64,000 bases of DNA from Desulfuromonadaceae bacterium (GTDB lineage: Bacteria > Desulfobacterota > Desulfuromonadia > Geobacterales > Pseudopelobacteraceae). The stretch spans positions 186,001-250,000 of the forward strand of contig JAQUIT010000003.1 in NCBI GenBank assembly GCA_028681335.1, written 5' to 3'. A model generated the notes under the pieces. That model had not been told where the DNA came from, did no database searches, and worked only from the letters and a program-made list of their open reading frames with translations. Shown here piece by piece: positions 1 through 64,000 of this stretch. Both the position numbers and the translations under genes were made by a program. Numbering within the stretch: position 1 is the first letter of the stretch; every line of letters begins with the position of its first letter.

Positions 1-513
1 GACGGCGATTATGATAATCGCTCCCAGATCATCCATAACTGCAAGTGCAGTCAAAAAAACTTTGAGGGAAGCTGGAACTCGTTTGCCTAATAGCGCGAGA
101 ACACCTAACGCAAAGGCAATATCGGTCGCCATCGGAATGCCGATTCCCACTTGTGTCGGCTTTCCCGAATTCAAAGCAAAATGAATCAATGCAGGTAAGC
201 AGATCCCGCCTAATGCCGCAAAAATAGGAAGAAGTGCATTTTTGAAATCCGAGAGTTCACCATTGTAAAGTTCACGTTCCAGTTCCAGACCAATAAGCAA
301 AAAGAAAACCGCCATGAGCGCGTCGTTTATCCAGTGTTCAATACTCAGGCCACCGACATATGTCTGCCAAAAGCTCAGGTACGTTTCGCTGACGTAAGAG
401 TTCGCAAGCACAAGAGATAAGACCGTACATATGACGAGCAAAATGCCGCTCGATTTTTTTGAATCGAAAAAGTCTACGAATGATTTTGATAAGATTTTAC
501 GGGTAATGTCCAT
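1..513 (-). CDS. nhaA: Na+/H+ antiporter NhaA, N-terminal part (runs off the window start)
   Basis: Reverse-strand translation from ATG at 513: MDITRKILSKSFVDFF...ATDIAFALGVLALLGKRVPASLKVFLTALAVMDDLGAIIIIAV, characteristic of NhaA. Absent from the ORF track because there is no stop inside the window. Confidence 0.93.
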   Translation of the reverse strand, partial: MDITRKILSKSFVDFFDSKKSSGILLVICTVLSLVLANSYVSETYLSFWQTYVGGLSIEHWINDALMAVFFLLIGLELERELYNGELSDFKNALLPIFAALGGICLPALIHFALNSGKPTQVGIGIPMATDIAFALGVLALLGKRVPASLKVFLTALAVMDDLGAIIIIAV

Positions 514-583
514 AATGGTCTTCCGATCAACGTGGTGGGAGAACACCGGCGGTTTTTGGCCGGTGCTTCTTCCTGGTTGTGCG

Positions 584-928
584 TCAAGCTCTATAGTTCT
601 CGAATTCCCAGTGAAGGTCTTTCGCAATTTCAATTGCAGTTTCATTCCATGTTTGCCGCGCACAGTGGGGCAGGAGCTTCTGAATAGCTTTTTCAACTGT
701 AGGCCAAGAAAAGCTATCCATGAGAAGATATCCTCGGCCCCAGCGGGTTTCCGTCTTTCTCATAAGGAATTTGGGTGTAACAACCTCAAATGAGAAAACT
801 TCCGCTCCCTCTTGTCCTTTTGGCCCAATTTCCACTTCAATGAATACGGAACAGTCTTCGGAATCTGGCGGTTCCTTCCCATATTCCAGATCGTGACAGA
901 GAATACTTTTTATTTCTGGTTGAACCAT
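584..928 (-). CDS. Imm8-family (polymorphic toxin immunity-like) protein
   Basis: 114-aa ORF with 'FIEVEIGPKGQEGAEVFSFEVVTPKFL' and W/G-rich C-terminal half resembling Imm8 proteins. Confidence 0.6.
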   Translation of the reverse strand: MVQPEIKSILCHDLEYGKEPPDSEDCSVFIEVEIGPKGQEGAEVFSFEVVTPKFLMRKTETRWGRGYLLMDSFSWPTVEKAIQKLLPHCARQTWNETAIEIAKDLHWEFENYRA

Positions 929-945
929 GATTTCCTCATATTCTT

Positions 946-1269
946 TTAAAGCCTAACGAACCGTGGCACTTTGGACTTCAATATCCGGATAAGTTCAGGA
1001 TCCATGTACTCATAGTTGTCGGGTATTTCTAAAACTACCAGCCTTTTTGTCTTAACTTGATCTTTGAATTTACTTGATAATTTGTTGCGGTGACTTTTTT
1101 CCATGCAGAGCACTACATCAGCCCATTCAATCAAATCTGCGGATACTGGGGTGGGCGCATCATTATTCGTGCCTGCTGAGATTGCTTCCACTCCCGGATA
1201 TGAAGAGAATACAACTTCAGCAGTTGGACTTCAAAGCCTATTTTGGCTACACACAAAAAGTAATTTCAT
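946..1269 (-). pseudogene. Low-molecular-weight protein tyrosine phosphatase family protein, interrupted by in-frame TGA
   Basis: From ATG 1267-1269 the frame reads MKLLFVCSQNRL*SPTAEVVFSSYPGVEAISAGTNNDAPTPVSADLIEWADVVLCMEKSHRNKL...; one TGA at 1231-1233, otherwise open to 946. Confidence 0.8.
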
Positions 1270-1381
1270 AAGTACCTTTGTTCGCTCAACTCGGTAATCT
1301 ACGGTTTCCCTATATATGTTACTTGTTCCCGGTATAGGTAACTTGTCACTTATATAACTAACCGCTATGGTGCCCTCAAGC

Positions 1382-1412
1382 GTTGTCTGAAATTACTCAA
1401 TTTCAGCACAAC
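1382..1412. repeat. Strong intergenic hairpin (13-bp stem with one bulge, 4-nt loop)
   Basis: GTTGTCTGAAATT-actc-AATTTCAGCACAAC. Confidence 0.6.
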
Positions 1413-1610
1413 TGGGCTTAAAAATACATAATGTTGATAGCATAGTAATCTTTTCATTTATAGCAAAACATTGCCAGCCACTCTTGATACATGCCCGGCA
1501 TTGACCGCTCTGAGATCCGAGAAACCAGCTGGAACAAAGATGGCGGCTCTGGAACCAAATCGAAATTTTTCTATCTACTTTAATAGGTTGGGTAGAAAAA
1601 ATAGTATTTA

Positions 1611-1641
1611 AAAAGGGCTAGCTTTTTGAGCTAACCCTTGA
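1611..1641 (-). terminator. Probable terminator downstream of the HAMP gene
   Basis: AAGGGCTAGC tttttga GCTAACCCTT hairpin with A/T-rich flanks just past the stop at 1654. Confidence 0.5.
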
Positions 1642-1653
1642 AGAACCTAACGG

Positions 1654-2622
1654 TTATGAGTGCCCGTGTTTTTCGCCACTGGCCTTGAGTTTTTTCATCT
1701 CCACCGCTGAACAGCTGGGGCAGATGCCGTGACTGAACATCGCTTCGGAATGATCGGATATGTACTCTTCCAGCTGATTCCAACTGTTTTCATCATCTCT
1801 GATCTTTTTACAGTACATGCAGATGGGGATGATTCCTTCCAATTTCTTGACACTGGCAAGCGCCGCTTCCCTTTCGTTCTCCGCCCGGACGCGCTCTGCA
1901 ATTTCCTTTTTCATATCGGCAACCAGGTCTATGGCCATTGCGTCGAAAGTACGCGATAATTCACCTAATTCATCGTTGTTTGCGGTTGCGCTGCGTACCG
2001 TCAGATCCCCTTTGGCTACGGCTGATACCGCCCGGTTAAGTTGTGACAAAGGCTGTAGTACGCGACGATTAAAAAGGAATGCCAACAGTGCCAAAATCAG
2101 CAACATGAGAAATGGGATGATAAGCGACAGTGAACGAAAATCACGCTCGGTATTTTGCCGGTGTTTACTAATGGTGCTATTCCAGCGATGCACTGAGTCG
2201 GCAAGTACCTGCGAACTACTCTGTAACTGACTGAATAGCAACTTTCTTTGACGGTCGTGCAGGTCATCGGAGGTGTTTAATAGTGCCGATTCCAGCTGGT
2301 CGAATAATGCCGGTAGTGATTTTACCTCTTTGAGAGCCTCTGCTGGGGCAGGTATATGGTCACCGGCACTGGCCTCAAGATTCCTGAGGATATCGTTTTG
2401 TATCACCTTTAATTGTACTGCTGCCCGTTCTTCAGAATACATGGCGTATTCATGGGTCAGCACGAGCAGGGATGAAATATCGCGCTCGGTGGCTTGGGCC
2501 CGTGCCTGTGTAAGTGAAGCCTTGGCCAGTTTGACCGTTATGAGCCAGTTAGCTGCAGCGAGCCCCAGCACCAGCAAAACGGCTATGGAAACAGATGTCT
2601 TGAGAAGTGTACTGATGCGCAT
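1654..2622 (-). CDS. Membrane HAMP-domain protein with C-terminal CxxC..CPxC cysteine module, no kinase domain
   Basis: N-terminal TM, periplasmic helices, second TM, HAMP-like 'LQPLSQLNRAVSAVAKGDLTVRSA', C-terminal 'IPICMYCKKIRDDENSWNQLEEYISDHSEAMFSHGICPSC'. Confidence 0.75.
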   Translation of the reverse strand: MRISTLLKTSVSIAVLLVLGLAAANWLITVKLAKASLTQARAQATERDISSLLVLTHEYAMYSEERAAVQLKVIQNDILRNLEASAGDHIPAPAEALKEVKSLPALFDQLESALLNTSDDLHDRQRKLLFSQLQSSSQVLADSVHRWNSTISKHRQNTERDFRSLSLIIPFLMLLILALLAFLFNRRVLQPLSQLNRAVSAVAKGDLTVRSATANNDELGELSRTFDAMAIDLVADMKKEIAERVRAENEREAALASVKKLEGIIPICMYCKKIRDDENSWNQLEEYISDHSEAMFSHGICPSCSAVEMKKLKASGEKHGHS

Positions 2623-2625
2623 TAA

Positions 2626-3681
2626 TCACCTGATGATGCTGACAGCCGTTGCCCGAACTTTGCTCAACGGGCCGGCGTTGATGAAGTTTAGATAGTTGGG
2701 GGATTTATTCCCTTTAACCAGGCCTTCCTGCCGTGCCCAGCGGGCTTCGCCTTCCAGTGTTGTAAGCAGTGACTGGTCAAGTGTGAGCCGGAAATTGTAG
2801 CTCGGCCAGATCCAGTCGATGAATGATTGATCCAGTTTAAGGCGATTGAGCAGTATTGCCTTGGCCTGTTGCGGCTGTGTGTTGATGAATTGCTCCGCAC
2901 GATCCAAAGCACGAAGTACCTTGACCAGTTCCTCATCGCGGCTGCCGAGAAGTTTCTTGTTCACGATAAGGTTGAAAGTAAGCCTGTATGCATTGGATTT
3001 AGTCAGTACTTTGCTGCCCGCCACGGCTTTAAGCGCCTTAAAGGGAAATGGTTCCCAAATAGCAATGGCGTCGACCTCTTTTTGCTGCAGCGCTCTGGCC
3101 ATATCTTCCGGCTGAAGGTTGCGTATGCGCACCGACTTCGGATTGACACCATTCAACAGCAGCAGCGTTTCAAGATAGTAGTGGCTGGCTGACCCCGTTA
3201 CCGTACCGACCTGCTTTCCAGCCAGTTGTTTGGGCTGGTTTATTCCAGCCTCGGCGCGGGTGATTATCTTGATATCGTCATCGCTGGAGACAAATGAGGC
3301 AATAACCGCAAAATCGCTGTGCTTAAAGCTGTTAAACATTATAACCGCTTCGGAAGAGGTTGCAAGGTCGGCTGTCCCCTCAAGTAATTGCTGAAAAGTA
3401 CGGTGGCCACCAATCGTATCAATTATCTTGATAGGTAAGCCTTCATCCACAAAATAGCCCTGACTTTCAGCAACATAGAAGGGTAGTGATAGTGGCGTTT
3501 GAGAGAGCGAAATTCTCAGCGGTTCTGCTGCTGATGCTGGTGAAAACAGGAAGAGCGGCAGCAGTATAAAGACGAGGGAAGTTACTGCGTGTTTCAAGCT
3601 GCTAAGCGCGTATTCAAGATGGTGAAAACGGGTGTGTAATTCGCGTGTTTGAACGCTGTTGGTTGGACGACAGGCCGACAT
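2626..3681 (-). CDS. NMT1/SsuA-like periplasmic substrate-binding protein
   Basis: Signal peptide, then 'LRISLSQTPLSLPFYVAESQGYFVDEGLPIKIIDTIGGHRTFQQLLEGTADLATSSE'. Confidence 0.85.
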   Translation of the reverse strand: MSACRPTNSVQTRELHTRFHHLEYALSSLKHAVTSLVFILLPLFLFSPASAAEPLRISLSQTPLSLPFYVAESQGYFVDEGLPIKIIDTIGGHRTFQQLLEGTADLATSSEAVIMFNSFKHSDFAVIASFVSSDDDIKIITRAEAGINQPKQLAGKQVGTVTGSASHYYLETLLLLNGVNPKSVRIRNLQPEDMARALQQKEVDAIAIWEPFPFKALKAVAGSKVLTKSNAYRLTFNLIVNKKLLGSRDEELVKVLRALDRAEQFINTQPQQAKAILLNRLKLDQSFIDWIWPSYNFRLTLDQSLLTTLEGEARWARQEGLVKGNKSPNYLNFINAGPLSKVRATAVSIIR

Positions 3682-3758
3682 GGCTCCTCCTGAAAAAAAT
3701 GGATTGGTCCTTTCAGACGTTTTTAGTAAAATATTTTATCAGCCTGCTGTAAGGCTAC

Positions 3759-6700
3759 TTATTGTGCGCCATCCAGCACTTCCCGGACTTTAGTCGTTAT
3801 ACTGGGCAGCGAGAATGGTTTCTGGATAAAATGCACACCTTCATCCAGTACGCCGTGATGGGCAATAAAATCCGCCGTATACCCGGAGATAAACAGGCAC
3901 TTGATTTCAGGATAGAGCGACAGAATTGTGTTGGCAAGGTCCCTGCCATTCATCGCCGGCATAACGACATCGGTAATCAGCATCCGAATCTTGCCGGCGT
4001 GTTCCCGTGCCAGGTTGATGGCCTCACCTGGTGAGTTTGCACTCAGGACGGTATAGCCCTGACCCTCAAGCATCTGTGCCGCAATATTCAGGATCGCCAG
4101 TTCGTCCTCTACGAGAAGAATGGTTTCGTTGCCACCGAGAACCGCCTCTGTAGCGCTATCCGCAAGTTTCTGAGAGTCATTGATGTTTGCATCACGAGGG
4201 AGATAGATTGAAAATGTCGTGCCAAGGCCCGGTTTACTGTAGACGTTGATGAAGCCGTTGTTCTGTTTTACGGCACCATAGACGGTGGCTAGCCCCAGGC
4301 CGGTGCCCTTGCCCAGATCTTTGGTGGTATAAAACGGTTCATAGATATGAGTCAGTGTTTCCCTGTCCATGCCGAAGCCGTCGTCACTGACGCAAAGGTG
4401 TACATATTCTCCGGGGGTTGCTTCCCGGTTGGTCTGGCAATATTCCGCATCAATAATGCTGTTGGACGTCCCGATAGTGATTCGACCAGTGTCTAGAATG
4501 GCGTCGCTGGCGTTTACGCATAGATTGGCCAGGATCTGGTCAATCTGTGACGGGTCCACCTTGGTCTGCCAGAGTTCCTCCGCCGGCTGCCAGGTAAGCG
4601 TTATGTTCTCACCGATAAGCCGCTGCAACATTCTGAGCATGCCTGATATAATTTCGTTAAGGTCAAGGACTCTGGGCGCAATGGTCTGCTTGCGGGCAAA
4701 GGCCAGCAACTGGCGGGTGAGGGCGGCAGAGCGCTCTGCAGTGTTTATTATTTCTTGAAGGTCGGCTTGCACGGGGTTGGCTGGTTCCAGACGCATGAGG
4801 CCCAGATGGGCATGGCAGAGGATGACCGTCAACATGTTGTTGAAGTCGTGCGCCACTCCGCCGGCCAGACGGCCAACCGATTCCATCTTTTGCGCGTGCT
4901 GCAGTTGGCGTTCTAGTTGATCTTTCTCGACTTCAGCCTGTTTGCGGCCGGTAATGTCGATGAAGCTTACCAGGCTTGCCCAGACATTGCCGTTGTCGTC
5001 AGTCAGCGGAGCACCGAATACCTCAAGGAGTGATTTGGTCCCGTCAGGGCGTTCCACCTCCAGGTCATCAACGTGAGACGTCACACCACACATTGCCAAT
5101 TGGATCGGCATCTTATCCGGCGGGTACGGTTCACTTGTTCCGGCCTTGAATATCTTGTATGAAGTGGTGACGTTAGTTTTGGAAGTGTCAGGGATAATTC
5201 CCCGGCCCAGGAGTTGAAGGGCAGCTTCGTTTGCCACCAGCGGCTTTCCTGATGGTGCTTCCACCATTAATACGCCAATGGGGATAATTTTCAGGAGGGA
5301 AGAGAAGAGACTGTTCTGGCGTTTGAGAGCTGACTCACTCTCTTTCAGGAGGTCCTGGCTGGTTTTATACTCATTGATTTGCTTCCGCAGCCTCTCTTCG
5401 GCTGACAGGAGTTCGTCATTCTGTTCGCGTAAAGATCCTTCAATCACCTGGAGCTGGTCATACTGCTGCTGAAGTCTCTCATTGGCATCATGCAGGGATG
5501 ATTCGGTCTGCTTCTGTTCTGTGATATCACGTGCCGTGGATAATGTGCCTGTCACCGTGCCGTGCTCGTCTGTAAGTGCCTTGCACCACCAGGCCAGAAT
5601 CCGGATATCGCCATCTTTGCGTCTTTGTCGGCTTTCAACATACATTGATTCTTCCGTTCCATCGTATAACGGCCGGATTATCTGCGCAGTATTCTGTCCT
5701 TCTGCAAAATAAGACTCATATGCTTTGCCGACGACGTCGTCCCCGAAAAAATCGCTACCGGCTCTGTTGGACCAGGTATAAACCTTGTTTGTATCAGCTT
5801 CCATGATGATATCCGGGACAGCTGACAGGATTGCTTCCTGGCGTGCCTGCAGCAGTTGATAGCGCTTTAAGGATTCAAAAGCCGAGCTGGTTTTGCTGCG
5901 CACCTGTTTTCTGAGCATAATAATGAAGGCGGCAGAACCGAGCGCCAGCAGGATGAGTGCAACTAATGCAGTGACAAGCCATCGGGGAATAAGCTTGATC
6001 AGGCCGGTGCTGCCGTGCGACCATTTCTGCCGCGCCTTGTTATATGGTGAGTCAGCCTGGTGACGCCATGTGATCAGGTAGTGGTCGAGGAGGTTCAGCA
6101 GTTCCTGGTTTTTACCTTTGGCGACGGCGAAGTAGATATCAAACGGGTTGAAGACGACACCGCTCGAGCGGAGGTGGTACTCTTTCATCTTTGCGACGCC
6201 AAAGGTACTGTTGACCACACCTGCATCGACCTTTTTTGTCGCGATTGCTTTAAAAACAGCATCAAAACCGGGTAGTTCAATAAATTCACAGGTGATATCA
6301 AACTTTTGTACCAGATCGATAAAATTGCGGGCATTGAAATCTCCCTTCATGACAGCAATCTTTTTGCCCTGCACCTCACGTATGCCGTCAATATCGGAGG
6401 CCTGCGGCACATACAGCTCTCCCCACACGGTTAGCAGCGGCATCGAGGCGTAATCTACAACTTTTGCCCGCTCTTTCGTATAGGCAACGCTGGTGAGAAG
6501 GTCCACTTCACCGGATTTTATGCGCTCCAGTCCCTCGCTCCAGGATCCATAGATATATTCAAAACGAATATTCTCTTGCCGCCCCAAATCGGCAAGGGCA
6601 TCGACATAAAAGCCTTTTACAATCCCGTCATCGTCCTTAAATATGCCCGGATAGTAATCAAAAGCTCCGACCCTGACGACGGTCGGGTTGCCGGCCTGCA

Positions 6701-6761
6701 AGGGGAGACAGCTTAAAAGTATGAGCAAGACTGAGATAAATGGAACAATAAGTTTATTCAT
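3759..6761 (-). CDS. Hybrid sensor histidine kinase: periplasmic SBP_bac_3-type sensor, PAS domains, HisKA/HATPase, receiver
   Basis: 'VRVGAFDYYPGIFKDDDGIVKGFYVDALADLG', 'GGVAHDFNNMLTVI', 'GTGLGLATVYGAVKQNNG', 'ETILLVEDELAILNIAAQMLE...LITDVVMPAMNG'. Confidence 0.92.
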   Translation of the reverse strand: MNKLIVPFISVLLILLSCLPLQAGNPTVVRVGAFDYYPGIFKDDDGIVKGFYVDALADLGRQENIRFEYIYGSWSEGLERIKSGEVDLLTSVAYTKERAKVVDYASMPLLTVWGELYVPQASDIDGIREVQGKKIAVMKGDFNARNFIDLVQKFDITCEFIELPGFDAVFKAIATKKVDAGVVNSTFGVAKMKEYHLRSSGVVFNPFDIYFAVAKGKNQELLNLLDHYLITWRHQADSPYNKARQKWSHGSTGLIKLIPRWLVTALVALILLALGSAAFIIMLRKQVRSKTSSAFESLKRYQLLQARQEAILSAVPDIIMEADTNKVYTWSNRAGSDFFGDDVVGKAYESYFAEGQNTAQIIRPLYDGTEESMYVESRQRRKDGDIRILAWWCKALTDEHGTVTGTLSTARDITEQKQTESSLHDANERLQQQYDQLQVIEGSLREQNDELLSAEERLRKQINEYKTSQDLLKESESALKRQNSLFSSLLKIIPIGVLMVEAPSGKPLVANEAALQLLGRGIIPDTSKTNVTTSYKIFKAGTSEPYPPDKMPIQLAMCGVTSHVDDLEVERPDGTKSLLEVFGAPLTDDNGNVWASLVSFIDITGRKQAEVEKDQLERQLQHAQKMESVGRLAGGVAHDFNNMLTVILCHAHLGLMRLEPANPVQADLQEIINTAERSAALTRQLLAFARKQTIAPRVLDLNEIISGMLRMLQRLIGENITLTWQPAEELWQTKVDPSQIDQILANLCVNASDAILDTGRITIGTSNSIIDAEYCQTNREATPGEYVHLCVSDDGFGMDRETLTHIYEPFYTTKDLGKGTGLGLATVYGAVKQNNGFINVYSKPGLGTTFSIYLPRDANINDSQKLADSATEAVLGGNETILLVEDELAILNIAAQMLEGQGYTVLSANSPGEAINLAREHAGKIRMLITDVVMPAMNGRDLANTILSLYPEIKCLFISGYTADFIAHHGVLDEGVHFIQKPFSLPSITTKVREVLDGAQ

Positions 6762-7219
6762 TGAGCGTCCTTATGCCGAAATAATGTGTTGCTACTACGG
6801 CATGGCGGGTACTGCTACTTCAATAAGTTATTGATATTAAGACTGACTTGACTGTATGTGGCAATGATTTTGACAGTAAGGATATATCGGTGATTTTGCA
6901 ACAAAAACTAATGACAGATCACATATGTGTGCTGTTTCTAGTGAGTTGCCTGGTTTGCAGCAAATGCATGAATTGTAATTGTAAGTAATGCACGTAATGC
7001 ATCCTTCAGGTTTTGACAAAACCTGTTCCCAGGGAAAGCCAAAACTGCACAATTGGGCCGTCGTGCTGACTGAGCTGACGGTGTAGTAATAATGTGCTGC
7101 AGATGCTTAATTCCCTATTGACAAAATCGGGGCTGTACTGTTCTATAACGTTTTTGCAAACTGGCCTATTGCTGGTATATGTACAAATATAAGTCGTTAA
7201 AAACTCCTGGAGGAAAACA

Positions 7220-8524
7220 ATGAACCCATTGGCACAAGAACTGAACGATCTGCTTACCCAGCACAGCCCGCATGTCTTTGAAATGCTGTCAGATCTTGGA
7301 AAGAACATGTTCTTTCCGAAGGGAATCCTGACTCAATCTGCCGAAGCGAAGGATAAGGCTCACAAATATAATGCCACCATCGGCATCGCTACCGAAAACG
7401 GCGGCCCGATGTTCCTCCAGTGCATTCAGGACAAGCTGTCCGCCTTTGATCCCAAGGACATCTATCCCTACGCTCCGCCTGCCGGCAAGCCGGAACTGCG
7501 CTCATTGTGGCGTGAAAAAATGCTGCGGGAAAATCCGAGCCAGAACGGCAAGCATTTCAGCAACCCCATTGTTACCAATGCGCTGACCCACGGCCTCTCC
7601 ATCGTTTCCGACCTGTTCGTTGACAAGGGCGATCACCTGATCCTTCCGGATATGCTCTGGGGCAACTATAACCTGACTTTCGGTACCTGCAGTGGCGCTA
7701 TCGTCAAGAAACACCCGACTTTCACCGTAACCGGTGGTTATGATGTTGATGCCTTCAAGGCGACCTTGAAAAACAGCGCCGAAGAAAAGGGCAAAGCCGT
7801 CGTCCTGCTCAACTTCCCCAATAACCCGAGCGGCTACACCCCAACCGTTGCTGAAGGTGATGCCATTGTGGCAGCCATCAAGGAAGTCGCCGAAGCCGGC
7901 TGCAACATTGTTGTCGTTGCCGACGACGCTTACTTCGGTCTCTTTTACGAGGACAGCCTCAAGGAGTCACTGTTCGGTAAACTTGCCAACCTTCATCCAC
8001 GCATCCTGGCAATCAAACTTGACGGCGCTACCAAAGAAGAGTTTGTCTGGGGCTTCCGTACCGGTTTCGTCACGTTTGCCGATGGTAACAGCTATGAAAA
8101 CGCACCTGTTATGGCAGCACTTGAGAAGAAGGCGATGGGCATCATCCGTGCGCGCATCTCCAACTGTCCGCATCCATCACAGACCTTTGTCATCGAGGCG
8201 CTCCGTTCACCGCAGTTCCTGGCCCAGAAGGAAGAGAAGTTCCAGGTCATGAAGGGTCGTGCCCTGAAAACCAAGCAGGTTCTCAATAGCGGCAAATACG
8301 AGAAAGCCTGGGATTACTACCCGTTCAACTCCGGCTATTTCATGTGCCTGAAACTGAAAACGGTAGAAGCTGAAAAGCTGCGCCTCCATCTGTTGGACAA
8401 GTACGGCGTCGGTGCCATCTCCATCACCAAGACCGACCTGCGTATCGCCTTCTCCTGTATCGCCGAGGAGAATATCGAGGAGCTGTTCGACATCATCTAT
8501 CAGGGTGTTCAGGATCTTGCCTGA
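7220..8524 (+). CDS. Aminotransferase class I/II (PLP-dependent)
   Basis: 434 aa; 'NFPNNPSGYTPT', 'VVADDAYFGLF', 'ATKEEFVWGFRTGFV'; RBS ggagg upstream. Confidence 0.85.
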   Translation: MNPLAQELNDLLTQHSPHVFEMLSDLGKNMFFPKGILTQSAEAKDKAHKYNATIGIATENGGPMFLQCIQDKLSAFDPKDIYPYAPPAGKPELRSLWREKMLRENPSQNGKHFSNPIVTNALTHGLSIVSDLFVDKGDHLILPDMLWGNYNLTFGTCSGAIVKKHPTFTVTGGYDVDAFKATLKNSAEEKGKAVVLLNFPNNPSGYTPTVAEGDAIVAAIKEVAEAGCNIVVVADDAYFGLFYEDSLKESLFGKLANLHPRILAIKLDGATKEEFVWGFRTGFVTFADGNSYENAPVMAALEKKAMGIIRARISNCPHPSQTFVIEALRSPQFLAQKEEKFQVMKGRALKTKQVLNSGKYEKAWDYYPFNSGYFMCLKLKTVEAEKLRLHLLDKYGVGAISITKTDLRIAFSCIAEENIEELFDIIYQGVQDLA

Positions 8525-8552
8525 ACTATTGATTGAGCGGTAATGCATTGAC

Positions 8553-8592
8553 ACAAAAAAAGGGCCCACATTACGCGGGCCCTTTTTTTTGT
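8553..8592 (+). terminator. Rho-independent terminator, probably bidirectional
   Basis: aaaaaaagGGCCCacattacgcGGGCCCtttttttt between convergent genes. Confidence 0.85.
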
Positions 8593-8613
8593 GTCAATGT
8601 TGAAACGGTGCAG

Positions 8614-9105
8614 TTAACGGAAATAGAACCGTGCTCCGATGGCTCCGTTGATGTGGAAGTCTGTGTCGGGGGCAATGTCAAGAACGGGTACAATCTCGGC
8701 AAATAAATCTACCGGCGCTTTCGCAAAGAGGTAGGAGATGCCGAACGGGACGCGGACACCAAGCAGCGTGTCGTTATGGTCGTGTCCACTTCTGTTGTCG
8801 CTGTTTTCAAACTTGATTCTTCCGCCGATACCGTAATAAAGAGGCAGCTTCCCTCCAAGTGATCCGGTGTTCAGCACTCCGAAGTTGTGGATAAGATAGT
8901 CGGCGTGGAGCTGAAAGCTGTCATTATCCGAGAACGACCAGGCCGCCGCTGCATCAATTGCCTGATCCTTGCTTATCCATTTCTTGATGCTTATCCCTGT
9001 CGGCTCACCAAGAATAACACCAACTCCTATGCCGTCCTGCGCAGTTGCTACTGATGCTACTGCCAAAAATGCTGCCATTACCACGCCAGTTATCCGTGCT
9101 TTCAT
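8614..9105 (-). CDS. Small outer-membrane beta-barrel-like protein
   Basis: 163 aa; signal peptide 'MKARITGVVMAAFLAVASVATAQ'; alternating beta pattern ending 'GAIGARFYFR'. Confidence 0.5.
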   Translation of the reverse strand: MKARITGVVMAAFLAVASVATAQDGIGVGVILGEPTGISIKKWISKDQAIDAAAAWSFSDNDSFQLHADYLIHNFGVLNTGSLGGKLPLYYGIGGRIKFENSDNRSGHDHNDTLLGVRVPFGISYLFAKAPVDLFAEIVPVLDIAPDTDFHINGAIGARFYFR

Positions 9106-9165
9106 ATCATCTCCTTCCGAATAAACAACGATTGTTATTGTTGACTCATACCTCTGCTCGTGACG

Positions 9166-11769
9166 TCAGCTCTTGATGCAGAGCGCGCCGTTTTCCAGTT
9201 CCACCTTCAGTGTGCCACCTTCAAGTACATCACCGCCGATTATTGCCCTGGCAACGCGGGTTTCCAGTTCACGTTGCAGATAGCGTTTGAGAGGTCTGGC
9301 GCCGTAGACCGGATCATAGCCTGCTTTGGCTATGAAGCCAAGAGCTTCCTTGCTAATCTCAAGAGTTATACGCTGGTCTTTCAAGCGCTGCTTGAGCTGC
9401 TCAGCGAGCAGATCAGCGATTTTCATCACCTCATCGATATGCAGCGGCTTGAAAAGCACGATGTCATCAACGCGGTTCAGGAACTCGGGCCGGAAGCCGG
9501 CTTTAAGTTCCTGCATAACGTTTTTGCGCGCATCCTCCCTGATATCGCCGTTCGCCGTGATCCCATCCAGCAGATATGCAGAGCCAATGTTGGAGGTCAT
9601 GATAATGACGGTGTTTTTGAAGCTGACGGTCCGGCCGTGGCTGTCGGTTACCCGTCCGTCATCCAGTATCTGCAGCAGGATGTTGAAAACGTCAGGGTGA
9701 GCCTTTTCGATTTCGTCGAAGAGCAGGACGCTGTATGGTCTGCGCCGTACCGCTTCGCTCAGTTGTCCCCCCTCCTCGTAACCGACGTAGCCGGGAGGTG
9801 CGCCGATCAGGCGTGATACGGCAAACTTCTCCATGTACTCGGACATGTCGATGCGCACCATGTTCTCTTCTGAGTCGAACAGTGCCTCAGCCAGGGTGCG
9901 GGCCAGTTCGGTCTTGCCGACTCCGGTCGGTCCGAGGAAGATGAATGAGCCGATTGGGCGGCGCGGGTCCTTGATGCCGGAGCGGGCTCGGAGTACGGCA
10001 TCTGAGACCAGTTGCACCGCTTCATCCTGTCCGATAACCCGCTGGTGCAGGATGTCCTCCAGGCGCAAAAGTTTTTCCCGTTCTCCTTCCACCAGCCGCA
10101 GAACCGGTATGCCGGTCCAGTGGGCGACTATTTCGGCGATCTCATCTTCGGTGACCTCTTCCCGCAGCAGTTTTTCACCACCCTGCTTCTGGCTCAGTGT
10201 TGTTTCTTCATTTTTAAGCGCTGTTTCAAGCCCGGGGAGCTCGGAGTACTTGAGCTTTGAGGCCTGTTCCAGATTGCTGGTTCGTTCGGCCTGCTCAATT
10301 TCACGGCGTGTCTTTTCAATCTGTTCCCTCAAACCCTTAACCCGTTCGATGGCGATCTTTTCGGAATCGTAGCGGGCCCGCATCGCGTTGGACTTTTCAC
10401 GTTCATTTGCCAGCTCCTTGCGCAGTATTTCCAGGCGCTCGATGCTCGCTTTGTCCTTCTCCTTCTTGAGTGCGACTTCCTCTATCTCCAACTGCATCAC
10501 CCGGCGTGAAATAGTGTCCAGCTCCGAAGGTACGGAGTCAATTTCGGTTCTGATCATCGCGCACGCTTCATCCACCAGGTCGATGGCCTTGTCCGGCAAA
10601 AAGCGTTCGGTGATGTAGCGGTTTGAGAGTGTCGCTGCTGCGACCAGAGCGTTGTCCTGAATTCTGACGCCGTGATGTACCTCGAAGCGTTCTTTTAAGC
10701 CGCGCAGGATCGATACCGTGTCCTCTACGGTCGGTTGTTCAACCAGCACCGGCTGAAAGCGGCGCTCCAGAGCGGCATCTTTCTCGATGTTCTGACGATA
10801 TTCATCAAGGGTGGTCGCACCAATGCAGTGTAATTCTCCGCGGGCCAGCATCGGCTTCAGCATGTTACCGGCGTCCATCGATCCTTCCGTCTTGCCGGCG
10901 CCGACGATTGTGTGCAGCTCGTCGATAAAGAGGATTATTCTTCCTTCGGCCTCCTTGACCTCGTTCAGTACCGCTTTCAGGCGCTCCTCAAATTCACCGC
11001 GATATTTGGCGCCGGCAATCAGCGCCCCCATATCCAGGGCAAAGACGCTCTTGTCTTTCAGCCCCTCCGGTACGTCTCCCCGCACAATTCGCTGGGCAAG
11101 CCCCTCGACAATGGCGGTCTTGCCGACACCCGGTTCGCCGATCAGCACCGGGTTGTTCTTCGTCTTACGGGATAAGACCCGGATTACCCGGCGTACCTCT
11201 TCATCTCGTCCGATAACCGGGTCAAGCTTGTCCAGACGAGCCATTTTAACCAGATCACGGCCGTATTTTTCCAGTGCTTCATAGGTAGCTTCGGGATTAG
11301 CGCTCTGTACCCGCTGGCTGCCGCGTACTTCGGTGAGTGTCTTCAGGAATCGCTCATGGCTTATTCCCGCCATCTTTAAAATTCGCCCGGAAGGTACCTT
11401 GTCACCCTCGGCCAGCAGCGCCATAAACAGATGCTCAACGGAGACATATTCGTCTTTGAGCCGTTTAGCCTCGTTTTCTGCCGTTACCAGAATACGTGAC
11501 AGCCGCTGGGAAACATATATTTTCCCCGCCTCTGCACCCGGTCCGGAGACTCTCGGTATTCGGTCAAGTTCTGCAGCGACCTCATTTTTTATCATCTCCG
11601 GTCGGATGTCCATCCGCTGCAGCAGGCGCTGTACCAGACCGTCATGCTGGTCGAGCAGTGCCCAGAGCAGATGTTCGCAACTGACCTCGACGTGCCCGAA
11701 CGAAACAGCTTTGTTTTGTGCTTCGGTAAATGCTTCCTGGGATTTTTGCGTTAGTTTGTTGAAGTCCAT
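9166..11769 (-). CDS. clpB: ATP-dependent disaggregase ClpB (start at [14 protein letters not shown])
   Basis: Two AAA+ modules '[18 protein letters not shown]' and '[19 protein letters not shown]', ClpB middle domain, '[12 protein letters not shown]'. Confidence 0.97.
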
Positions 11770-11814
11770 GATTGTGCCTCTTTTTGTTACGTTTTTATGC
11801 ATCGCATACCTATG

Positions 11815-11842
11815 AGTTAAGCACTGGCTGGCGTTAAGTCAA
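11815..11842 (-). promoter_or_regulatory. Candidate sigma70-type promoter for clpB
   Basis: Minus strand TTGACT-N16-TTAACT upstream of the clpB start. Confidence 0.35.
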
Positions 11843-12004
11843 GTTATTGAGTCCAAAACATGTACGTACAGATATTCATATACTCCGGCTTTTACCGTCA
11901 TAATACGGTTCAGCGCTTCAACCCTGCTGCAAGCTCTTCTCACTTGACCTATCATGTTATTTGCGCTAGCTTCCCATGGAATCAGAGCTTGAGGTTTAGT
12001 GCCA

Positions 12005-12568
12005 ATGCGGGTAATTGCGGGAACCAATCGTGGTAAAAACTTGTCTGTGCCCCCCGGCACGACAACCAGGCCGACCTCGGATCGTGTTAAAGAATCTCTT
12101 TTCAGTATTCTGTCGAGCCGTATTGATTTTGATGATGTCCGTGTGCTGGACATCTGTGCCGGCACCGGTAGTCTCGGAATCGAAGCCCTGAGCCGTGGGG
12201 CTGTCTCATGCTGCTTTATAGAAAGCAATAAGTCTGTTAAAGCGGTGCTTGAAAAAAACATACTGGCTACCGGCAGCCTGGATCGATCTGAAATTCTGAA
12301 TATGGATGCGCTCAGGGCTTTAAACGCTCTTGCCGGGCGTGGTAAATGTTATGATCTTGTGTTCTTTGATCCTCCCTATGATTCAGAATTATATAAAAGT
12401 GTCCCTGAGCTGCTCGCTTCATCCTCATTATTGGCATCGGGTGCAATTCTGCTGGTTGAATGTTCCGTTCGCAAGCCGGTAGCGGAATCATATGGCGGGC
12501 TTAAGCGTTTTGATCGGCGAGTCTACGGAGAAACAGCTCTCGAATTTTTTACTGCGGAGGAAGAATGA
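12005..12568 (+). CDS. rsmD: 16S rRNA (guanine966-N2)-methyltransferase RsmD
   Basis: 'MRVIAGTNRGKNLSVPPGTTTRPTSDRVKESLFSIL', 'VLDICAGTGSLGIEALSRGA', 'DLVFFDPPYD'. Confidence 0.93.
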   Translation: MRVIAGTNRGKNLSVPPGTTTRPTSDRVKESLFSILSSRIDFDDVRVLDICAGTGSLGIEALSRGAVSCCFIESNKSVKAVLEKNILATGSLDRSEILNMDALRALNALAGRGKCYDLVFFDPPYDSELYKSVPELLASSSLLASGAILLVECSVRKPVAESYGGLKRFDRRVYGETALEFFTAEEE

Positions 12569-13047
12569 AGAAAATTGCTGTTTATCCCGGTTCATTTGAC
12601 CCAATCACCTATGGCCATCTTGATATAATCAAACGCGGCCTGACAATCTTTGACGAAATAATAGTTGCCGTTGCCAGTAACTCTCAGAAAAATGCTCTGT
12701 TCACAACGAACGAACGGGTTGAGTTGATTCAGGATGTTTTGAAAGAGGAGGGGAGGGTTACTGTTGATACTTTTAGCGGACTTTTGATAGAGTATGTCTC
12801 TTCCCGCAAGGCTCATGTCATCATTCGTGGGCTCCGCGCCATATCTGACTTTGAATACGAATTCCAGATTGCCCAGATGAACAGCAGTATCGGCAAGGAG
12901 ATTGAAACGCTGTTCATGATGACATCGCTGCAGTACGGCTATCTCTCCTCCTCGATCGTCAAGGAGGTCTGTTCACTTAACGGCAATATTGACAAGTTTG
13001 TTCCGCCGGAAGTTAAAAAGGCTTTGCGCTTGAAATATGGTTTATAA
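12565..13047 (+). CDS. coaD: Phosphopantetheine adenylyltransferase
   Basis: 'KIAVYPGSFDPITYGHLDIIKRG', 'LIEYVSSRKAHVIIRGLRAISDFEYEFQIAQMN'. Confidence 0.96.
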   Translation: MKKIAVYPGSFDPITYGHLDIIKRGLTIFDEIIVAVASNSQKNALFTTNERVELIQDVLKEEGRVTVDTFSGLLIEYVSSRKAHVIIRGLRAISDFEYEFQIAQMNSSIGKEIETLFMMTSLQYGYLSSSIVKEVCSLNGNIDKFVPPEVKKALRLKYGL

Positions 13048-13066
13048 CAGGTACGATATACACGAC

Positions 13067-13094
13067 GGGGCGCTGCAAGGCGCCCCATTTTTTT
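13067..13094 (+). terminator. Rho-independent terminator after coaD
   Basis: GGGGCGCtgcaaGGCGCCCC followed by ATTTTTTT. Confidence 0.8.
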
Positions 13095-13110
13095 AACCAC
13101 GAGGTGCATC

Positions 13111-13305
13111 ATGATTACCCAGGAAATGATAATTGCCGACATCATCACACAGCATCCCGAAACTTTGCCGGTTTTCAAGCAGTACAACCTTGACTGCTAC
13201 GAGTGTCAGATTGCCGACCTGGAAACGTTGGGTCATGGCGCCGGCGTGCACAAAATAGATATTGCCCAGTTACTGGTTTCGTTGAACGCTGTGCTGAAAA
13301 AATGA
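13111..13305 (+). CDS. DUF1858-like small protein
   Basis: 64 aa 'MIIADIITQHPETLPVFKQYNLDCYECQIADLETLGHGAGVHKIDIAQLLVSLNAVL'. Confidence 0.75.
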   Translation: MITQEMIIADIITQHPETLPVFKQYNLDCYECQIADLETLGHGAGVHKIDIAQLLVSLNAVLKK

Positions 13306-13337
13306 TGCGTGCCGCCATAGTCAAGGAGTAACGCCCC

Positions 13338-14441
13338 ATGAGTGATATGGAACTTTATTCGAGCTATTTCCCGGTCGGTAAAAAGGTCGGTGTCGGCATA
13401 CCCCTTCCCAATGCCGATATTTTCAGGGACTGGGCAATAATTCATGAAATAGATGAGGATCTTGTCTCATTACAGTTGTCCCGTGACACACTACCTGAAA
13501 GTGTATCGCTGCATTATGGACAGATTCTTGAATTACGTGGCGGTGATGAGGAGAGTGCCTACAGCTGCAGGGCTATTATTGTTTCAGAGGGTGTTGCCAG
13601 AGAGTTGTTATTACGGCTCATCGGTGAAGTCGTGTCGGATGAACTGCGCGAGTTTTACCGCATTGATGCCTTTCTCCCGATCAAATATTTTGTCAGTAAG
13701 GAACAAAATATTGACAAGCTGCGCAAGCAGTGGGAAGTGCGGCGGGAGCAGCGTCAGCAGCTTGAAATCGATCTGGCTGATCGTCGCTGGAGCGGCGCGG
13801 TACTCCCGGAAGGGGCCACATTGCCGCTTGAGCCACGTGAAGGAGTATCAGAAGCGGAAGGTGATGAAATTGCTCCTGCTCCTGTTGCTGTAGAAGAGGT
13901 GGAACAAGACCCCTGGGATACAATCATTCCGCTGGCAGCCAATATCAGCGGTGGCGGTCTGCGTATAATTACGCATCAGGGCTTCGAATACGGCGAATAC
14001 ACGCTGCTTGAGATCATGGTGCCGTCGCCGCGGCGCGTTGTTGATGTTATCGGTCGGGTTGTTTTTGCCAATCGTAATTTTTCCGCAGGGAAAGATCGCG
14101 AATATTTCAATACCGGTGTGCAGTTTGTGTACATAGAAGAGCGTGACCGGGATGCAATTGTCGGTTATATCTCCAACATTCAGCTCAAAAGAATCCGCCA
14201 GCTGCGTGAGAGATATCTGTACCGTGGAATACTGGAGAGTGAAGAGCTATCGGGCAATGAAGGGGTGTTTGGTTTCAAGAGACGTACGACGCGGGTGGCT
14301 GCCATTGTCATTTTTGTTGTTTTATGCGCGCTGCTGATCGATTTTTACCGAAACTATGTTCTCGTCCATCCAAAGGGAGAGATCCAACGCACTTTTGAGG
14401 AGAGTATCAGGAAATATCGGGAACAGCAGAAGCCGAATTAG
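13338..14441 (+). CDS. PilZ-domain protein with C-terminal transmembrane helix
   Basis: 'ANISGGGLRIITHQGFEYGEYTLLEIMVPSP...FNTGVQFVYIEERDRDAIVGYI' plus TM 'VAAIVIFVVLCALLIDFY'. Confidence 0.7.
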   Translation: MSDMELYSSYFPVGKKVGVGIPLPNADIFRDWAIIHEIDEDLVSLQLSRDTLPESVSLHYGQILELRGGDEESAYSCRAIIVSEGVARELLLRLIGEVVSDELREFYRIDAFLPIKYFVSKEQNIDKLRKQWEVRREQRQQLEIDLADRRWSGAVLPEGATLPLEPREGVSEAEGDEIAPAPVAVEEVEQDPWDTIIPLAANISGGGLRIITHQGFEYGEYTLLEIMVPSPRRVVDVIGRVVFANRNFSAGKDREYFNTGVQFVYIEERDRDAIVGYISNIQLKRIRQLRERYLYRGILESEELSGNEGVFGFKRRTTRVAAIVIFVVLCALLIDFYRNYVLVHPKGEIQRTFEESIRKYREQQKPN

Positions 14442-14444
14442 AAA

Positions 14445-17400
14445 TCACGACAGCAGCAGCTCTTCGGCACGGTGTATAAATTCTATTGCTGGCCGGGCAA
14501 AGTAGATGCCGTTCCTTGAACCTCCGTCTGAAATGCCGCGCAGATAAAGGTATACTGTTCCGCCGAAATGCTTTTCATAGCTGTACCCCGGCAGCCGCAG
14601 TTTCAAGAGACGGTTCAAGGCCAGAGTATAGAGATGGTATTGCAGGACATAGGCACTACGGCACATCGATTCGTGCATATTTTCCTGATTGTATGCGGCT
14701 GTTTTCATGCCGAGATGGTTCGATTTCCAGTCAAGAATGTAGAAGCGTTCATCATGCATGAAAACCAGATCAATAAAACCCTGCAGCATGCCGCGACTCT
14801 GCCGGAATGAAAGCTTGTTCAGTACCTCGTAATAATCTCCGAAGCTTTCCCCGTCAAGCACCCCATCAAAAAGCGACCGCAGTGTCTCCGGAGCAAGCTG
14901 CCTGATGGGAAGATAAAATTCCATCTCTGCCTGCCAATCGCCCCTTTTTAATTGTGCCAGAGTGAAGTCCCGCTGCTCCGGTATAATCCGGGCTGAGGTA
15001 ACATCTGTCACCATGCTCCTGACGGCCGGTAGCCACTGCTCGTGGAAACCGTTACCGGCCAGTGATGAGAGTGTCGTGGTCGTGATGGTGTCGCTATCAA
15101 GCCGGGTATAGTCAAGGCGCTCAAAAATATCATGGAGGCAGACGCCAGCTTTTGCGCCACGCGGAAAGTCAAAGATTGACAGCCCTTCCGAAGGCTGGTC
15201 GAGCGTCGTTACCGGGTTCTCCAAGGCAATGGCAGTCGAATCATGATCGTGCGCTTCAAAGGTATGCCCGGTGCCGGAGGTCATGCTGCTGAAGCTGGCA
15301 ACATGCCAGTCATCACGCGGAGGGAGCTGCAGCGTTCTGCAACTGTAGGGCGTATCTGCCTGTACAGGACCCTGGTACGGAGGAAAGGACTCAGGTGGCG
15401 GCATCATCCCGACAGAGAGTCCACTGTCTCCGTTGCCGGCAAGCCGCTGCACGTCATCAAAGATCCCCTGGTCCCCCAGTGCCGAAAAACTTTTGCTATC
15501 CGTCGCCGCAGAACCGTCATGCAGCAGTCTGAAAAGAGGTGAGTCTACTGCGCCATTGATCGCCCCCCAGACGGCGTAGCAGCGGAACTCTGCCCTGGTC
15601 AGGGCGACATAGAGCAGTCTGGCCGCCTCAGCTTCGCGCTCTTCCGCGGCACGTTGCAGATTTTCATTGTCTGCTGCAAGATCCAGCACCAGTTCTCCTG
15701 CATTATCATGGAAGAGTGCCCTGTCCGGTTTAGCGGATGGGGCGTCCCAGGCAAACGGAACAAATACAACCGGGTACTGCAGGCCTTTACTGGCGTGTAT
15801 GGTTGAAATCATCACCGCGTCATCATCGGTTTCAAGTCGTAGCAGTGCCGCATCATCCTTGCTGTTGCCGCTTATTTTCCGCTCGAGCCAGGTGATCAAT
15901 CCGGTCAGGCTTTTGCCCTGCTCCAGTTCGGCCTGGTGCAGCAATTCGCCGCAGTGGATGATATTGGTCAGGCAACGCTCACCTCCGGGACGTAATAAGA
16001 GCTGCTTCCGCACACCACAACTCCCGAGCAGGCGCGCTATCAGCGCAACCACACCACCGGAAGCGGCCGCACTGTGCAGGTCCAGAAAACGGAGCAGCCA
16101 TGCCTCCCATTCCGGATCCTCCCCGGAACTTTCCACAAAGCCGGAAACCTGATTGGCACTTAACCCCATAGTGGGAGTCAGCAGGGCTTCGCGAACCAGA
16201 GCTTCACGATGCGGTTCGGCCGCTGCACGTAAAATACGAAGAAGATCAAGCGCTTCCGCTGTCTCGTAAATAGTGGCGCTTCCCTGTTGGACGGAGGGTA
16301 TACCAAGAGCTGCAAGCGCATCCTGTATCAGTTGGCCCTGTTTATGTGCTTTTACCAGTACGGCAATGTCACCGGGTTGCAGCGGTTGTGTCTGTCCGGC
16401 TGTTGAGATGGTGGCCCGTTCCGGCTCCAGCAGGCGGGCAATCTCTGCGGCGACGGCCTGCACAATGCTGCGGGTGGCCACAGGCTTTACCTCTGCTTTA
16501 GTCCCGTCACTGCGCGGATATATCCAAAGTTTGAGTGGCTGTTCGTCCTGAATCCCGTCAAACAACAGTCGATCCTTTACTGAGCGGCCGGAGCTGACCT
16601 CATGAAACGGGATGTCTACACACAGGAATGGATCGGGAACAGCCATGAACAGGGCTGAAACCGCTTTTACCAATGCTGCATCCGATCTAAAATTTGTTCC
16701 AAGCGTATGCGTCTTACCGGAGGTAACATTTTTGCCGGCATTCAGATAGGCAAAGACATCGGCGCCGCGGAAACTGTAAATAGCCTGTTTCGGGTCACCA
16801 ATCAGAAACAGCGGGTAACCCTGTTCGGCTCCGATACGTTTGAAGATATTCCACTGGAGTGGGTCCGTATCCTGGAATTCATCAATCATGGCAGCCCGGT
16901 AGCGCAGCCTCAGTTTTTCCGCAAGAGCAGCGCCTGAGGCTGCTTCAAGTGCAACGTGAAGATCGAGCAGCAAATCATCGAATGCGCGCTGATTTAACAG
17001 CTTTTTGCGCTTTGACAACTCCTGTTCAAACCACCTTTTTAAATCGTGCTGACAGGCAATGATACCGTTCCTGAAAGCGTGCTCGATTGATTCCTGCACA
17101 TCGCACAGCTGCTGACAGTGTGTGAAAAAAAGGTGGTCTGGGGTAAACGGAGATGTTTTTGTGAGTTTTGATGTGATTTTTCGCTGCGAAAAAAAATCAA
17201 GCTTGCTGTTCGGTCTGGCAGCATTTTCACCAGCTGCCCAGATGTCCATGGAGTTGACGGCGGCTTCGATCTGCGCCGGCTTATAGCTCTGCTTGTTCAG
17301 GCCTGCCTGCTCGATCTGTGTGATGATTGTGCTGCGATCGCTGCTCCAGATTGAACAGACAAGGTGGTATAGCCTGTCCCGCTCAGCCGTCAGTGGTTCA

Positions 17401-18023
17401 AGCGGTTCCTCATCGACCGGGGGGATAATCTTCAGGTCTGGATTCTGATAGTTGCCATCAAGCGGCTTGGCAAGTTTTTCCGGGGTGAATCCGGCTGAGG
17501 CAAGGCCTTCGACAAAATCATCCTGCTGCGACAGTATCCGTGTCCGCCAGAAATCGTCACGCACCTGTTTGACGATTGCACTCTGGTCGCTGATCATGTC
17601 ACTGCCGAAAAGGGAACCGCTTTCAAACGTATTCTCCAGCAGTGCCCGCTGGCAGAAGCCGTGAATGGTGAAGATAGCGGCATCATCAAATGAATAGAGT
17701 GCCCTGGTCAGAAGCAATCGGGCCCGATTGCCATCCTGCGGGCGGGCCGTCATGAGGAGCTGTTCAAGGGCGTCGTCACTTGCGGATCTTCCGCTGGTGT
17801 ACAGATCTAGCGTGGTTGAAATCCGCCGCCTGATGCGTTCGCGCAGCTCGGCTGTGGCGGCCTTTGTGTACGTCACCACAAGAATCTGCTCGGGACGCAG
17901 CTCTTTCTCAAGGATCAACAGGATATAGAGTGCGGCTATGGTCCAGGTTTTGCCGGTACCGGCACTCGCCTCTATCAGATTGAGGCCGGAGATGTCGATT
18001 GATTCAAGATTGAGTGGCTTCAT
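14445..18023 (-). CDS. recB: Exodeoxyribonuclease V subunit beta (RecB)
   Basis: 1192 aa; 'NLIEASAGTGKTWTIAALYILLIL', 'AAMIDEFQDTDPLQWNIF', 'VMISTIHASKGLQYPVVFVPF', nuclease 'FYILDWKSNHLG'. Confidence 0.93.
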   Translation of the reverse strand: MKPLNLESIDISGLNLIEASAGTGKTWTIAALYILLILEKELRPEQILVVTYTKAATAELRERIRRRISTTLDLYTSGRSASDDALEQLLMTARPQDGNRARLLLTRALYSFDDAAIFTIHGFCQRALLENTFESGSLFGSDMISDQSAIVKQVRDDFWRTRILSQQDDFVEGLASAGFTPEKLAKPLDGNYQNPDLKIIPPVDEEPLEPLTAERDRLYHLVCSIWSSDRSTIITQIEQAGLNKQSYKPAQIEAAVNSMDIWAAGENAARPNSKLDFFSQRKITSKLTKTSPFTPDHLFFTHCQQLCDVQESIEHAFRNGIIACQHDLKRWFEQELSKRKKLLNQRAFDDLLLDLHVALEAASGAALAEKLRLRYRAAMIDEFQDTDPLQWNIFKRIGAEQGYPLFLIGDPKQAIYSFRGADVFAYLNAGKNVTSGKTHTLGTNFRSDAALVKAVSALFMAVPDPFLCVDIPFHEVSSGRSVKDRLLFDGIQDEQPLKLWIYPRSDGTKAEVKPVATRSIVQAVAAEIARLLEPERATISTAGQTQPLQPGDIAVLVKAHKQGQLIQDALAALGIPSVQQGSATIYETAEALDLLRILRAAAEPHREALVREALLTPTMGLSANQVSGFVESSGEDPEWEAWLLRFLDLHSAAASGGVVALIARLLGSCGVRKQLLLRPGGERCLTNIIHCGELLHQAELEQGKSLTGLITWLERKISGNSKDDAALLRLETDDDAVMISTIHASKGLQYPVVFVPFAWDAPSAKPDRALFHDNAGELVLDLAADNENLQRAAEEREAEAARLLYVALTRAEFRCYAVWGAINGAVDSPLFRLLHDGSAATDSKSFSALGDQGIFDDVQRLAGNGDSGLSVGMMPPPESFPPYQGPVQADTPYSCRTLQLPPRDDWHVASFSSMTSGTGHTFEAHDHDSTAIALENPVTTLDQPSEGLSIFDFPRGAKAGVCLHDIFERLDYTRLDSDTITTTTLSSLAGNGFHEQWLPAVRSMVTDVTSARIIPEQRDFTLAQLKRGDWQAEMEFYLPIRQLAPETLRSLFDGVLDGESFGDYYEVLNKLSFRQSRGMLQGFIDLVFMHDERFYILDWKSNHLGMKTAAYNQENMHESMCRSAYVLQYHLYTLALNRLLKLRLPGYSYEKHFGGTVYLYLRGISDGGSRNGIYFARPAIEFIHRAEELLLS

Positions 18024-18105
18024 GGCGTTTTCATGGTGATGGTATCTAAGAGGAGGTGGGATTCTCCCCCCTTCTCAAAGAACGGGTAAGGGGGGAGGGG
18101 AGACA

Positions 18106-19047
18106 TCATTGTTTCTGGTTTATTGCAGTCAGTTGCCACTGGTTATTGCCCACGGGACGGGTAAAGGTCCAGAATTCCTCAAACTTGACCGGATCGCTCT
18201 TGCTGCCGGATACTACGGTGCCGTTCTCGTCCGTTGTATAGTCAAGCAGGTTTGCATAAATAAGCGTGTTGATATAATCCTGGCCGGATTCCTGCCACGC
18301 TTCAACGATATCAACATTGCGCACGGCGATGTTTTCGAGCCTGTTGATCTGCTTGTCACTGATCAGCTTGTCGAGGTCTCCCTGGAAAATACGGCGCATC
18401 TCGTCAGTTAGCAGGCCTTGTACCGGTGCCAGATCACGATTCATCCAGGCCCCCTGGATCTTGAAAAAGTTGTCCATGACCAGATCATTATAGCGATTTT
18501 CGTCAAAGGAGGGGTCAAATTGACGGATATGAGCCAAACCGGTTGCTACGTCCTCTGTCCCAGGTGAAGCATTCTGCTGATTCTGGAAAAGCGGTGTTAC
18601 TGTTCCGCCGCCGTATTGCGCGGATTGCGAATTGTTTATGGGATTGTCAGCTCTTCTTCTCTTGATAAAGTTAAAGATGAGATAGCCGATACCGGCAAGC
18701 AAAATAATTTCAAACAGACCGATTCCGCCACCCCCCATGCCGCCCATACCGCCGAAGCCAAGGCCTCTGAACAGCATACCTCCGAGCATTCCCCCCATAA
18801 TGCCGCCGCCCATACTCCTGAGAAACCCACCGGATGCCGGTTGTTGATAGCCTGTCGCGGGAGATGTTGTTGGTTGTGAGCGGTACGGTGATGAAGGTGT
18901 AGAGGGGCGTGAGTAGCTGCGTGAGCCGTAGCTGCCCATGGAACGACCACCTCCGATTCGGGCATGAGCCTCGAATTCCATGGCGGTGGCAGACAGAAAT
19001 ATAACGGTAGCGAGTAGTGTGAAAAGCCTCAGAGCCTTTTTCTTCAT
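18106..19047 (-). CDS. Tim44-like domain membrane protein
   Basis: Signal peptide, Gly-rich TM segment 'MGGGGIGLFEIILLAGIGYLIFNFIKRRR', C-terminal Tim44-like domain 'EEFWTFTRPVGNNQWQLTAINQKQ'. Confidence 0.8.
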   Translation of the reverse strand: MKKKALRLFTLLATVIFLSATAMEFEAHARIGGGRSMGSYGSRSYSRPSTPSSPYRSQPTTSPATGYQQPASGGFLRSMGGGIMGGMLGGMLFRGLGFGGMGGMGGGGIGLFEIILLAGIGYLIFNFIKRRRADNPINNSQSAQYGGGTVTPLFQNQQNASPGTEDVATGLAHIRQFDPSFDENRYNDLVMDNFFKIQGAWMNRDLAPVQGLLTDEMRRIFQGDLDKLISDKQINRLENIAVRNVDIVEAWQESGQDYINTLIYANLLDYTTDENGTVVSGSKSDPVKFEEFWTFTRPVGNNQWQLTAINQKQ

Positions 19048-19227
19048 TTAATTTGCTTCTCCCTGTGAAGTGCGAATGACGCGTGTAAATAACGTGTTTT
19101 TGAAAGGTAACGTCTGGGGACGCTAAAATCAAGTCCGGTAAATAAAAAAGCAGGGATCAGCCGTGGCGGCAAACCTCTGCTTCTCAAGTCTCATGCGGTG
19201 ATGATGGTTTCTTCTCTGAGCTGACTT

Positions 19228-20334
19228 TTATTTGGCAAGTTTTGCCCGGATAGCCTCAACTACATAGTACGCGTCGTTGATGGCGGTGTAGATGAGGTTG
19301 GGATGTTTTTCCTCTGCAATAGACCCTTCGCTGATCTTCATGTAGGAGGGGGATATTGCCCCACCGATAACATATACGCCTTTCCGCGTCGATTCAAACT
19401 CAGACGAGAGCAGCACGAGGCGTTCACCCTCTTTGGCAATCTTGCAGACACCGGAGGTGCAGGCGATGCTCTGGATATTCAGCTTGTCGAAGATCGGAAC
19501 CGGCCCCTGTGAGCCGATACAGGCGATGACATTCTGCATCGGGAAGCTCAAGGCGTGGTACAGGTCGATGCCATCGGGTTGTTTGAATTCGTTGATGCGG
19601 ATAACCAGACGGTCGACCCCTTCGTCGTCAACTTCACCGATACGCGGCATTGCACCATGCAGCAGGCGGATGTTTCCACCCAGCAGGATCTCTTCGCCGA
19701 GGCGCTGGGCAGTCTCTTTGTTGACATCAAAGGTTTCCGCTTTGTGCGCCCAGTATACCGGATGTGTATCTCGGGCTTCGCGCTTGGCTTTGAGAATGGT
19801 GATGATTACATCAGCCGCCGTGTTGCCTCCGCCGATCACCAGTGTCTTTATGCCGACATATTTGCCGGCATCATCAAGGCTTTTGGCCACCATCTTGGCA
19901 TCACCATACACGGAGAGCTCTCGCGGAATATTGCTGCCAAAGGAGAGAACAACTTTCTTGCCTTTAAAAGCACCTTTGGATGTCATGACGGTAAGTCCGT
20001 CCCGCTCATCCTTGATATCCACAAAATCCACGTCTGTTTGAATGTGAAGGTTTTCATGCTGGACAAAGTGCTGAACATACTGCAGATAACTTTCCACGGT
20101 AACCGGCTTGTCAGGTGGACGCAATTCATCCACCATAAACGGTTCCGGGGCATCTTTTGGTTTTGATGCATACACCAGCTTCCCTTCGGGATAGCTGTTT
20201 GCAATGCCCTGAAAAATGGCTTTTCCTGATTCCAACACCAGGTAGGAAAGTCCATGTTTATGGCACAGATACGCGGTGGAAAGGCCGGCCGGCCCGCCGC
20301 CGATTATCAAAACATCATAGGTAATCGTTTTCAT
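19228..20334 (-). CDS. FAD/NAD(P)-dependent oxidoreductase (thioredoxin reductase/YpdA-like)
   Basis: 'YDVLIIGGGPAGLSTAYLCHKHGLSYLVLE', 'VIGGGNTAADVIITIL', 'VYVIGGAISPSYMKI'. Confidence 0.8.
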   Translation of the reverse strand: MKTITYDVLIIGGGPAGLSTAYLCHKHGLSYLVLESGKAIFQGIANSYPEGKLVYASKPKDAPEPFMVDELRPPDKPVTVESYLQYVQHFVQHENLHIQTDVDFVDIKDERDGLTVMTSKGAFKGKKVVLSFGSNIPRELSVYGDAKMVAKSLDDAGKYVGIKTLVIGGGNTAADVIITILKAKREARDTHPVYWAHKAETFDVNKETAQRLGEEILLGGNIRLLHGAMPRIGEVDDEGVDRLVIRINEFKQPDGIDLYHALSFPMQNVIACIGSQGPVPIFDKLNIQSIACTSGVCKIAKEGERLVLLSSEFESTRKGVYVIGGAISPSYMKISEGSIAEEKHPNLIYTAINDAYYVVEAIRAKLAK

Positions 20335-20478
20335 ATGGAGCTCCTCACGTATTTTAGCGAGAATAAATATTTGGATTTTATACCATTATACTGCAAAAAG
20401 ATAAAGCATGTATGGGGCTTGTTAAATGCCCCGGATGAGGTAATATAGAGGTAAGCTATTTTATAAAGGAGGCTATCT

Positions 20479-20820
20479 ATGGAAGACAGGGATAAAAAAA
20501 TTGCGGCAGCTGCTTTGCTGATTGTTGCGGGTGGGGTTATCGGGGCAGGTCTGGCTCTACTGTTTGCGCCTCAGTCTGGTGATCGAACAAGAAGAGACCT
20601 CGTTCGCTATTCTAAAAAAGCTCGTAACAGAGCTGATGAGGTCGTTGATGATCTGGCTGATAATGTGTCAAACCTGGTTGAAACTCTCGGTGAGAAAACC
20701 GATGATCTTCTCGAAAAGGGCAAGGATGTAGCGGGCGGTGCGCGTAAAGATCTGATCCGGCTGATTGAAGAGGGGGCATCAAAGCTTGAAAAATTCAGGA
20801 CAATGCTGAGAAGAATGTAA
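20479..20820 (+). CDS. YtxH-domain protein
   Basis: 'IVAGGVIGAGLALLFAPQSGDRTRRDLVRYSKKARNRADEVV'. Confidence 0.85.
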   Translation: MEDRDKKIAAAALLIVAGGVIGAGLALLFAPQSGDRTRRDLVRYSKKARNRADEVVDDLADNVSNLVETLGEKTDDLLEKGKDVAGGARKDLIRLIEEGASKLEKFRTMLRRM

Positions 20821-20844
20821 CAGTCTAAGCCTCATTATGTTTTG

Positions 20845-20883
20845 AAAACGGTTGGTACAAATTTATGTACCAACCGTTTTTCT
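20845..20883. terminator. Rho-independent terminator between convergent genes
   Basis: AAACGGTTGGTACA-aattta-TGTACCAACCGTTTTT near-perfect dyad. Confidence 0.85.
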
Positions 20884-20896
20884 GTGTATTCTGTCG

Positions 20897-21580
20897 TTAC
20901 TTAATAGTGACGCAGCAGCTCCCGCTTTCCGGGATGAGTCTGTTGAAGTAGTCTATCGTCGTAAACTGCTCGGACTTGCGTGGTTCAACCTTTGAGCTGT
21001 AGCGGCTGATATAGATAAGATAGCGGATCGAAAAACTTTTAGCGGTTGCCAGATTGGTCTCGCTGTCTTCACCCAGCAAGGTCCGTTCCGGATCATACCT
21101 GATAAAATCCTGCAGTTTCCCCCAGAAGCGCTCATCCTCTTTCGGTAGTCCAACCTGGTGGGCGGAAATAATGCCGTCAAAATAGGGCCCGATGCGGGTG
21201 CGTTTCATCTTCAGGTCGAGCGTTTTTGAATGCGCATTGGTGACCAGCCAGATCTTTTTGCCGGTATGTTTCAGGAACAGCAGGAATTCGATGACATATG
21301 GATGTACGGCGATAAGATGCTCAACCTCTTGTTTGAGGACCGGTATATCAAGTTTGAGCCGATCCGACCAGTAATCGAGGTCGGTCCAGTTGAGGGTGTT
21401 TTCCTGGCTACGGAACAGGTCGTACAGGTGCTCCTTGGCGTATTCAATTGTTGTGTTATTGCGCTCCGCCCAGCGTTTTGGCGCATGCTCCAGCCAGAAG
21501 TGGTCGTCGAAATGACGGTCAAGGATCGTGCCGTCCATGTCAAGAAGCACGGTGTCTATCGTGTCCCAGTCGATAATCAT
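20897..21580 (-). CDS. HAD-superfamily hydrolase (YrfG-like nucleotidase)
   Basis: 'DTVLLDMDGTILDRHFDDHFWLEHAPKRWAE', 'KIWLVTNAHSKTLDLKMKRT'. Confidence 0.85.
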   Translation of the reverse strand: MIIDWDTIDTVLLDMDGTILDRHFDDHFWLEHAPKRWAERNNTTIEYAKEHLYDLFRSQENTLNWTDLDYWSDRLKLDIPVLKQEVEHLIAVHPYVIEFLLFLKHTGKKIWLVTNAHSKTLDLKMKRTRIGPYFDGIISAHQVGLPKEDERFWGKLQDFIRYDPERTLLGEDSETNLATAKSFSIRYLIYISRYSSKVEPRKSEQFTTIDYFNRLIPESGSCCVTIK

Positions 21581-21738
21581 GGGTGGTTTTTGCCTCTCGT
21601 AGTGAGTTGATTTATGTCAGCAGGACAATACGATCAGAGGGTGATGAATGTCAAGATGGCTAAATTGCAATTCCCCGCCTTAAAAACCCAATTCATTTGA
21701 CTTTAAGAACACTTGTCGCGTATAAAGTACGATCCACT

Positions 21739-23052
21739 ATGCTCGAAAAACTACTCTACATGGAAACCTTTGGCTGCCAGATGAACGTGAATGATTCCGA
21801 ACGGATCGTCACCATGCTGGCTGACCTCGGTTATGCACCGACGAATGATCCCGCTTCCTCGGACATGATCCTGCTCAACACCTGCAGTGTGCGCGGCGGG
21901 GCAGAGGAAAAGGTGTACAGGCGTCTTGCCAATCTGCGCATCTACAAGCGTGACGGCAAGAAGCAGATTATTGCGGTCGGTGGTTGTGTTGCCCAACAGG
22001 AAGGTGAGGAGCTGCTGCGCAAGCTTCCCTATCTGGACCTGGTGATCGGCACCCACAATCTGCATCTGCTGCCGGACATGGTACGGGGCGCCGAACGCGG
22101 CGAGCGCCGTTCCGAGACGACCTTTATTGATAACGATCAGCGTCTGGACCTGTTTCCGTCGATCAAAGGAGAATCGCGCCTGTCGCGTTTTGTAACGGTC
22201 ATGCAGGGGTGCGACAACTTCTGTTCCTACTGCATCGTGCCGTATGTCCGCGGTCGCGAGATCAGCCGCCGTTCGGAAGATATCCTTAACGAAGTAAGAC
22301 AGTTGGCTGATGACGGAGTCAGAGAGGTTATCCTTCTCGGGCAGAACGTTAATTCCTATGGTCTTAAAACTGATAGTGAGCCGACCTTTGCCGAGCTGAT
22401 CCGCCAGGTAGCTGCAATAGACGGCATCGAACGTATCCGCTTTACCACCTCGCATCCCAAAGATATGTCTGATGAACTGATCGCCTGTTTTGGTGATGTC
22501 GCGAAGCTGAGCGGCCAGATCCACCTGCCGGCGCAATCGGGGAGCGATGCCGTTCTCAAGCTCATGGGGCGTGGCTATACGCGTGCTTCCTACCTGGACA
22601 AGGTACACAAACTCAGGACTGTCCGTCCCGATATCGTTATTACCGGTGATATTATCGTCGGCTTTCCCGGTGAGACGGATGAGGATTTCGAGCAGACCCT
22701 CACCCTTATGGATGAGGTGCGCTATATCGACCTGTTCTCGTTCGTTTATTCGCCGCGCCCGGGCACCAAAGCGGCAGAGCTGAACGATGATTTGCCACGT
22801 GCGGTGAAAATGGCGCGACTTGACCGCTTGATGGAGCTGCAGCGGCGTCATACAGGCGAGATCAGTCAGAAGTATGCAGGCACCATGATGTCTGTTCTTG
22901 TCGAAGGGGAGGGGAAGTTCCCCGGGCAGATTTCCGGCAAAGGCGAAATAGGCCGCATCGTTAATTTTACCGGTGACAGCTCCCTGATCGGCAGCTTTGC
23001 CGATGTCAAAATCATTAAAGTTTACCCGAATTCGTTTCTGGGTGAGCTATGA
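21739..23052 (+). CDS. miaB: tRNA-2-methylthio-N6-dimethylallyladenosine synthase
   Basis: '[23 protein letters not shown]', radical SAM '[23 protein letters not shown]'. Start placed at 21739. Confidence 0.95.
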
Positions 23053-23074
23053 AACACATCTTTACGAGGGTATC

Positions 23075-24754
23075 ATGACCACTACTGAACACGTTGCGCC
23101 AACAACTAATAATTTCCTGCGCACCATAATTGATGAAGATCTCAAAAGTGGCAAGCACAGCAGCATCGTGACCCGTTTCCCACCTGAACCAAACGGCTAC
23201 CTTCATATCGGCCATGCCAAGTCGATCTGCATTAACTTTGGTCTGGCGCGTGATTTTGGCGGACGATGCCATCTCCGCTTTGATGATACCAACCCTGCCA
23301 AGGAAGAGTTGGAGTATATCGAAGCCATCAAGGAGAGTGTGCAGTGGCTCGGTTTTGATTGGGGCGAGCATCTCTATTATGCGTCGGATAACTTCGAACA
23401 GTTGTACCAGTGGGCGATCTTCCTGATTAAGGAGGGCAAAGCGTATGTCGAGGACCTGAACGCCGACGAAATCCGGGCACATCGCGGGACCCTGACCGAA
23501 CCGGGAACCGATAGCCCTTATCGCAACCGCTCTGTCGAGGAAAACCTTGATCTGTTCGGTCGTATGCGTGACGGAGAGTTTCCCGACGGTACCCGCGTGC
23601 TGCGTGCCAGAATTGATATGGCCTCGCCCAACATCAGCCTGCGCGATCCTGTCCTGTACCGGATCATCCACGCGCCGCATCCGCATGTCGGCGATGCTTG
23701 GAAAATTTACCCGATGTATGACTTTGCCCATGGGCAGAGCGATGCTATTGAGGGGATCACGCACTCGATCTGCACCCTGGAGTTTGAATCCCACAAGCCG
23801 CTTTACGAATGGTTCCTGGATAATCTGCCGGTACCGGCGCGGCCGCGTCAGTATGAATTTGCCCGATTGAATCTGACCTACACGGTGATGAGTAAGCGGA
23901 AACTACAGGAGCTTGTGCAGCTTGGCATTGTCAGTGGTTGGGATGACCCGCGTATGCCTACCCTGGCCGGGATTAAGCGGCGCGGCTATACCGCGGCAGC
24001 GGTCCGGGCCTTTTGTGAGCAGATCGGTGTCGGCCGCAGTGATTCATGGATTGATGTCTCCATTCTGGAAGAGTGTGTCCGCACGGATCTGAACGACACT
24101 GCGCCGCGTACCATGGCTGTTCTTCGTCCTATCAAGCTGGTCATAGACAATTATCCTGCCGGGCAGAGTGAAGAGTTGCAGGCCGCCAATCACCCGCAGA
24201 AACCGGAGATGGGAAACCGCAGCATCTACTTCACCCGCGAAATATGGATCGATGCCGATGATTTCATGGAGACCCCGAGTAAAGGTTTCCATCGTCTGAC
24301 GGTCGGTGGCGAGGTTAAGCTACGCGCCGGATATATCGTGAAATGTACGAGTGTCGTCAAGGACGAGCAGGGAACTATTGTTGAGCTTCATGGTGAGTAC
24401 GACCCGGCGTCGCGGGAGGGAATACATACCGCCGACGGCCGCAAGGTCAAGGGTGTTATCCACTGGGTATCAGCAGCTCACGCCGTTACGGCAGAGGTGC
24501 GGTTGTTTGACCGGCTCTTCAGTTCGGCCAATCCAGACCGTGGGGCGGCTGACTATAAACAGTTTCTTAATCCCGGTTCGGTTGAAACGCTGTCAGAGTG
24601 CAAGCTTGAGGCTGGCCTAAACGGAGCCGATCTTGAAACCCGCTATCAGTTTGAGCGCATGGGCTATTTCCGCCAGGACCCGAATGATTCTCATTCCGGC
24701 AAACTTGTTTTTAATCGCATTGTCACATTGAGGGATGCCTGGATAAAGAAGTAA
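23075..24754 (+). CDS. glnS: Glutaminyl-tRNA synthetase
   Basis: '[27 protein letters not shown]', '[12 protein letters not shown]'. Confidence 0.96.
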
Positions 24755-24780
24755 AATATGAAGGAGTGGTACATAACTAC

Positions 24781-25671
24781 ATGAATAATAAAAAATTTAC
24801 ATCAGGTTTCGTCTCAATTATCGGGCGCCCTAACGTTGGGAAATCAACGTTGTTGAACAGCATTATCGGCGAGAAGATTGTCATTACCTCTGACAAGCCC
24901 CAGACTACCCGTAACCGGATTCAGGGGATACACAACATCCCCGGTGGTCAGATAGTTTTCATCGATACCCCCGGCATCCACGTCGGCCGTTCACGACTGA
25001 ACAAAAGCATGGTGGATGTGGCGCGTTCCGCCATCAGCGGGGTCGATCTGCTGATGTTGGTCGTTGAGGCCACAACTGCCGCCGATCCTGCCTTTATCCA
25101 GGATGTCCTCGGCAAGGTGAAGGTTCCGGTCGTGCTGGTTATCAACAAGATTGATCTGCTCGCCGACAAAAATCAAGTCCTGAAGAAGATCTCCGATTGG
25201 GCTGCCCTGCATCCTTTCAAGGAGATTGTGCCGGTATCAGCCGGGCGTAATGACGGGGTTGAGCATCTGGTGTCGGTCGTCAGCGGCTATCTTCCCGAAG
25301 GGCCGGCGATGTTTCCCGATGATATCCTGACCGATATGCCGGAAAAGTTTATCGTGGCGGAGATGATTCGCGAGAAGGTTTTTCGCTTGACCCGGGACGA
25401 AGTGCCGTATTCGACCGCAGTTGTTGTCGAAAGCTTCATTGAGCGCGAGAACGGCGTTATCGCCATCGCGGCGGCCATCATGCTGGAACGAGACACCCAG
25501 AAGGGCATCATAATCGGCTCCCGGGGTGAGATGTTGAAAAAAATAGGTACTCAGGCCCGGCAGGATATTGAACGCCTGCTTGATACCAAGGTATATCTGG
25601 AACTGTTCGTTAAAGTTGTTGAAAACTGGAGCGAACGACCGTCTAAATTAAGAGAACTGGGATACGAATGA
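24781..25671 (+). CDS. era: GTPase Era
   Basis: '[43 protein letters not shown]', C-terminal KH region. Confidence 0.96.
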
Positions 25672-27020
25672 AACCTTTAGTAGCCATCGTCGGCCGTCCC
25701 AATGTGGGCAAATCAACCCTGTTTAACCGTTTGCTTGGTCATCGTCGCGCTATTGTCGACGATACCCCGGGTGTCACCCGTGACCGTAACTACGCCAATA
25801 TTACCCGCTTTGAGAAACCGTTCATTCTTGTCGATACCGGCGGATTTGAACCGGTAACGGAAAACCGCCTGCTGCAGCAGATGCGCGAGCAGTCGAAGTT
25901 GGCCATTGAAGAAGCGGACATCATTATTTTCATGATGGATGCCAGAAGCGGCCTTACCCCCGCTGATATTGAGGTTGCCGAGATGCTGCGGCGCGTCAAG
26001 AAGCCGGTGTTCTTTGTCGTTAACAAGGTTGACGGCGATAAACTCGAAAATGAGTCGGCAGAATTCTATTCCCTCGGCATCGGAGAACTGTACACCATTT
26101 CAGCCGAACATAATCGCGGCGTTATCGATCTGGTGGAAAACATCATGGAGGTCTTTCCTCCAACCGATGATGCCGATCCTGAGGAGAATGTTACCCGCAT
26201 CGCAGTAGTGGGGCGCCCCAACGTCGGCAAGTCATCGCTGGTTAACCGTCTGCTCGGTTTCGAGAGAGTCGTTGCCAACGAGACCGCCGGTACAACACGT
26301 GATTCGGTTGATACCCCCTTTACCTGCAACAAAAAACCGTATGTGTTGATCGATACCGCTGGTATCAGGCGCAAGGGGAAAACTACTGAAAAGCTAGAAA
26401 AATACAGCGTCTGTGACGCACTGCGCAGTATAGAACGAGCCGATGTCGTGCTGATGGTGATCGATGCCGATGAAGGGGTGACTGAACAGGATGAGCGCAT
26501 TTCCGGGTATATACATGAAGCCGGCAAGGGATGCGTCTTTGTTGTAAACAAGTGGGATCTTCTCGATAAGGACAATGCCACGTTCAAAACCTATACAGAA
26601 AAAATCAGGGATGGATTCAGATATCTGGCGTACGCGCCGATAGTCTTTGTCTCTGCTAAAACCGGTCAGCGAACCGGAAAGATTATTGAAACTGTTGACG
26701 AAGTAATGGTTCAGTTCTGTCGCCGTGTCACAACATCAGAATTGGTACATGTGTTTACTGATGCGATTGAATCTCACCATGCCCCGTTGTCACATGGTCG
26801 CCGGGTAAAATTCTACTTTGCCACCCAGGTTGCTACCAGGCCGCCATCCTTTGTTATCTTTACTAACCAGCCGGAAAACATCCATTATTCCTACGAGCGC
26901 TACCTTATCAACAAATTCCGCGAAGCATTCGGTTTTGACGGTGTCCCGTTGCGACTTATGTTCCGTGGCAGGGATAAGACCGATACTTCCCGCAAGCCGG
27001 GAATCGATCGCACCAGATAA
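25668..27020 (+). CDS. der: GTPase Der (EngA)
   Basis: Two tandem G domains, each with 'VGRPNVGKS'; C-terminal KH-like domain. Confidence 0.96.
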
Positions 27021-27102
27021 CCTATAAAGGCTTTACTTGAGGCCACTGTTGCGATATATTTTGCCAGTTTTTATCCCCCTTTACGTTGATGGGTCGTGAC
27101 TA

Positions 27103-28770
27103 ATGAGCCTTGTAGGTAACCTCGAAGAGCTCGGACTTGGCGAGATTTTACAGATCGTCAGTCTCAGCAGAAAAACCGGTGTCCTTTCCCTTGCTAGCGG
27201 GGGACGGGATGGCTCGGTTTTTTTTCGTCATGGCCAGGTTGTAAGAGCTACATCAAGCACCTATCAGCAGAGCCTTGGCGAGGTGCTGATCCAAAAAGGG
27301 GTTATTGATCTTACCATCCTCCGCAAGGCTCTTGCATTGCAGCAGGAGAAGCGGTTTCTTGAACGTCTCGGCTCAATACTCGTAAAAAACTTTGGCGTTT
27401 CACAGGAAATTATTGAGGAAATTGTCAGGGAACAGATTGAAAATGTTATATTTTCACTGTTTGCCTGGTCTGAAGGAACATTCAAGTTTGAAACCAAGAG
27501 TCCGGCTGAATCTGCTGACGGTTCTAAAATGGATCCGCTGCAATTTATGCTGGATCAGGGGCTGAATCCGCAGTTCCTTGCCATAGAAGGCACCCGGATG
27601 CTCGATGAGAAACGTCATGCGGCTGAGACGGACTTTTGCGGTGATCATTCCTCTGACGATTCCCAGAACTTTGCCTTTGATCTGACGGATGGTTGTTGTT
27701 CAGCGGCATCACCGCGGCATGTGGTGCAGCAACCGATTGTTATTGTTGATGATGACGGTCCGACACTGCGTGCCATTGCTGACGGGCTTATTGATAATGG
27801 TTTTGTGGTTCACGCCATGACACGCAGTGAGGATACACTGATCAAGGTTGATTCCCTGCACCGAGGCGGCGATGCTCCTACGGTACTGATGGATCTTATC
27901 ATGCCGAGAATGGACGGTTCAGGTGTACTGGGTGGCATTGAACTGCTCGAGCTGCTGCATAACAACTTTAAAGATCTGCAGTTGATTATCATGACCGATT
28001 ATCACCATGCAGAAGCTGAAAAAAAGATTCGTGATCTTGGTTATACCTTCATCATCAAGCCACGCCGTGTCGAAATCAATACTCCAGCCATTATGAGCGG
28101 TTTTCTTACCCAGATTACTCAAGCTATCCGGAATTCATCATCCTCACCTGCCACGGAGTGGCAGAATCGTTTTAATCTCGGTGATGAGCTGCGCATTGAA
28201 ATGGGTGAGGATGATGACATGCCGCAGGCTGTTGAATCCCAGGGGGTAAGCGGAGGCTTTTCATTGTTGCGTGGCATGCTGGAAGAGCTGAACAACCCTG
28301 ATCTTCAGGGCGGTGTCCTTTTACTGGTGCTGCGCTTTGCTTCAGAATTTGTCAACAGGGCAATAATTTTTACCATCAGTGACCAGATAATTTCCGGTTT
28401 CGGGCAATTCGGCATCACCGGCGGCACAATCAGCGGCAATGAAAGAGTCCGTTCGTTACATTTTCCCCAGGAATCCGGTTCAATCTTCGAAGAAGCTCTC
28501 CGCACCGGCCAGCCACATACCTTGTCACCAGCCACTACACCGCTCAATTCACGTCTCTTTGACCAATTAGGTGGCGGTACTCCTGCGGAAGTCTTTATCG
28601 GCCCGTTGATCAGCAAGTCTCGCGTCATCGGTTTTCTCTACGGAGACAACCTTCCGGACAAGAAACCGATCGGTGATGTCGAACCGCTGGCTATTTTCCT
28701 TGCGCAGGCCGGTGTCTCAATAGAGAAGTCATTACTAGAACGTCAGCTTAATGAGAGGGTTGCCCTGTGA
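27103..28770 (+). CDS. DUF4388/PATAN-domain protein with central receiver and GAF-like C-terminus
   Basis: 'MSLVGNLEELGLGEILQIVSLSRKTGVLSL'; 'IVIVDDDGPTLRAIADGLIDNGFVV...VLMDLIMPRMDG'. Confidence 0.8.
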   Translation: MSLVGNLEELGLGEILQIVSLSRKTGVLSLASGGRDGSVFFRHGQVVRATSSTYQQSLGEVLIQKGVIDLTILRKALALQQEKRFLERLGSILVKNFGVSQEIIEEIVREQIENVIFSLFAWSEGTFKFETKSPAESADGSKMDPLQFMLDQGLNPQFLAIEGTRMLDEKRHAAETDFCGDHSSDDSQNFAFDLTDGCCSAASPRHVVQQPIVIVDDDGPTLRAIADGLIDNGFVVHAMTRSEDTLIKVDSLHRGGDAPTVLMDLIMPRMDGSGVLGGIELLELLHNNFKDLQLIIMTDYHHAEAEKKIRDLGYTFIIKPRRVEINTPAIMSGFLTQITQAIRNSSSSPATEWQNRFNLGDELRIEMGEDDDMPQAVESQGVSGGFSLLRGMLEELNNPDLQGGVLLLVLRFASEFVNRAIIFTISDQIISGFGQFGITGGTISGNERVRSLHFPQESGSIFEEALRTGQPHTLSPATTPLNSRLFDQLGGGTPAEVFIGPLISKSRVIGFLYGDNLPDKKPIGDVEPLAIFLAQAGVSIEKSLLERQLNERVAL

Positions 28771-29141
28771 GTAACAAGACTATTATGATTGCCGATGATT
28801 CGGCAACCATGCGTGCCATGTTGGTTGCCATTGTTGAATCATTGGGTGACTATCAGACAGTAGAGGCCTGCAGCGGTTTTGATGCGCTGCGACTTCTGCC
28901 GCGAGGGCATGTTGACCTTATTCTGACTGATATAAATATGCCTGATATCAACGGACTTGAGCTGATCAGCTATCTGCGTAATAACCAAAACTACAAAGAT
29001 ATTCCGGTGTTTATCATTTCTACCGAAGGGAGCTCAAAGGATGTTGAAAAGGGTAAACAGCTTGGCGCTGATGAATATGTGATTAAGCCCTTTTCTCCGG
29101 AAACCCTTAAGCAATTGATACATTGCTATTTAAATAAATAG
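28767..29141 (+). CDS. cheY: CheY-like response regulator
   Basis: 'TIMIADDSATMRAMLVAIVESLGDY...LILTDINMPDINGLELISYLR...VIKPFSPETLKQLI'. Confidence 0.88.
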   Translation: MSNKTIMIADDSATMRAMLVAIVESLGDYQTVEACSGFDALRLLPRGHVDLILTDINMPDINGLELISYLRNNQNYKDIPVFIISTEGSSKDVEKGKQLGADEYVIKPFSPETLKQLIHCYLNK

Positions 29142-29240
29142 TTCTGGCCGCTGTTACCGGTTGGTTCAGGCGCTGTTACGGTATTTAAAACGTAAGCGAG
29201 CGTGCTTACCCTGAAAGTCGGGGTTGAGGTGCATTTAATA

Positions 29241-31349
29241 ATGAGTGAACAGAACTCCACACATACGAAGGCTATTCAGGATTTTCTTGCCGAAGCGGAG
29301 GAGATTGTCGAACAGCTCGGATCAGAGCTGGCTGATCTTTCCGATATGGGGGAGAGTGGAGAGCTTAATCCTGATGTTCTGAACTCTATTTTTCGTGGAG
29401 CTCATTCACTTAAAGGGTTGGCCGGGATGTTCAATTTTAGCGATGTGGCTGAACTTGCACATAACATGGAAAATCTGCTCGACTGGCTACGGCTCGGAAA
29501 ACTTGTTTTTACTCAGCAGCTTATGGCTGTCCTGTTTGATGCTCATGAACTGCTCAGCTCTCTTGTACGTGCCCTCGCCTCAGGCGAAGAGCGGAGTATG
29601 GCGCCGGAAATTGCGGCGTGTGTTTCCAAAATAAATGCCTGTCTGGCACCTCAGAAAACGCAGAACACGCTGTCTCCGCTTGAGGCTCTTGGGCTGCCTC
29701 CACATGTCTGTGGCGCTTTGACAGAATATGAAGAACATCGCCTGAAAGACAATCTGGCCAAAGGGCGGTCTATCTTCAATATTCATACATCCTTTGAGCT
29801 GTCCACATTTGATACTGAACTGTCTGCGGTAACGGATATTCTGAAAGGGTGTGGAGAAGTTATCAGCACCTTGCCGAGTGTCGGCGTCAACCTCGAAACC
29901 AATATTGATTTTGAAATTCTTTTCGGTTCGAAAAATTCCCTCGATGAATTAAAAACGTTGGTTGAACGGGGCAGCGTCACCGTTACGCAGCTTGGCACCG
30001 GTTTAACGCAGGAAATGAGTCCGACCGTTGCAGAGCCCTGTGTTGTTGAAACGGCAAATGCCGGAGAGCATGATGGCCTGCAGGTTATTGCCCCGACCGC
30101 CGGCATGATACAGGCCGCAGCAACTCCCGTACTGTCCGATGATGCGGCTTTGACAGCGAAAAGTATGAGCAGGACGGTCAGGGTTGACATCGGTAAGCTT
30201 GATGAGTTGATGAATATCGTCGGTGAACTGATTCTGGCCAACTCAACCATTGCCGACGTAACCACCAGAATGCGCAATGAAGGCTTTTCGCGTATGGCAA
30301 TCGAATTGGGCAAGGCTGCAAAGGGCCTTGAACGCAAACTCTCTGATCTACAGAAAGGGGTCATGGAAATTCGCATGATTCCGATCGGCCAGCTGTACGA
30401 GAAGATGTCGCGCATTGTCCGTAAAATTTCCCGTGATCAGGGAAAACGTGTTGAACTCAAATTTTTTGGGGCTGATACGGAGCTGGATAAGCTGATCGTA
30501 GAAGATATTTCCGACCCGATGATGCATATCATTCGCAATGCTATCGATCATGGTATTGAATCCAGTGATGTGCGTGTGGCTCAGGGAAAGAACGAAAAGG
30601 GCACGATCAAAATTTCATCGTTTCAAAAAGGTAACCACGTTGTTATCGAAATTGAAGACGATGGTGGCGGCATTGATGTTGAAAAGGTAAAGAACAAGGC
30701 GTTGCAAAAGGGATTGGTGAGCGATATCAGCACCGTTTCCGATCGTGACGCAATCGACTTTATTTTTCTGCCCGGTTTTTCGACAAATGAGACGGTGAGT
30801 GAAGTTTCCGGCCGTGGCGTCGGCATGGACGTTGTCCGCAACAACATCTCGGCTATTTCCGGAATGGTGGATATTGAAACCAGGAAGGGTGAGGGGAGCC
30901 GTTTCATAATAACGCTGCCGATCACGCTGGCTATTATCAAGGCGTTGATTATAAACTGCAGCGGCAGAACCTATGCACTGCCGATTACCTCTGTTCTTGA
31001 ATCGTTGTTGATGACTGACAAGGATATCATGACGGTCGAGCGTAAGGAGGTCGTGCAGCTTCGGGAGTCGACCTTGCCGCTGTTGAGGCTTGAACATTTC
31101 TTTGATCTGCAGCGCAGTGACGAAGCGCCGAAGGAATTTTATGTTGTCGTTGTCGGAGTTGCTGAGAAGCGTCTCGGCATAGCGGTTGACAATCTGCTCT
31201 GCCAGCAGGATATCGTAATTAAGTCTCTCGGAGAGTCATTCAAACGCTTTCGCGGCATTTCCGGTGCTGCGGACCTTGGAGATCAGCGCACAATTCTTGT
31301 GCTGGACATCGGTGGAATAATCAATGAAACGATGCGTTCCGGGGGCTGA
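29241..31349 (+). CDS. cheA: Chemotaxis histidine kinase CheA
   Basis: Hpt 'IFRGAHSLKGLAGMF', H-box region 'GELILANSTIADV', 'HIIRNAIDHGIES', 'SGRGVGMDVV', CheW-like C-terminus. Confidence 0.94.
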   Translation: MSEQNSTHTKAIQDFLAEAEEIVEQLGSELADLSDMGESGELNPDVLNSIFRGAHSLKGLAGMFNFSDVAELAHNMENLLDWLRLGKLVFTQQLMAVLFDAHELLSSLVRALASGEERSMAPEIAACVSKINACLAPQKTQNTLSPLEALGLPPHVCGALTEYEEHRLKDNLAKGRSIFNIHTSFELSTFDTELSAVTDILKGCGEVISTLPSVGVNLETNIDFEILFGSKNSLDELKTLVERGSVTVTQLGTGLTQEMSPTVAEPCVVETANAGEHDGLQVIAPTAGMIQAAATPVLSDDAALTAKSMSRTVRVDIGKLDELMNIVGELILANSTIADVTTRMRNEGFSRMAIELGKAAKGLERKLSDLQKGVMEIRMIPIGQLYEKMSRIVRKISRDQGKRVELKFFGADTELDKLIVEDISDPMMHIIRNAIDHGIESSDVRVAQGKNEKGTIKISSFQKGNHVVIEIEDDGGGIDVEKVKNKALQKGLVSDISTVSDRDAIDFIFLPGFSTNETVSEVSGRGVGMDVVRNNISAISGMVDIETRKGEGSRFIITLPITLAIIKALIINCSGRTYALPITSVLESLLMTDKDIMTVERKEVVQLRESTLPLLRLEHFFDLQRSDEAPKEFYVVVVGVAEKRLGIAVDNLLCQQDIVIKSLGESFKRFRGISGAADLGDQRTILVLDIGGIINETMRSGG

Positions 31350-31354
31350 ACTAT

Positions 31355-32155
31355 ATGTACAAAAGCTATTTCGGCTTTAGGGAAAAACCGTTCAGCAAAA
31401 CCCCGGATCCCCGGTTCCTGTTTCTGAGCCATGCCCACGAAGAGGCTCTTGCCCGGCTTGAGTTTGTTGTTGAAGAGCGCGAACTGGCGGTTTTGACCGG
31501 TGACATCGGTTGCGGGAAAACCACCCTGTCACGTGCTTTGATGGATCGTCTCGGACCCGGCTACCGCTTCTGCTATATTATCAATCCGCGTCTGAATGCT
31601 ATAGAGTTCCTGCGTACCATAGCCAGGATTCTCGAGGTAGAGCAGCCGGCAGATGCCAAGGACACCCTGATAAATCAGATCCATACCGCCGTTTATTCAT
31701 TGAATCAACGCGATATCTGCCCGGTGCTGGTGATTGACGAAGCCCAGATGATTACCGATGCCGAGGTTTTTGATGAAATCAGGCTGCTGACTAATTTTCA
31801 GCTGGACGACCGGAACCTGCTTGGTGTTGTTATCATGGGGCAGCCTGAACTGCGTCAGATGATTGCGTCCAGCCGTTTTGAGCCGCTGCGGCAACGAATT
31901 TCGCTTCATTATCATCTGAAGCCGCTTTCGTTGGACGAGATAATGGAATACCTTGATTTCCGGCTCGAGGCCGCTGGTGGTTCTCCCGGATTATTCTCAC
32001 CTGACGCGGTGCAGCGTATCTATGAGCTGAGCGGCGGAGTACCGCGTAAAATAAATTCCATGGCAACCAATGCACTGCTGGTCGCATACGGTTGCGACGC
32101 TGCCTTGATTGATTCGGGCATAATCAACGAAATCAAAGATGAATTGATGATGTAG
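31355..32155 (+). CDS. ExeA-like AAA ATPase
   Basis: 'MYKSYFGFREKPFSKTPDPRFLFLSHAHEEALARL', Walker A 'GDIGCGKTTLSRAL', Walker B 'VLVIDEAQ'. Confidence 0.88.
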   Translation: MYKSYFGFREKPFSKTPDPRFLFLSHAHEEALARLEFVVEERELAVLTGDIGCGKTTLSRALMDRLGPGYRFCYIINPRLNAIEFLRTIARILEVEQPADAKDTLINQIHTAVYSLNQRDICPVLVIDEAQMITDAEVFDEIRLLTNFQLDDRNLLGVVIMGQPELRQMIASSRFEPLRQRISLHYHLKPLSLDEIMEYLDFRLEAAGGSPGLFSPDAVQRIYELSGGVPRKINSMATNALLVAYGCDAALIDSGIINEIKDELMM

Positions 32156-32166
32156 GCGGTACAGCT

Positions 32167-32937
32167 ATGGATCTCGCAAAAATAAGAAAAAAATCACTCC
32201 TGACTCCTAAAGAGCCTGACACCGAGCGCGTGGAAGCTCCTGCGGCTTCACCTCTGCCTGTAGAGGTTGCGCCTCAGGTCGCGCCGATTGTGCCGTTCTC
32301 TGCCGAGTCGGACTGTTTTCAGACAGAGCCATGCTGCACAGTCGCTACTTTTACGGCCGCTGCTTCACCGTTTATAGCACCACAGCACCCTGACTATGCT
32401 GCTCCTGCATTAACTCCGCTGGAAGCTATTTTGGCCGGTAGAACTGCGGCTGGGTGCAATGATGAGTCAATTCTTGCTGATGAAGAAACCGGTGGGATTA
32501 CCTTCGAAGCGTGTTTTGAGTTCCTCTGTTTCCGGGTCTCTGACGAGATCTATGGCATAAACATCATGGACATAAAGGAGCTTATAAAGCCACGTGAGGT
32601 TACGGAAGTACCGCGTGCTCCCGCCTTTGTTTCAGGAGTTCTGTCGTTGCGAGGCACGATAATCCCGATTATAGATATGCGTGTCCGGCTTGGACTGGCT
32701 CATGAAGAGCCTACCGGGAAAGAGCGGATTGTTGTCATACGAACCAGCAACTCACTTAGCGGCTTGCTGGTCGATGAAGTAATTCAGGTTGTGAAGGTGC
32801 AGCAGGACGCTATCGAAGCAGCTCCTGCCGTTCTTGACGGGATTGACCGTGACTTTATCAGTGGTCTTGGTCGTGCTGACGGAAAGTTGATAATAATTCT
32901 GAATTTGGAAACCATTGCTGACATCAACCTCTGCTAA
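32167..32937 (+). CDS. cheW: CheW-domain protein with long low-complexity N-terminal extension
   Basis: ~115-aa Pro/Ala-rich leader, then 'FLCFRVSDEIYGINIMDIKELIKPREVTEVPRAPAFVSGVLSLRGTIIPIIDMRVRLGL'. Confidence 0.85.
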   Translation: MDLAKIRKKSLLTPKEPDTERVEAPAASPLPVEVAPQVAPIVPFSAESDCFQTEPCCTVATFTAAASPFIAPQHPDYAAPALTPLEAILAGRTAAGCNDESILADEETGGITFEACFEFLCFRVSDEIYGINIMDIKELIKPREVTEVPRAPAFVSGVLSLRGTIIPIIDMRVRLGLAHEEPTGKERIVVIRTSNSLSGLLVDEVIQVVKVQQDAIEAAPAVLDGIDRDFISGLGRADGKLIIILNLETIADINLC

Positions 32938-32952
32938 GGACCGGTAACTAGT

Positions 32953-33417
32953 ATGGAAGGTTCACTAACTCATATCCAGCTAGCCTGTTTCAGTCTCGGA
33001 GACAGGTTGTTTGCCGTCGATATCATGAGGATCAAGGAAATTCTTGTCCCCCAGAAGCTGTCACCGCTACCGTGCGACTCTGACGTGCTTGAGGGTGTTG
33101 TTAACCTTCGTGGCGCTGTTATCCCGGTAATGAATATGCGCAAGCGGTTCGGACTGGCGGTCCCTGACGGAGGCTCTGTCGGTAAGCTGCTGATAGTTGC
33201 TCTGGCCTCACAATTACTTGCCTTGGCTGTGGATGACGTCATGGAGGTTATTTCTCTGCCGGTTGCCGATATTAAACCGCCTATCCAGATGGAGTCGGGG
33301 GTGGGAGCGGAATTTCTGTTGGGTGTCTGTCTGTCGGGTGACCGCGTCTTTATGATTCTGGATATAGATTCACTTCTTGGCAGCAGTCGCACTATTCAAA
33401 CCTCAGTACCGGTATAG
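32953..33417 (+). CDS. cheW: CheW-domain protein
   Basis: 'LACFSLGDRLFAVDIMRIKEILVPQKLSPLPCDSDVLEGVVNLRGAVIPVMNMRKRFGL'. Confidence 0.88.
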   Translation: MEGSLTHIQLACFSLGDRLFAVDIMRIKEILVPQKLSPLPCDSDVLEGVVNLRGAVIPVMNMRKRFGLAVPDGGSVGKLLIVALASQLLALAVDDVMEVISLPVADIKPPIQMESGVGAEFLLGVCLSGDRVFMILDIDSLLGSSRTIQTSVPV

Positions 33418-33455
33418 CTGTTATCCGCAGGTACTGTATATAAAAACAGGAGTAG

Positions 33456-35288
33456 TTGGTGATTGACCTTCAAAACATACGCTGTGCCCTTCAATCAGCT
33501 GATGAAGAAACACGTAGATCAGCCCTGCATCTGTTGAAGGATGTTCCATTGGTCGATGCACAGGCCATTTTGTTTACCGCAATGGGTGATGAAAGCTGGC
33601 GGGTGCGAAAAGAGGCTGTGGAATCCTATGTTAACTCCAGGCCAGACCTCGATTCTGTTGAACAGTTATTAAACCTGCTGCGCAATGAGGAAAATGCCGG
33701 TTTAAGGAATTCAGCTGCAGAAGCCGTTGTCCGTCTTGGTTCCGCACCATCTTCGCTCCTGATAAAGCTCGTGGATGATCGGGATGCTGATGTACGTAAA
33801 TTTGTAATCGATGCTATGGGTGCTATTGGCGATCAGGTTTTTGTTCCCGCGCTGCTGCATGCTCTGGACGATCCAGAGGTAAATGTTGCCTCAGCGGCTG
33901 CAGAACAGCTGGGCGTAGTGGGAGATACCGGTGCTGCAGAGCCGTTGATGCAGGCGATTCTGCGCCGCGATGATGTTTTGTTTCGTTTTAGTGCTCTGGG
34001 TGCTCTGGGTGCTTTGGCAGCACCGTTACCGGTGCCGGAAAAGCTGGTGAAGCTCGCAGATCAGGACATACTCAGAAGGGCCGTATTCGAATGTCTTGGA
34101 GCTATTTCCGATGACAGTTCTTTCAAACTGCTGTTTGATGGTCTGTCCTGCCGTCAGAAGAACAACCGTGCCGCTGCGGTAAAAGCTTTACATACTATCT
34201 ACTGCCGCTCGTCTGTCGCGGTACAGCAAATGATGCGTGAAACATTCGAGTCGCTTAAGGCTAGTGATGATGTCCCGGGCCTTTTGGAGTTGATCGACAA
34301 GCGGGATTGTGTCCTGACTGAAGCACTTTTGTGGATGAGTGTCATGATCAGGGATGTACGTTTCATTCCGCTGCTTATTGAAGCTTATGGTGACGAACGG
34401 ACTGCTGCTGCGGCAGTTACAGCCATTAAATCATTTGGTTACGAAGCGTTACGTGAAGTCGTTTCTCAATATGCGAATCTGGATGAAAGCGGCCGCAGCG
34501 GTCTCTGCCTCCTCATTGCCGAGTGTGGCTATTGCGGTTTTAACGACGTTATTCAGGAAGCGTTGCATGATCAATCGGCACAGGTCAGAAAGGCCGCTGC
34601 CACGTCCGTAGCCAAGCTTGGCCTGGACAGGTGCATAACCGAAATTATTACCTTGATTGATGATGACGAAAAACAGGTATACAGGGCTGCCATTGCCGCT
34701 CTGCAGTCGCTTGTCATAAGCAGTCGTACGGCTGTTGAGGCAGAGGTAGGCCTCCTCTGTTCGTCAAAGTTGCCGCATCACCGAAAAGCAGCTGCTTTTT
34801 TGCTGGCATCACTGGGTGAACGGGAACGTTTGCAGCAATTATTGAGAGATGAAGACGCGCAGGTTCGTAAAGCAGTCGTTGAGGCGATTGGAACAAGCCG
34901 TATGGAATCATTTGCTCCGTTGCTTTGCGCGGCACTGGGTGACGGCGATCCTGACGTGCGTATCGCTGTTGCCGACGCGCTCGGGAAACTGCATGATACG
35001 ATGGCGCTTGATGTCCTTGAGCGTGCGCTGGATGATGACGATGTCTGGGTTCAATCTGCTGTTTTGAAGGCTATCGCTGCAATTGCTCCGGCAGCGGCAC
35101 TGGCACTTATCAAAAACATGTATACCGTAGCCGGAGGCCTGTTGATGATTACAAGTTTGCGGATTCTCGAGAATCTCGGTGGCCCTGAAGCTGAAAAAAT
35201 TATCCGCTTTGCCCTTCAAAACAGTGATAAGGACATTGCCAGGCAGGCTGACAAGTCTCTCGAGCGAGTGATCGCCAATTCAAACTAG
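33456..35288 (+). CDS. HEAT-repeat protein (about 600 aa)
   Basis: Repeated 'D.D..VR..A..ALG.' units, e.g. 'LGDGDPDVRIAVADALGKLHDTMALDVLERALDDDDVWVQSAVLKAIA'. Start TTG 33456 or GTG 33459. Confidence 0.82.
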   Translation: MVIDLQNIRCALQSADEETRRSALHLLKDVPLVDAQAILFTAMGDESWRVRKEAVESYVNSRPDLDSVEQLLNLLRNEENAGLRNSAAEAVVRLGSAPSSLLIKLVDDRDADVRKFVIDAMGAIGDQVFVPALLHALDDPEVNVASAAAEQLGVVGDTGAAEPLMQAILRRDDVLFRFSALGALGALAAPLPVPEKLVKLADQDILRRAVFECLGAISDDSSFKLLFDGLSCRQKNNRAAAVKALHTIYCRSSVAVQQMMRETFESLKASDDVPGLLELIDKRDCVLTEALLWMSVMIRDVRFIPLLIEAYGDERTAAAAVTAIKSFGYEALREVVSQYANLDESGRSGLCLLIAECGYCGFNDVIQEALHDQSAQVRKAAATSVAKLGLDRCITEIITLIDDDEKQVYRAAIAALQSLVISSRTAVEAEVGLLCSSKLPHHRKAAAFLLASLGERERLQQLLRDEDAQVRKAVVEAIGTSRMESFAPLLCAALGDGDPDVRIAVADALGKLHDTMALDVLERALDDDDVWVQSAVLKAIAAIAPAAALALIKNMYTVAGGLLMITSLRILENLGGPEAEKIIRFALQNSDKDIARQADKSLERVIANSN

Positions 35289-35295
35289 GTAGTTC

Positions 35296-36174
35296 ATGAC
35301 ACTCTCTTGTGCCCACAATCATCTTATGTCTGACGATGAATTCCATCTGTTGCGGGATTGTATCTACGCGCATTGCGGGATTTATTTTGATCAGGAATCA
35401 AAATACATCCTTGAAAAGCGCCTTTCCAGCCGTTTGACAGATCTGAATCTTTCCAGTTTTTACGACTATTATCATTTCATAAAGTATAACCGTAACAAAG
35501 AGCATGAACTGACTGATATAATGGATGTTCTTACCACGAATGAAACGTACTTCTTTCGTGAATCGATCCAGTTGAAAGCGTTTTCCGATGAGGTTATCCC
35601 GGAGCTTATCAAAAGAAAAATTGCGCGGGGTAACCGGACCTTACGGATATGGAGCGCCGGCTGTTCGACCGGCGAGGAGCCGTACACCATCGCGATGCTG
35701 CTGAGTACCATGCCTGAACTCATTGGCTGGAAGATTGAAATCATTGGTACCGACATTAGCAACAAAGTCCTTTCGCAGGCGCGGCGGGGTGTCTATGGCA
35801 AATCGTCATTCCGGGCTACCAATGAAAACGATCTGCGCCGTTTCTTTGTTGCGCAAGACGACGGCTACAAAGTCAATGACTCCATCAGGGCCCTCGTAAC
35901 CATCAGCCATCTCAATCTTTTTGATTCTCATCGCCTTGCCCTGCTCGGCAAGGTGGATCTTGTCTTTTGTCGCAATGTCATCATCTATTTTGACCAGGCG
36001 GCCAAAAAACGTGTCATTGAGTCATTTCACTCCGCACTGTATGATGGCGGTTTCCTTCTGCTGGGTCACTCTGAATCGCTCATGAATATCTCGACGCAGT
36101 TCACCCTTCGTCACTTCAAAAACGATATGATATACCAAAAGCCTGATCGTCTATCAGTCGGAGGTGGGCTGTGA
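35296..36174 (+). CDS. cheR: Chemotaxis methyltransferase CheR
   Basis: 'LRIWSAGCSTGEEPYTIAMLL', 'EIIGTDISNKVLSQAR', 'DLVFCRNVIIYFDQAAKKRVIESF'. Confidence 0.94.
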   Translation: MTLSCAHNHLMSDDEFHLLRDCIYAHCGIYFDQESKYILEKRLSSRLTDLNLSSFYDYYHFIKYNRNKEHELTDIMDVLTTNETYFFRESIQLKAFSDEVIPELIKRKIARGNRTLRIWSAGCSTGEEPYTIAMLLSTMPELIGWKIEIIGTDISNKVLSQARRGVYGKSSFRATNENDLRRFFVAQDDGYKVNDSIRALVTISHLNLFDSHRLALLGKVDLVFCRNVIIYFDQAAKKRVIESFHSALYDGGFLLLGHSESLMNISTQFTLRHFKNDMIYQKPDRLSVGGGL

Positions 36175-37244
36175 AAAAGATCAGGATAGTTGTTGTTGAT
36201 GATTCTGCCTTCAGCCGTCGCAGCATAACCAAGATGCTGGAAGGGCTGGATTCTGTAGAAGTCGTTGGCTACGCGATAAATGGTGAAGACGGTATACAAA
36301 AAGTTATCGCCCTTAAGCCGGATCTGGTGACTCTTGACCTTGAAATGCCGAAGATGGACGGGTTTACGCTGCTGCGCATCCTGACAACCCGTTTTTCGCT
36401 GCCGGTTATTGTTATCAGCGCCCTGAGCGGAGCGGACAAGGTTTTTAAAGCACTTGAACTCGGCGCACTTGATTTTGTTGCCAAGCCATCGAGCAGTGCA
36501 TCCATTGATCTCCTCTCCATAAAAGAGGATCTTCAGAAAAAAGTACTGCAGGTTCTTTCCCTTAATAACACTGCCAGTCGCCCGGCCCCGGCCATAGGGG
36601 CCGGAAGCCAGGAACGCAGTGAAACCAGCAAAGCACCGTCTGGAAGAGCAGGGGTGGGGATAAACCACGCCATTGATCTTGTGGCAATTGGTTCCTCTAC
36701 CGGTGGGCCGCCGGCCCTGCAGCAGATATTCTCTGCTTTTAAGCAGAAATACCCTTTTGCAATAGTCGTCTCGCAGCATATGCCGCCTGGTTTTACCAAA
36801 GCTTTTGCGGACAGGCTTGATCGCTCATGTCTTTTCGACGTAAAAGAGGCCGAAGATGGTGATCTTGTCCTCCCGGGCAGTATTCTGATCGCCCCCGGTG
36901 GTAAAAATATGACCTTCGAAGTCTGTGGAGGGCAGGTAACAGCACGCATCGTTGAACCTTCAGCCTCTGATCGTTATGTTCCCTCTGTTGATGTCATGCT
37001 CCAATCGTGTGCCGGTATTTACCGCAAGCGGGTGACAGCAATAATTCTTACGGGCATGGGCAACGACGGTAGCGCGGGAGTACGGATAATCAAGGAGCAG
37101 GGTGGTTGCGTGATCGCGGAATCGGAAGAGACCGCCATCGTGTACGGTATGCCGCGGGAAGCGGTAGCCACCGGTGTTGTCGACAGTTGTGTCCCGTTGG
37201 ATAAAGTCGCCGCGGAAATACTGATCCAGGGAGGATTTTCCTGA
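36171..37244 (+). CDS. cheB: Chemotaxis glutamate methylesterase CheB
   Basis: Receiver '[13 protein letters not shown]...[10 protein letters not shown]', catalytic '[16 protein letters not shown]', '[17 protein letters not shown]', '[12 protein letters not shown]'. Confidence 0.95.
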
Positions 37245-37302
37245 TTTGATTGCAAGAGCGACTGTTGTCGCTGCAGAAATAGACAATTTAGATATATTCA
37301 AG

Positions 37303-39792
37303 ATGCGAAAGGAAATTACCGTGGAACAGAAGTACTCACCAAAAGATGTAGAACAGAAATGGCAGTCCGTGTGGGAAGACGAAAAGACCTTCAAGGCGAC
37401 TCCGGCCAGTGACAAACAGAAATACTATCTGCTGGAGATGTTTCCTTATCCATCCGGCCGCATTCATATGGGGCACGTCCGTAATTATTCCATCGGCGAT
37501 GTTATCGGCAGGTTCAAAAGAATGCGCGGCTTCAATGTCATGCATCCGATGGGGTGGGATGCTTTCGGTATGCCGGCCGAGAACGCCGCAATCCAGAACA
37601 AGAGCCATCCGGCAGTCTGGACACATGAAAATATAGCGTACATGCGTAATCAGATTAAGAAAATGGGCTTCTCCTACGACTGGGACCGTGAGTTGGCTAC
37701 CTGCAACCTCGACTATTACCGCTGGGAGCAGAAACTGTTCCTTGAAATGTTTGCCAAAGGACTCGCTTACAAAAAGACCTCTTTTGTCAACTGGTGTCCG
37801 AAGTGCGAAACCGTCCTGGCCAATGAGCAGGTTGAAGACGGTGCCTGCTGGCGTTGTGACAGTGATGTCAACCAGAAGGAGCTCGACCAGTGGTTTTTCC
37901 GTATCACCGACTATGCTGAAGAGTTGCTGGAAAATACCTACAAATTACCAGGTTGGCCGGAACGCGTGCTGGTCATGCAACGCAACTGGATCGGCAAGAG
38001 TTTCGGCTGCGAGATAGACTTCAAGCTTGAAAACAGCAGCGACTCCATCCGTGTTTTTACCACACGTCAGGACACCGTTTTCGGTGCCACCTTTATGTCG
38101 TTGGCACCGGAACATCCACACGCCCTTGATTTGGCCACCCCTGAACAGAGAGAGGCGGTCGTTGCTTTTATCGATAAGATCAGAAAAACCGACCGCATCA
38201 TGCGCACCGCCGATGACTTTGAAAAAGAGGGTGTTTTTACCGGTTCATACTGCATTAATCCGTTAACCGGTGTGCGGATGCCGATCTTCCTGGCAAACTT
38301 TGTCTTGATGGACTACGGCACAGGTGCCGTTATGGCGGTTCCGACCCACGATCAGCGCGACTTTGAGTTTGCCAAAAAATACGATCTGCCATTGAAGGTC
38401 GTCATTCAACCGGCAGGGACAACACTCGACCCGGCCACGATGGGTGAAGCGTTTACCGATGCCGGGATCATGACGAATTCAGGCACATTTGACGGCATGC
38501 AGAGCGGTGACGCAAAAGAGGCGATAGCCGACTTCCTGAAAGAAGAGGGCTACGGCACAAAGACGGTCAATTACCGTCTCAGGGATTGGGGCATTTCCCG
38601 CCAGCGCTACTGGGGCAATCCGATCCCGGTGATCTACTGTGACAGCTGCGGTGTCGTGCCGGTACCGGCAAAAGATCTGCCGGTCGTACTTCCTAAAGAT
38701 GTCGAGTTCAGCGGCGAGGGGGGGAGCCCACTGGCCCAGATGGATTCCTTCGTACACTGCTCCTGCCCTGTATGCGGGAAAGCTGCCCGCCGTGAAACCG
38801 ATACGATGGATACCTTCGTGCAGTCGTCGTGGTATTTCCTGCGTTATTGCTGCCCGGAGTACACCGAAGGCATTCTCGATCGTGAAGCTGTCGACCACTG
38901 GATGTCGGTTGACCAGTACATCGGCGGCATCGAGCACGCTGTATTGCATCTGTTGTATGCCCGTTTTTTCACAAAAGTTATGCGCGATCTGGGGCATATT
39001 TCTGCCGACGAACCGTTTGTCAACCTGCTGACCCAGGGGATGGTTATCAAAGATGGTTCGAAGATGAGCAAGTCGAAGGGGAATGTCGTTGATCCTGACG
39101 CCCTGATCTCTCGATACGGGGCCGACACCGCCCGTCTGTTCTCCCTGTTTGCGGCACCGCCGGAAAAGGACCTCGACTGGAACGACCAGGGTGTAGACGG
39201 TTCTTTCCGTTTCTTAAGCCGCATCTGGAAGCTCGTCCATGACCGTCTCGACATGGTACGGAACGCCGCTCCGGTTGATCCAGCCTCATTAACGGCTGAT
39301 GAGCGCAACCTGCGCCGTGCCGTCCACAAAACAATCCGTAAGGTTACCGAGGATCTGGAGGAACGCTTCCATTTCAACACGGCGATAGCTTCCGTAATGG
39401 AGTTGCTCAATATCCTTCAGCCGGCCGATCTCAAAACAGCACAATTCCCGGCGGTTATGAAAGAAGCTCTCCAGAGCGTCGTCATGCTGATGTCTCCTAT
39501 TGTCCCTCATATTACAGAAGAGCTGTGGCAGCGACTGGGCAACACTTCCCAGTTGACTCAGACAGCATGGCCGGAATATGACCCAAGCGCAGTGGTTGAT
39601 GAAGAGCTGCTGGTTGTTGTTCAGGTTAATGGTAAATTGCGTTCCAAGATAACTGTTGCCGCCGGTATCGGTGAGGATGAACTTAAAGCACTTGCGCTGG
39701 CAGATGAGAAGGTTATGCCGTTCATCGAGGGGCTGACCGTCCGCAAGGTTATCTGTGTGCCGGGTAAACTAGTCAATATCGTGGTGGGGTAG
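37303..39792 (+). CDS. leuS: Leucyl-tRNA synthetase
   Basis: '[23 protein letters not shown]', '[16 protein letters not shown]'; start uncertain (37303 or 37321). Confidence 0.96.
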
Positions 39793-39795
39793 GGG

Positions 39796-40320
39796 ATGTC
39801 AGTTTTGCTAAAGTGGCGGGTGTTGGTGTTGGTGCTGGTGATCAATTCAGTGGCCGGGTGCGGCTATCATCTGACGAGCTCATCGTCACAACACCTTGGA
39901 GGCTCCCAGAAAATATGGGTACCTTTCTTCACTAACGAGAGTATCAGCCCGACGGCACAAACAGTCCTGCGCAGGGCGTTCTATGAAGAGTTGCACGCCC
40001 TGCGCGGGCTCAACCCTGCAAGCAGTGAGGGGAACGCGGATCTTGTCATGAAGACGCGCATTGTTTCCTATTCCAGCAAGGCGGTTTCGTATAGCGCTGT
40101 CGATCAGGCCATGCAGTACAGCCTGTCTCTGGCGGTTGAGCTTGAAATACGCAAAAAAGGTGAAACGACACCGCTCTGGAAAGGGCAGCTCCATGGAGAA
40201 AAGCAGTATCCGGCCTCCACCAATCTTGCCCTGCAGCGGAACTCCGAGGAGCAGGCTCTTGATGCCGCTGCCCGCGTCATTGCCCATAAATTTATTACCG
40301 CTTTGGAAGAGTCCTACTAG
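39796..40320 (+). CDS. lptE: LPS-assembly lipoprotein LptE
   Basis: Lipobox 'VINSVAGCGYHLTSSS', 'WVPFFTNESISPTAQTVLRRAFYEEL'; position between leuS and holA. Confidence 0.85.
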   Translation: MSVLLKWRVLVLVLVINSVAGCGYHLTSSSSQHLGGSQKIWVPFFTNESISPTAQTVLRRAFYEELHALRGLNPASSEGNADLVMKTRIVSYSSKAVSYSAVDQAMQYSLSLAVELEIRKKGETTPLWKGQLHGEKQYPASTNLALQRNSEEQALDAAARVIAHKFITALEESY

Positions 40321-40322
40321 TC

Positions 40323-41321
40323 ATGACGCCCCAGGAGTTTGACACATACCTGAAGAAGGGTACCGTTCCAACCGTCTGCTTTCTTTACGGTGAAGAGCAG
40401 TTTCTGGTTGAACGGGCGGTTCATGCACTGCTTGAGAAGGCCATCGACCCGTCTCTTAAAGACTTCAACCTGAATGTTTTCTTCGGCAATGAATCAAAAG
40501 GCGTGGACATTATCGATGCCGCCCAGACCCTGCCGATGTTTTCGGAGCGGCGCGCCGTTCTGGTCAAGCGCGCCGAACAGCTCAAAGCCGAAGCCCTTGA
40601 AGCAATGCTGCCCTATATCAAGAATCCGTCTCCCGGTACCTGTCTGTTGTTGACCGGCACCAAGATCGACCAGCGCAAGAAGTTCTTTGTTGAGTTTAAG
40701 AAGCTCGGCGTTCTGGTCGAATACAAGCGCTTCTACGACAATAAGCTGTCCGGTTTTATTCAAACGGAAGCGGTTGCTCAAGGGAAGCCGATTGAAACAG
40801 CCGCAGCCGAGCTCCTGGCTGAAGTGACCGGCAACAACCTGCAGGAGTTGAGTTCGCAGCTTGAAAAGCTGATTGTTTATGCCGGATCAAAGCAACGCAT
40901 AACGGTGGATGACGTCCGTACCATGGCCAGCAGCAGCAAGGCCTTTACCGCCTTTGAGCTGGCAAAGTTTCTTGGATTACGCGATCTGTCCAATTCGATC
41001 AAAAGTCTTGATGCGCTGTTCCTCCATGGAGAGGATGCACCGATGATAATTGGTGCCCTGACCAGCCATTTCCGGAAATTGTGGCGCGTGAGAGAGCTGC
41101 TCGACAAGAAGATGCAACAGGCTGATATCGGCAGGGAGCTCAACATCAATGCGTTCTTTCTGGGTGATATTGTCACGCAGGCGCGTAATTTTCCACGCAG
41201 GGAGCTGATGCGTATTTTTGAAGAATTCTATCGCTGCGATGTTGCATCTAAAACCGGAGGCGGCCAGTCGTATAACCTCCTGCACGGCATGACCATGGGG
41301 ATCTGCACCGGCGGCTGGTAG
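40323..41321 (+). CDS. holA: DNA polymerase III subunit delta
   Basis: 'VCFLYGEEQFLVERAVHALL', 'LTGTKIDQRKKFFVEFKKLG', 'FRKLWRVRELLDKK'. Confidence 0.92.
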   Translation: MTPQEFDTYLKKGTVPTVCFLYGEEQFLVERAVHALLEKAIDPSLKDFNLNVFFGNESKGVDIIDAAQTLPMFSERRAVLVKRAEQLKAEALEAMLPYIKNPSPGTCLLLTGTKIDQRKKFFVEFKKLGVLVEYKRFYDNKLSGFIQTEAVAQGKPIETAAAELLAEVTGNNLQELSSQLEKLIVYAGSKQRITVDDVRTMASSSKAFTAFELAKFLGLRDLSNSIKSLDALFLHGEDAPMIIGALTSHFRKLWRVRELLDKKMQQADIGRELNINAFFLGDIVTQARNFPRRELMRIFEEFYRCDVASKTGGGQSYNLLHGMTMGICTGGW

Positions 41322-41586
41322 TCCCCGTTGGCGCCACCACACGATCCTCTTACTCCAACTCCTTTTTCTGCTCCCCTTCTCCTTTTCAAGAATCCTTCAC
41401 ATCAATGTTTTGCGGTTCTTCCCCTTTTTCAGCGTGCAAACTGTTTTGTTATTATTAAAAACGAACAGTAAGAGCTGGCTCATTGACAATATTGCATTTC
41501 AGGCGTATACAAGAGTCCATTAATTAACCTGTTTAAGTCACTGGAGTTTAAAAAATGGTTTCAGACGAGTGAAGCCATTTTTGGTG

Positions 41587-41632
41587 AAAAGTCGCTTTTA
41601 TCAGCGTTACGCTGATGAAGCGGCTTTTTTGT
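41587..41632 (+). terminator. Terminator-like hairpin downstream of holA
   Basis: AGTCGCTTTTATCAGCG-tta-CGCTGATGAAGCGGCTTTTTT. Confidence 0.7.
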
Positions 41633-41887
41633 TTTCGAGAAGTTGAGCGTTGAGGAAATCAGGCAGGCCTCGAAGATGGTCTTGTGGGAGATAAACGGCA
41701 AAGCTCTTTTGGGCAAGAGTATTGGCATTATGCGCAGCGTCAAGGGAACGCATAATGATTCGAACTGCCAGATTCTTCAATCAAGGGAGCCGATGCGTTT
41801 GTAGATAAAAATGGGTGACCGATAGGATCCTGAAATAAGACTATGGTACATCCAGTGCGAAAAGATCAAAGGTACAGATCTGGAGAA

Positions 41888-41949
41888 GCATATAATATAA
41901 GATGCTTCGATGAAGAACAAAACGAGTTAAAGCATCTAATATTATATAC
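41888..41949. repeat. 20-bp imperfect inverted repeat (18/20) upstream of the first island gene
   Basis: GCATATAATATAAGATGCTT (41888-41907) and AAGCATCTAATATTATATAC (41930-41949). Confidence 0.7.
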
Positions 41950-42038
41950 ATCATTTGCATCTAATATTGGATACCGGCATACAACATTAGATACCGGCAC
42001 TAACCGGTGATTAACAAGTTGGATAAGGACAAAAAACT

Positions 42039-42656
42039 ATGATCGAGATCATCTTTGGAGCAATTGCAGCTAATGCTATCGTTATTGCTACCCTTGGTTT
42101 TTTGGCACGCACTATTATCAAACATTTTCTTTCTAAGGACATAGAAAGATTCAAGAGCAACTTGGAATCAGAAGCGAAAAGTGAAATTGAAAGTTATAGG
42201 TCTAATCTTGAGAAGGAGCGAATTCGACTGCAAATTTCCTATAGTGGCATTTTTGAAAAGCAGGCTTCAGTAATCATTGAGATGTACAATCTAATACTGG
42301 ACTTTGAGAACAAGATTTGGTCAGTTATGACACCGATTGCTGATCGCAGTGAACTTTACGGGGCATTCATTGAGAGTTACCGAGCCCTCCTAACCTACTA
42401 CCAAATTAATAGAATTTTGTTACCAAAGACACTTGAAGACGATTTTGAAAGCTTTCTCAAAAAAATGTACCTTGCTGTCAATAAGCATAAGAGAGCTGAA
42501 GACCAACTAAACCGTGGTTACATGCTACAAGAAGCAGATTTTGACAAACTATTTCAACAACAAGACCAAGCAAATGAAATCATTGATAAGCTACCAGCTT
42601 ATCGCAGAGACCTTACAGATAAGCTGAGATCCCTTATCGGTGTTGGCCTCGAATGA
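42039..42656 (+). CDS. Single-TM coiled-coil protein of unknown function
   Basis: 205 aa; N-terminal TM 'IIFGAIAANAIVIATLGFLARTII' then 'KDIERFKSNLESEAKSEIESYRSNLEKERIRLQ'; RBS-like aagga upstream. Confidence 0.75.
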   Translation: MIEIIFGAIAANAIVIATLGFLARTIIKHFLSKDIERFKSNLESEAKSEIESYRSNLEKERIRLQISYSGIFEKQASVIIEMYNLILDFENKIWSVMTPIADRSELYGAFIESYRALLTYYQINRILLPKTLEDDFESFLKKMYLAVNKHKRAEDQLNRGYMLQEADFDKLFQQQDQANEIIDKLPAYRRDLTDKLRSLIGVGLE

Positions 42657-42712
42657 CACCATAATCACGCCAATGCTTGTATATCGGGACTTCGAACAAG
42701 GCTAAAAAACCG

Positions 42713-42787
42713 AAGTTCCAACCAGGCAGTTTGACACCGGTCGGGCGGAACGGATGCCCGAACGGGTCAACTGCGCGGCCCGTTGAA
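42713..42787. repeat. Long imperfect palindrome, attC-like architecture (tentative)
   Basis: GTTCCAACCAGGCAGTTTGACACCGGTCGGGC...GCCCGAACGGGTCAACTGCGCGGCCCGTTGAAC: outer, middle and inner complementary blocks with bulges. Confidence 0.35.
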
Positions 42788-42802
42788 CAAAAAAGGAGAA
42801 TA

Positions 42803-43105
42803 ATGATGGGATGGAATGACCACATGGATGAAGACGATGGTTTTGGAGACTTTTTAACGGAAGTTTTGCCCGAGCTAGACGACGCAGCAGCCGGAATAAC
42901 AAAATTAGTTATAGACAAAGGACAAGACGTTCTGTCCGAAAAACAGAGATGGGTTTTTCAAAATCATGTCTTAGATATATATGTCACTAAAGAGTGCAAG
43001 CGCTGTGGAATAGATATCCCGTGGAGTGAGATGTACGGAGCACATGATAACGGAGGCTACTGCGGCTACTGTGATCATATGATGTTGAAGGAAGACAAGC
43101 TATAA
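42803..43105 (+). CDS. Small acidic protein with two CxxC motifs (zinc-ribbon-like)
   Basis: 'MMGWNDHMDEDDGFGDFL...CKRCGIDIPWSEMYGAHDNGGYCGYCDHM'; aaaaggaga RBS supports start near 42803/42806. Confidence 0.7.
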   Translation: MMGWNDHMDEDDGFGDFLTEVLPELDDAAAGITKLVIDKGQDVLSEKQRWVFQNHVLDIYVTKECKRCGIDIPWSEMYGAHDNGGYCGYCDHMMLKEDKL

Positions 43106-43209
43106 AGGATTAGTTGAGCGCGGCCACAAACCGCCGGTCAACTACATGGGCGCTGGTCGCGAGACAAAAAGAACATTTCAATCTGATAGGAATAACAAAG
43201 GTAATAGCA

Positions 43210-44109
43210 GTGACAACAAGTGAAGACCGTATAAAGTCAGTAGTTGGGTGGGCGTCAGTTTCATACGCACTAGGGTTTTTAACAATATTACTGCACACAT
43301 CAAGGCTAGGTTTTCCCATATTTCAACTTATTCAACCGTTGTATGTCTGGGTAGGCTTGCCACTATGTGTGCCACTCTATTTCTTTAGGGGTATATCAAA
43401 TTATTTTACTAAAAGCAAAGAGGCACTGAACACAGAGTTAGCCACCTCCATATCCTCACTAAAGACTCCACTGAATGAGGTCGATCTGGAAAATGCAGTG
43501 CTACTTACATCATTTATTGGCTCAATACTAACATCGACCAGATATGGTAAGAGCTATTATGAAAAGAAGATCAGGGGACCAGTTATTGATTCATTCACAA
43601 AGACAGAAATGAGACAAGATGCCGCTACTAAAGTCGCGGCATGGATTCGTAAGGCAGGAGCAACGTACCGAGGAATAAAGTCAGTATATGGGTATTTTCA
43701 ACTACTAAACGAAGCAATTGGAATTATTTTGCTTTTATGGCTTTACGTTTGGTTTATTTATCCGATAATCCCACAAAAAGTCGGTGGTGGAGCACCACAA
43801 CAAGTTAAACTTATACTAAAAGCAGAAGATGCAGGCGATTATGTTTTAAAGGCAGGTTATTCTACACCAACAAATTTAGCACCTGCCAACAAGGCAATTG
43901 AATTTGACTGCCAGTTGCTTTACACATCCACTGATGACTACTACCTTAGATCAATAACGGGAGCCTTACTATCTTTTCGTAAAGACGCGACTCTTGGAAT
44001 TATTTGGAGCAAATCCAGATGGACATCAAAATACAAGAACGATTCGGGGCAACAGAATACCCTGAATCCAGTTTCGCCTCCTTTGCTGCAACAGCCAAGA
44101 CCAAAGTAA
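43210..44109 (+). CDS. Membrane protein of unknown function (GTG start proposed)
   Basis: TM segments 'VSYALGFLTILLHTS', 'PLYVWVGLPLCVPLYFF', 'AIGIILLLWLYVWFIYPI', then a ~110-aa soluble tail. Confidence 0.6.
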   Translation: MTTSEDRIKSVVGWASVSYALGFLTILLHTSRLGFPIFQLIQPLYVWVGLPLCVPLYFFRGISNYFTKSKEALNTELATSISSLKTPLNEVDLENAVLLTSFIGSILTSTRYGKSYYEKKIRGPVIDSFTKTEMRQDAATKVAAWIRKAGATYRGIKSVYGYFQLLNEAIGIILLLWLYVWFIYPIIPQKVGGGAPQQVKLILKAEDAGDYVLKAGYSTPTNLAPANKAIEFDCQLLYTSTDDYYLRSITGALLSFRKDATLGIIWSKSRWTSKYKNDSGQQNTLNPVSPPLLQQPRPK

Positions 44110-44224
44110 GGATAAACAGGAGACCTCAGAATGGAGTATCCCTAGTTAAATAGGGACGCTTCCCGATTTAAATACCAGCCAATGAATCCATTTACAATAG
44201 TATCAAAAGTGATACAAATTTCCT

Positions 44225-44325
44225 GTGACCAGTAAACACTGCAAAATGCTGAAAGCTATTTTCCACAGCCCAACCCGGTGAACTCAGTACGACGTTTTCT
44301 GGAAGAAGGAGGTATACGACCATGA
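44225..44325 (+). pseudogene. hicA: HicA toxin remnant with internal deletion
   Basis: VTSKHCKMLKAIFHSPT (from GTG 44225) then, frame-shifted, VNSVRRFLEEGGIRP* (stop 44323-44325) overlapping the hicB ATG; the HicA core is missing. Confidence 0.65.
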
Positions 44326-44654
44326 TGCAGTACAAAGGGTATTCCGGTAGGGTTGAGTTTGATGACGAAGCGGAAATCTTTCACGTCGAAGTTATAGGGT
44401 TACGCGATGTGATTACCTTTCAGGGTAAAACTGTTGACGAAATCAAACAGGCTTTCAGGGATTCAGTGGACGATTATCTCGACTTTTGCACTCAGCTTGC
44501 TCAGGCTCCGGAAAAACCGTTTACCGGCAAATTCATGCTGCGCCTTCCGCCTGACTTGCACCGCAGAGTGTCTGTGGCGGCCAAGCAATCGGGCGAAAGT
44601 ATCAATAGCTGGCTGAATGAGCAATTGGATCATCTCACCGCCAATGTATGCTGA
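44322..44654 (+). CDS. hicB: HicB-family antitoxin
   Basis: 'YKGYSGRVEFDDEAEIFHVEVIGLRDVITFQGKTVDEIKQAFRDSVDDYL' plus C-terminal RHH 'FMLRLPPDLHRRVSVAAKQSGESINSWLNEQL'. Confidence 0.88.
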   Translation: MMQYKGYSGRVEFDDEAEIFHVEVIGLRDVITFQGKTVDEIKQAFRDSVDDYLDFCTQLAQAPEKPFTGKFMLRLPPDLHRRVSVAAKQSGESINSWLNEQLDHLTANVC

Positions 44655-44704
44655 ATGGTATGGGGAGGGGGCAGAAAGTCAGGATTCCAAACTAATTAGA
44701 CGAA

Positions 44705-44730
44705 ACAAGGCGGCCGATCGGCCGCCTTTG
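44705..44730. terminator. Palindromic terminator-like element
   Basis: AAGGCGGCCGATCGGCCGCCTT perfect palindrome followed by T-rich tract. Confidence 0.6.
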
Positions 44731-44800
44731 GTGTGTTTGGGGGATAATTATCCAGAATAATATTTGCCATTAACACAGCAAAAGGTATAATATCTATACC

Positions 44801-45061
44801 ATGATATTTGAATATGATTCTAAAAAGAGCGATAGCAATAAAGAAAAGCACGGGATAGATTTCAGCAGTGCGCAGGTGTTGTGGCATGACCCTGACTATA
44901 TTGAAATACCGGTGGTGACGGCTGATGAACCGAGGTTTCTGGTCGTAGGTAAAATTGAGGGCAAGCACTGGTCAGGTATTATAACGTATCGTGGTGAAAG
45001 CGTCAGAATAATCTCAGTACGAAGATCAAGAAAAGAGGAGGTAGACATATATGAAGGTTAA
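44801..45061 (+). CDS. brnT: BrnT-family toxin
   Basis: 'FEYDSKKSDSNKEKHGIDFSSAQVLWHDPDYIEIPV...GKHWSGIITYRGESVRIISVRRSRKEEVDIYE'. Confidence 0.88.
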   Translation: MIFEYDSKKSDSNKEKHGIDFSSAQVLWHDPDYIEIPVVTADEPRFLVVGKIEGKHWSGIITYRGESVRIISVRRSRKEEVDIYEG

Positions 45062-45278
45062 AGAGTTTGATAAGATGTTCGATGATGGTGACGAGGATAT
45101 TTCCATGTATCTTGATGTATCCAAGGCCCATCGGCCCGAGCAGGAGCAAAAAAGAGTGAATGTGGATTTCCCGTTGTGGATGATTCACCAGTTGGACAAG
45201 GAATCAAAGCGGTTGGGGGTGCCGAGGCAATCAATAATCAAGGTCTGGGTGGCTGAGAGATTAAAGAAAGCAGCCTGA
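45051..45278 (+). CDS. BrnA-like/CopG-type antitoxin
   Basis: Overlaps brnT; 'MKVKEFDKMFDDGDEDISMYLDVSKAHRPEQEQKRVNVDFPLWMIHQLDKESKRLGVPRQSIIKVWVAERLKK'. Confidence 0.82.
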   Translation: MKVKEFDKMFDDGDEDISMYLDVSKAHRPEQEQKRVNVDFPLWMIHQLDKESKRLGVPRQSIIKVWVAERLKKAA

Positions 45279-45325
45279 TTCATCGCTTTTACTAGAGAGC
45301 GATTATGAGGTATGAATACAACGCA

Positions 45326-45361
45326 AAAAGGGGGCATGCGAAATCGCAGCCCCCTTTTGAA
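45326..45361. terminator. Rho-independent terminator
   Basis: AAAAAGGGGGCatgcgaaatcgcaGCCCCCTTTT between brnA and convergent rpsT. Confidence 0.8.
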
Positions 45362-45375
45362 TTTATAATTACGCT

Positions 45376-45639
45376 CTAGCCGAGTGTGTTGACCAGTTTG
45401 GTAAGGCGTGAAACGCTGCGGGATGCTGTGGAACTGTGGATAACACCCTTGGATGAAGTCGAATCAATAACCGGGATGGCAGCTTTAAGTGCGGCAACTG
45501 CGGCATCCTTGTCCTTGGCTGCTACTGCCTCACGAACACGCTTGATATATGTTTTCAGCGTCGATGTTACATGACGATTACGTGCTGTTTTCTTAATACT
45601 CTGCTTGATCCTCTTGATTGCTGACTTATGATGAGCCAA
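45376..45639 (-). CDS. rpsT: 30S ribosomal protein S20
   Basis: '[39 protein letters not shown]'. Confidence 0.97.
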
Positions 45640-45689
45640 ACTGCACCTCCAAAATTTTTTCTTGAGTAAGTAACGTAATTGAAGCTAGT

Positions 45690-45719
45690 TATTTAGCATC
45701 ACCACTAGATTGGTGTCAA
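45690..45719 (-). promoter_or_regulatory. Candidate rpsT promoter
   Basis: Minus strand TTGACA-N18-TAAATA upstream of rpsT. Confidence 0.5.
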
Positions 45720-45745
45720 GCAAATTGTATTTGCTTGAATGGTAT

Positions 45746-45940
45746 TTAGTCGTCTTTTCTGATGCGAACCACCTGACTGACACCGGGCATTGTTTCTATT
45801 TCGTGGTCGTTCAGGGTCTCGGTGTCACCGATTACGCCAATAATAGTTCGGTTTGCTCCGGTTGACTGGTGGATATCAAAATCTCGGGTTATCAGGTATT
45901 CCTTGATAGTATCAAGGGTGGTCTCTTCTGCATGCTTCTT
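45746..45940 (-). CDS. Stand-alone ferredoxin-like/ACT-like domain, as in DAHP synthase N-terminus
   Basis: 'MKKHAEETTLDTIKEYLITRDFDIHQSTGANRTIIGVIGDTETLNDHEIETMPGVSQVVRIRKDD*'; ORF-track start is 45955, internal Met at 45940. Confidence 0.7.
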   Translation of the reverse strand, partial: KKHAEETTLDTIKEYLITRDFDIHQSTGANRTIIGVIGDTETLNDHEIETMPGVSQVVRIRKDD

Positions 45941-45970
45941 CATTATAATCAACATGATATATATGCTCCC

Positions 45971-46249
45971 TTAAAGTTCATCGGCATGGGACATGATGCG
46001 TTCAAGGCGTCTTGACTCATCAACAACGCGCTCAAACATCCTGACGATTGCTTCATCGTCCAACGGCCCAGGGTTGTCCTCTTTCATGCGGTTGAAAATC
46101 CGTTTTTCACGTGCCGGATCAAACACCGGCAGATTCAGCCCTTTTTTGGCGTGGCCGATCTCAAGAGCCAGTCTGGCGCGTTCGTTAAAAATTCGCAGCA
46201 GCACATCATCCAGGAGATCAATACGCTTACGGATTTCGTTGATATCCAC
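45971..46249 (-). CDS. Chorismate mutase (AroQ-type, monofunctional)
   Basis: 'MDINEIRKRIDLLDDVLLRIFNERARLALEIGHAKKGLNLPVFDPAREKRIFNRM'. Confidence 0.92.
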   Translation of the reverse strand: MDINEIRKRIDLLDDVLLRIFNERARLALEIGHAKKGLNLPVFDPAREKRIFNRMKEDNPGPLDDEAIVRMFERVVDESRRLERIMSHADEL

Positions 46250-46263
46250 TATTGAAGCTCCTT

Positions 46264-47859
46264 TTAAAACTGTTTCTTAACGAAACTGTCTTTTTTCCCG
46301 TCTATTTCATCGAGGGAAGGGTAGTCAAGGTTGTAATGTAATCCGCGCGATTCTTTGCGTTTCTGGGCACAGGTTATGATCAGTTCCGCCACGGTGGCGA
46401 TGTTGCGCAGTTCGATCAGGTCGGAGGTGACGTTGAAATTCCAGTAGTATTCCTCGATCTCTCTCTGGATCAACATGATGCGGCTCATGGCGCGTGCCAG
46501 TCGCTTGTCGGAACGGACAATGCCGACATAATTCCACATGGTGCGCCGGATTTCATCCCAGTTCTGGGAGACGACAACCATTTCATCGCTGTTGGTGGCG
46601 GTGCCTGAATCCCAGGCCGGGATTTCGCGGGGGTCACTCTCTAGTGATTTGACCGCTTTAGCGGAATGGTGGTAGGCACGTCCCGCATATACGGCTGCTT
46701 CGAGAAGAGAGTTGCTGGCCAGGCGGTTGGCGCCGTGCAGGCCGGTAAATGCTGTCTCGCCAATGGCGTACAGGCCCGGGATGTCGGTTTCGGCGTCAAA
46801 ATTGACGGCCACGCCTCCGCACAGATAGTGGGCGGCTGGTACAACCGGCAGCCACTCTTTCGTCATGTCGAGGCCGAACTCCATACAGGTCTGGTAAATG
46901 TTCGGAAAACGGTTGCGGACGACATCGGCAGGTTCGTGGGTGATGTCAAGAAAGGCGCAGTCATCGCCGCTGATCTTCATCTCGTTGTCTATGGCGCGGG
47001 CAACGATGTCACGCGGCGCCAGATCCTTAAGCTTGTGATACTTTTCCATGAATGCCGTACCGTCGCGTCTGCGCAGGATTGCGCCTTCGCCACGTACCGC
47101 CTCGGATATAAGGAAAGATTTCGCCTGGGGATGGTAGAGCGTTGTCGGGTGGAACTGCATGAACTCCATGTTGGCGATCGTTGCACCGGCGCGATATGCC
47201 ATGGCAACTCCGTCACCTGAAGCCACATCAGGGTTGCAGGTGTACAGGTATACCTTTCCGGCCCCGCCGCTGGCCAGGAGGGTGATCTTTGAGCTGAATG
47301 TCACAACGGCATCGTTCTGGATATCCAGTACATAAGCACCCAGACAGCGGTTCTTCTCCAGTTTGCGCCGTTCGATCTTGGCAGAGGTGATCAGGTCGAT
47401 GGCAATATGGTTTTCGTAAATAGTAATAGCGGGGTGTTGTCTGACCGCCTCGACCAGCGCCCGCTCAATCTCGCGGCCGGTGATGTCCTCGGCATGGAGG
47501 ATACGCCGCGCACTGTGCCCCCCCTCGCGGGTCAGGTCATAGGACTCGCCGCTGGTGGTAAACTTTACTCCCCATTCGATCAGGTTGCGAATGGTTTGCG
47601 GACCTTCCTCTACCACCATTCTGACAACATCTTCATGGCAGATTCCTGCGCCGGCAACGAGCGTATCTTCTACATGGGCATCAAATGAATCCTCGTCGGA
47701 ATATACGGAGGCGATACCGCCCTGAGCGTACTTGGTCGCTGATTCGGAAATATCACGTTTGGTAACAATGGCGACGCTGCCATGGTCGGCTGCCTGGAGG
47801 GCGTAGGAGAGACCGGCAATGCCGCTGCCGATAACAAGGAAATCGCTTTCAATGCGCAT
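46264..47859 (-). CDS. nadB: L-aspartate oxidase
   Basis: '[29 protein letters not shown]', '[25 protein letters not shown]', '[44 protein letters not shown]'. Confidence 0.96.
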
Positions 47860-48150
47860 GGTAAACTTCCCTTCAAGGGTTATGTATACACTAAAAGCGG
47901 ATTATTGTCCTGCGAGGCGGTTTTGTCAAGAGGAGAGGGCAGTGGCAATCGGTTGTCTGATAATATTTGTAGGTGGATGAAGTGCAACTTAAATGAACTT
48001 TTCTGGTGAGCAGCGCCGATCCTGGGCACTTTGTCTTCTTATGATGTTGCAGTCACTGCCTGAATGCGTATCAACACAAGTTTGCAGTCGAAATGGTCAC
48101 TGCATGCCGTCAGGCAGCTGCAAGTGAATGCACTTTGACCTGGTTGTAAA

Positions 48151-50103
48151 TCAGGCAGCACATTCCGTTACGCTGCGACAGAAGATTTCAAGATTATCAA
48201 GTTGAACCTGGCGTTTGTCCGGGTCTGTCTCAAGTGGAAGCCGGTCGATGAGAAAACCGATCCTTTCAAAATAGCTGATTCCTTCACGCATCATCCGCCG
48301 GCACGACTCCTCCCCATCAGTAACGCGTTCGGGGACGCAGACAAGCGCCTCTCCGCTGGAATTCATCAGCCAGGCTGCGTACACCAAAGACTGCCCCCCT
48401 TCAGTCACCAGGCATACGAAACCGTTGCATTTCTGAGCCTGCTTTCCGGTTGGAGCCGCATGGATTGTGTTGTAGGAACGATAAATCTCGACTACATCGG
48501 TTGAAAAGGAGTAAGGGATGCCTTTCAACTGTCTATCCGGTAAGAAATTAATGTGTTCCGTCGTTTCACATGATCCAAACGGGTCGGAGGTGAAGCTTGT
48601 TTGCTGATCCTGGAGAGGTGGTCTGTTCTGGTCTTCCGCAGGAAGAGAGGGTGCTTTGTTGTCTGTCTGTACCAGCGCCATCCCGGTTGGTGATGCGATG
48701 ACCGCACGCGCCTCGGCCAGTTGGCGAATCTCTTCCTTCAAAGCATGTAGCTTTTTTATAGCAGCCTTACGCTGCGACTGGTTAACCTGCTGTTGCCGTT
48801 CGATTTCACCATGAGCTTTGATTTTAATATCTGCGGTAGTTTTCTCTAAAAGGTGCTTCTCAGCGCTTAGGGTATCGACCTTTTTCTTCAACGATTTTAG
48901 CTCGGCCGAGGCATTACGCTCAAGGGCATCCATCTCTTGCAATGCAGAATCATTTTTTGCCTTCTCGACAGAGAGAGACATGCTTGCTTCAGTCAAGGCA
49001 GCGCGCAAGACTCCTGTCTCACGAGTGTATTCGAGATGTTTGCCGGTCAGTTCGGCCATGAGCCTGTTTATTTCCGCCTGCATACCAGTCGTTGCCGCTC
49101 GCTGGAGATCTGTCGCTTCATCACTATTTGCCATCCTGTCGTGCAGGGCTGATTCGTACTTTTTTTGGGTTTCCTGAGATTTGCGGCGAACCTCTTCAAT
49201 TTCTGTTCTGGCTTTTTCGAATTCTATCTGTACGGATTTAAGTTTTTCGTTTACTAATTCGCCCTCGCGTTGAGAAACTTTCAGCTCCTTTCTGGCCTGC
49301 CTTGCTTCATCTTTGGTATTCTTCAGGATGTTTTTGCTGCTGCCGAGTTCCTCCCGCATTTTCAGCAGCTCCTCTTCTGCACCGACAAGCCGCAGCCGTA
49401 GCTCTTTTTCCGCCTCACCAAGGATACGTATCTCCTTGCGCAATTCGTCAGTTTCAGCCGGAAGGGCGGAAAGTGACGAATTATCGTTTTTGGCAGGCAG
49501 CTCAACAGTGGAAGAGTGTTGTGCTGCTGTTGCCGCAAGCAGACGTTTCTTGAGGTTATCCAGCTCTGCTTTATGCTCCATATGTTCTTGAGATCTCTTT
49601 CGGGAAAGCTCTTTTTGTTCTGCGATCAGACCTTCTAAGGCTATTTTGGCGGCATCAAGTTGCAAAGCGAGAGAAGGCTCCCGCATGACCCTGATATCTT
49701 TTATGATCACTTCACGGGTTGCTGTACTGAAATTGATATTGACCTCTTCCATTTCAAAACCGATGTTTTTAAGAAATTCATGGGCTTTCAGCAAAAACAG
49801 ATCCAGTTTTTTGCTGTCGGGCCTGAAAGGATCGGCAATGAAGATGAGGTTGGATTTCAGCTGCTGGTCATGCAATGCCACGTACACGCGGTGGAGGTTA
49901 TATTCATGGACAACACAGATGAATGCGTCGCAGAGGTGCCCCTGGCAATAATCTGCGGAAGGGACGATGGGATGGGTTGAGCGACGGAGTGAAAGGAGGT
50001 TTGGTTCTTCAATCTTCAGATAACTTCTGGTGCGATCAACGGAAAAGATCATCGGAAATGCCTCCCGGCCAATCCGTAGAAAAACCGGACAGGCAGAGAC
50101 CAT
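48151..50103 (-). CDS. 650-aa protein: globular domain, long coiled coil, similar C-terminal globular domain
   Basis: Ends share the pattern C.(F)(I/V)C.V...VY.A...GF (see findings); residues ~140-480 are heptad-rich coiled coil. True start may be the internal Met 'MIFSVDRTRSYLKIEE'. Confidence 0.75.
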   Translation of the reverse strand: MVSACPVFLRIGREAFPMIFSVDRTRSYLKIEEPNLLSLRRSTHPIVPSADYCQGHLCDAFICVVHEYNLHRVYVALHDQQLKSNLIFIADPFRPDSKKLDLFLLKAHEFLKNIGFEMEEVNINFSTATREVIIKDIRVMREPSLALQLDAAKIALEGLIAEQKELSRKRSQEHMEHKAELDNLKKRLLAATAAQHSSTVELPAKNDNSSLSALPAETDELRKEIRILGEAEKELRLRLVGAEEELLKMREELGSSKNILKNTKDEARQARKELKVSQREGELVNEKLKSVQIEFEKARTEIEEVRRKSQETQKKYESALHDRMANSDEATDLQRAATTGMQAEINRLMAELTGKHLEYTRETGVLRAALTEASMSLSVEKAKNDSALQEMDALERNASAELKSLKKKVDTLSAEKHLLEKTTADIKIKAHGEIERQQQVNQSQRKAAIKKLHALKEEIRQLAEARAVIASPTGMALVQTDNKAPSLPAEDQNRPPLQDQQTSFTSDPFGSCETTEHINFLPDRQLKGIPYSFSTDVVEIYRSYNTIHAAPTGKQAQKCNGFVCLVTEGGQSLVYAAWLMNSSGEALVCVPERVTDGEESCRRMMREGISYFERIGFLIDRLPLETDPDKRQVQLDNLEIFCRSVTECAA

Positions 50104-50443
50104 TCGTGATATTTCGGCACCCGGCTGTCTCAGAGAGACCCTAAGCTATCCGCCCCGTCATCGCTGAAGGTTTAGTCTTATCGTTTATCAGAAGGTCAAA
50201 AATATGTATTGATATGAATCTTATAGATTATGTGTCGAAAATTCAATCATTTAATTGACACACAAAACCTGTTACCTGCAGATATCTGTACTATTCAAAT
50301 CTGAATCACGCATGAGTTATACCGAGCATAAAATAGCATTCCGTTCTACGCGGGCACTCAAACAAATTGCATTGTCAGGCCATTTTTAGTATAGTCCAGC
50401 GCTATTATTCTACTCACTAAAACCAGATACAAGGAATGGACTG

Positions 50444-52204
50444 ATGAAAGAAATTCTCTCCGGCAATGAAGCCATCGCCCGCGGCGCTTATGAAGCTGGG
50501 TGCCTTGTGGCTTGTGCCTATCCTGGAACACCCTCCACAGAAATACTTGAAAATGCATTGAAATATAAAGAGATCAACTCTTCCTGGGCACCCAATGAAA
50601 AAGTGGCCCTTGAGGTGGCAATCGGCGCTTCTTTTGGCGGTGGCAGGGCGCTCTGTACCATGAAGCATGTCGGCGTCAACGTGGCGGCCGATCCGCTCTT
50701 TACCCTCTCTTATACCGGTGTTCGCGGTGGCCTCGTGCTGGTTGCGGCGGATGACCCGGAAATGCACTCTTCCCAGAATGAGCAGGACAGCCGCAACTAT
50801 GCCCGCTTTGCCAAGGTGCCGATGCTGGAGCCTGCCGATTCTCAGGAATGCAAGGAGTTTACGCGGCTGGCTTTTGAACTTTCAGAGCAGTACGACACGC
50901 CCTTCATGCTCAGAAGCAGCACCCGTATTTCGCACGGTAAATCGGTGGTGGAGCTGGGTGAGCGGGTAACTGATCTGCCGCTGCCCAAGCTGGAAAAGAA
51001 TCCGGCTAAACTGGTAATGCTCCCTGGTAATGCGAAGGTTCGCCATCCACTGGTCGAACAGATGCTGGTCGATCTTTCCAAGGCAGCGGCAACGATGCCG
51101 TTCAACCGCATGGAGCTGCGCGACACGTCCATCGGCATCATCACCGCCGGTATCTGTTATCAGTATGTCAGGGAAGTCCTGCCGAATGCTTCGACTCTTA
51201 AACTCGGCATGGTACACCCGCTTCCGCATGATCTGATCCGTGAATTTGCCGCCTCAGTTGATGTGCTGTATGTCATTGAGGAGCTGGACCCATTTATCGA
51301 AGATCAGGTCAAGGCGATGGGGATCACTGCCGTCGGCAAGGAGATCGTCTCTCTGTGTGGCGAACTGACACCCGGCCGCCTGCGCAGTGCCTTTGGTCTG
51401 CCGCAGCCGGCGGCCATTGCTGCCGATAAAATGCCGGGCCGTCCGCCTAACATGTGCCCCGGCTGTCCGCATCGTGGTGTTTTCTTTTCTCTCAACCAGC
51501 TTAAAGCATACGTAACCGGTGATATCGGCTGCTACACATTGGGCTTTATGCCGCCCCTCTCGGCGATGGACACCTGTGTCTGCATGGGGGCTTCGATCGG
51601 CATGGCAACCGGTGTGACCAAAGTGGTTTCAGATGAGGAAAAGAAAAAGGTTGTGGCCGTGATTGGTGACTCGACGTTCCTGCATACCGGGATGAACGGC
51701 CTCATGGATATGGTCTACAACAATTCACCGGCTACGGTGATCATACTTGACAACAGCATTACCGCGATGACCGGCCGCCAGGACAACCCTGCTACCGGCT
51801 TTACGTTAATGAATGAACCGACGAATGCCGTTAATATTCCTCTGCTCTGCAAGGCTCTGGGGGTAAAGAATACCCGCATCATCAATCCGCTTGATCTGGA
51901 AGAGACCAAGCGGGTTATTGCCGAAGAGATGGCCCGTCCCGAACCTTCTGTCATTATCACCAATAAGCCATGTGTGTTGATCAAGCGGGACGATGTTTTC
52001 CAAAAAGGTCCGGCATATGCGGTTGAGGATGATGCGTGCAGTGGCTGTCGTGCCTGTCTGAAGATCGGCTGTCCGGCGATTGAATGGCGTCCGGCAGCTG
52101 ACGGTAGCAAGAAGGGTAAGGCGTACATAGATAAACTGCTCTGTACCGGCTGTGATGTCTGTCGCCAGCTATGCAAGTTTGACGCAATCGGGAGTGATAA
52201 ATGA
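50444..52204 (+). CDS. iorA: Indolepyruvate ferredoxin oxidoreductase subunit alpha
   Basis: 'LSGNEAIARGAYEAGCLVACAYPGTPSTEI', TPP domain 'CPGCPHRGVFFSLN', C-terminal 'CSGCRACLKIGCPAIEW...CTGCDVCRQLCKFDAI'. Confidence 0.95.
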   Translation: MKEILSGNEAIARGAYEAGCLVACAYPGTPSTEILENALKYKEINSSWAPNEKVALEVAIGASFGGGRALCTMKHVGVNVAADPLFTLSYTGVRGGLVLVAADDPEMHSSQNEQDSRNYARFAKVPMLEPADSQECKEFTRLAFELSEQYDTPFMLRSSTRISHGKSVVELGERVTDLPLPKLEKNPAKLVMLPGNAKVRHPLVEQMLVDLSKAAATMPFNRMELRDTSIGIITAGICYQYVREVLPNASTLKLGMVHPLPHDLIREFAASVDVLYVIEELDPFIEDQVKAMGITAVGKEIVSLCGELTPGRLRSAFGLPQPAAIAADKMPGRPPNMCPGCPHRGVFFSLNQLKAYVTGDIGCYTLGFMPPLSAMDTCVCMGASIGMATGVTKVVSDEEKKKVVAVIGDSTFLHTGMNGLMDMVYNNSPATVIILDNSITAMTGRQDNPATGFTLMNEPTNAVNIPLLCKALGVKNTRIINPLDLEETKRVIAEEMARPEPSVIITNKPCVLIKRDDVFQKGPAYAVEDDACSGCRACLKIGCPAIEWRPAADGSKKGKAYIDKLLCTGCDVCRQLCKFDAIGSDK

Positions 52205-52779
52205 GCAATCAGATAAAAAACATACTGCTGGTAGGTGTTGGTGGGCAGGGTATCCTGCTGGCATCTGAGATACTTTCAGAGGCTGCAATGCTGGCCGGTT
52301 TCGATGTCAAGAAGAGTGAAATCCACGGCATGTCCCAGCGTGGCGGCAGCGTTGTTTCACATGTACGCTACGGCACAGAGGTCTTTTCTCCGATTGTTCC
52401 AGAGGGGGAGGGGGATGTTCTGTTCGGTTTCGAACTGATGGAGACCGTCCGCTCGCTGCCGCTTCTAAAGCCGGGCGGTACCGTTGTGGCCAATGACCTG
52501 CAGATCTCTCCGCCGTCGGTATTAATGGGTCAGGAAACCTATCCTGCCGCTTTGCCGGAGCGTATCAAGGAGCGGTTTGCCGATTGCCTGCTTGTTGATT
52601 GTCAGAAGATTGCCACGGATGCCGGTAATGTCCGGGCTGCCAACACGGTTCTTCTGGGGGCGGTCTCGAAGCGGCTCGACATTGCTGAGGAGTTCTGGTT
52701 GAAAGCTCTGGAAAAAATGGTGCCGGTCAAGGCGCTTGAAGTCAACAAACGTGCTTTTCAGATGGGTAGAGAATTGTAG
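52201..52779 (+). CDS. iorB: Indolepyruvate oxidoreductase subunit beta
   Basis: 'NILLVGVGGQGILLASEILSEAAMLAGFDVKKSEIHGMSQRGGSVVSHVRYG'. Confidence 0.93.
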   Translation: MSNQIKNILLVGVGGQGILLASEILSEAAMLAGFDVKKSEIHGMSQRGGSVVSHVRYGTEVFSPIVPEGEGDVLFGFELMETVRSLPLLKPGGTVVANDLQISPPSVLMGQETYPAALPERIKERFADCLLVDCQKIATDAGNVRAANTVLLGAVSKRLDIAEEFWLKALEKMVPVKALEVNKRAFQMGREL

Positions 52780-52827
52780 GATTTTGTTGTGCCGCTGATT
52801 TAGTGTCAATACAGAAGAGGTAGACGT

Positions 52828-54132
52828 ATGTTTTTTAATGATGAATTTGAGACTTTGCCCCGTCCGGCACTTGAGGCTCTGCAGCTGAAGCGGCTTCAGT
52901 CTATGCTTGAAAGGGTGTACGCCAACGTGCCGTTTTACAAGACGACATTCGACACACTTGGAATTAAACCCTCCGTTGTGAAAAGTCTGGACGATCTGCA
53001 GAAACTCCCCTTTACCACCAAACAGGATATGCGCGATTCGTATCCGTATGCCCTGTTTGCCGCCCCGATGGAAGAGATTGTGCGTATTCATGCCTCCAGC
53101 GGGACCACCGGCAAGCCGACGGTTGTCGGCTACACTCAGAATGATATCAACATCTGGAGCGAACTGATGGCGCGCTCTTTTGTCGCCGCCGGTGCCCATA
53201 AAGGGGATATTATTCATAACGCCTACGGCTATGGACTTTTTACCGGGGGGCTTGGCGCCCATTACGGCGCAGAACGGCTGGGGGCTTCGGTTATTCCGAT
53301 CTCCGGCGGGAACACCAAGCGCCAGATCATGATCATGCAGGACTTCGGCTCAACCGTTCTTACCTGCACCCCCTCCTACTCACTCTTCATGGCTGAAGAG
53401 GCACAGGCGGAAGGTATTGATTTCAGAAACCTGAAGTTGCGTGTCGGTATTTTTGGCGCGGAACCCTGGTCGGAGGTGATGCGGGGCGAGATTGAGGCAA
53501 AACTCAACCTGTCGGCAATTGATATCTACGGTCTGTCCGAGATCATGGGCCCTGGCGTTGCCATCGAGTGCATCGAGGCAAAAAAAGGTCTGCATATCTG
53601 GGAGGATCACTTCATCCCGGAGATCATAAACCCGGAAACCGGCGAACGCCTGCCGGAAGGGGAGCGCGGCGAACTGGTCATAACGACCATTACCAAGCAG
53701 GGTATTCCGCTGATCCGCTACCGCACCCGCGACATCACCAGTCTGACCTATGAGCCTTGCATCTGCGGCCGGACCCATGCCCGCATCACCAGGATGAGCG
53801 GCAGGTCCGATGACATGCTGATAATCAGGGGCGTCAATGTTTTCCCTTCACAGATTGAGGCCATTCTGGTCGGTATCGAGGGGATTGAACCGCACTATAT
53901 GTTGATCGTTGATCGTGTCGGCACACTTGACACGCTGACGGTTGAGGTGGAGGTTAGCCAGCAGCTGTTCTCTGACGAGATCAAAGTGCTGCAGGCACTG
54001 TCGCGCCGGGTCGAAAAAGAGATCAAGGATATGCTTGGGGTGACCTGTACTGCGAAACTGGTAGAGCCGAAAACGATTCAGCGCAGCGAAGGCAAAGCCA
54101 AGCGAGTTATTGATAACCGGAAGTTGGCGTAA
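52828..54132 (+). CDS. paaK: Phenylacetate-CoA ligase family protein
   Basis: '[33 protein letters not shown]', '[18 protein letters not shown]', '[20 protein letters not shown]'. Confidence 0.93.
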
Positions 54133-54159
54133 GTACGTGAGTCTCTAGGGAGGTACACC

Positions 54160-54591
54160 ATGAAAGTCGAGCAGATATCCATTTTTATTGAAAACAAATC
54201 CGGCCGTCTGGCTGAAATCACCCGCATTCTCGGCGAAGCCGGTATCAACATCAGAGCACTCTCGCTCGCCGATACCACCGATTTCGGCATTTTGCGCTTG
54301 ATCGTCAATGACTGCGCAAAAGCTAACACCGTGCTGAAAGATAATGGCTTTACCGTCAGCAAGACCGAAGTCGTCGCTGTCGAAGTGCCGGACTGTCCAG
54401 GCGGTTTGTCGGCCATTCTCCAGACACTTGACGGTGATGCGATCAATGTTGAGTATATGTATGCGTTCGTTGAGCGTTGCGGCGGAAATGCGGTCATTAT
54501 CTTCCGTTTTGATGAAACCGACAGGGCGATTGCCGCACTGAAGGCCCATAACTTTAATATGCTGGAAGGAAGTCAACTGTACAGTATGTAG
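54160..54591 (+). CDS. ACT-domain protein (tandem ACT)
   Basis: '[45 protein letters not shown]' and a second ACT-like half. Confidence 0.88.
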
Positions 54592-54614
54592 TAAAAAAAC
54601 CATCGGGGGTCTAA

Positions 54615-55757
54615 ATGAAAAGAGTGTCGTTACTGTTAGGCGGTATCTGTTTGAGTCTTGTCTGTGCCACTGCATCATTTGCAGCCGGAACTATCAAAAT
54701 TGGTGCTCTTTTCGCCGTCACCGGCCCCGCCTCTTTTCTCGGTGAACCGGAAAAAAAGACCCTTGAGCTGCTGGTGAAAGAGGCCAATGAAAAGGGTGGC
54801 ATCAACGGCCAGAAGCTGGAGGCTGTTATTTATGATACCGGTGGCGATGCCACCAAAGCGGTTCAGTTGGCGACAAAGCTGATCAAGGATGATAAGGTCA
54901 GCGTCATTATCGGACCGAGCACGACCGGTGAAAGTATGGCCGTTATCCCTGTCGTTGAAAAATGGAAAATTCCGATGATCTCCTGCGCTGCCGGCATCAA
55001 GATCACCGATCCGGTCAAACAGTGGGTTTTTAAAACTCCGGCCAATGACCACGTCGCTGCCGAAAAGATCCTGAACTACATGGCTGGCAAAAAACAGAAA
55101 AGTATCGCGCTGTTGACTGTTACTGACGGCTTTGGGGCCTCCGGCCGCGAACAGATAAAGGTCCTTGCCAGGCAGAAAGGTTTCAGTATTGTGGCTGACG
55201 AAGTTTACGGCCCGAAAGATACCGACATGACCGCTCAGCTGACCAAGATTCGCGGTATCAAGCCTGATGCGATTATCTGCTGGGGGACAAACCCCGGTCC
55301 GGCGGTCATTACCAAGAACGTTAAACAGCTGGGTATCAGCACCCCGCTCTATATGAGCCATGGTGTTGCCTCGAAAAAATATATTGAACTGGCCGGCGCT
55401 GACTCGGCTGAAGGCGTTATGCTGCCTGCGGGCAAACTTGCCATATACGATGCTCTGCCAAAGGGTGACGTGCAGCAGAAGCTGCTCAAGAGCTACGATA
55501 AGACCTATAAAAAGGTGTATGGAACGGAAGCATCAACGTTTGGCGGCTATGCGTATGATGCGTTCCTGCTTGCCACAAGCGCCATCAAAAAATCAGGCTC
55601 TACGCCTGAGCAGATTCGCGCAGGAATCGAGCAGACCAGCAAACTGGTGAGCATCTCCGGAGTATTCACCATGTCCCCCAAAGATCATAATGGCCTTGAT
55701 CTGTCGGCTTTTGAGATGGTCAAAGTTGTCAAGGGTGATTGGGCACTGCTTAAGTAA
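54615..55757 (+). CDS. Branched-chain amino acid-type ABC transporter substrate-binding protein (copy 1)
   Basis: 'IKIGALFAVTGPASFLGEPEKKTLELLVKEANEKGGINGQKLEAVIYDTGGDATKAVQLATKLIKDDKVSVIIGPSTTGESMAVIPVVE'. Confidence 0.93.
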   Translation: MKRVSLLLGGICLSLVCATASFAAGTIKIGALFAVTGPASFLGEPEKKTLELLVKEANEKGGINGQKLEAVIYDTGGDATKAVQLATKLIKDDKVSVIIGPSTTGESMAVIPVVEKWKIPMISCAAGIKITDPVKQWVFKTPANDHVAAEKILNYMAGKKQKSIALLTVTDGFGASGREQIKVLARQKGFSIVADEVYGPKDTDMTAQLTKIRGIKPDAIICWGTNPGPAVITKNVKQLGISTPLYMSHGVASKKYIELAGADSAEGVMLPAGKLAIYDALPKGDVQQKLLKSYDKTYKKVYGTEASTFGGYAYDAFLLATSAIKKSGSTPEQIRAGIEQTSKLVSISGVFTMSPKDHNGLDLSAFEMVKVVKGDWALLK

Positions 55758-55786
55758 CTTCTCAACAGATTTAAGGGAGATATCAT

Positions 55787-56926
55787 ATGAACTTTAAAGT
55801 CATGCCTTTTGTGATGGCAGCAGTTACCCTGCTGTTTTCGGCCAATGTATTTGCCGCCGCGCCGATCCGGATCGGCGCCCTGTTTGCCGTGACCGGTCCC
55901 GCAGCTTTTCTGGGTGAGCCGGAGCGTAACACCGCCAAGATGGTTGTTGACGAGATTAACAGGGCGGGTGGGGTCAGAGGACAAAAACTTGAACTGATAG
56001 TTTATGATACATCAGGTGATGCGACGAAAGCTGTCCAGCTTGCAACCAAGCTGATCAAGGACGATAAGGTCGTTGCCATCATCGGACCAAGCACTACCGG
56101 TGAAACAATGGCTGTTATCCCGGTAGTGGAAAGAGGGCATGTTCCGCTTATCTCCTGCTCTGCCGGCAGCAAGATCACCGATCCGGTGAAACGATGGGTA
56201 TTCAAGACGGCTCAGAATGATTCCTTGGCGGTCGGCCGTATCTATGAATATCTGCAGAAGACAAAACAGACTAATGTTTCAATACTGACAGTATCCGACG
56301 GTTTTGGCGCATCGGGTCGTGAGCAGCTGAAGAGTCAGGCGGCTAGATACGGAATTACCATCGTTTCCGATGACACCTACGGCCCCAAGGATACCGACAT
56401 GACTGCGCAGCTGACCAAGATGCGTGGTTCCCGCACTCAGGCAATCATCTGCTGGGGTACCAATCCGGGTCCGGCTGTTATTGCTAAAAATGCCCAACAG
56501 CTCGGCATTAAGACACCTCTGTTCATGAGCCACGGCGTATCTTCCAAAAAATTCATTGAACTGGCCGGCGATGCAGCCGAAGGCATCAGACTTCCTTCCG
56601 GCAAGGTCGTTGTTGCTGATATGTTGCCAGCTTCCGATAAACAGAAAAAATCCCTGATGGCTTTTGTCAGAGACTACAAAAAGCATTACAACGCCGAAGG
56701 TGATCATTTTGGTGGACATGCCTGGGACGCCGTCATGCTGGTACGGAATGCGATTAACAACGGTGCGTTCACAGCAGCGGCAATTCGTGATCAGCTTGAG
56801 AGTACAAGAGGATTTGCCGGTATCGGTGGTAATTTCAATTACTCACCTCAGGATCATGCCGGCCTGGGTAAAGATGCCTTTGTACTGGTAGAGGTTAAAA
56901 ACAAAGACTGGATGATTGTAAAATAG
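55787..56926 (+). CDS. Branched-chain amino acid-type ABC transporter substrate-binding protein (copy 2)
   Basis: 'IRIGALFAVTGPAAFLGEPERNTAKMVVDEINRAGGVRGQKLELIVYDTSGDATKAVQLATKLIKDDKVVAIIGPSTTGETMAVIPVVE'. Confidence 0.93.
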   Translation: MNFKVMPFVMAAVTLLFSANVFAAAPIRIGALFAVTGPAAFLGEPERNTAKMVVDEINRAGGVRGQKLELIVYDTSGDATKAVQLATKLIKDDKVVAIIGPSTTGETMAVIPVVERGHVPLISCSAGSKITDPVKRWVFKTAQNDSLAVGRIYEYLQKTKQTNVSILTVSDGFGASGREQLKSQAARYGITIVSDDTYGPKDTDMTAQLTKMRGSRTQAIICWGTNPGPAVIAKNAQQLGIKTPLFMSHGVSSKKFIELAGDAAEGIRLPSGKVVVADMLPASDKQKKSLMAFVRDYKKHYNAEGDHFGGHAWDAVMLVRNAINNGAFTAAAIRDQLESTRGFAGIGGNFNYSPQDHAGLGKDAFVLVEVKNKDWMIVK

Positions 56927-56948
56927 TTTACGTGTCAGAGATTCTTCC

Positions 56949-56976
56949 GTAGGGGCGGGCGTACGTCCGCCCCTAC
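56949..56976. repeat. Intra-operon palindrome (REP/attenuator-like)
   Basis: GTAGGGGCGGgcgtacgtCCGCCCCTAC between the second SBP and livH. Confidence 0.7.
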
Positions 56977-56990
56977 ATTTATGAGGTAAA

Positions 56991-57872
56991 ATGCAGTTCG
57001 ACCAGATCTTACAATATACGCTGTCCGGTTTATCAACCGGGGCGATCTACGCTTTAATCGGCATCGGTTTTTCAATCATTTACAATGCTACCGGCATCAT
57101 TAATTTCGCCCAGGGTGAATTTGTCATGTTGGGCGGCCTCCTGACAATGTCATGCCTGACTGTTCTGAAGCTGCCGTTGTGGGCCGCAATTCCCTGTGCC
57201 ATCGCTGTTTCTACGCTTGTCGGTATTCTCTTTGAGCGCCTGGCCATCCGTCCGCTCCGGCAACCAACTCCCATTAACCTCGTTATCATTACCATCGGCG
57301 GAAGCATTCTGCTGCGCGGACTTGCGATGCTGGTGTGGGGTAAGGATACCCATTCGGTTCCCCCGTTTTCAGGTGATGCTCCGATCGCCATCGGCGGTGC
57401 CACTATTCTGCCGCAACATCTCTGGATCCTGGCGATCACCCTGATCATAATATTCATCAACAAAATCTATTTTTATCATACCATCAGCGGCAAGGCCATG
57501 CGGGCCTGTTCCTATAACCGGCGGGCAGCCGGTCTGGTCGGGATCGACGTCAAGCGCATGGTGCTGTTCTCGTTTATCATCAGCTCTGCCATGGGTGCCG
57601 TTGCCGGCATCATCGTTGCCCCGCTGACAATGACCGCCTACGATGTCGGCGTCATGCTGGGGTTGAAAGGTTTCTGCGCAGCGATTATCGGCGGTATGAG
57701 CAGCGGTCTGTCAACCGTTATCGGCGGCTTGATTCTTGGTGTGCTGGAATCGCTCGGTGCCGGCCTCATTTCTTCCGGCTACAAAGATGCCATCGCCTTC
57801 ATCATTCTGCTGTTGATCCTGTTTTTTAGGCCGCAGGGGCTTTTTGGCAAAGCCGATTCGGAGCGGGTCTGA
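56991..57872 (+). CDS. livH: Branched-chain amino acid ABC transporter permease LivH
   Basis: 'LSGLSTGAIYALIGIGFSIIYNATGIINFAQGEFVMLGG'. Confidence 0.93.
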   Translation: MQFDQILQYTLSGLSTGAIYALIGIGFSIIYNATGIINFAQGEFVMLGGLLTMSCLTVLKLPLWAAIPCAIAVSTLVGILFERLAIRPLRQPTPINLVIITIGGSILLRGLAMLVWGKDTHSVPPFSGDAPIAIGGATILPQHLWILAITLIIIFINKIYFYHTISGKAMRACSYNRRAAGLVGIDVKRMVLFSFIISSAMGAVAGIIVAPLTMTAYDVGVMLGLKGFCAAIIGGMSSGLSTVIGGLILGVLESLGAGLISSGYKDAIAFIILLLILFFRPQGLFGKADSERV

Positions 57873-57876
57873 CGCC

Positions 57877-58836
57877 ATGAAACGAGACTTTCTTCTGTTT
57901 ATCGGTTTTTCCGTGCTGGTCATGCTGGCCCCGCAGTATTTCAGGGGTGGCTACATGATGAATGTACTGGTGTTTGTCGGCATTAACACCATGCTGGCGA
58001 TTGCGCTCAACCTCCTCCTCGGCTATGCCGGCCAGATATCCCTCGGCCACGCCGGCTTCTTCGGCCTCGGCGCCTACCTGTCCGGAATCATGACGACCAC
58101 CTTCAGCCTGAACCCGTGGCTGGCAATGCCGCTTGCCGCTGTTGCGGTCGGCTCTCTCGCCTTTTTGATCGGTTTCCCGGTTCTGAAGCTCAAAGGGCAT
58201 TACCTGGCCATGGCAACGCTTGGCCTCGGCATAATTTTCTTCATTATCTTCAACGAGACCTACGAATGGACCGGCGGACCATCGGGTCTGTCCGGAATTC
58301 CCTATCTGGAGCTGGGCGGCATAAGTTTTAATTCTGATGTTAAGAGCTACTATCTGATCTGGGGCTTTACCCTGGCGGTAATGCTCTTTGCTCTCAATCT
58401 GGCGAGCTCCCGGGTCGGCCGCGCCTTGCGCGCGGTCCACGATTCCGAGGTTGCAGCACAGGTTCTGGGGGTTAATGCCCGCCTCCTGAAGGTGCAGATT
58501 TTTGCCCTTTCCGCACTACTATCATCCATTGCCGGCAGTCTCTACGCCCACACCATGACGTTCATATCCCCAACGTCATTCGGCTTCAACTTCTCTATCG
58601 AACTGCTGACAATGGTGGTTATCGGCGGACTCGGCAGTATTTACGGCTCATTCCTCGGTGCTGCACTTCTTACCTTGCTCCCGGAAATTCTGCGCGGAGC
58701 CAATGATTACGACATAATCATCTACGGCGGCTTGTTGATGGTGATGGTGATGTACATGCCCGGTGGGCTTGTGCGCGGCATTCCCGCTCTGTTCAGAAAG
58801 CTTGCCGGGCGGAAGGGGGGTGTCGACCATGCTTGA
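57877..58836 (+). CDS. livM: Branched-chain amino acid ABC transporter permease LivM
   Basis: 'MLAIALNLLLGYAGQISLGHAGFFGLGAYLSGI', 'VVIGGLGSIYGSFLGAALLTLLPEIL'. Confidence 0.93.
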   Translation: MKRDFLLFIGFSVLVMLAPQYFRGGYMMNVLVFVGINTMLAIALNLLLGYAGQISLGHAGFFGLGAYLSGIMTTTFSLNPWLAMPLAAVAVGSLAFLIGFPVLKLKGHYLAMATLGLGIIFFIIFNETYEWTGGPSGLSGIPYLELGGISFNSDVKSYYLIWGFTLAVMLFALNLASSRVGRALRAVHDSEVAAQVLGVNARLLKVQIFALSALLSSIAGSLYAHTMTFISPTSFGFNFSIELLTMVVIGGLGSIYGSFLGAALLTLLPEILRGANDYDIIIYGGLLMVMVMYMPGGLVRGIPALFRKLAGRKGGVDHA

Positions 58837-59584
58837 GGTCTCCGGCATTACCCAGATCTTCGGCGGTGTCACCGCCCTTGACAACGTGTCCTTTTCCATT
58901 GCCAAGGGCAACATTACCGGCGTCATCGGTCCTAACGGCGCCGGCAAAACGACACTCTTTAATATTATTACCGGAATTTACAGCCAGACTGCAGGCACGG
59001 TTACGCTCGAGGGGAAGAATGTCAGTGGTTTTCCACCTGAACGTCTGGCCCGTCTTGCCATGGTGCGGACCTTTCAGAATATCGAACTGTTCGGCGGAAT
59101 GACGGTATTGGAAAACGTCATGGTCGGCATGCACACCAGAAGCTCCAGCGGCCTGCTGGCCTGTGCACTCAAAATGCCCTGGACCATCTCCGAGGAACGG
59201 CGCATCCGCGACGGCGCCATGAAGTGGCTTGAATTTACCGGAATCGTGGATTTGGCCGATCATCTTGCCGGCAGTCTCCCGTTTGGAAAGGGGCGTCTTC
59301 TGGAGATAGCCCGGGCGCTGGCCGTTGAACCAAGAATTGTCCTCATGGATGAACCTGCGGCAGGACTTAACAGTCAGGAAACCCTCGGTCTGGCCCAGCT
59401 GATCAAGCGGATCAGGGATCTGGGGATTACCGTCGTGCTGGTGGAACACGATATGGAGCTGGTCATGGATATCTGTGACCGGATTGTGGTCCTCAATCTC
59501 GGCAGGAAGCTGGCTGAAGGAACCCCGCGCGAAATCCAGGAAAGCCCGGAAGTAATTTCTGCCTATCTAGGGGATGACGACTGA
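58829..59584 (+). CDS. livG: Branched-chain amino acid ABC transporter ATP-binding protein LivG
   Basis: 'MLEVSGITQIFGGVTALDNVSFSI', 'GPNGAGKTTLFNIITG', 'VLMDEPAAGLNSQET'. Confidence 0.94.
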   Translation: MLEVSGITQIFGGVTALDNVSFSIAKGNITGVIGPNGAGKTTLFNIITGIYSQTAGTVTLEGKNVSGFPPERLARLAMVRTFQNIELFGGMTVLENVMVGMHTRSSSGLLACALKMPWTISEERRIRDGAMKWLEFTGIVDLADHLAGSLPFGKGRLLEIARALAVEPRIVLMDEPAAGLNSQETLGLAQLIKRIRDLGITVVLVEHDMELVMDICDRIVVLNLGRKLAEGTPREIQESPEVISAYLGDDD

Positions 59585-60327
59585 TGCTGCGTCTTAAAAA
59601 TATCAATACCTACTACGGAAAAGTCCATGCGCTCAAGAACATCTCCCTGCATCTGGGGGAGGGTGAGATTGTGACGCTGATCGGTGCCAACGGCGCCGGT
59701 AAAACCACCATACTGAATACCATCTCAGGTGTCACGCCGGCCGCTGCCGGTGAAATCATGTTCTGCAAGGAAGTTGTCACCGCGCTTGCGCCGGACAAGG
59801 TTGTACAGCGCGGGATCTCCCAGGTGCCAGAAGGACGTCAGGTGTTCAAACCGCTCTCCGTCGAGGATAATCTTCAGCTGGGAGCGTATCTTCGTTATCG
59901 CAGCAGGGAAGGGAAGGCGGCCATCTACAAGGATATGGAGAAGGTGTTCACCCTGTTTCCGCGCCTTGAAGAGCGGCGCAAGCAGCTGGCAGGCACCATG
60001 TCAGGAGGCGAGCAGCAGATGCTTGCCATCGGGCGGGCGCTGATGGCCAATCCCAAGATGCTGCTCCTTGATGAGCCCTCGATGGGTCTTGCCCCGCTTG
60101 TTGTTCAGGAGATTTTTCGCGTGCTGGAGCGGCTGCGCCAGGAGAACGGCACGACAATCCTGCTCGTGGAGCAGAACGCCAAGGCGGCGCTCAAACTGGC
60201 TGACCGTGGCTATGTCCTTGAAACCGGCAAGGTGATCCTGGAAGGCCCGGCGGATGAACTGCTGGAGAACGCTGAAGTCAAGCGTGCCTATCTCGGTAAG
60301 GACAAGAAGGAAATGTGGGAACGATAA
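59584..60327 (+). CDS. livF: Branched-chain amino acid ABC transporter ATP-binding protein LivF
   Basis: 'GANGAGKTTILNTISG', 'VPEGRQVFKPLSVEDNLQLGAY', 'LLLDEPSMGLAPLVVQEIF'. Confidence 0.94.
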   Translation: MLRLKNINTYYGKVHALKNISLHLGEGEIVTLIGANGAGKTTILNTISGVTPAAAGEIMFCKEVVTALAPDKVVQRGISQVPEGRQVFKPLSVEDNLQLGAYLRYRSREGKAAIYKDMEKVFTLFPRLEERRKQLAGTMSGGEQQMLAIGRALMANPKMLLLDEPSMGLAPLVVQEIFRVLERLRQENGTTILLVEQNAKAALKLADRGYVLETGKVILEGPADELLENAEVKRAYLGKDKKEMWER

Positions 60328-60400
60328 TAGTATCACGCACACTGTTTCATATCTGACAAGTACCTATTACGCTGAGCTTGGTAATAAAGGGATTTGACTA

Positions 60401-61399
60401 ATGCGTTTTCCAATGCGACTCAATTACGACCTGACAAAATATATCATCAGCAACAAGATCAATAAGATTGAGAAGTACCCGCTTGTGCTGATGCTGGAGC
60501 CGACCCATCTCTGTAACCTGACCTGTTCCGGCTGTGGCAGAATCCGTGAATATGCCGATACCATCCAGGATATGATGACTCTGGAAGAGTGTCTGCAGTC
60601 GGTTGATGAATGTCCGGCACCGGTCGTCACGATCACCGGTGGAGAGCCGTTCCTCTATCCGCACATACATGAACTTATTGCCGCGGTCCTGCAGAGAGGC
60701 AAGCACATCTACCTCTGCACCAATGGCATTCTGCTTGAAAATGCCCTTGAGCTCATGGAGCCCCACCCTAATTTCACCCTCAACATCCATGTTGATGGCC
60801 TCGAAGAAACCCACGACCGCATTCTGGAACGTAAAGGGGCCTTCAAAACTGCGATCGAGGCGATCAAGAAAGCCAAAGAGAAGGGATTTCGTGTCTGTAC
60901 GAATACCACGATCTTTAATGATACCGATCTGGTTGAAATTGAGATGCTCTTTCGTCGTTTGGAGGAGATTGGCGTTGACGGCGTGCTCGTTGCGCCCGGC
61001 TTTGGTTATGAGGCGGTTGGTGAAAAACTTTTCCTTGCGCGCCGTGATATAGAGAAGAAATTTATCGATGTCTATGAGATGAGCAAAAAACATCGCTTCT
61101 TCTCTACACCGATGTACCTCCGTTTTCTCAAGGGTGAAAGGAAGCTGGATTGTACCCCGTGGGGTAATCCTACCCGTAATCCGCAAGGGTGGAAGGCGCC
61201 CTGTTACCTGATTACGGATGCCCACTATCCAACATTTGCCGAGATGATGGCAAAGACGGAGTGGGAGAAGTACGGCGTGGGTAAAGATCCTCGTTGCGCC
61301 CAGTGTATGATGCATTGTGGCTTTGAGCCGACCGTTGTCCAGGAAATCAGCAAGAGTTGGAAAGATATGCTGGAGATGCTGTTCTGGAACCTGACGTGA
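60401..61399 (+). CDS. hpnH: Hopanoid biosynthesis radical SAM protein HpnH
   Basis: 'LVLMLEPTHLCNLTCSGCGRIREY', 'VVTITGGEPFLYPHIHELI', 'NIHVDGLEETHDRIL', C-terminal 'CAQCMMHCGFEPTVV'. Confidence 0.9.
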   Translation: MRFPMRLNYDLTKYIISNKINKIEKYPLVLMLEPTHLCNLTCSGCGRIREYADTIQDMMTLEECLQSVDECPAPVVTITGGEPFLYPHIHELIAAVLQRGKHIYLCTNGILLENALELMEPHPNFTLNIHVDGLEETHDRILERKGAFKTAIEAIKKAKEKGFRVCTNTTIFNDTDLVEIEMLFRRLEEIGVDGVLVAPGFGYEAVGEKLFLARRDIEKKFIDVYEMSKKHRFFSTPMYLRFLKGERKLDCTPWGNPTRNPQGWKAPCYLITDAHYPTFAEMMAKTEWEKYGVGKDPRCAQCMMHCGFEPTVVQEISKSWKDMLEMLFWNLT

Positions 61400-61582
61400 G
61401 GTTGTAGTGGGATTCTATGGAGTCATGCAAAGTTGTTATTATTAATGTAATGGTCGTTTTTTACTGTTACGGCGTGTTTTGACTGAATTGGACCGCTTTT
61501 CATCGACAGAGTCCATAAATTGTCCATATAAATAACCTCTACCTTCGACCAGTTAAGTTGATTAAGCAGAGATACTACTGTA

Positions 61583-61623
61583 GAAAACGCCCCCATTTCG
61601 TATAACGAGATGGGGGCGTTTTC
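61583..61623. terminator. Strong terminator hairpin
   Basis: GAAAACGCCCCCATttcgtataacgagATGGGGGCGTTTTC. Confidence 0.8.
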
Positions 61624-61776
61624 TATCCGCTTTCATAGTCTTGAACTTTTGCCGACTGCCGGCACAATCAACTGCACCATGTAACTGGTCTTTGTTTTAT
61701 CGATTTGTACGAAGAAACCTGCTGCATCACTGTCCCGATCTCAATCTGGGTTATTCTACAGTGAAATATGTGTTTT

Positions 61777-61790
61777 TTGACATGCGTCAA
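61777..61790. promoter_or_regulatory. CRP/FNR-family (HcpR-like) operator candidate upstream of hcp
   Basis: TTGACATGCGTCAA (TTGAC-N4-GTCAA), 87 bp upstream of the hcp ATG. Confidence 0.55.
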
Positions 61791-61877
61791 GTAAAACGGC
61801 AAATAGCTGGTATATTGTCTATTTAAGAACAATATAAACGCATCACTAAAGATGGCATTTATCAAGGAGGATTCACC

Positions 61878-63479
61878 ATGAGTATGTTTTGTAACCAGTG
61901 TGAACAGGCGGCAAACGGAACAGGCTGTAATATTTCCGGCGTCTGCGGCAAGAAACCTGATGTTGCTGCCCTGCAGGATCACCTGTTGTACGGATTGAAA
62001 TCCCTTGCTCTCTATGCCGACAGGATTGGCCGTGATGCCGTGATTGACCGCTTTACGATTGAGGCGCTCTTTACCACTGTCACCAACGTGGATTTTGATC
62101 CTGAAGCCATCGGCACAATGATTCAAACCTGCTACCAGTTGAAGGAAAAGGCCAGGGCTACTTGTGGTACCGTTGTCTCCGGACCCGTTGCTGATTGGAA
62201 ACCTGCCGCCGATCTGGCTGGCATGGTTGCTCAGGCAGAACAGTACGGTATCAGCAAGCAGCACGTAAATGCAGATATCCTCTCCGTAATTGAAATTTTG
62301 ATGTACGGCCTGAAAGGGATGTCAGCCTATATGGATCACGCCATGATCCTCGGCAAAACTAACGACGACGTCATGGCCTTTTTCCAGAAAGCACTGGCTG
62401 CCACTACTGATCCTAACCTCGGTCTGATGGATTTTGTCGGCCTCTGTATGGAGTGCGGCAAGCAGAACCTGACCACAATGGGCCTTCTTGATGCTGCTCA
62501 CAATGAAACCTACGGCGCACCGGTACCAACACCGGTAAACCTTGGTACCAGAGCAGGCAAAGGAATTCTGGTTACCGGCCACGATTTGAAAATGCTGGAA
62601 GAGTTGCTGAAGCAGACCGAGGGCAAAGGAATCAACATCTACACCCACGGTGAAATGTTACCCGCTCACGGTTACCCCGGCCTCAAAAAGTACCCTCACC
62701 TGGTAGCAAACTTCGGCGGCGCATGGCAGGATCAGGCCAAGGAATTTCCCCACTTCCCCGGCGCTATCATCTTCAACACCAACTGTATCCAGAGGCCAAA
62801 TGAATCCTATATGGATCGTCTCTATAGCTGGGGATTGGTGCAGTGGCCAGGCGTCAAGCATGTTGAAGGGTGGGATTTTACTGAAGTAATCAACAAAGCG
62901 CTGGAATGCCCGAGTCTGCCGGAGAATCCGGGCCAGGAAATCCTGACCGGTTTTGGCCACAGCGCCGTACTGGGTGTGGCCGACAAGATTATTGCTGCAG
63001 TCAAGGGTGGTCAGCTCAAGCATTTCTTCCTGGTAGGCGGCTGCGACGGAGCCAAATCAGGGCGTAACTACTACACCGAATTTGCCGAAAAAGTACCTCA
63101 GGACTGCGTCATTCTGACCCTGGCCTGCGGTAAGTACCGCTTCAACAAGCTTGAATTTGGCGATATCGGCGGAATCCCCCGTCTGTTGGATGTGGGTCAG
63201 TGCAACGATGCCTACAGCGCCATCCAGATTGCAGTGGCCCTGGCCGGTGCTTTTGAATGCGGCGTCAACGACCTGCCGCTTTCGATGATCCTTTCCTGGT
63301 ACGAACAGAAGGCGGTAGTTATCCTCCTGACCCTGCTCTCGCTGGGTATCAAGAACATCCGTCTGGGACCAACTTTGCCGGCTTTCATCACACCGACCGT
63401 GCTTGGCTTCCTGGTAGAGAACTTCAATATCATGCCGATCACCACAGCTGAAGAAGATCTCAAGGCAATCCTGGGGTAG
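61878..63479 (+). CDS. hcp: Hydroxylamine reductase / hybrid cluster protein
   Basis: 'MSMFCNQCEQAANGTGCNISGVCGKKPDVAALQDHLLYGLKSLA' (CX2CX8CX5C), 'GCDGAKSGRNYYTEFAEKVPQDCVILTLACGKYRFN'. Confidence 0.96.
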   Translation: MSMFCNQCEQAANGTGCNISGVCGKKPDVAALQDHLLYGLKSLALYADRIGRDAVIDRFTIEALFTTVTNVDFDPEAIGTMIQTCYQLKEKARATCGTVVSGPVADWKPAADLAGMVAQAEQYGISKQHVNADILSVIEILMYGLKGMSAYMDHAMILGKTNDDVMAFFQKALAATTDPNLGLMDFVGLCMECGKQNLTTMGLLDAAHNETYGAPVPTPVNLGTRAGKGILVTGHDLKMLEELLKQTEGKGINIYTHGEMLPAHGYPGLKKYPHLVANFGGAWQDQAKEFPHFPGAIIFNTNCIQRPNESYMDRLYSWGLVQWPGVKHVEGWDFTEVINKALECPSLPENPGQEILTGFGHSAVLGVADKIIAAVKGGQLKHFFLVGGCDGAKSGRNYYTEFAEKVPQDCVILTLACGKYRFNKLEFGDIGGIPRLLDVGQCNDAYSAIQIAVALAGAFECGVNDLPLSMILSWYEQKAVVILLTLLSLGIKNIRLGPTLPAFITPTVLGFLVENFNIMPITTAEEDLKAILG

Positions 63480-63510
63480 GGTTCCGCTTATAAATTTTGC
63501 ACTGAACCGG

Positions 63511-63545
63511 ACAGGAGGTGGGATTGTTCCCACCTCCTGTTTTTG
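63511..63545 (+). terminator. Rho-independent terminator after hcp
   Basis: ACAGGAGGTGGGAttgtTCCCACCTCCTGTTTTTG. Confidence 0.88.
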
Positions 63546-63614
63546 ATTTTATCACCATTTTGCTATGGCCCGACAGGTTCTCAAATCTTTGATTTTCATG
63601 CTTTTATCGTACAT

Positions 63615-63628
63615 TTGACCTGGGTCAA
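63615..63628. promoter_or_regulatory. CRP/FNR-family (HcpR-like) operator candidate upstream of nrfH
   Basis: TTGACCTGGGTCAA (TTGACC-N2-GGTCAA). Confidence 0.6.
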
Positions 63629-63755
63629 GGACGTGATGTCTTTGTTCGCGATATACAGTCAAACAGGTAGAGGAAACTATTACGCGGGGAGAGGGGAACG
63701 GCGGAAATGAGTGCAATTAAGAGGGACAGATTTTTATCGGAAAGGGGGAGAATGG

Positions 63756-64000
63756 ATGAAATCATTTCTGAGTGGCCAAGGTCTGAAAGTAGCCGCACTA
63801 GTTGTTGTCGTACTGGCACTATGTGCGGCATTTCTGTTGTTTGGACCACCACAACTGCTGGCAACGTCTGAGTCACCTGGCTTTTGCGCCAGCTGTCACG
63901 TCATGGAGAGCGAACACACCGCTTTCATGCATTCCGGCGCACATAGGCGCAACAAGTGCGTTGACTGTCACCTGCCTGGCGACAATGTTGCCTGGCACTA
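63756..64000 (+). CDS. nrfH: Cytochrome c nitrite reductase small subunit NrfH-type (runs off the window end)
   Basis: 'MKSFLSGQGLKVAALVVVVLALCAAFLLFGPPQLLATSESPGFCASCHVMESEHTAFMHSGAHRRNKCVDCHLPGDNVAWH', two CxxCH motifs. Confidence 0.82.
   Translation, partial: MKSFLSGQGLKVAALVVVVLALCAAFLLFGPPQLLATSESPGFCASCHVMESEHTAFMHSGAHRRNKCVDCHLPGDNVAWH

Follow-up and report, generated by a model that had tools for sequence, protein, structure and literature searches.

The window, i.e. the whole 64,000-nucleotide stretch of DNA that was analysed, contains a long minus-strand reading frame whose translation ends in two similar-looking regions. This raises the question of what kind of protein carries like domains at both ends of a coiled coil, and how it came about. 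A sequence-only reading had placed the frame exactly, and the two peptides that it quoted are indeed the N- and C-terminal ends of the translation (Table 1). Translation probably yields a protein of 633 aa, since the orthologues begin at residue 18 of the frame and since a GGGAGG motif lies 8 nt upstream of the ATG of this codon. The gene is present as a single copy in the window's genome and is under purifying selection, with an overall dN/dS of 0.27 in comparison to its nearest, 70%-identical relative. GSU1581, considered as a candidate tag, is not established as the orthologue. A literature search found no paper on the two-headed gene or on the head family.

Table 1. Coordinates of the two-headed gene and its parts in the window; residues are numbered along the 650-aa frame.
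Feature	Position	Strand	Remarks
Full open reading frame	48151-50103	minus	650 aa
CDS, two-headed coiled-coil protein	48151-50052	minus	probable start M18; orthologue starts and GGGAGG
Shine-Dalgarno-like GGGAGG, before codon 18	50061-50066	minus	read in sequence
N-terminal head, residues 18-145	49669-50052	minus	AlphaFold2 and profiles
Variable rod part, residues 146-375, with Pro/Ser/Asn-rich break near 198-216	48979-49668	minus	dN/dS 0.38
Constrained coiled-coil segment beside the C head, residues 376-475	48679-48978	minus	dN/dS 0.13
Fast-evolving disordered linker, residues 476-515	48559-48678	minus	35% identity to nearest relative
C-terminal head, residues 516-645, paralogue of the N head	48169-48558	minus	AlphaFold2 and profiles

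Elsewhere in the window we noted a chemotaxis-like cluster at 27103-37244 with CheA, two CheW, CheR and CheB, which includes a HEAT-repeat protein (33456-35288) and an ExeA-like ATPase (31355-32155), all assigned by eye from the translations. A nadB-like gene probably has its own promoter, because a strong sigma-70-like site (11/12) precedes it at 47901-47929 on the minus strand.

The two heads share ancestry. Smith-Waterman alignment of the first against the last 150 residues gave a score of 62, which was reached by none of 5000 shuffles (mean 26.6, sd 4.3). When profiles built from about 18 orthologues were compared with hhalign, the N and C heads matched with 99.8% probability and an E-value of 1.9e-28 over 128 columns at 16% identity, nearly without gaps across most of the domain. 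The relationship was also seen between species: the window's N head directly retrieved C heads of other species (i-E down to 2e-8), and its C head retrieved their N heads (down to 3e-7). Both ends match the head-family profile across the whole domain. Separate AlphaFold2 models of the N head (pLDDT 86, pTM 0.81) and the C head (pLDDT 89, pTM 0.82) predict the same order of elements, β-β-β-β-α-β-α, i.e. four strands followed by a long helix, then a short strand and a second helix; the models were compared by this order, without superposition. The duplication suspected from the letters alone was thus borne out, and the ends are not predicted as the unrelated folds that had been set against it.

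The head is predicted to be an alpha+beta domain of about 125 residues and contains near-invariant Ser and Gly-Phe positions. We rejected metal binding by its CxxxxC pair: the first of the two cysteines is frequently substituted, and one or both are missing from many one-headed relatives. In agreement with the earlier failure to recognise the domain, searches of Pfam and NCBIfam with the whole protein, as well as profile searches of PHROGs and the PDB with the heads, returned coil or chance matches only. No Pfam family matched the members of three head alignments, and Foldseek searches of the PDB and viral sets found no match to the heads at E ≤ 0.001.

The approximately 330 residues between the heads are mostly coiled coil plus a flexible linker. 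Residues 216-475 carry the heptad repeat of a coiled-coil tether, with a best hydrophobic period of 3.54 and a power at 3.5 that was reached by one of 1000 shuffles; residues 150-197, tested alone, gave no significant heptad signal. The originally estimated extent of about 340 aa of coiled coil therefore holds, but not as one unbroken coil, which is interrupted at the Pro/Ser/Asn-rich break and at the linker (dN/dS 0.44, disorder judged from composition). The most hydrophobic 19-residue stretch reaches a Kyte-Doolittle mean of 1.2, which is too low for a membrane span. The heads are well conserved and most of the rod poorly, with a minimum at residues 318-340 or so, near the rod middle; conservation rises again in the segment beside the C head. 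This segment is the slowest-evolving part of the protein, slower even than the heads (dN/dS 0.17 for N, 0.19 for C). Such strong constraint suggests that the coil at this place may make a specific contact or hold a fixed register.

The same layout is found in about 20 two-headed Geobacterales orthologues of 587-880 aa and also in other families of the class; order, class and phylum are named here after the relatives. Over all genomes two-headed frames vary between 442 and about 1170 aa in length, with conserved heads and a rod of varying length. One orthologue (L051) showed no 3.5 period in the same periodicity test. A class-wide survey with a mixed profile (A3) detected the head domain in 156 of the 277 genomes sampled, and in 62 of the 82 genera, in the form of one-headed proteins (about 160-360 aa), two-headed rods and one four-headed protein. 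The two-headed gene is dispensable, as most genomes of the window's own genus lack it and only 3 of about 37 carry it. One of these three (G002, L036:12635-13603) encodes just the C head and a short coil, and no N head was found in the flanking reading frames of this draft assembly. Neighbours of the two-headed gene are not conserved between genera, such that the gene context yields no function. In another genome (G599, L191:5466-7843) the N head and the C head are encoded by two overlapping frames, which looks like a two-headed gene broken by a frameshift; a second two-headed gene, with a short rod, is present on this contig (L192, 442 aa).

One-headed relatives, which were also found in other Desulfobacterota in a phylum-wide sample, share the head domain with the window's protein (hmmsearch E down to 1e-21). 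They differ in having a single head, no rod, a disordered tail and a fixed operon, which the two-headed form lacks. The gene order of this operon is rlmN, methylthioadenosine phosphorylase, pfkB, head gene, TPR lipoprotein, rodZ and response regulator. The lipoprotein gene directly follows the head gene at all 24 one-headed loci (23 by automatic test and L081 on inspection), in most cases no more than 60 bp away, while pfkB lies upstream at 15 and rodZ downstream at 13 of them; L189, L191 and L193 are pieces of two-headed genes and stand outside this count. The lipoprotein is nearest to PilW (E 1.8e-30) and Tgl (6e-30), both below curated cut-offs. In most one-headed proteins the disordered tail is followed by a terminal motif resembling LGRxLAS[FLM], seen in 17 of those checked (L090, L093, L174 and L180 among them), which is possibly a docking or membrane peptide. 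Two-headed proteins do not have it.

How the two-headed form originated can be read from the ancestral locus. In ten Geobacterales genomes, including that of the window (G000:C36), the locus is collinear with no head gene between pfkB and the lipoprotein gene; in this order it is usually intact apart from the head gene, the two-headed rod having its gene at another place in the genome. Families f6, f109, f110, f113 and f124 hold the operon copy and a two-headed gene in one genome. In a further Geobacterales genome (G609, L186:6713-8980) the ancestral site is occupied by a four-headed protein of 755 aa, whose heads are joined by disordered linkers and which still ends in LGRIMASF. A tree of a first set of heads placed the N heads on one side (100/97) and the C heads on one side (98/91), and after adding families the two types stayed apart (93/90 and 98/95). 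The tree is unrooted and rests on few columns, so that the exact order is uncertain; it does not resolve the four G609 heads. The separation in the wider tree places the N/C duplication before the split of several families of the class. The heads are copies of the class-wide one-headed protein that also occurs in other Desulfobacterota, and there is good support for the two-headed rod having arisen by duplication of such a small one-domain protein.

The anatomy and origin of the protein are well supported. For its role, our leading but still tentative interpretation is that of a cytoplasmic, dumbbell-shaped scaffold or tether, which retains the design of two like heads on a rod proposed at the outset. 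It is favoured by the homology of the heads and the common element order of their models, by the layout kept among the orthologues, by the conservation of the heads against the drift of the rod with the corresponding contrast in dN/dS, by the heptad period of the main rod, by the separation of N and C heads in the trees and by the absence of a membrane span. Against it stand the interrupted coil, the orthologue without a 3.5 period, the unconserved neighbours and the dispensability of the gene. In such a tether the coil would form a parallel dimer with two N heads at one end and two C heads at the other; in the window's protein the two ends would lie some 40-50 nm from each other. The heads would bind protein partners and the variable rod would set their spacing; linking two like sites would then be the gain over the one-headed ancestor. 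Head copy numbers of 1, 2 or 4 per protein suggest a modular binding domain that may be used at different valency.

The main rival to the tether is a hairpin, in which an antiparallel coil would fold back and bring the N and C heads into one pseudo-symmetric head as in SMC/Rad50. The two heads are nearly always kept together, each with its own conserved signature, and conservation along the rod is lowest near its middle. We nevertheless consider it unlikely, given that one genome keeps the C head and a short coil without an N head, that the four-headed protein has no long rod, and that Walker motifs and any ATPase family match are absent.

The operon of the one-headed ancestor hints at an auxiliary function in the type IV pilus or in the RodZ/MreB envelope machinery, the PilW/Tgl-like lipoprotein gene following directly in every case and rodZ often coming next. 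However, pilW-rodZ is a common housekeeping neighbourhood, and the lipoprotein faces the envelope, whereas no export signal is evident in the head protein. A requirement for the type IV pilus found no support in co-occurrence with PilQ: across 58 relatives the distribution of the two-headed gene does not follow that of PilQ, which many genomes encode in the absence of the gene, and two genomes with the gene (G028, G043) gave no PilQ match above cut-off, absences that are soft in draft assemblies. An accessory role of this kind therefore appears quite improbable.

We regard it as very improbable that the protein bridges DNA, with heads that would be distant WGR-like nucleic-acid-binding domains. 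Foldseek did detect a weak structural likeness to the WGR domains (PF05406) of PARP1/2 (TM up to 0.39) and to a phage WGR protein (prob 0.99, E 0.12, TM 0.41/0.49). The heads, however, lack the W-G-R motif, the scanned heads have no Pfam WGR match, comparison with the WGR profile was at chance, and the heads are neutral to acidic, with a mean net charge of 0.2 (N) and -4.6 (C). That the likeness of the two heads is due to chance or composition, for which the low identity of their profiles could be invoked, is already refuted by the shuffles, the profile E-value of 2e-28, the cross-species detection and the nearly ungapped match.

The head domain is missing from Pfam, NCBIfam and solved structures, yet more than half of the genomes sampled from the class carry it, those of Geobacter-type bacteria included. 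Its stages are seen side by side: one-headed in a fixed operon, both forms together, the rod only with the ancestral gene gone from a collinear operon, and four-headed at the old site. It illustrates clearly how a small domain has grown into a long scaffold with two heads. A wider proposal is possible but rather doubtful: this would be an undescribed domain family of the class of Geobacter and relatives, with valency 1, 2 or 4, whose two-headed member connects two like sites inside Geobacter-type cells as a spacer that varies in length, a scaffold system with no counterpart in model bacteria.

Among known systems, the DcrB/DUF1795 proteins (PF08786) with their PsbP/Mog1-like fold recurred as weak Foldseek matches of the heads (DcrB, SciW, EagT6 and PSI-NDH chains, TM 0.24-0.34), and DcrB was the top match in one head search (prob 0.72, E 0.097, TM 0.26). 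The heads differ in having no match to this Pfam family, and hhalign gave at most 0.2%. SMC, Rad50 and MukB resemble the window's protein in carrying globular ends on a long coiled coil; they differ by their ATPase head, Walker A/B and signature motifs and hinge, all of which the window's protein lacks, and SMC-type profile matches covered the coil only and lay far below curated cut-offs. As profile support does not go beyond chance or coil, we claim membership in none of the WGR, DcrB and SMC families. Golgin-like tethers and AglZ/FrzS-type scaffolds, none of which is known to have two copies of this head domain, likewise hold globular ends on a spacer rod, a likeness rather than homology. 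The heads are a new, undescribed domain family, and the protein that they build is of a known general kind, that of globular heads on a coiled coil.
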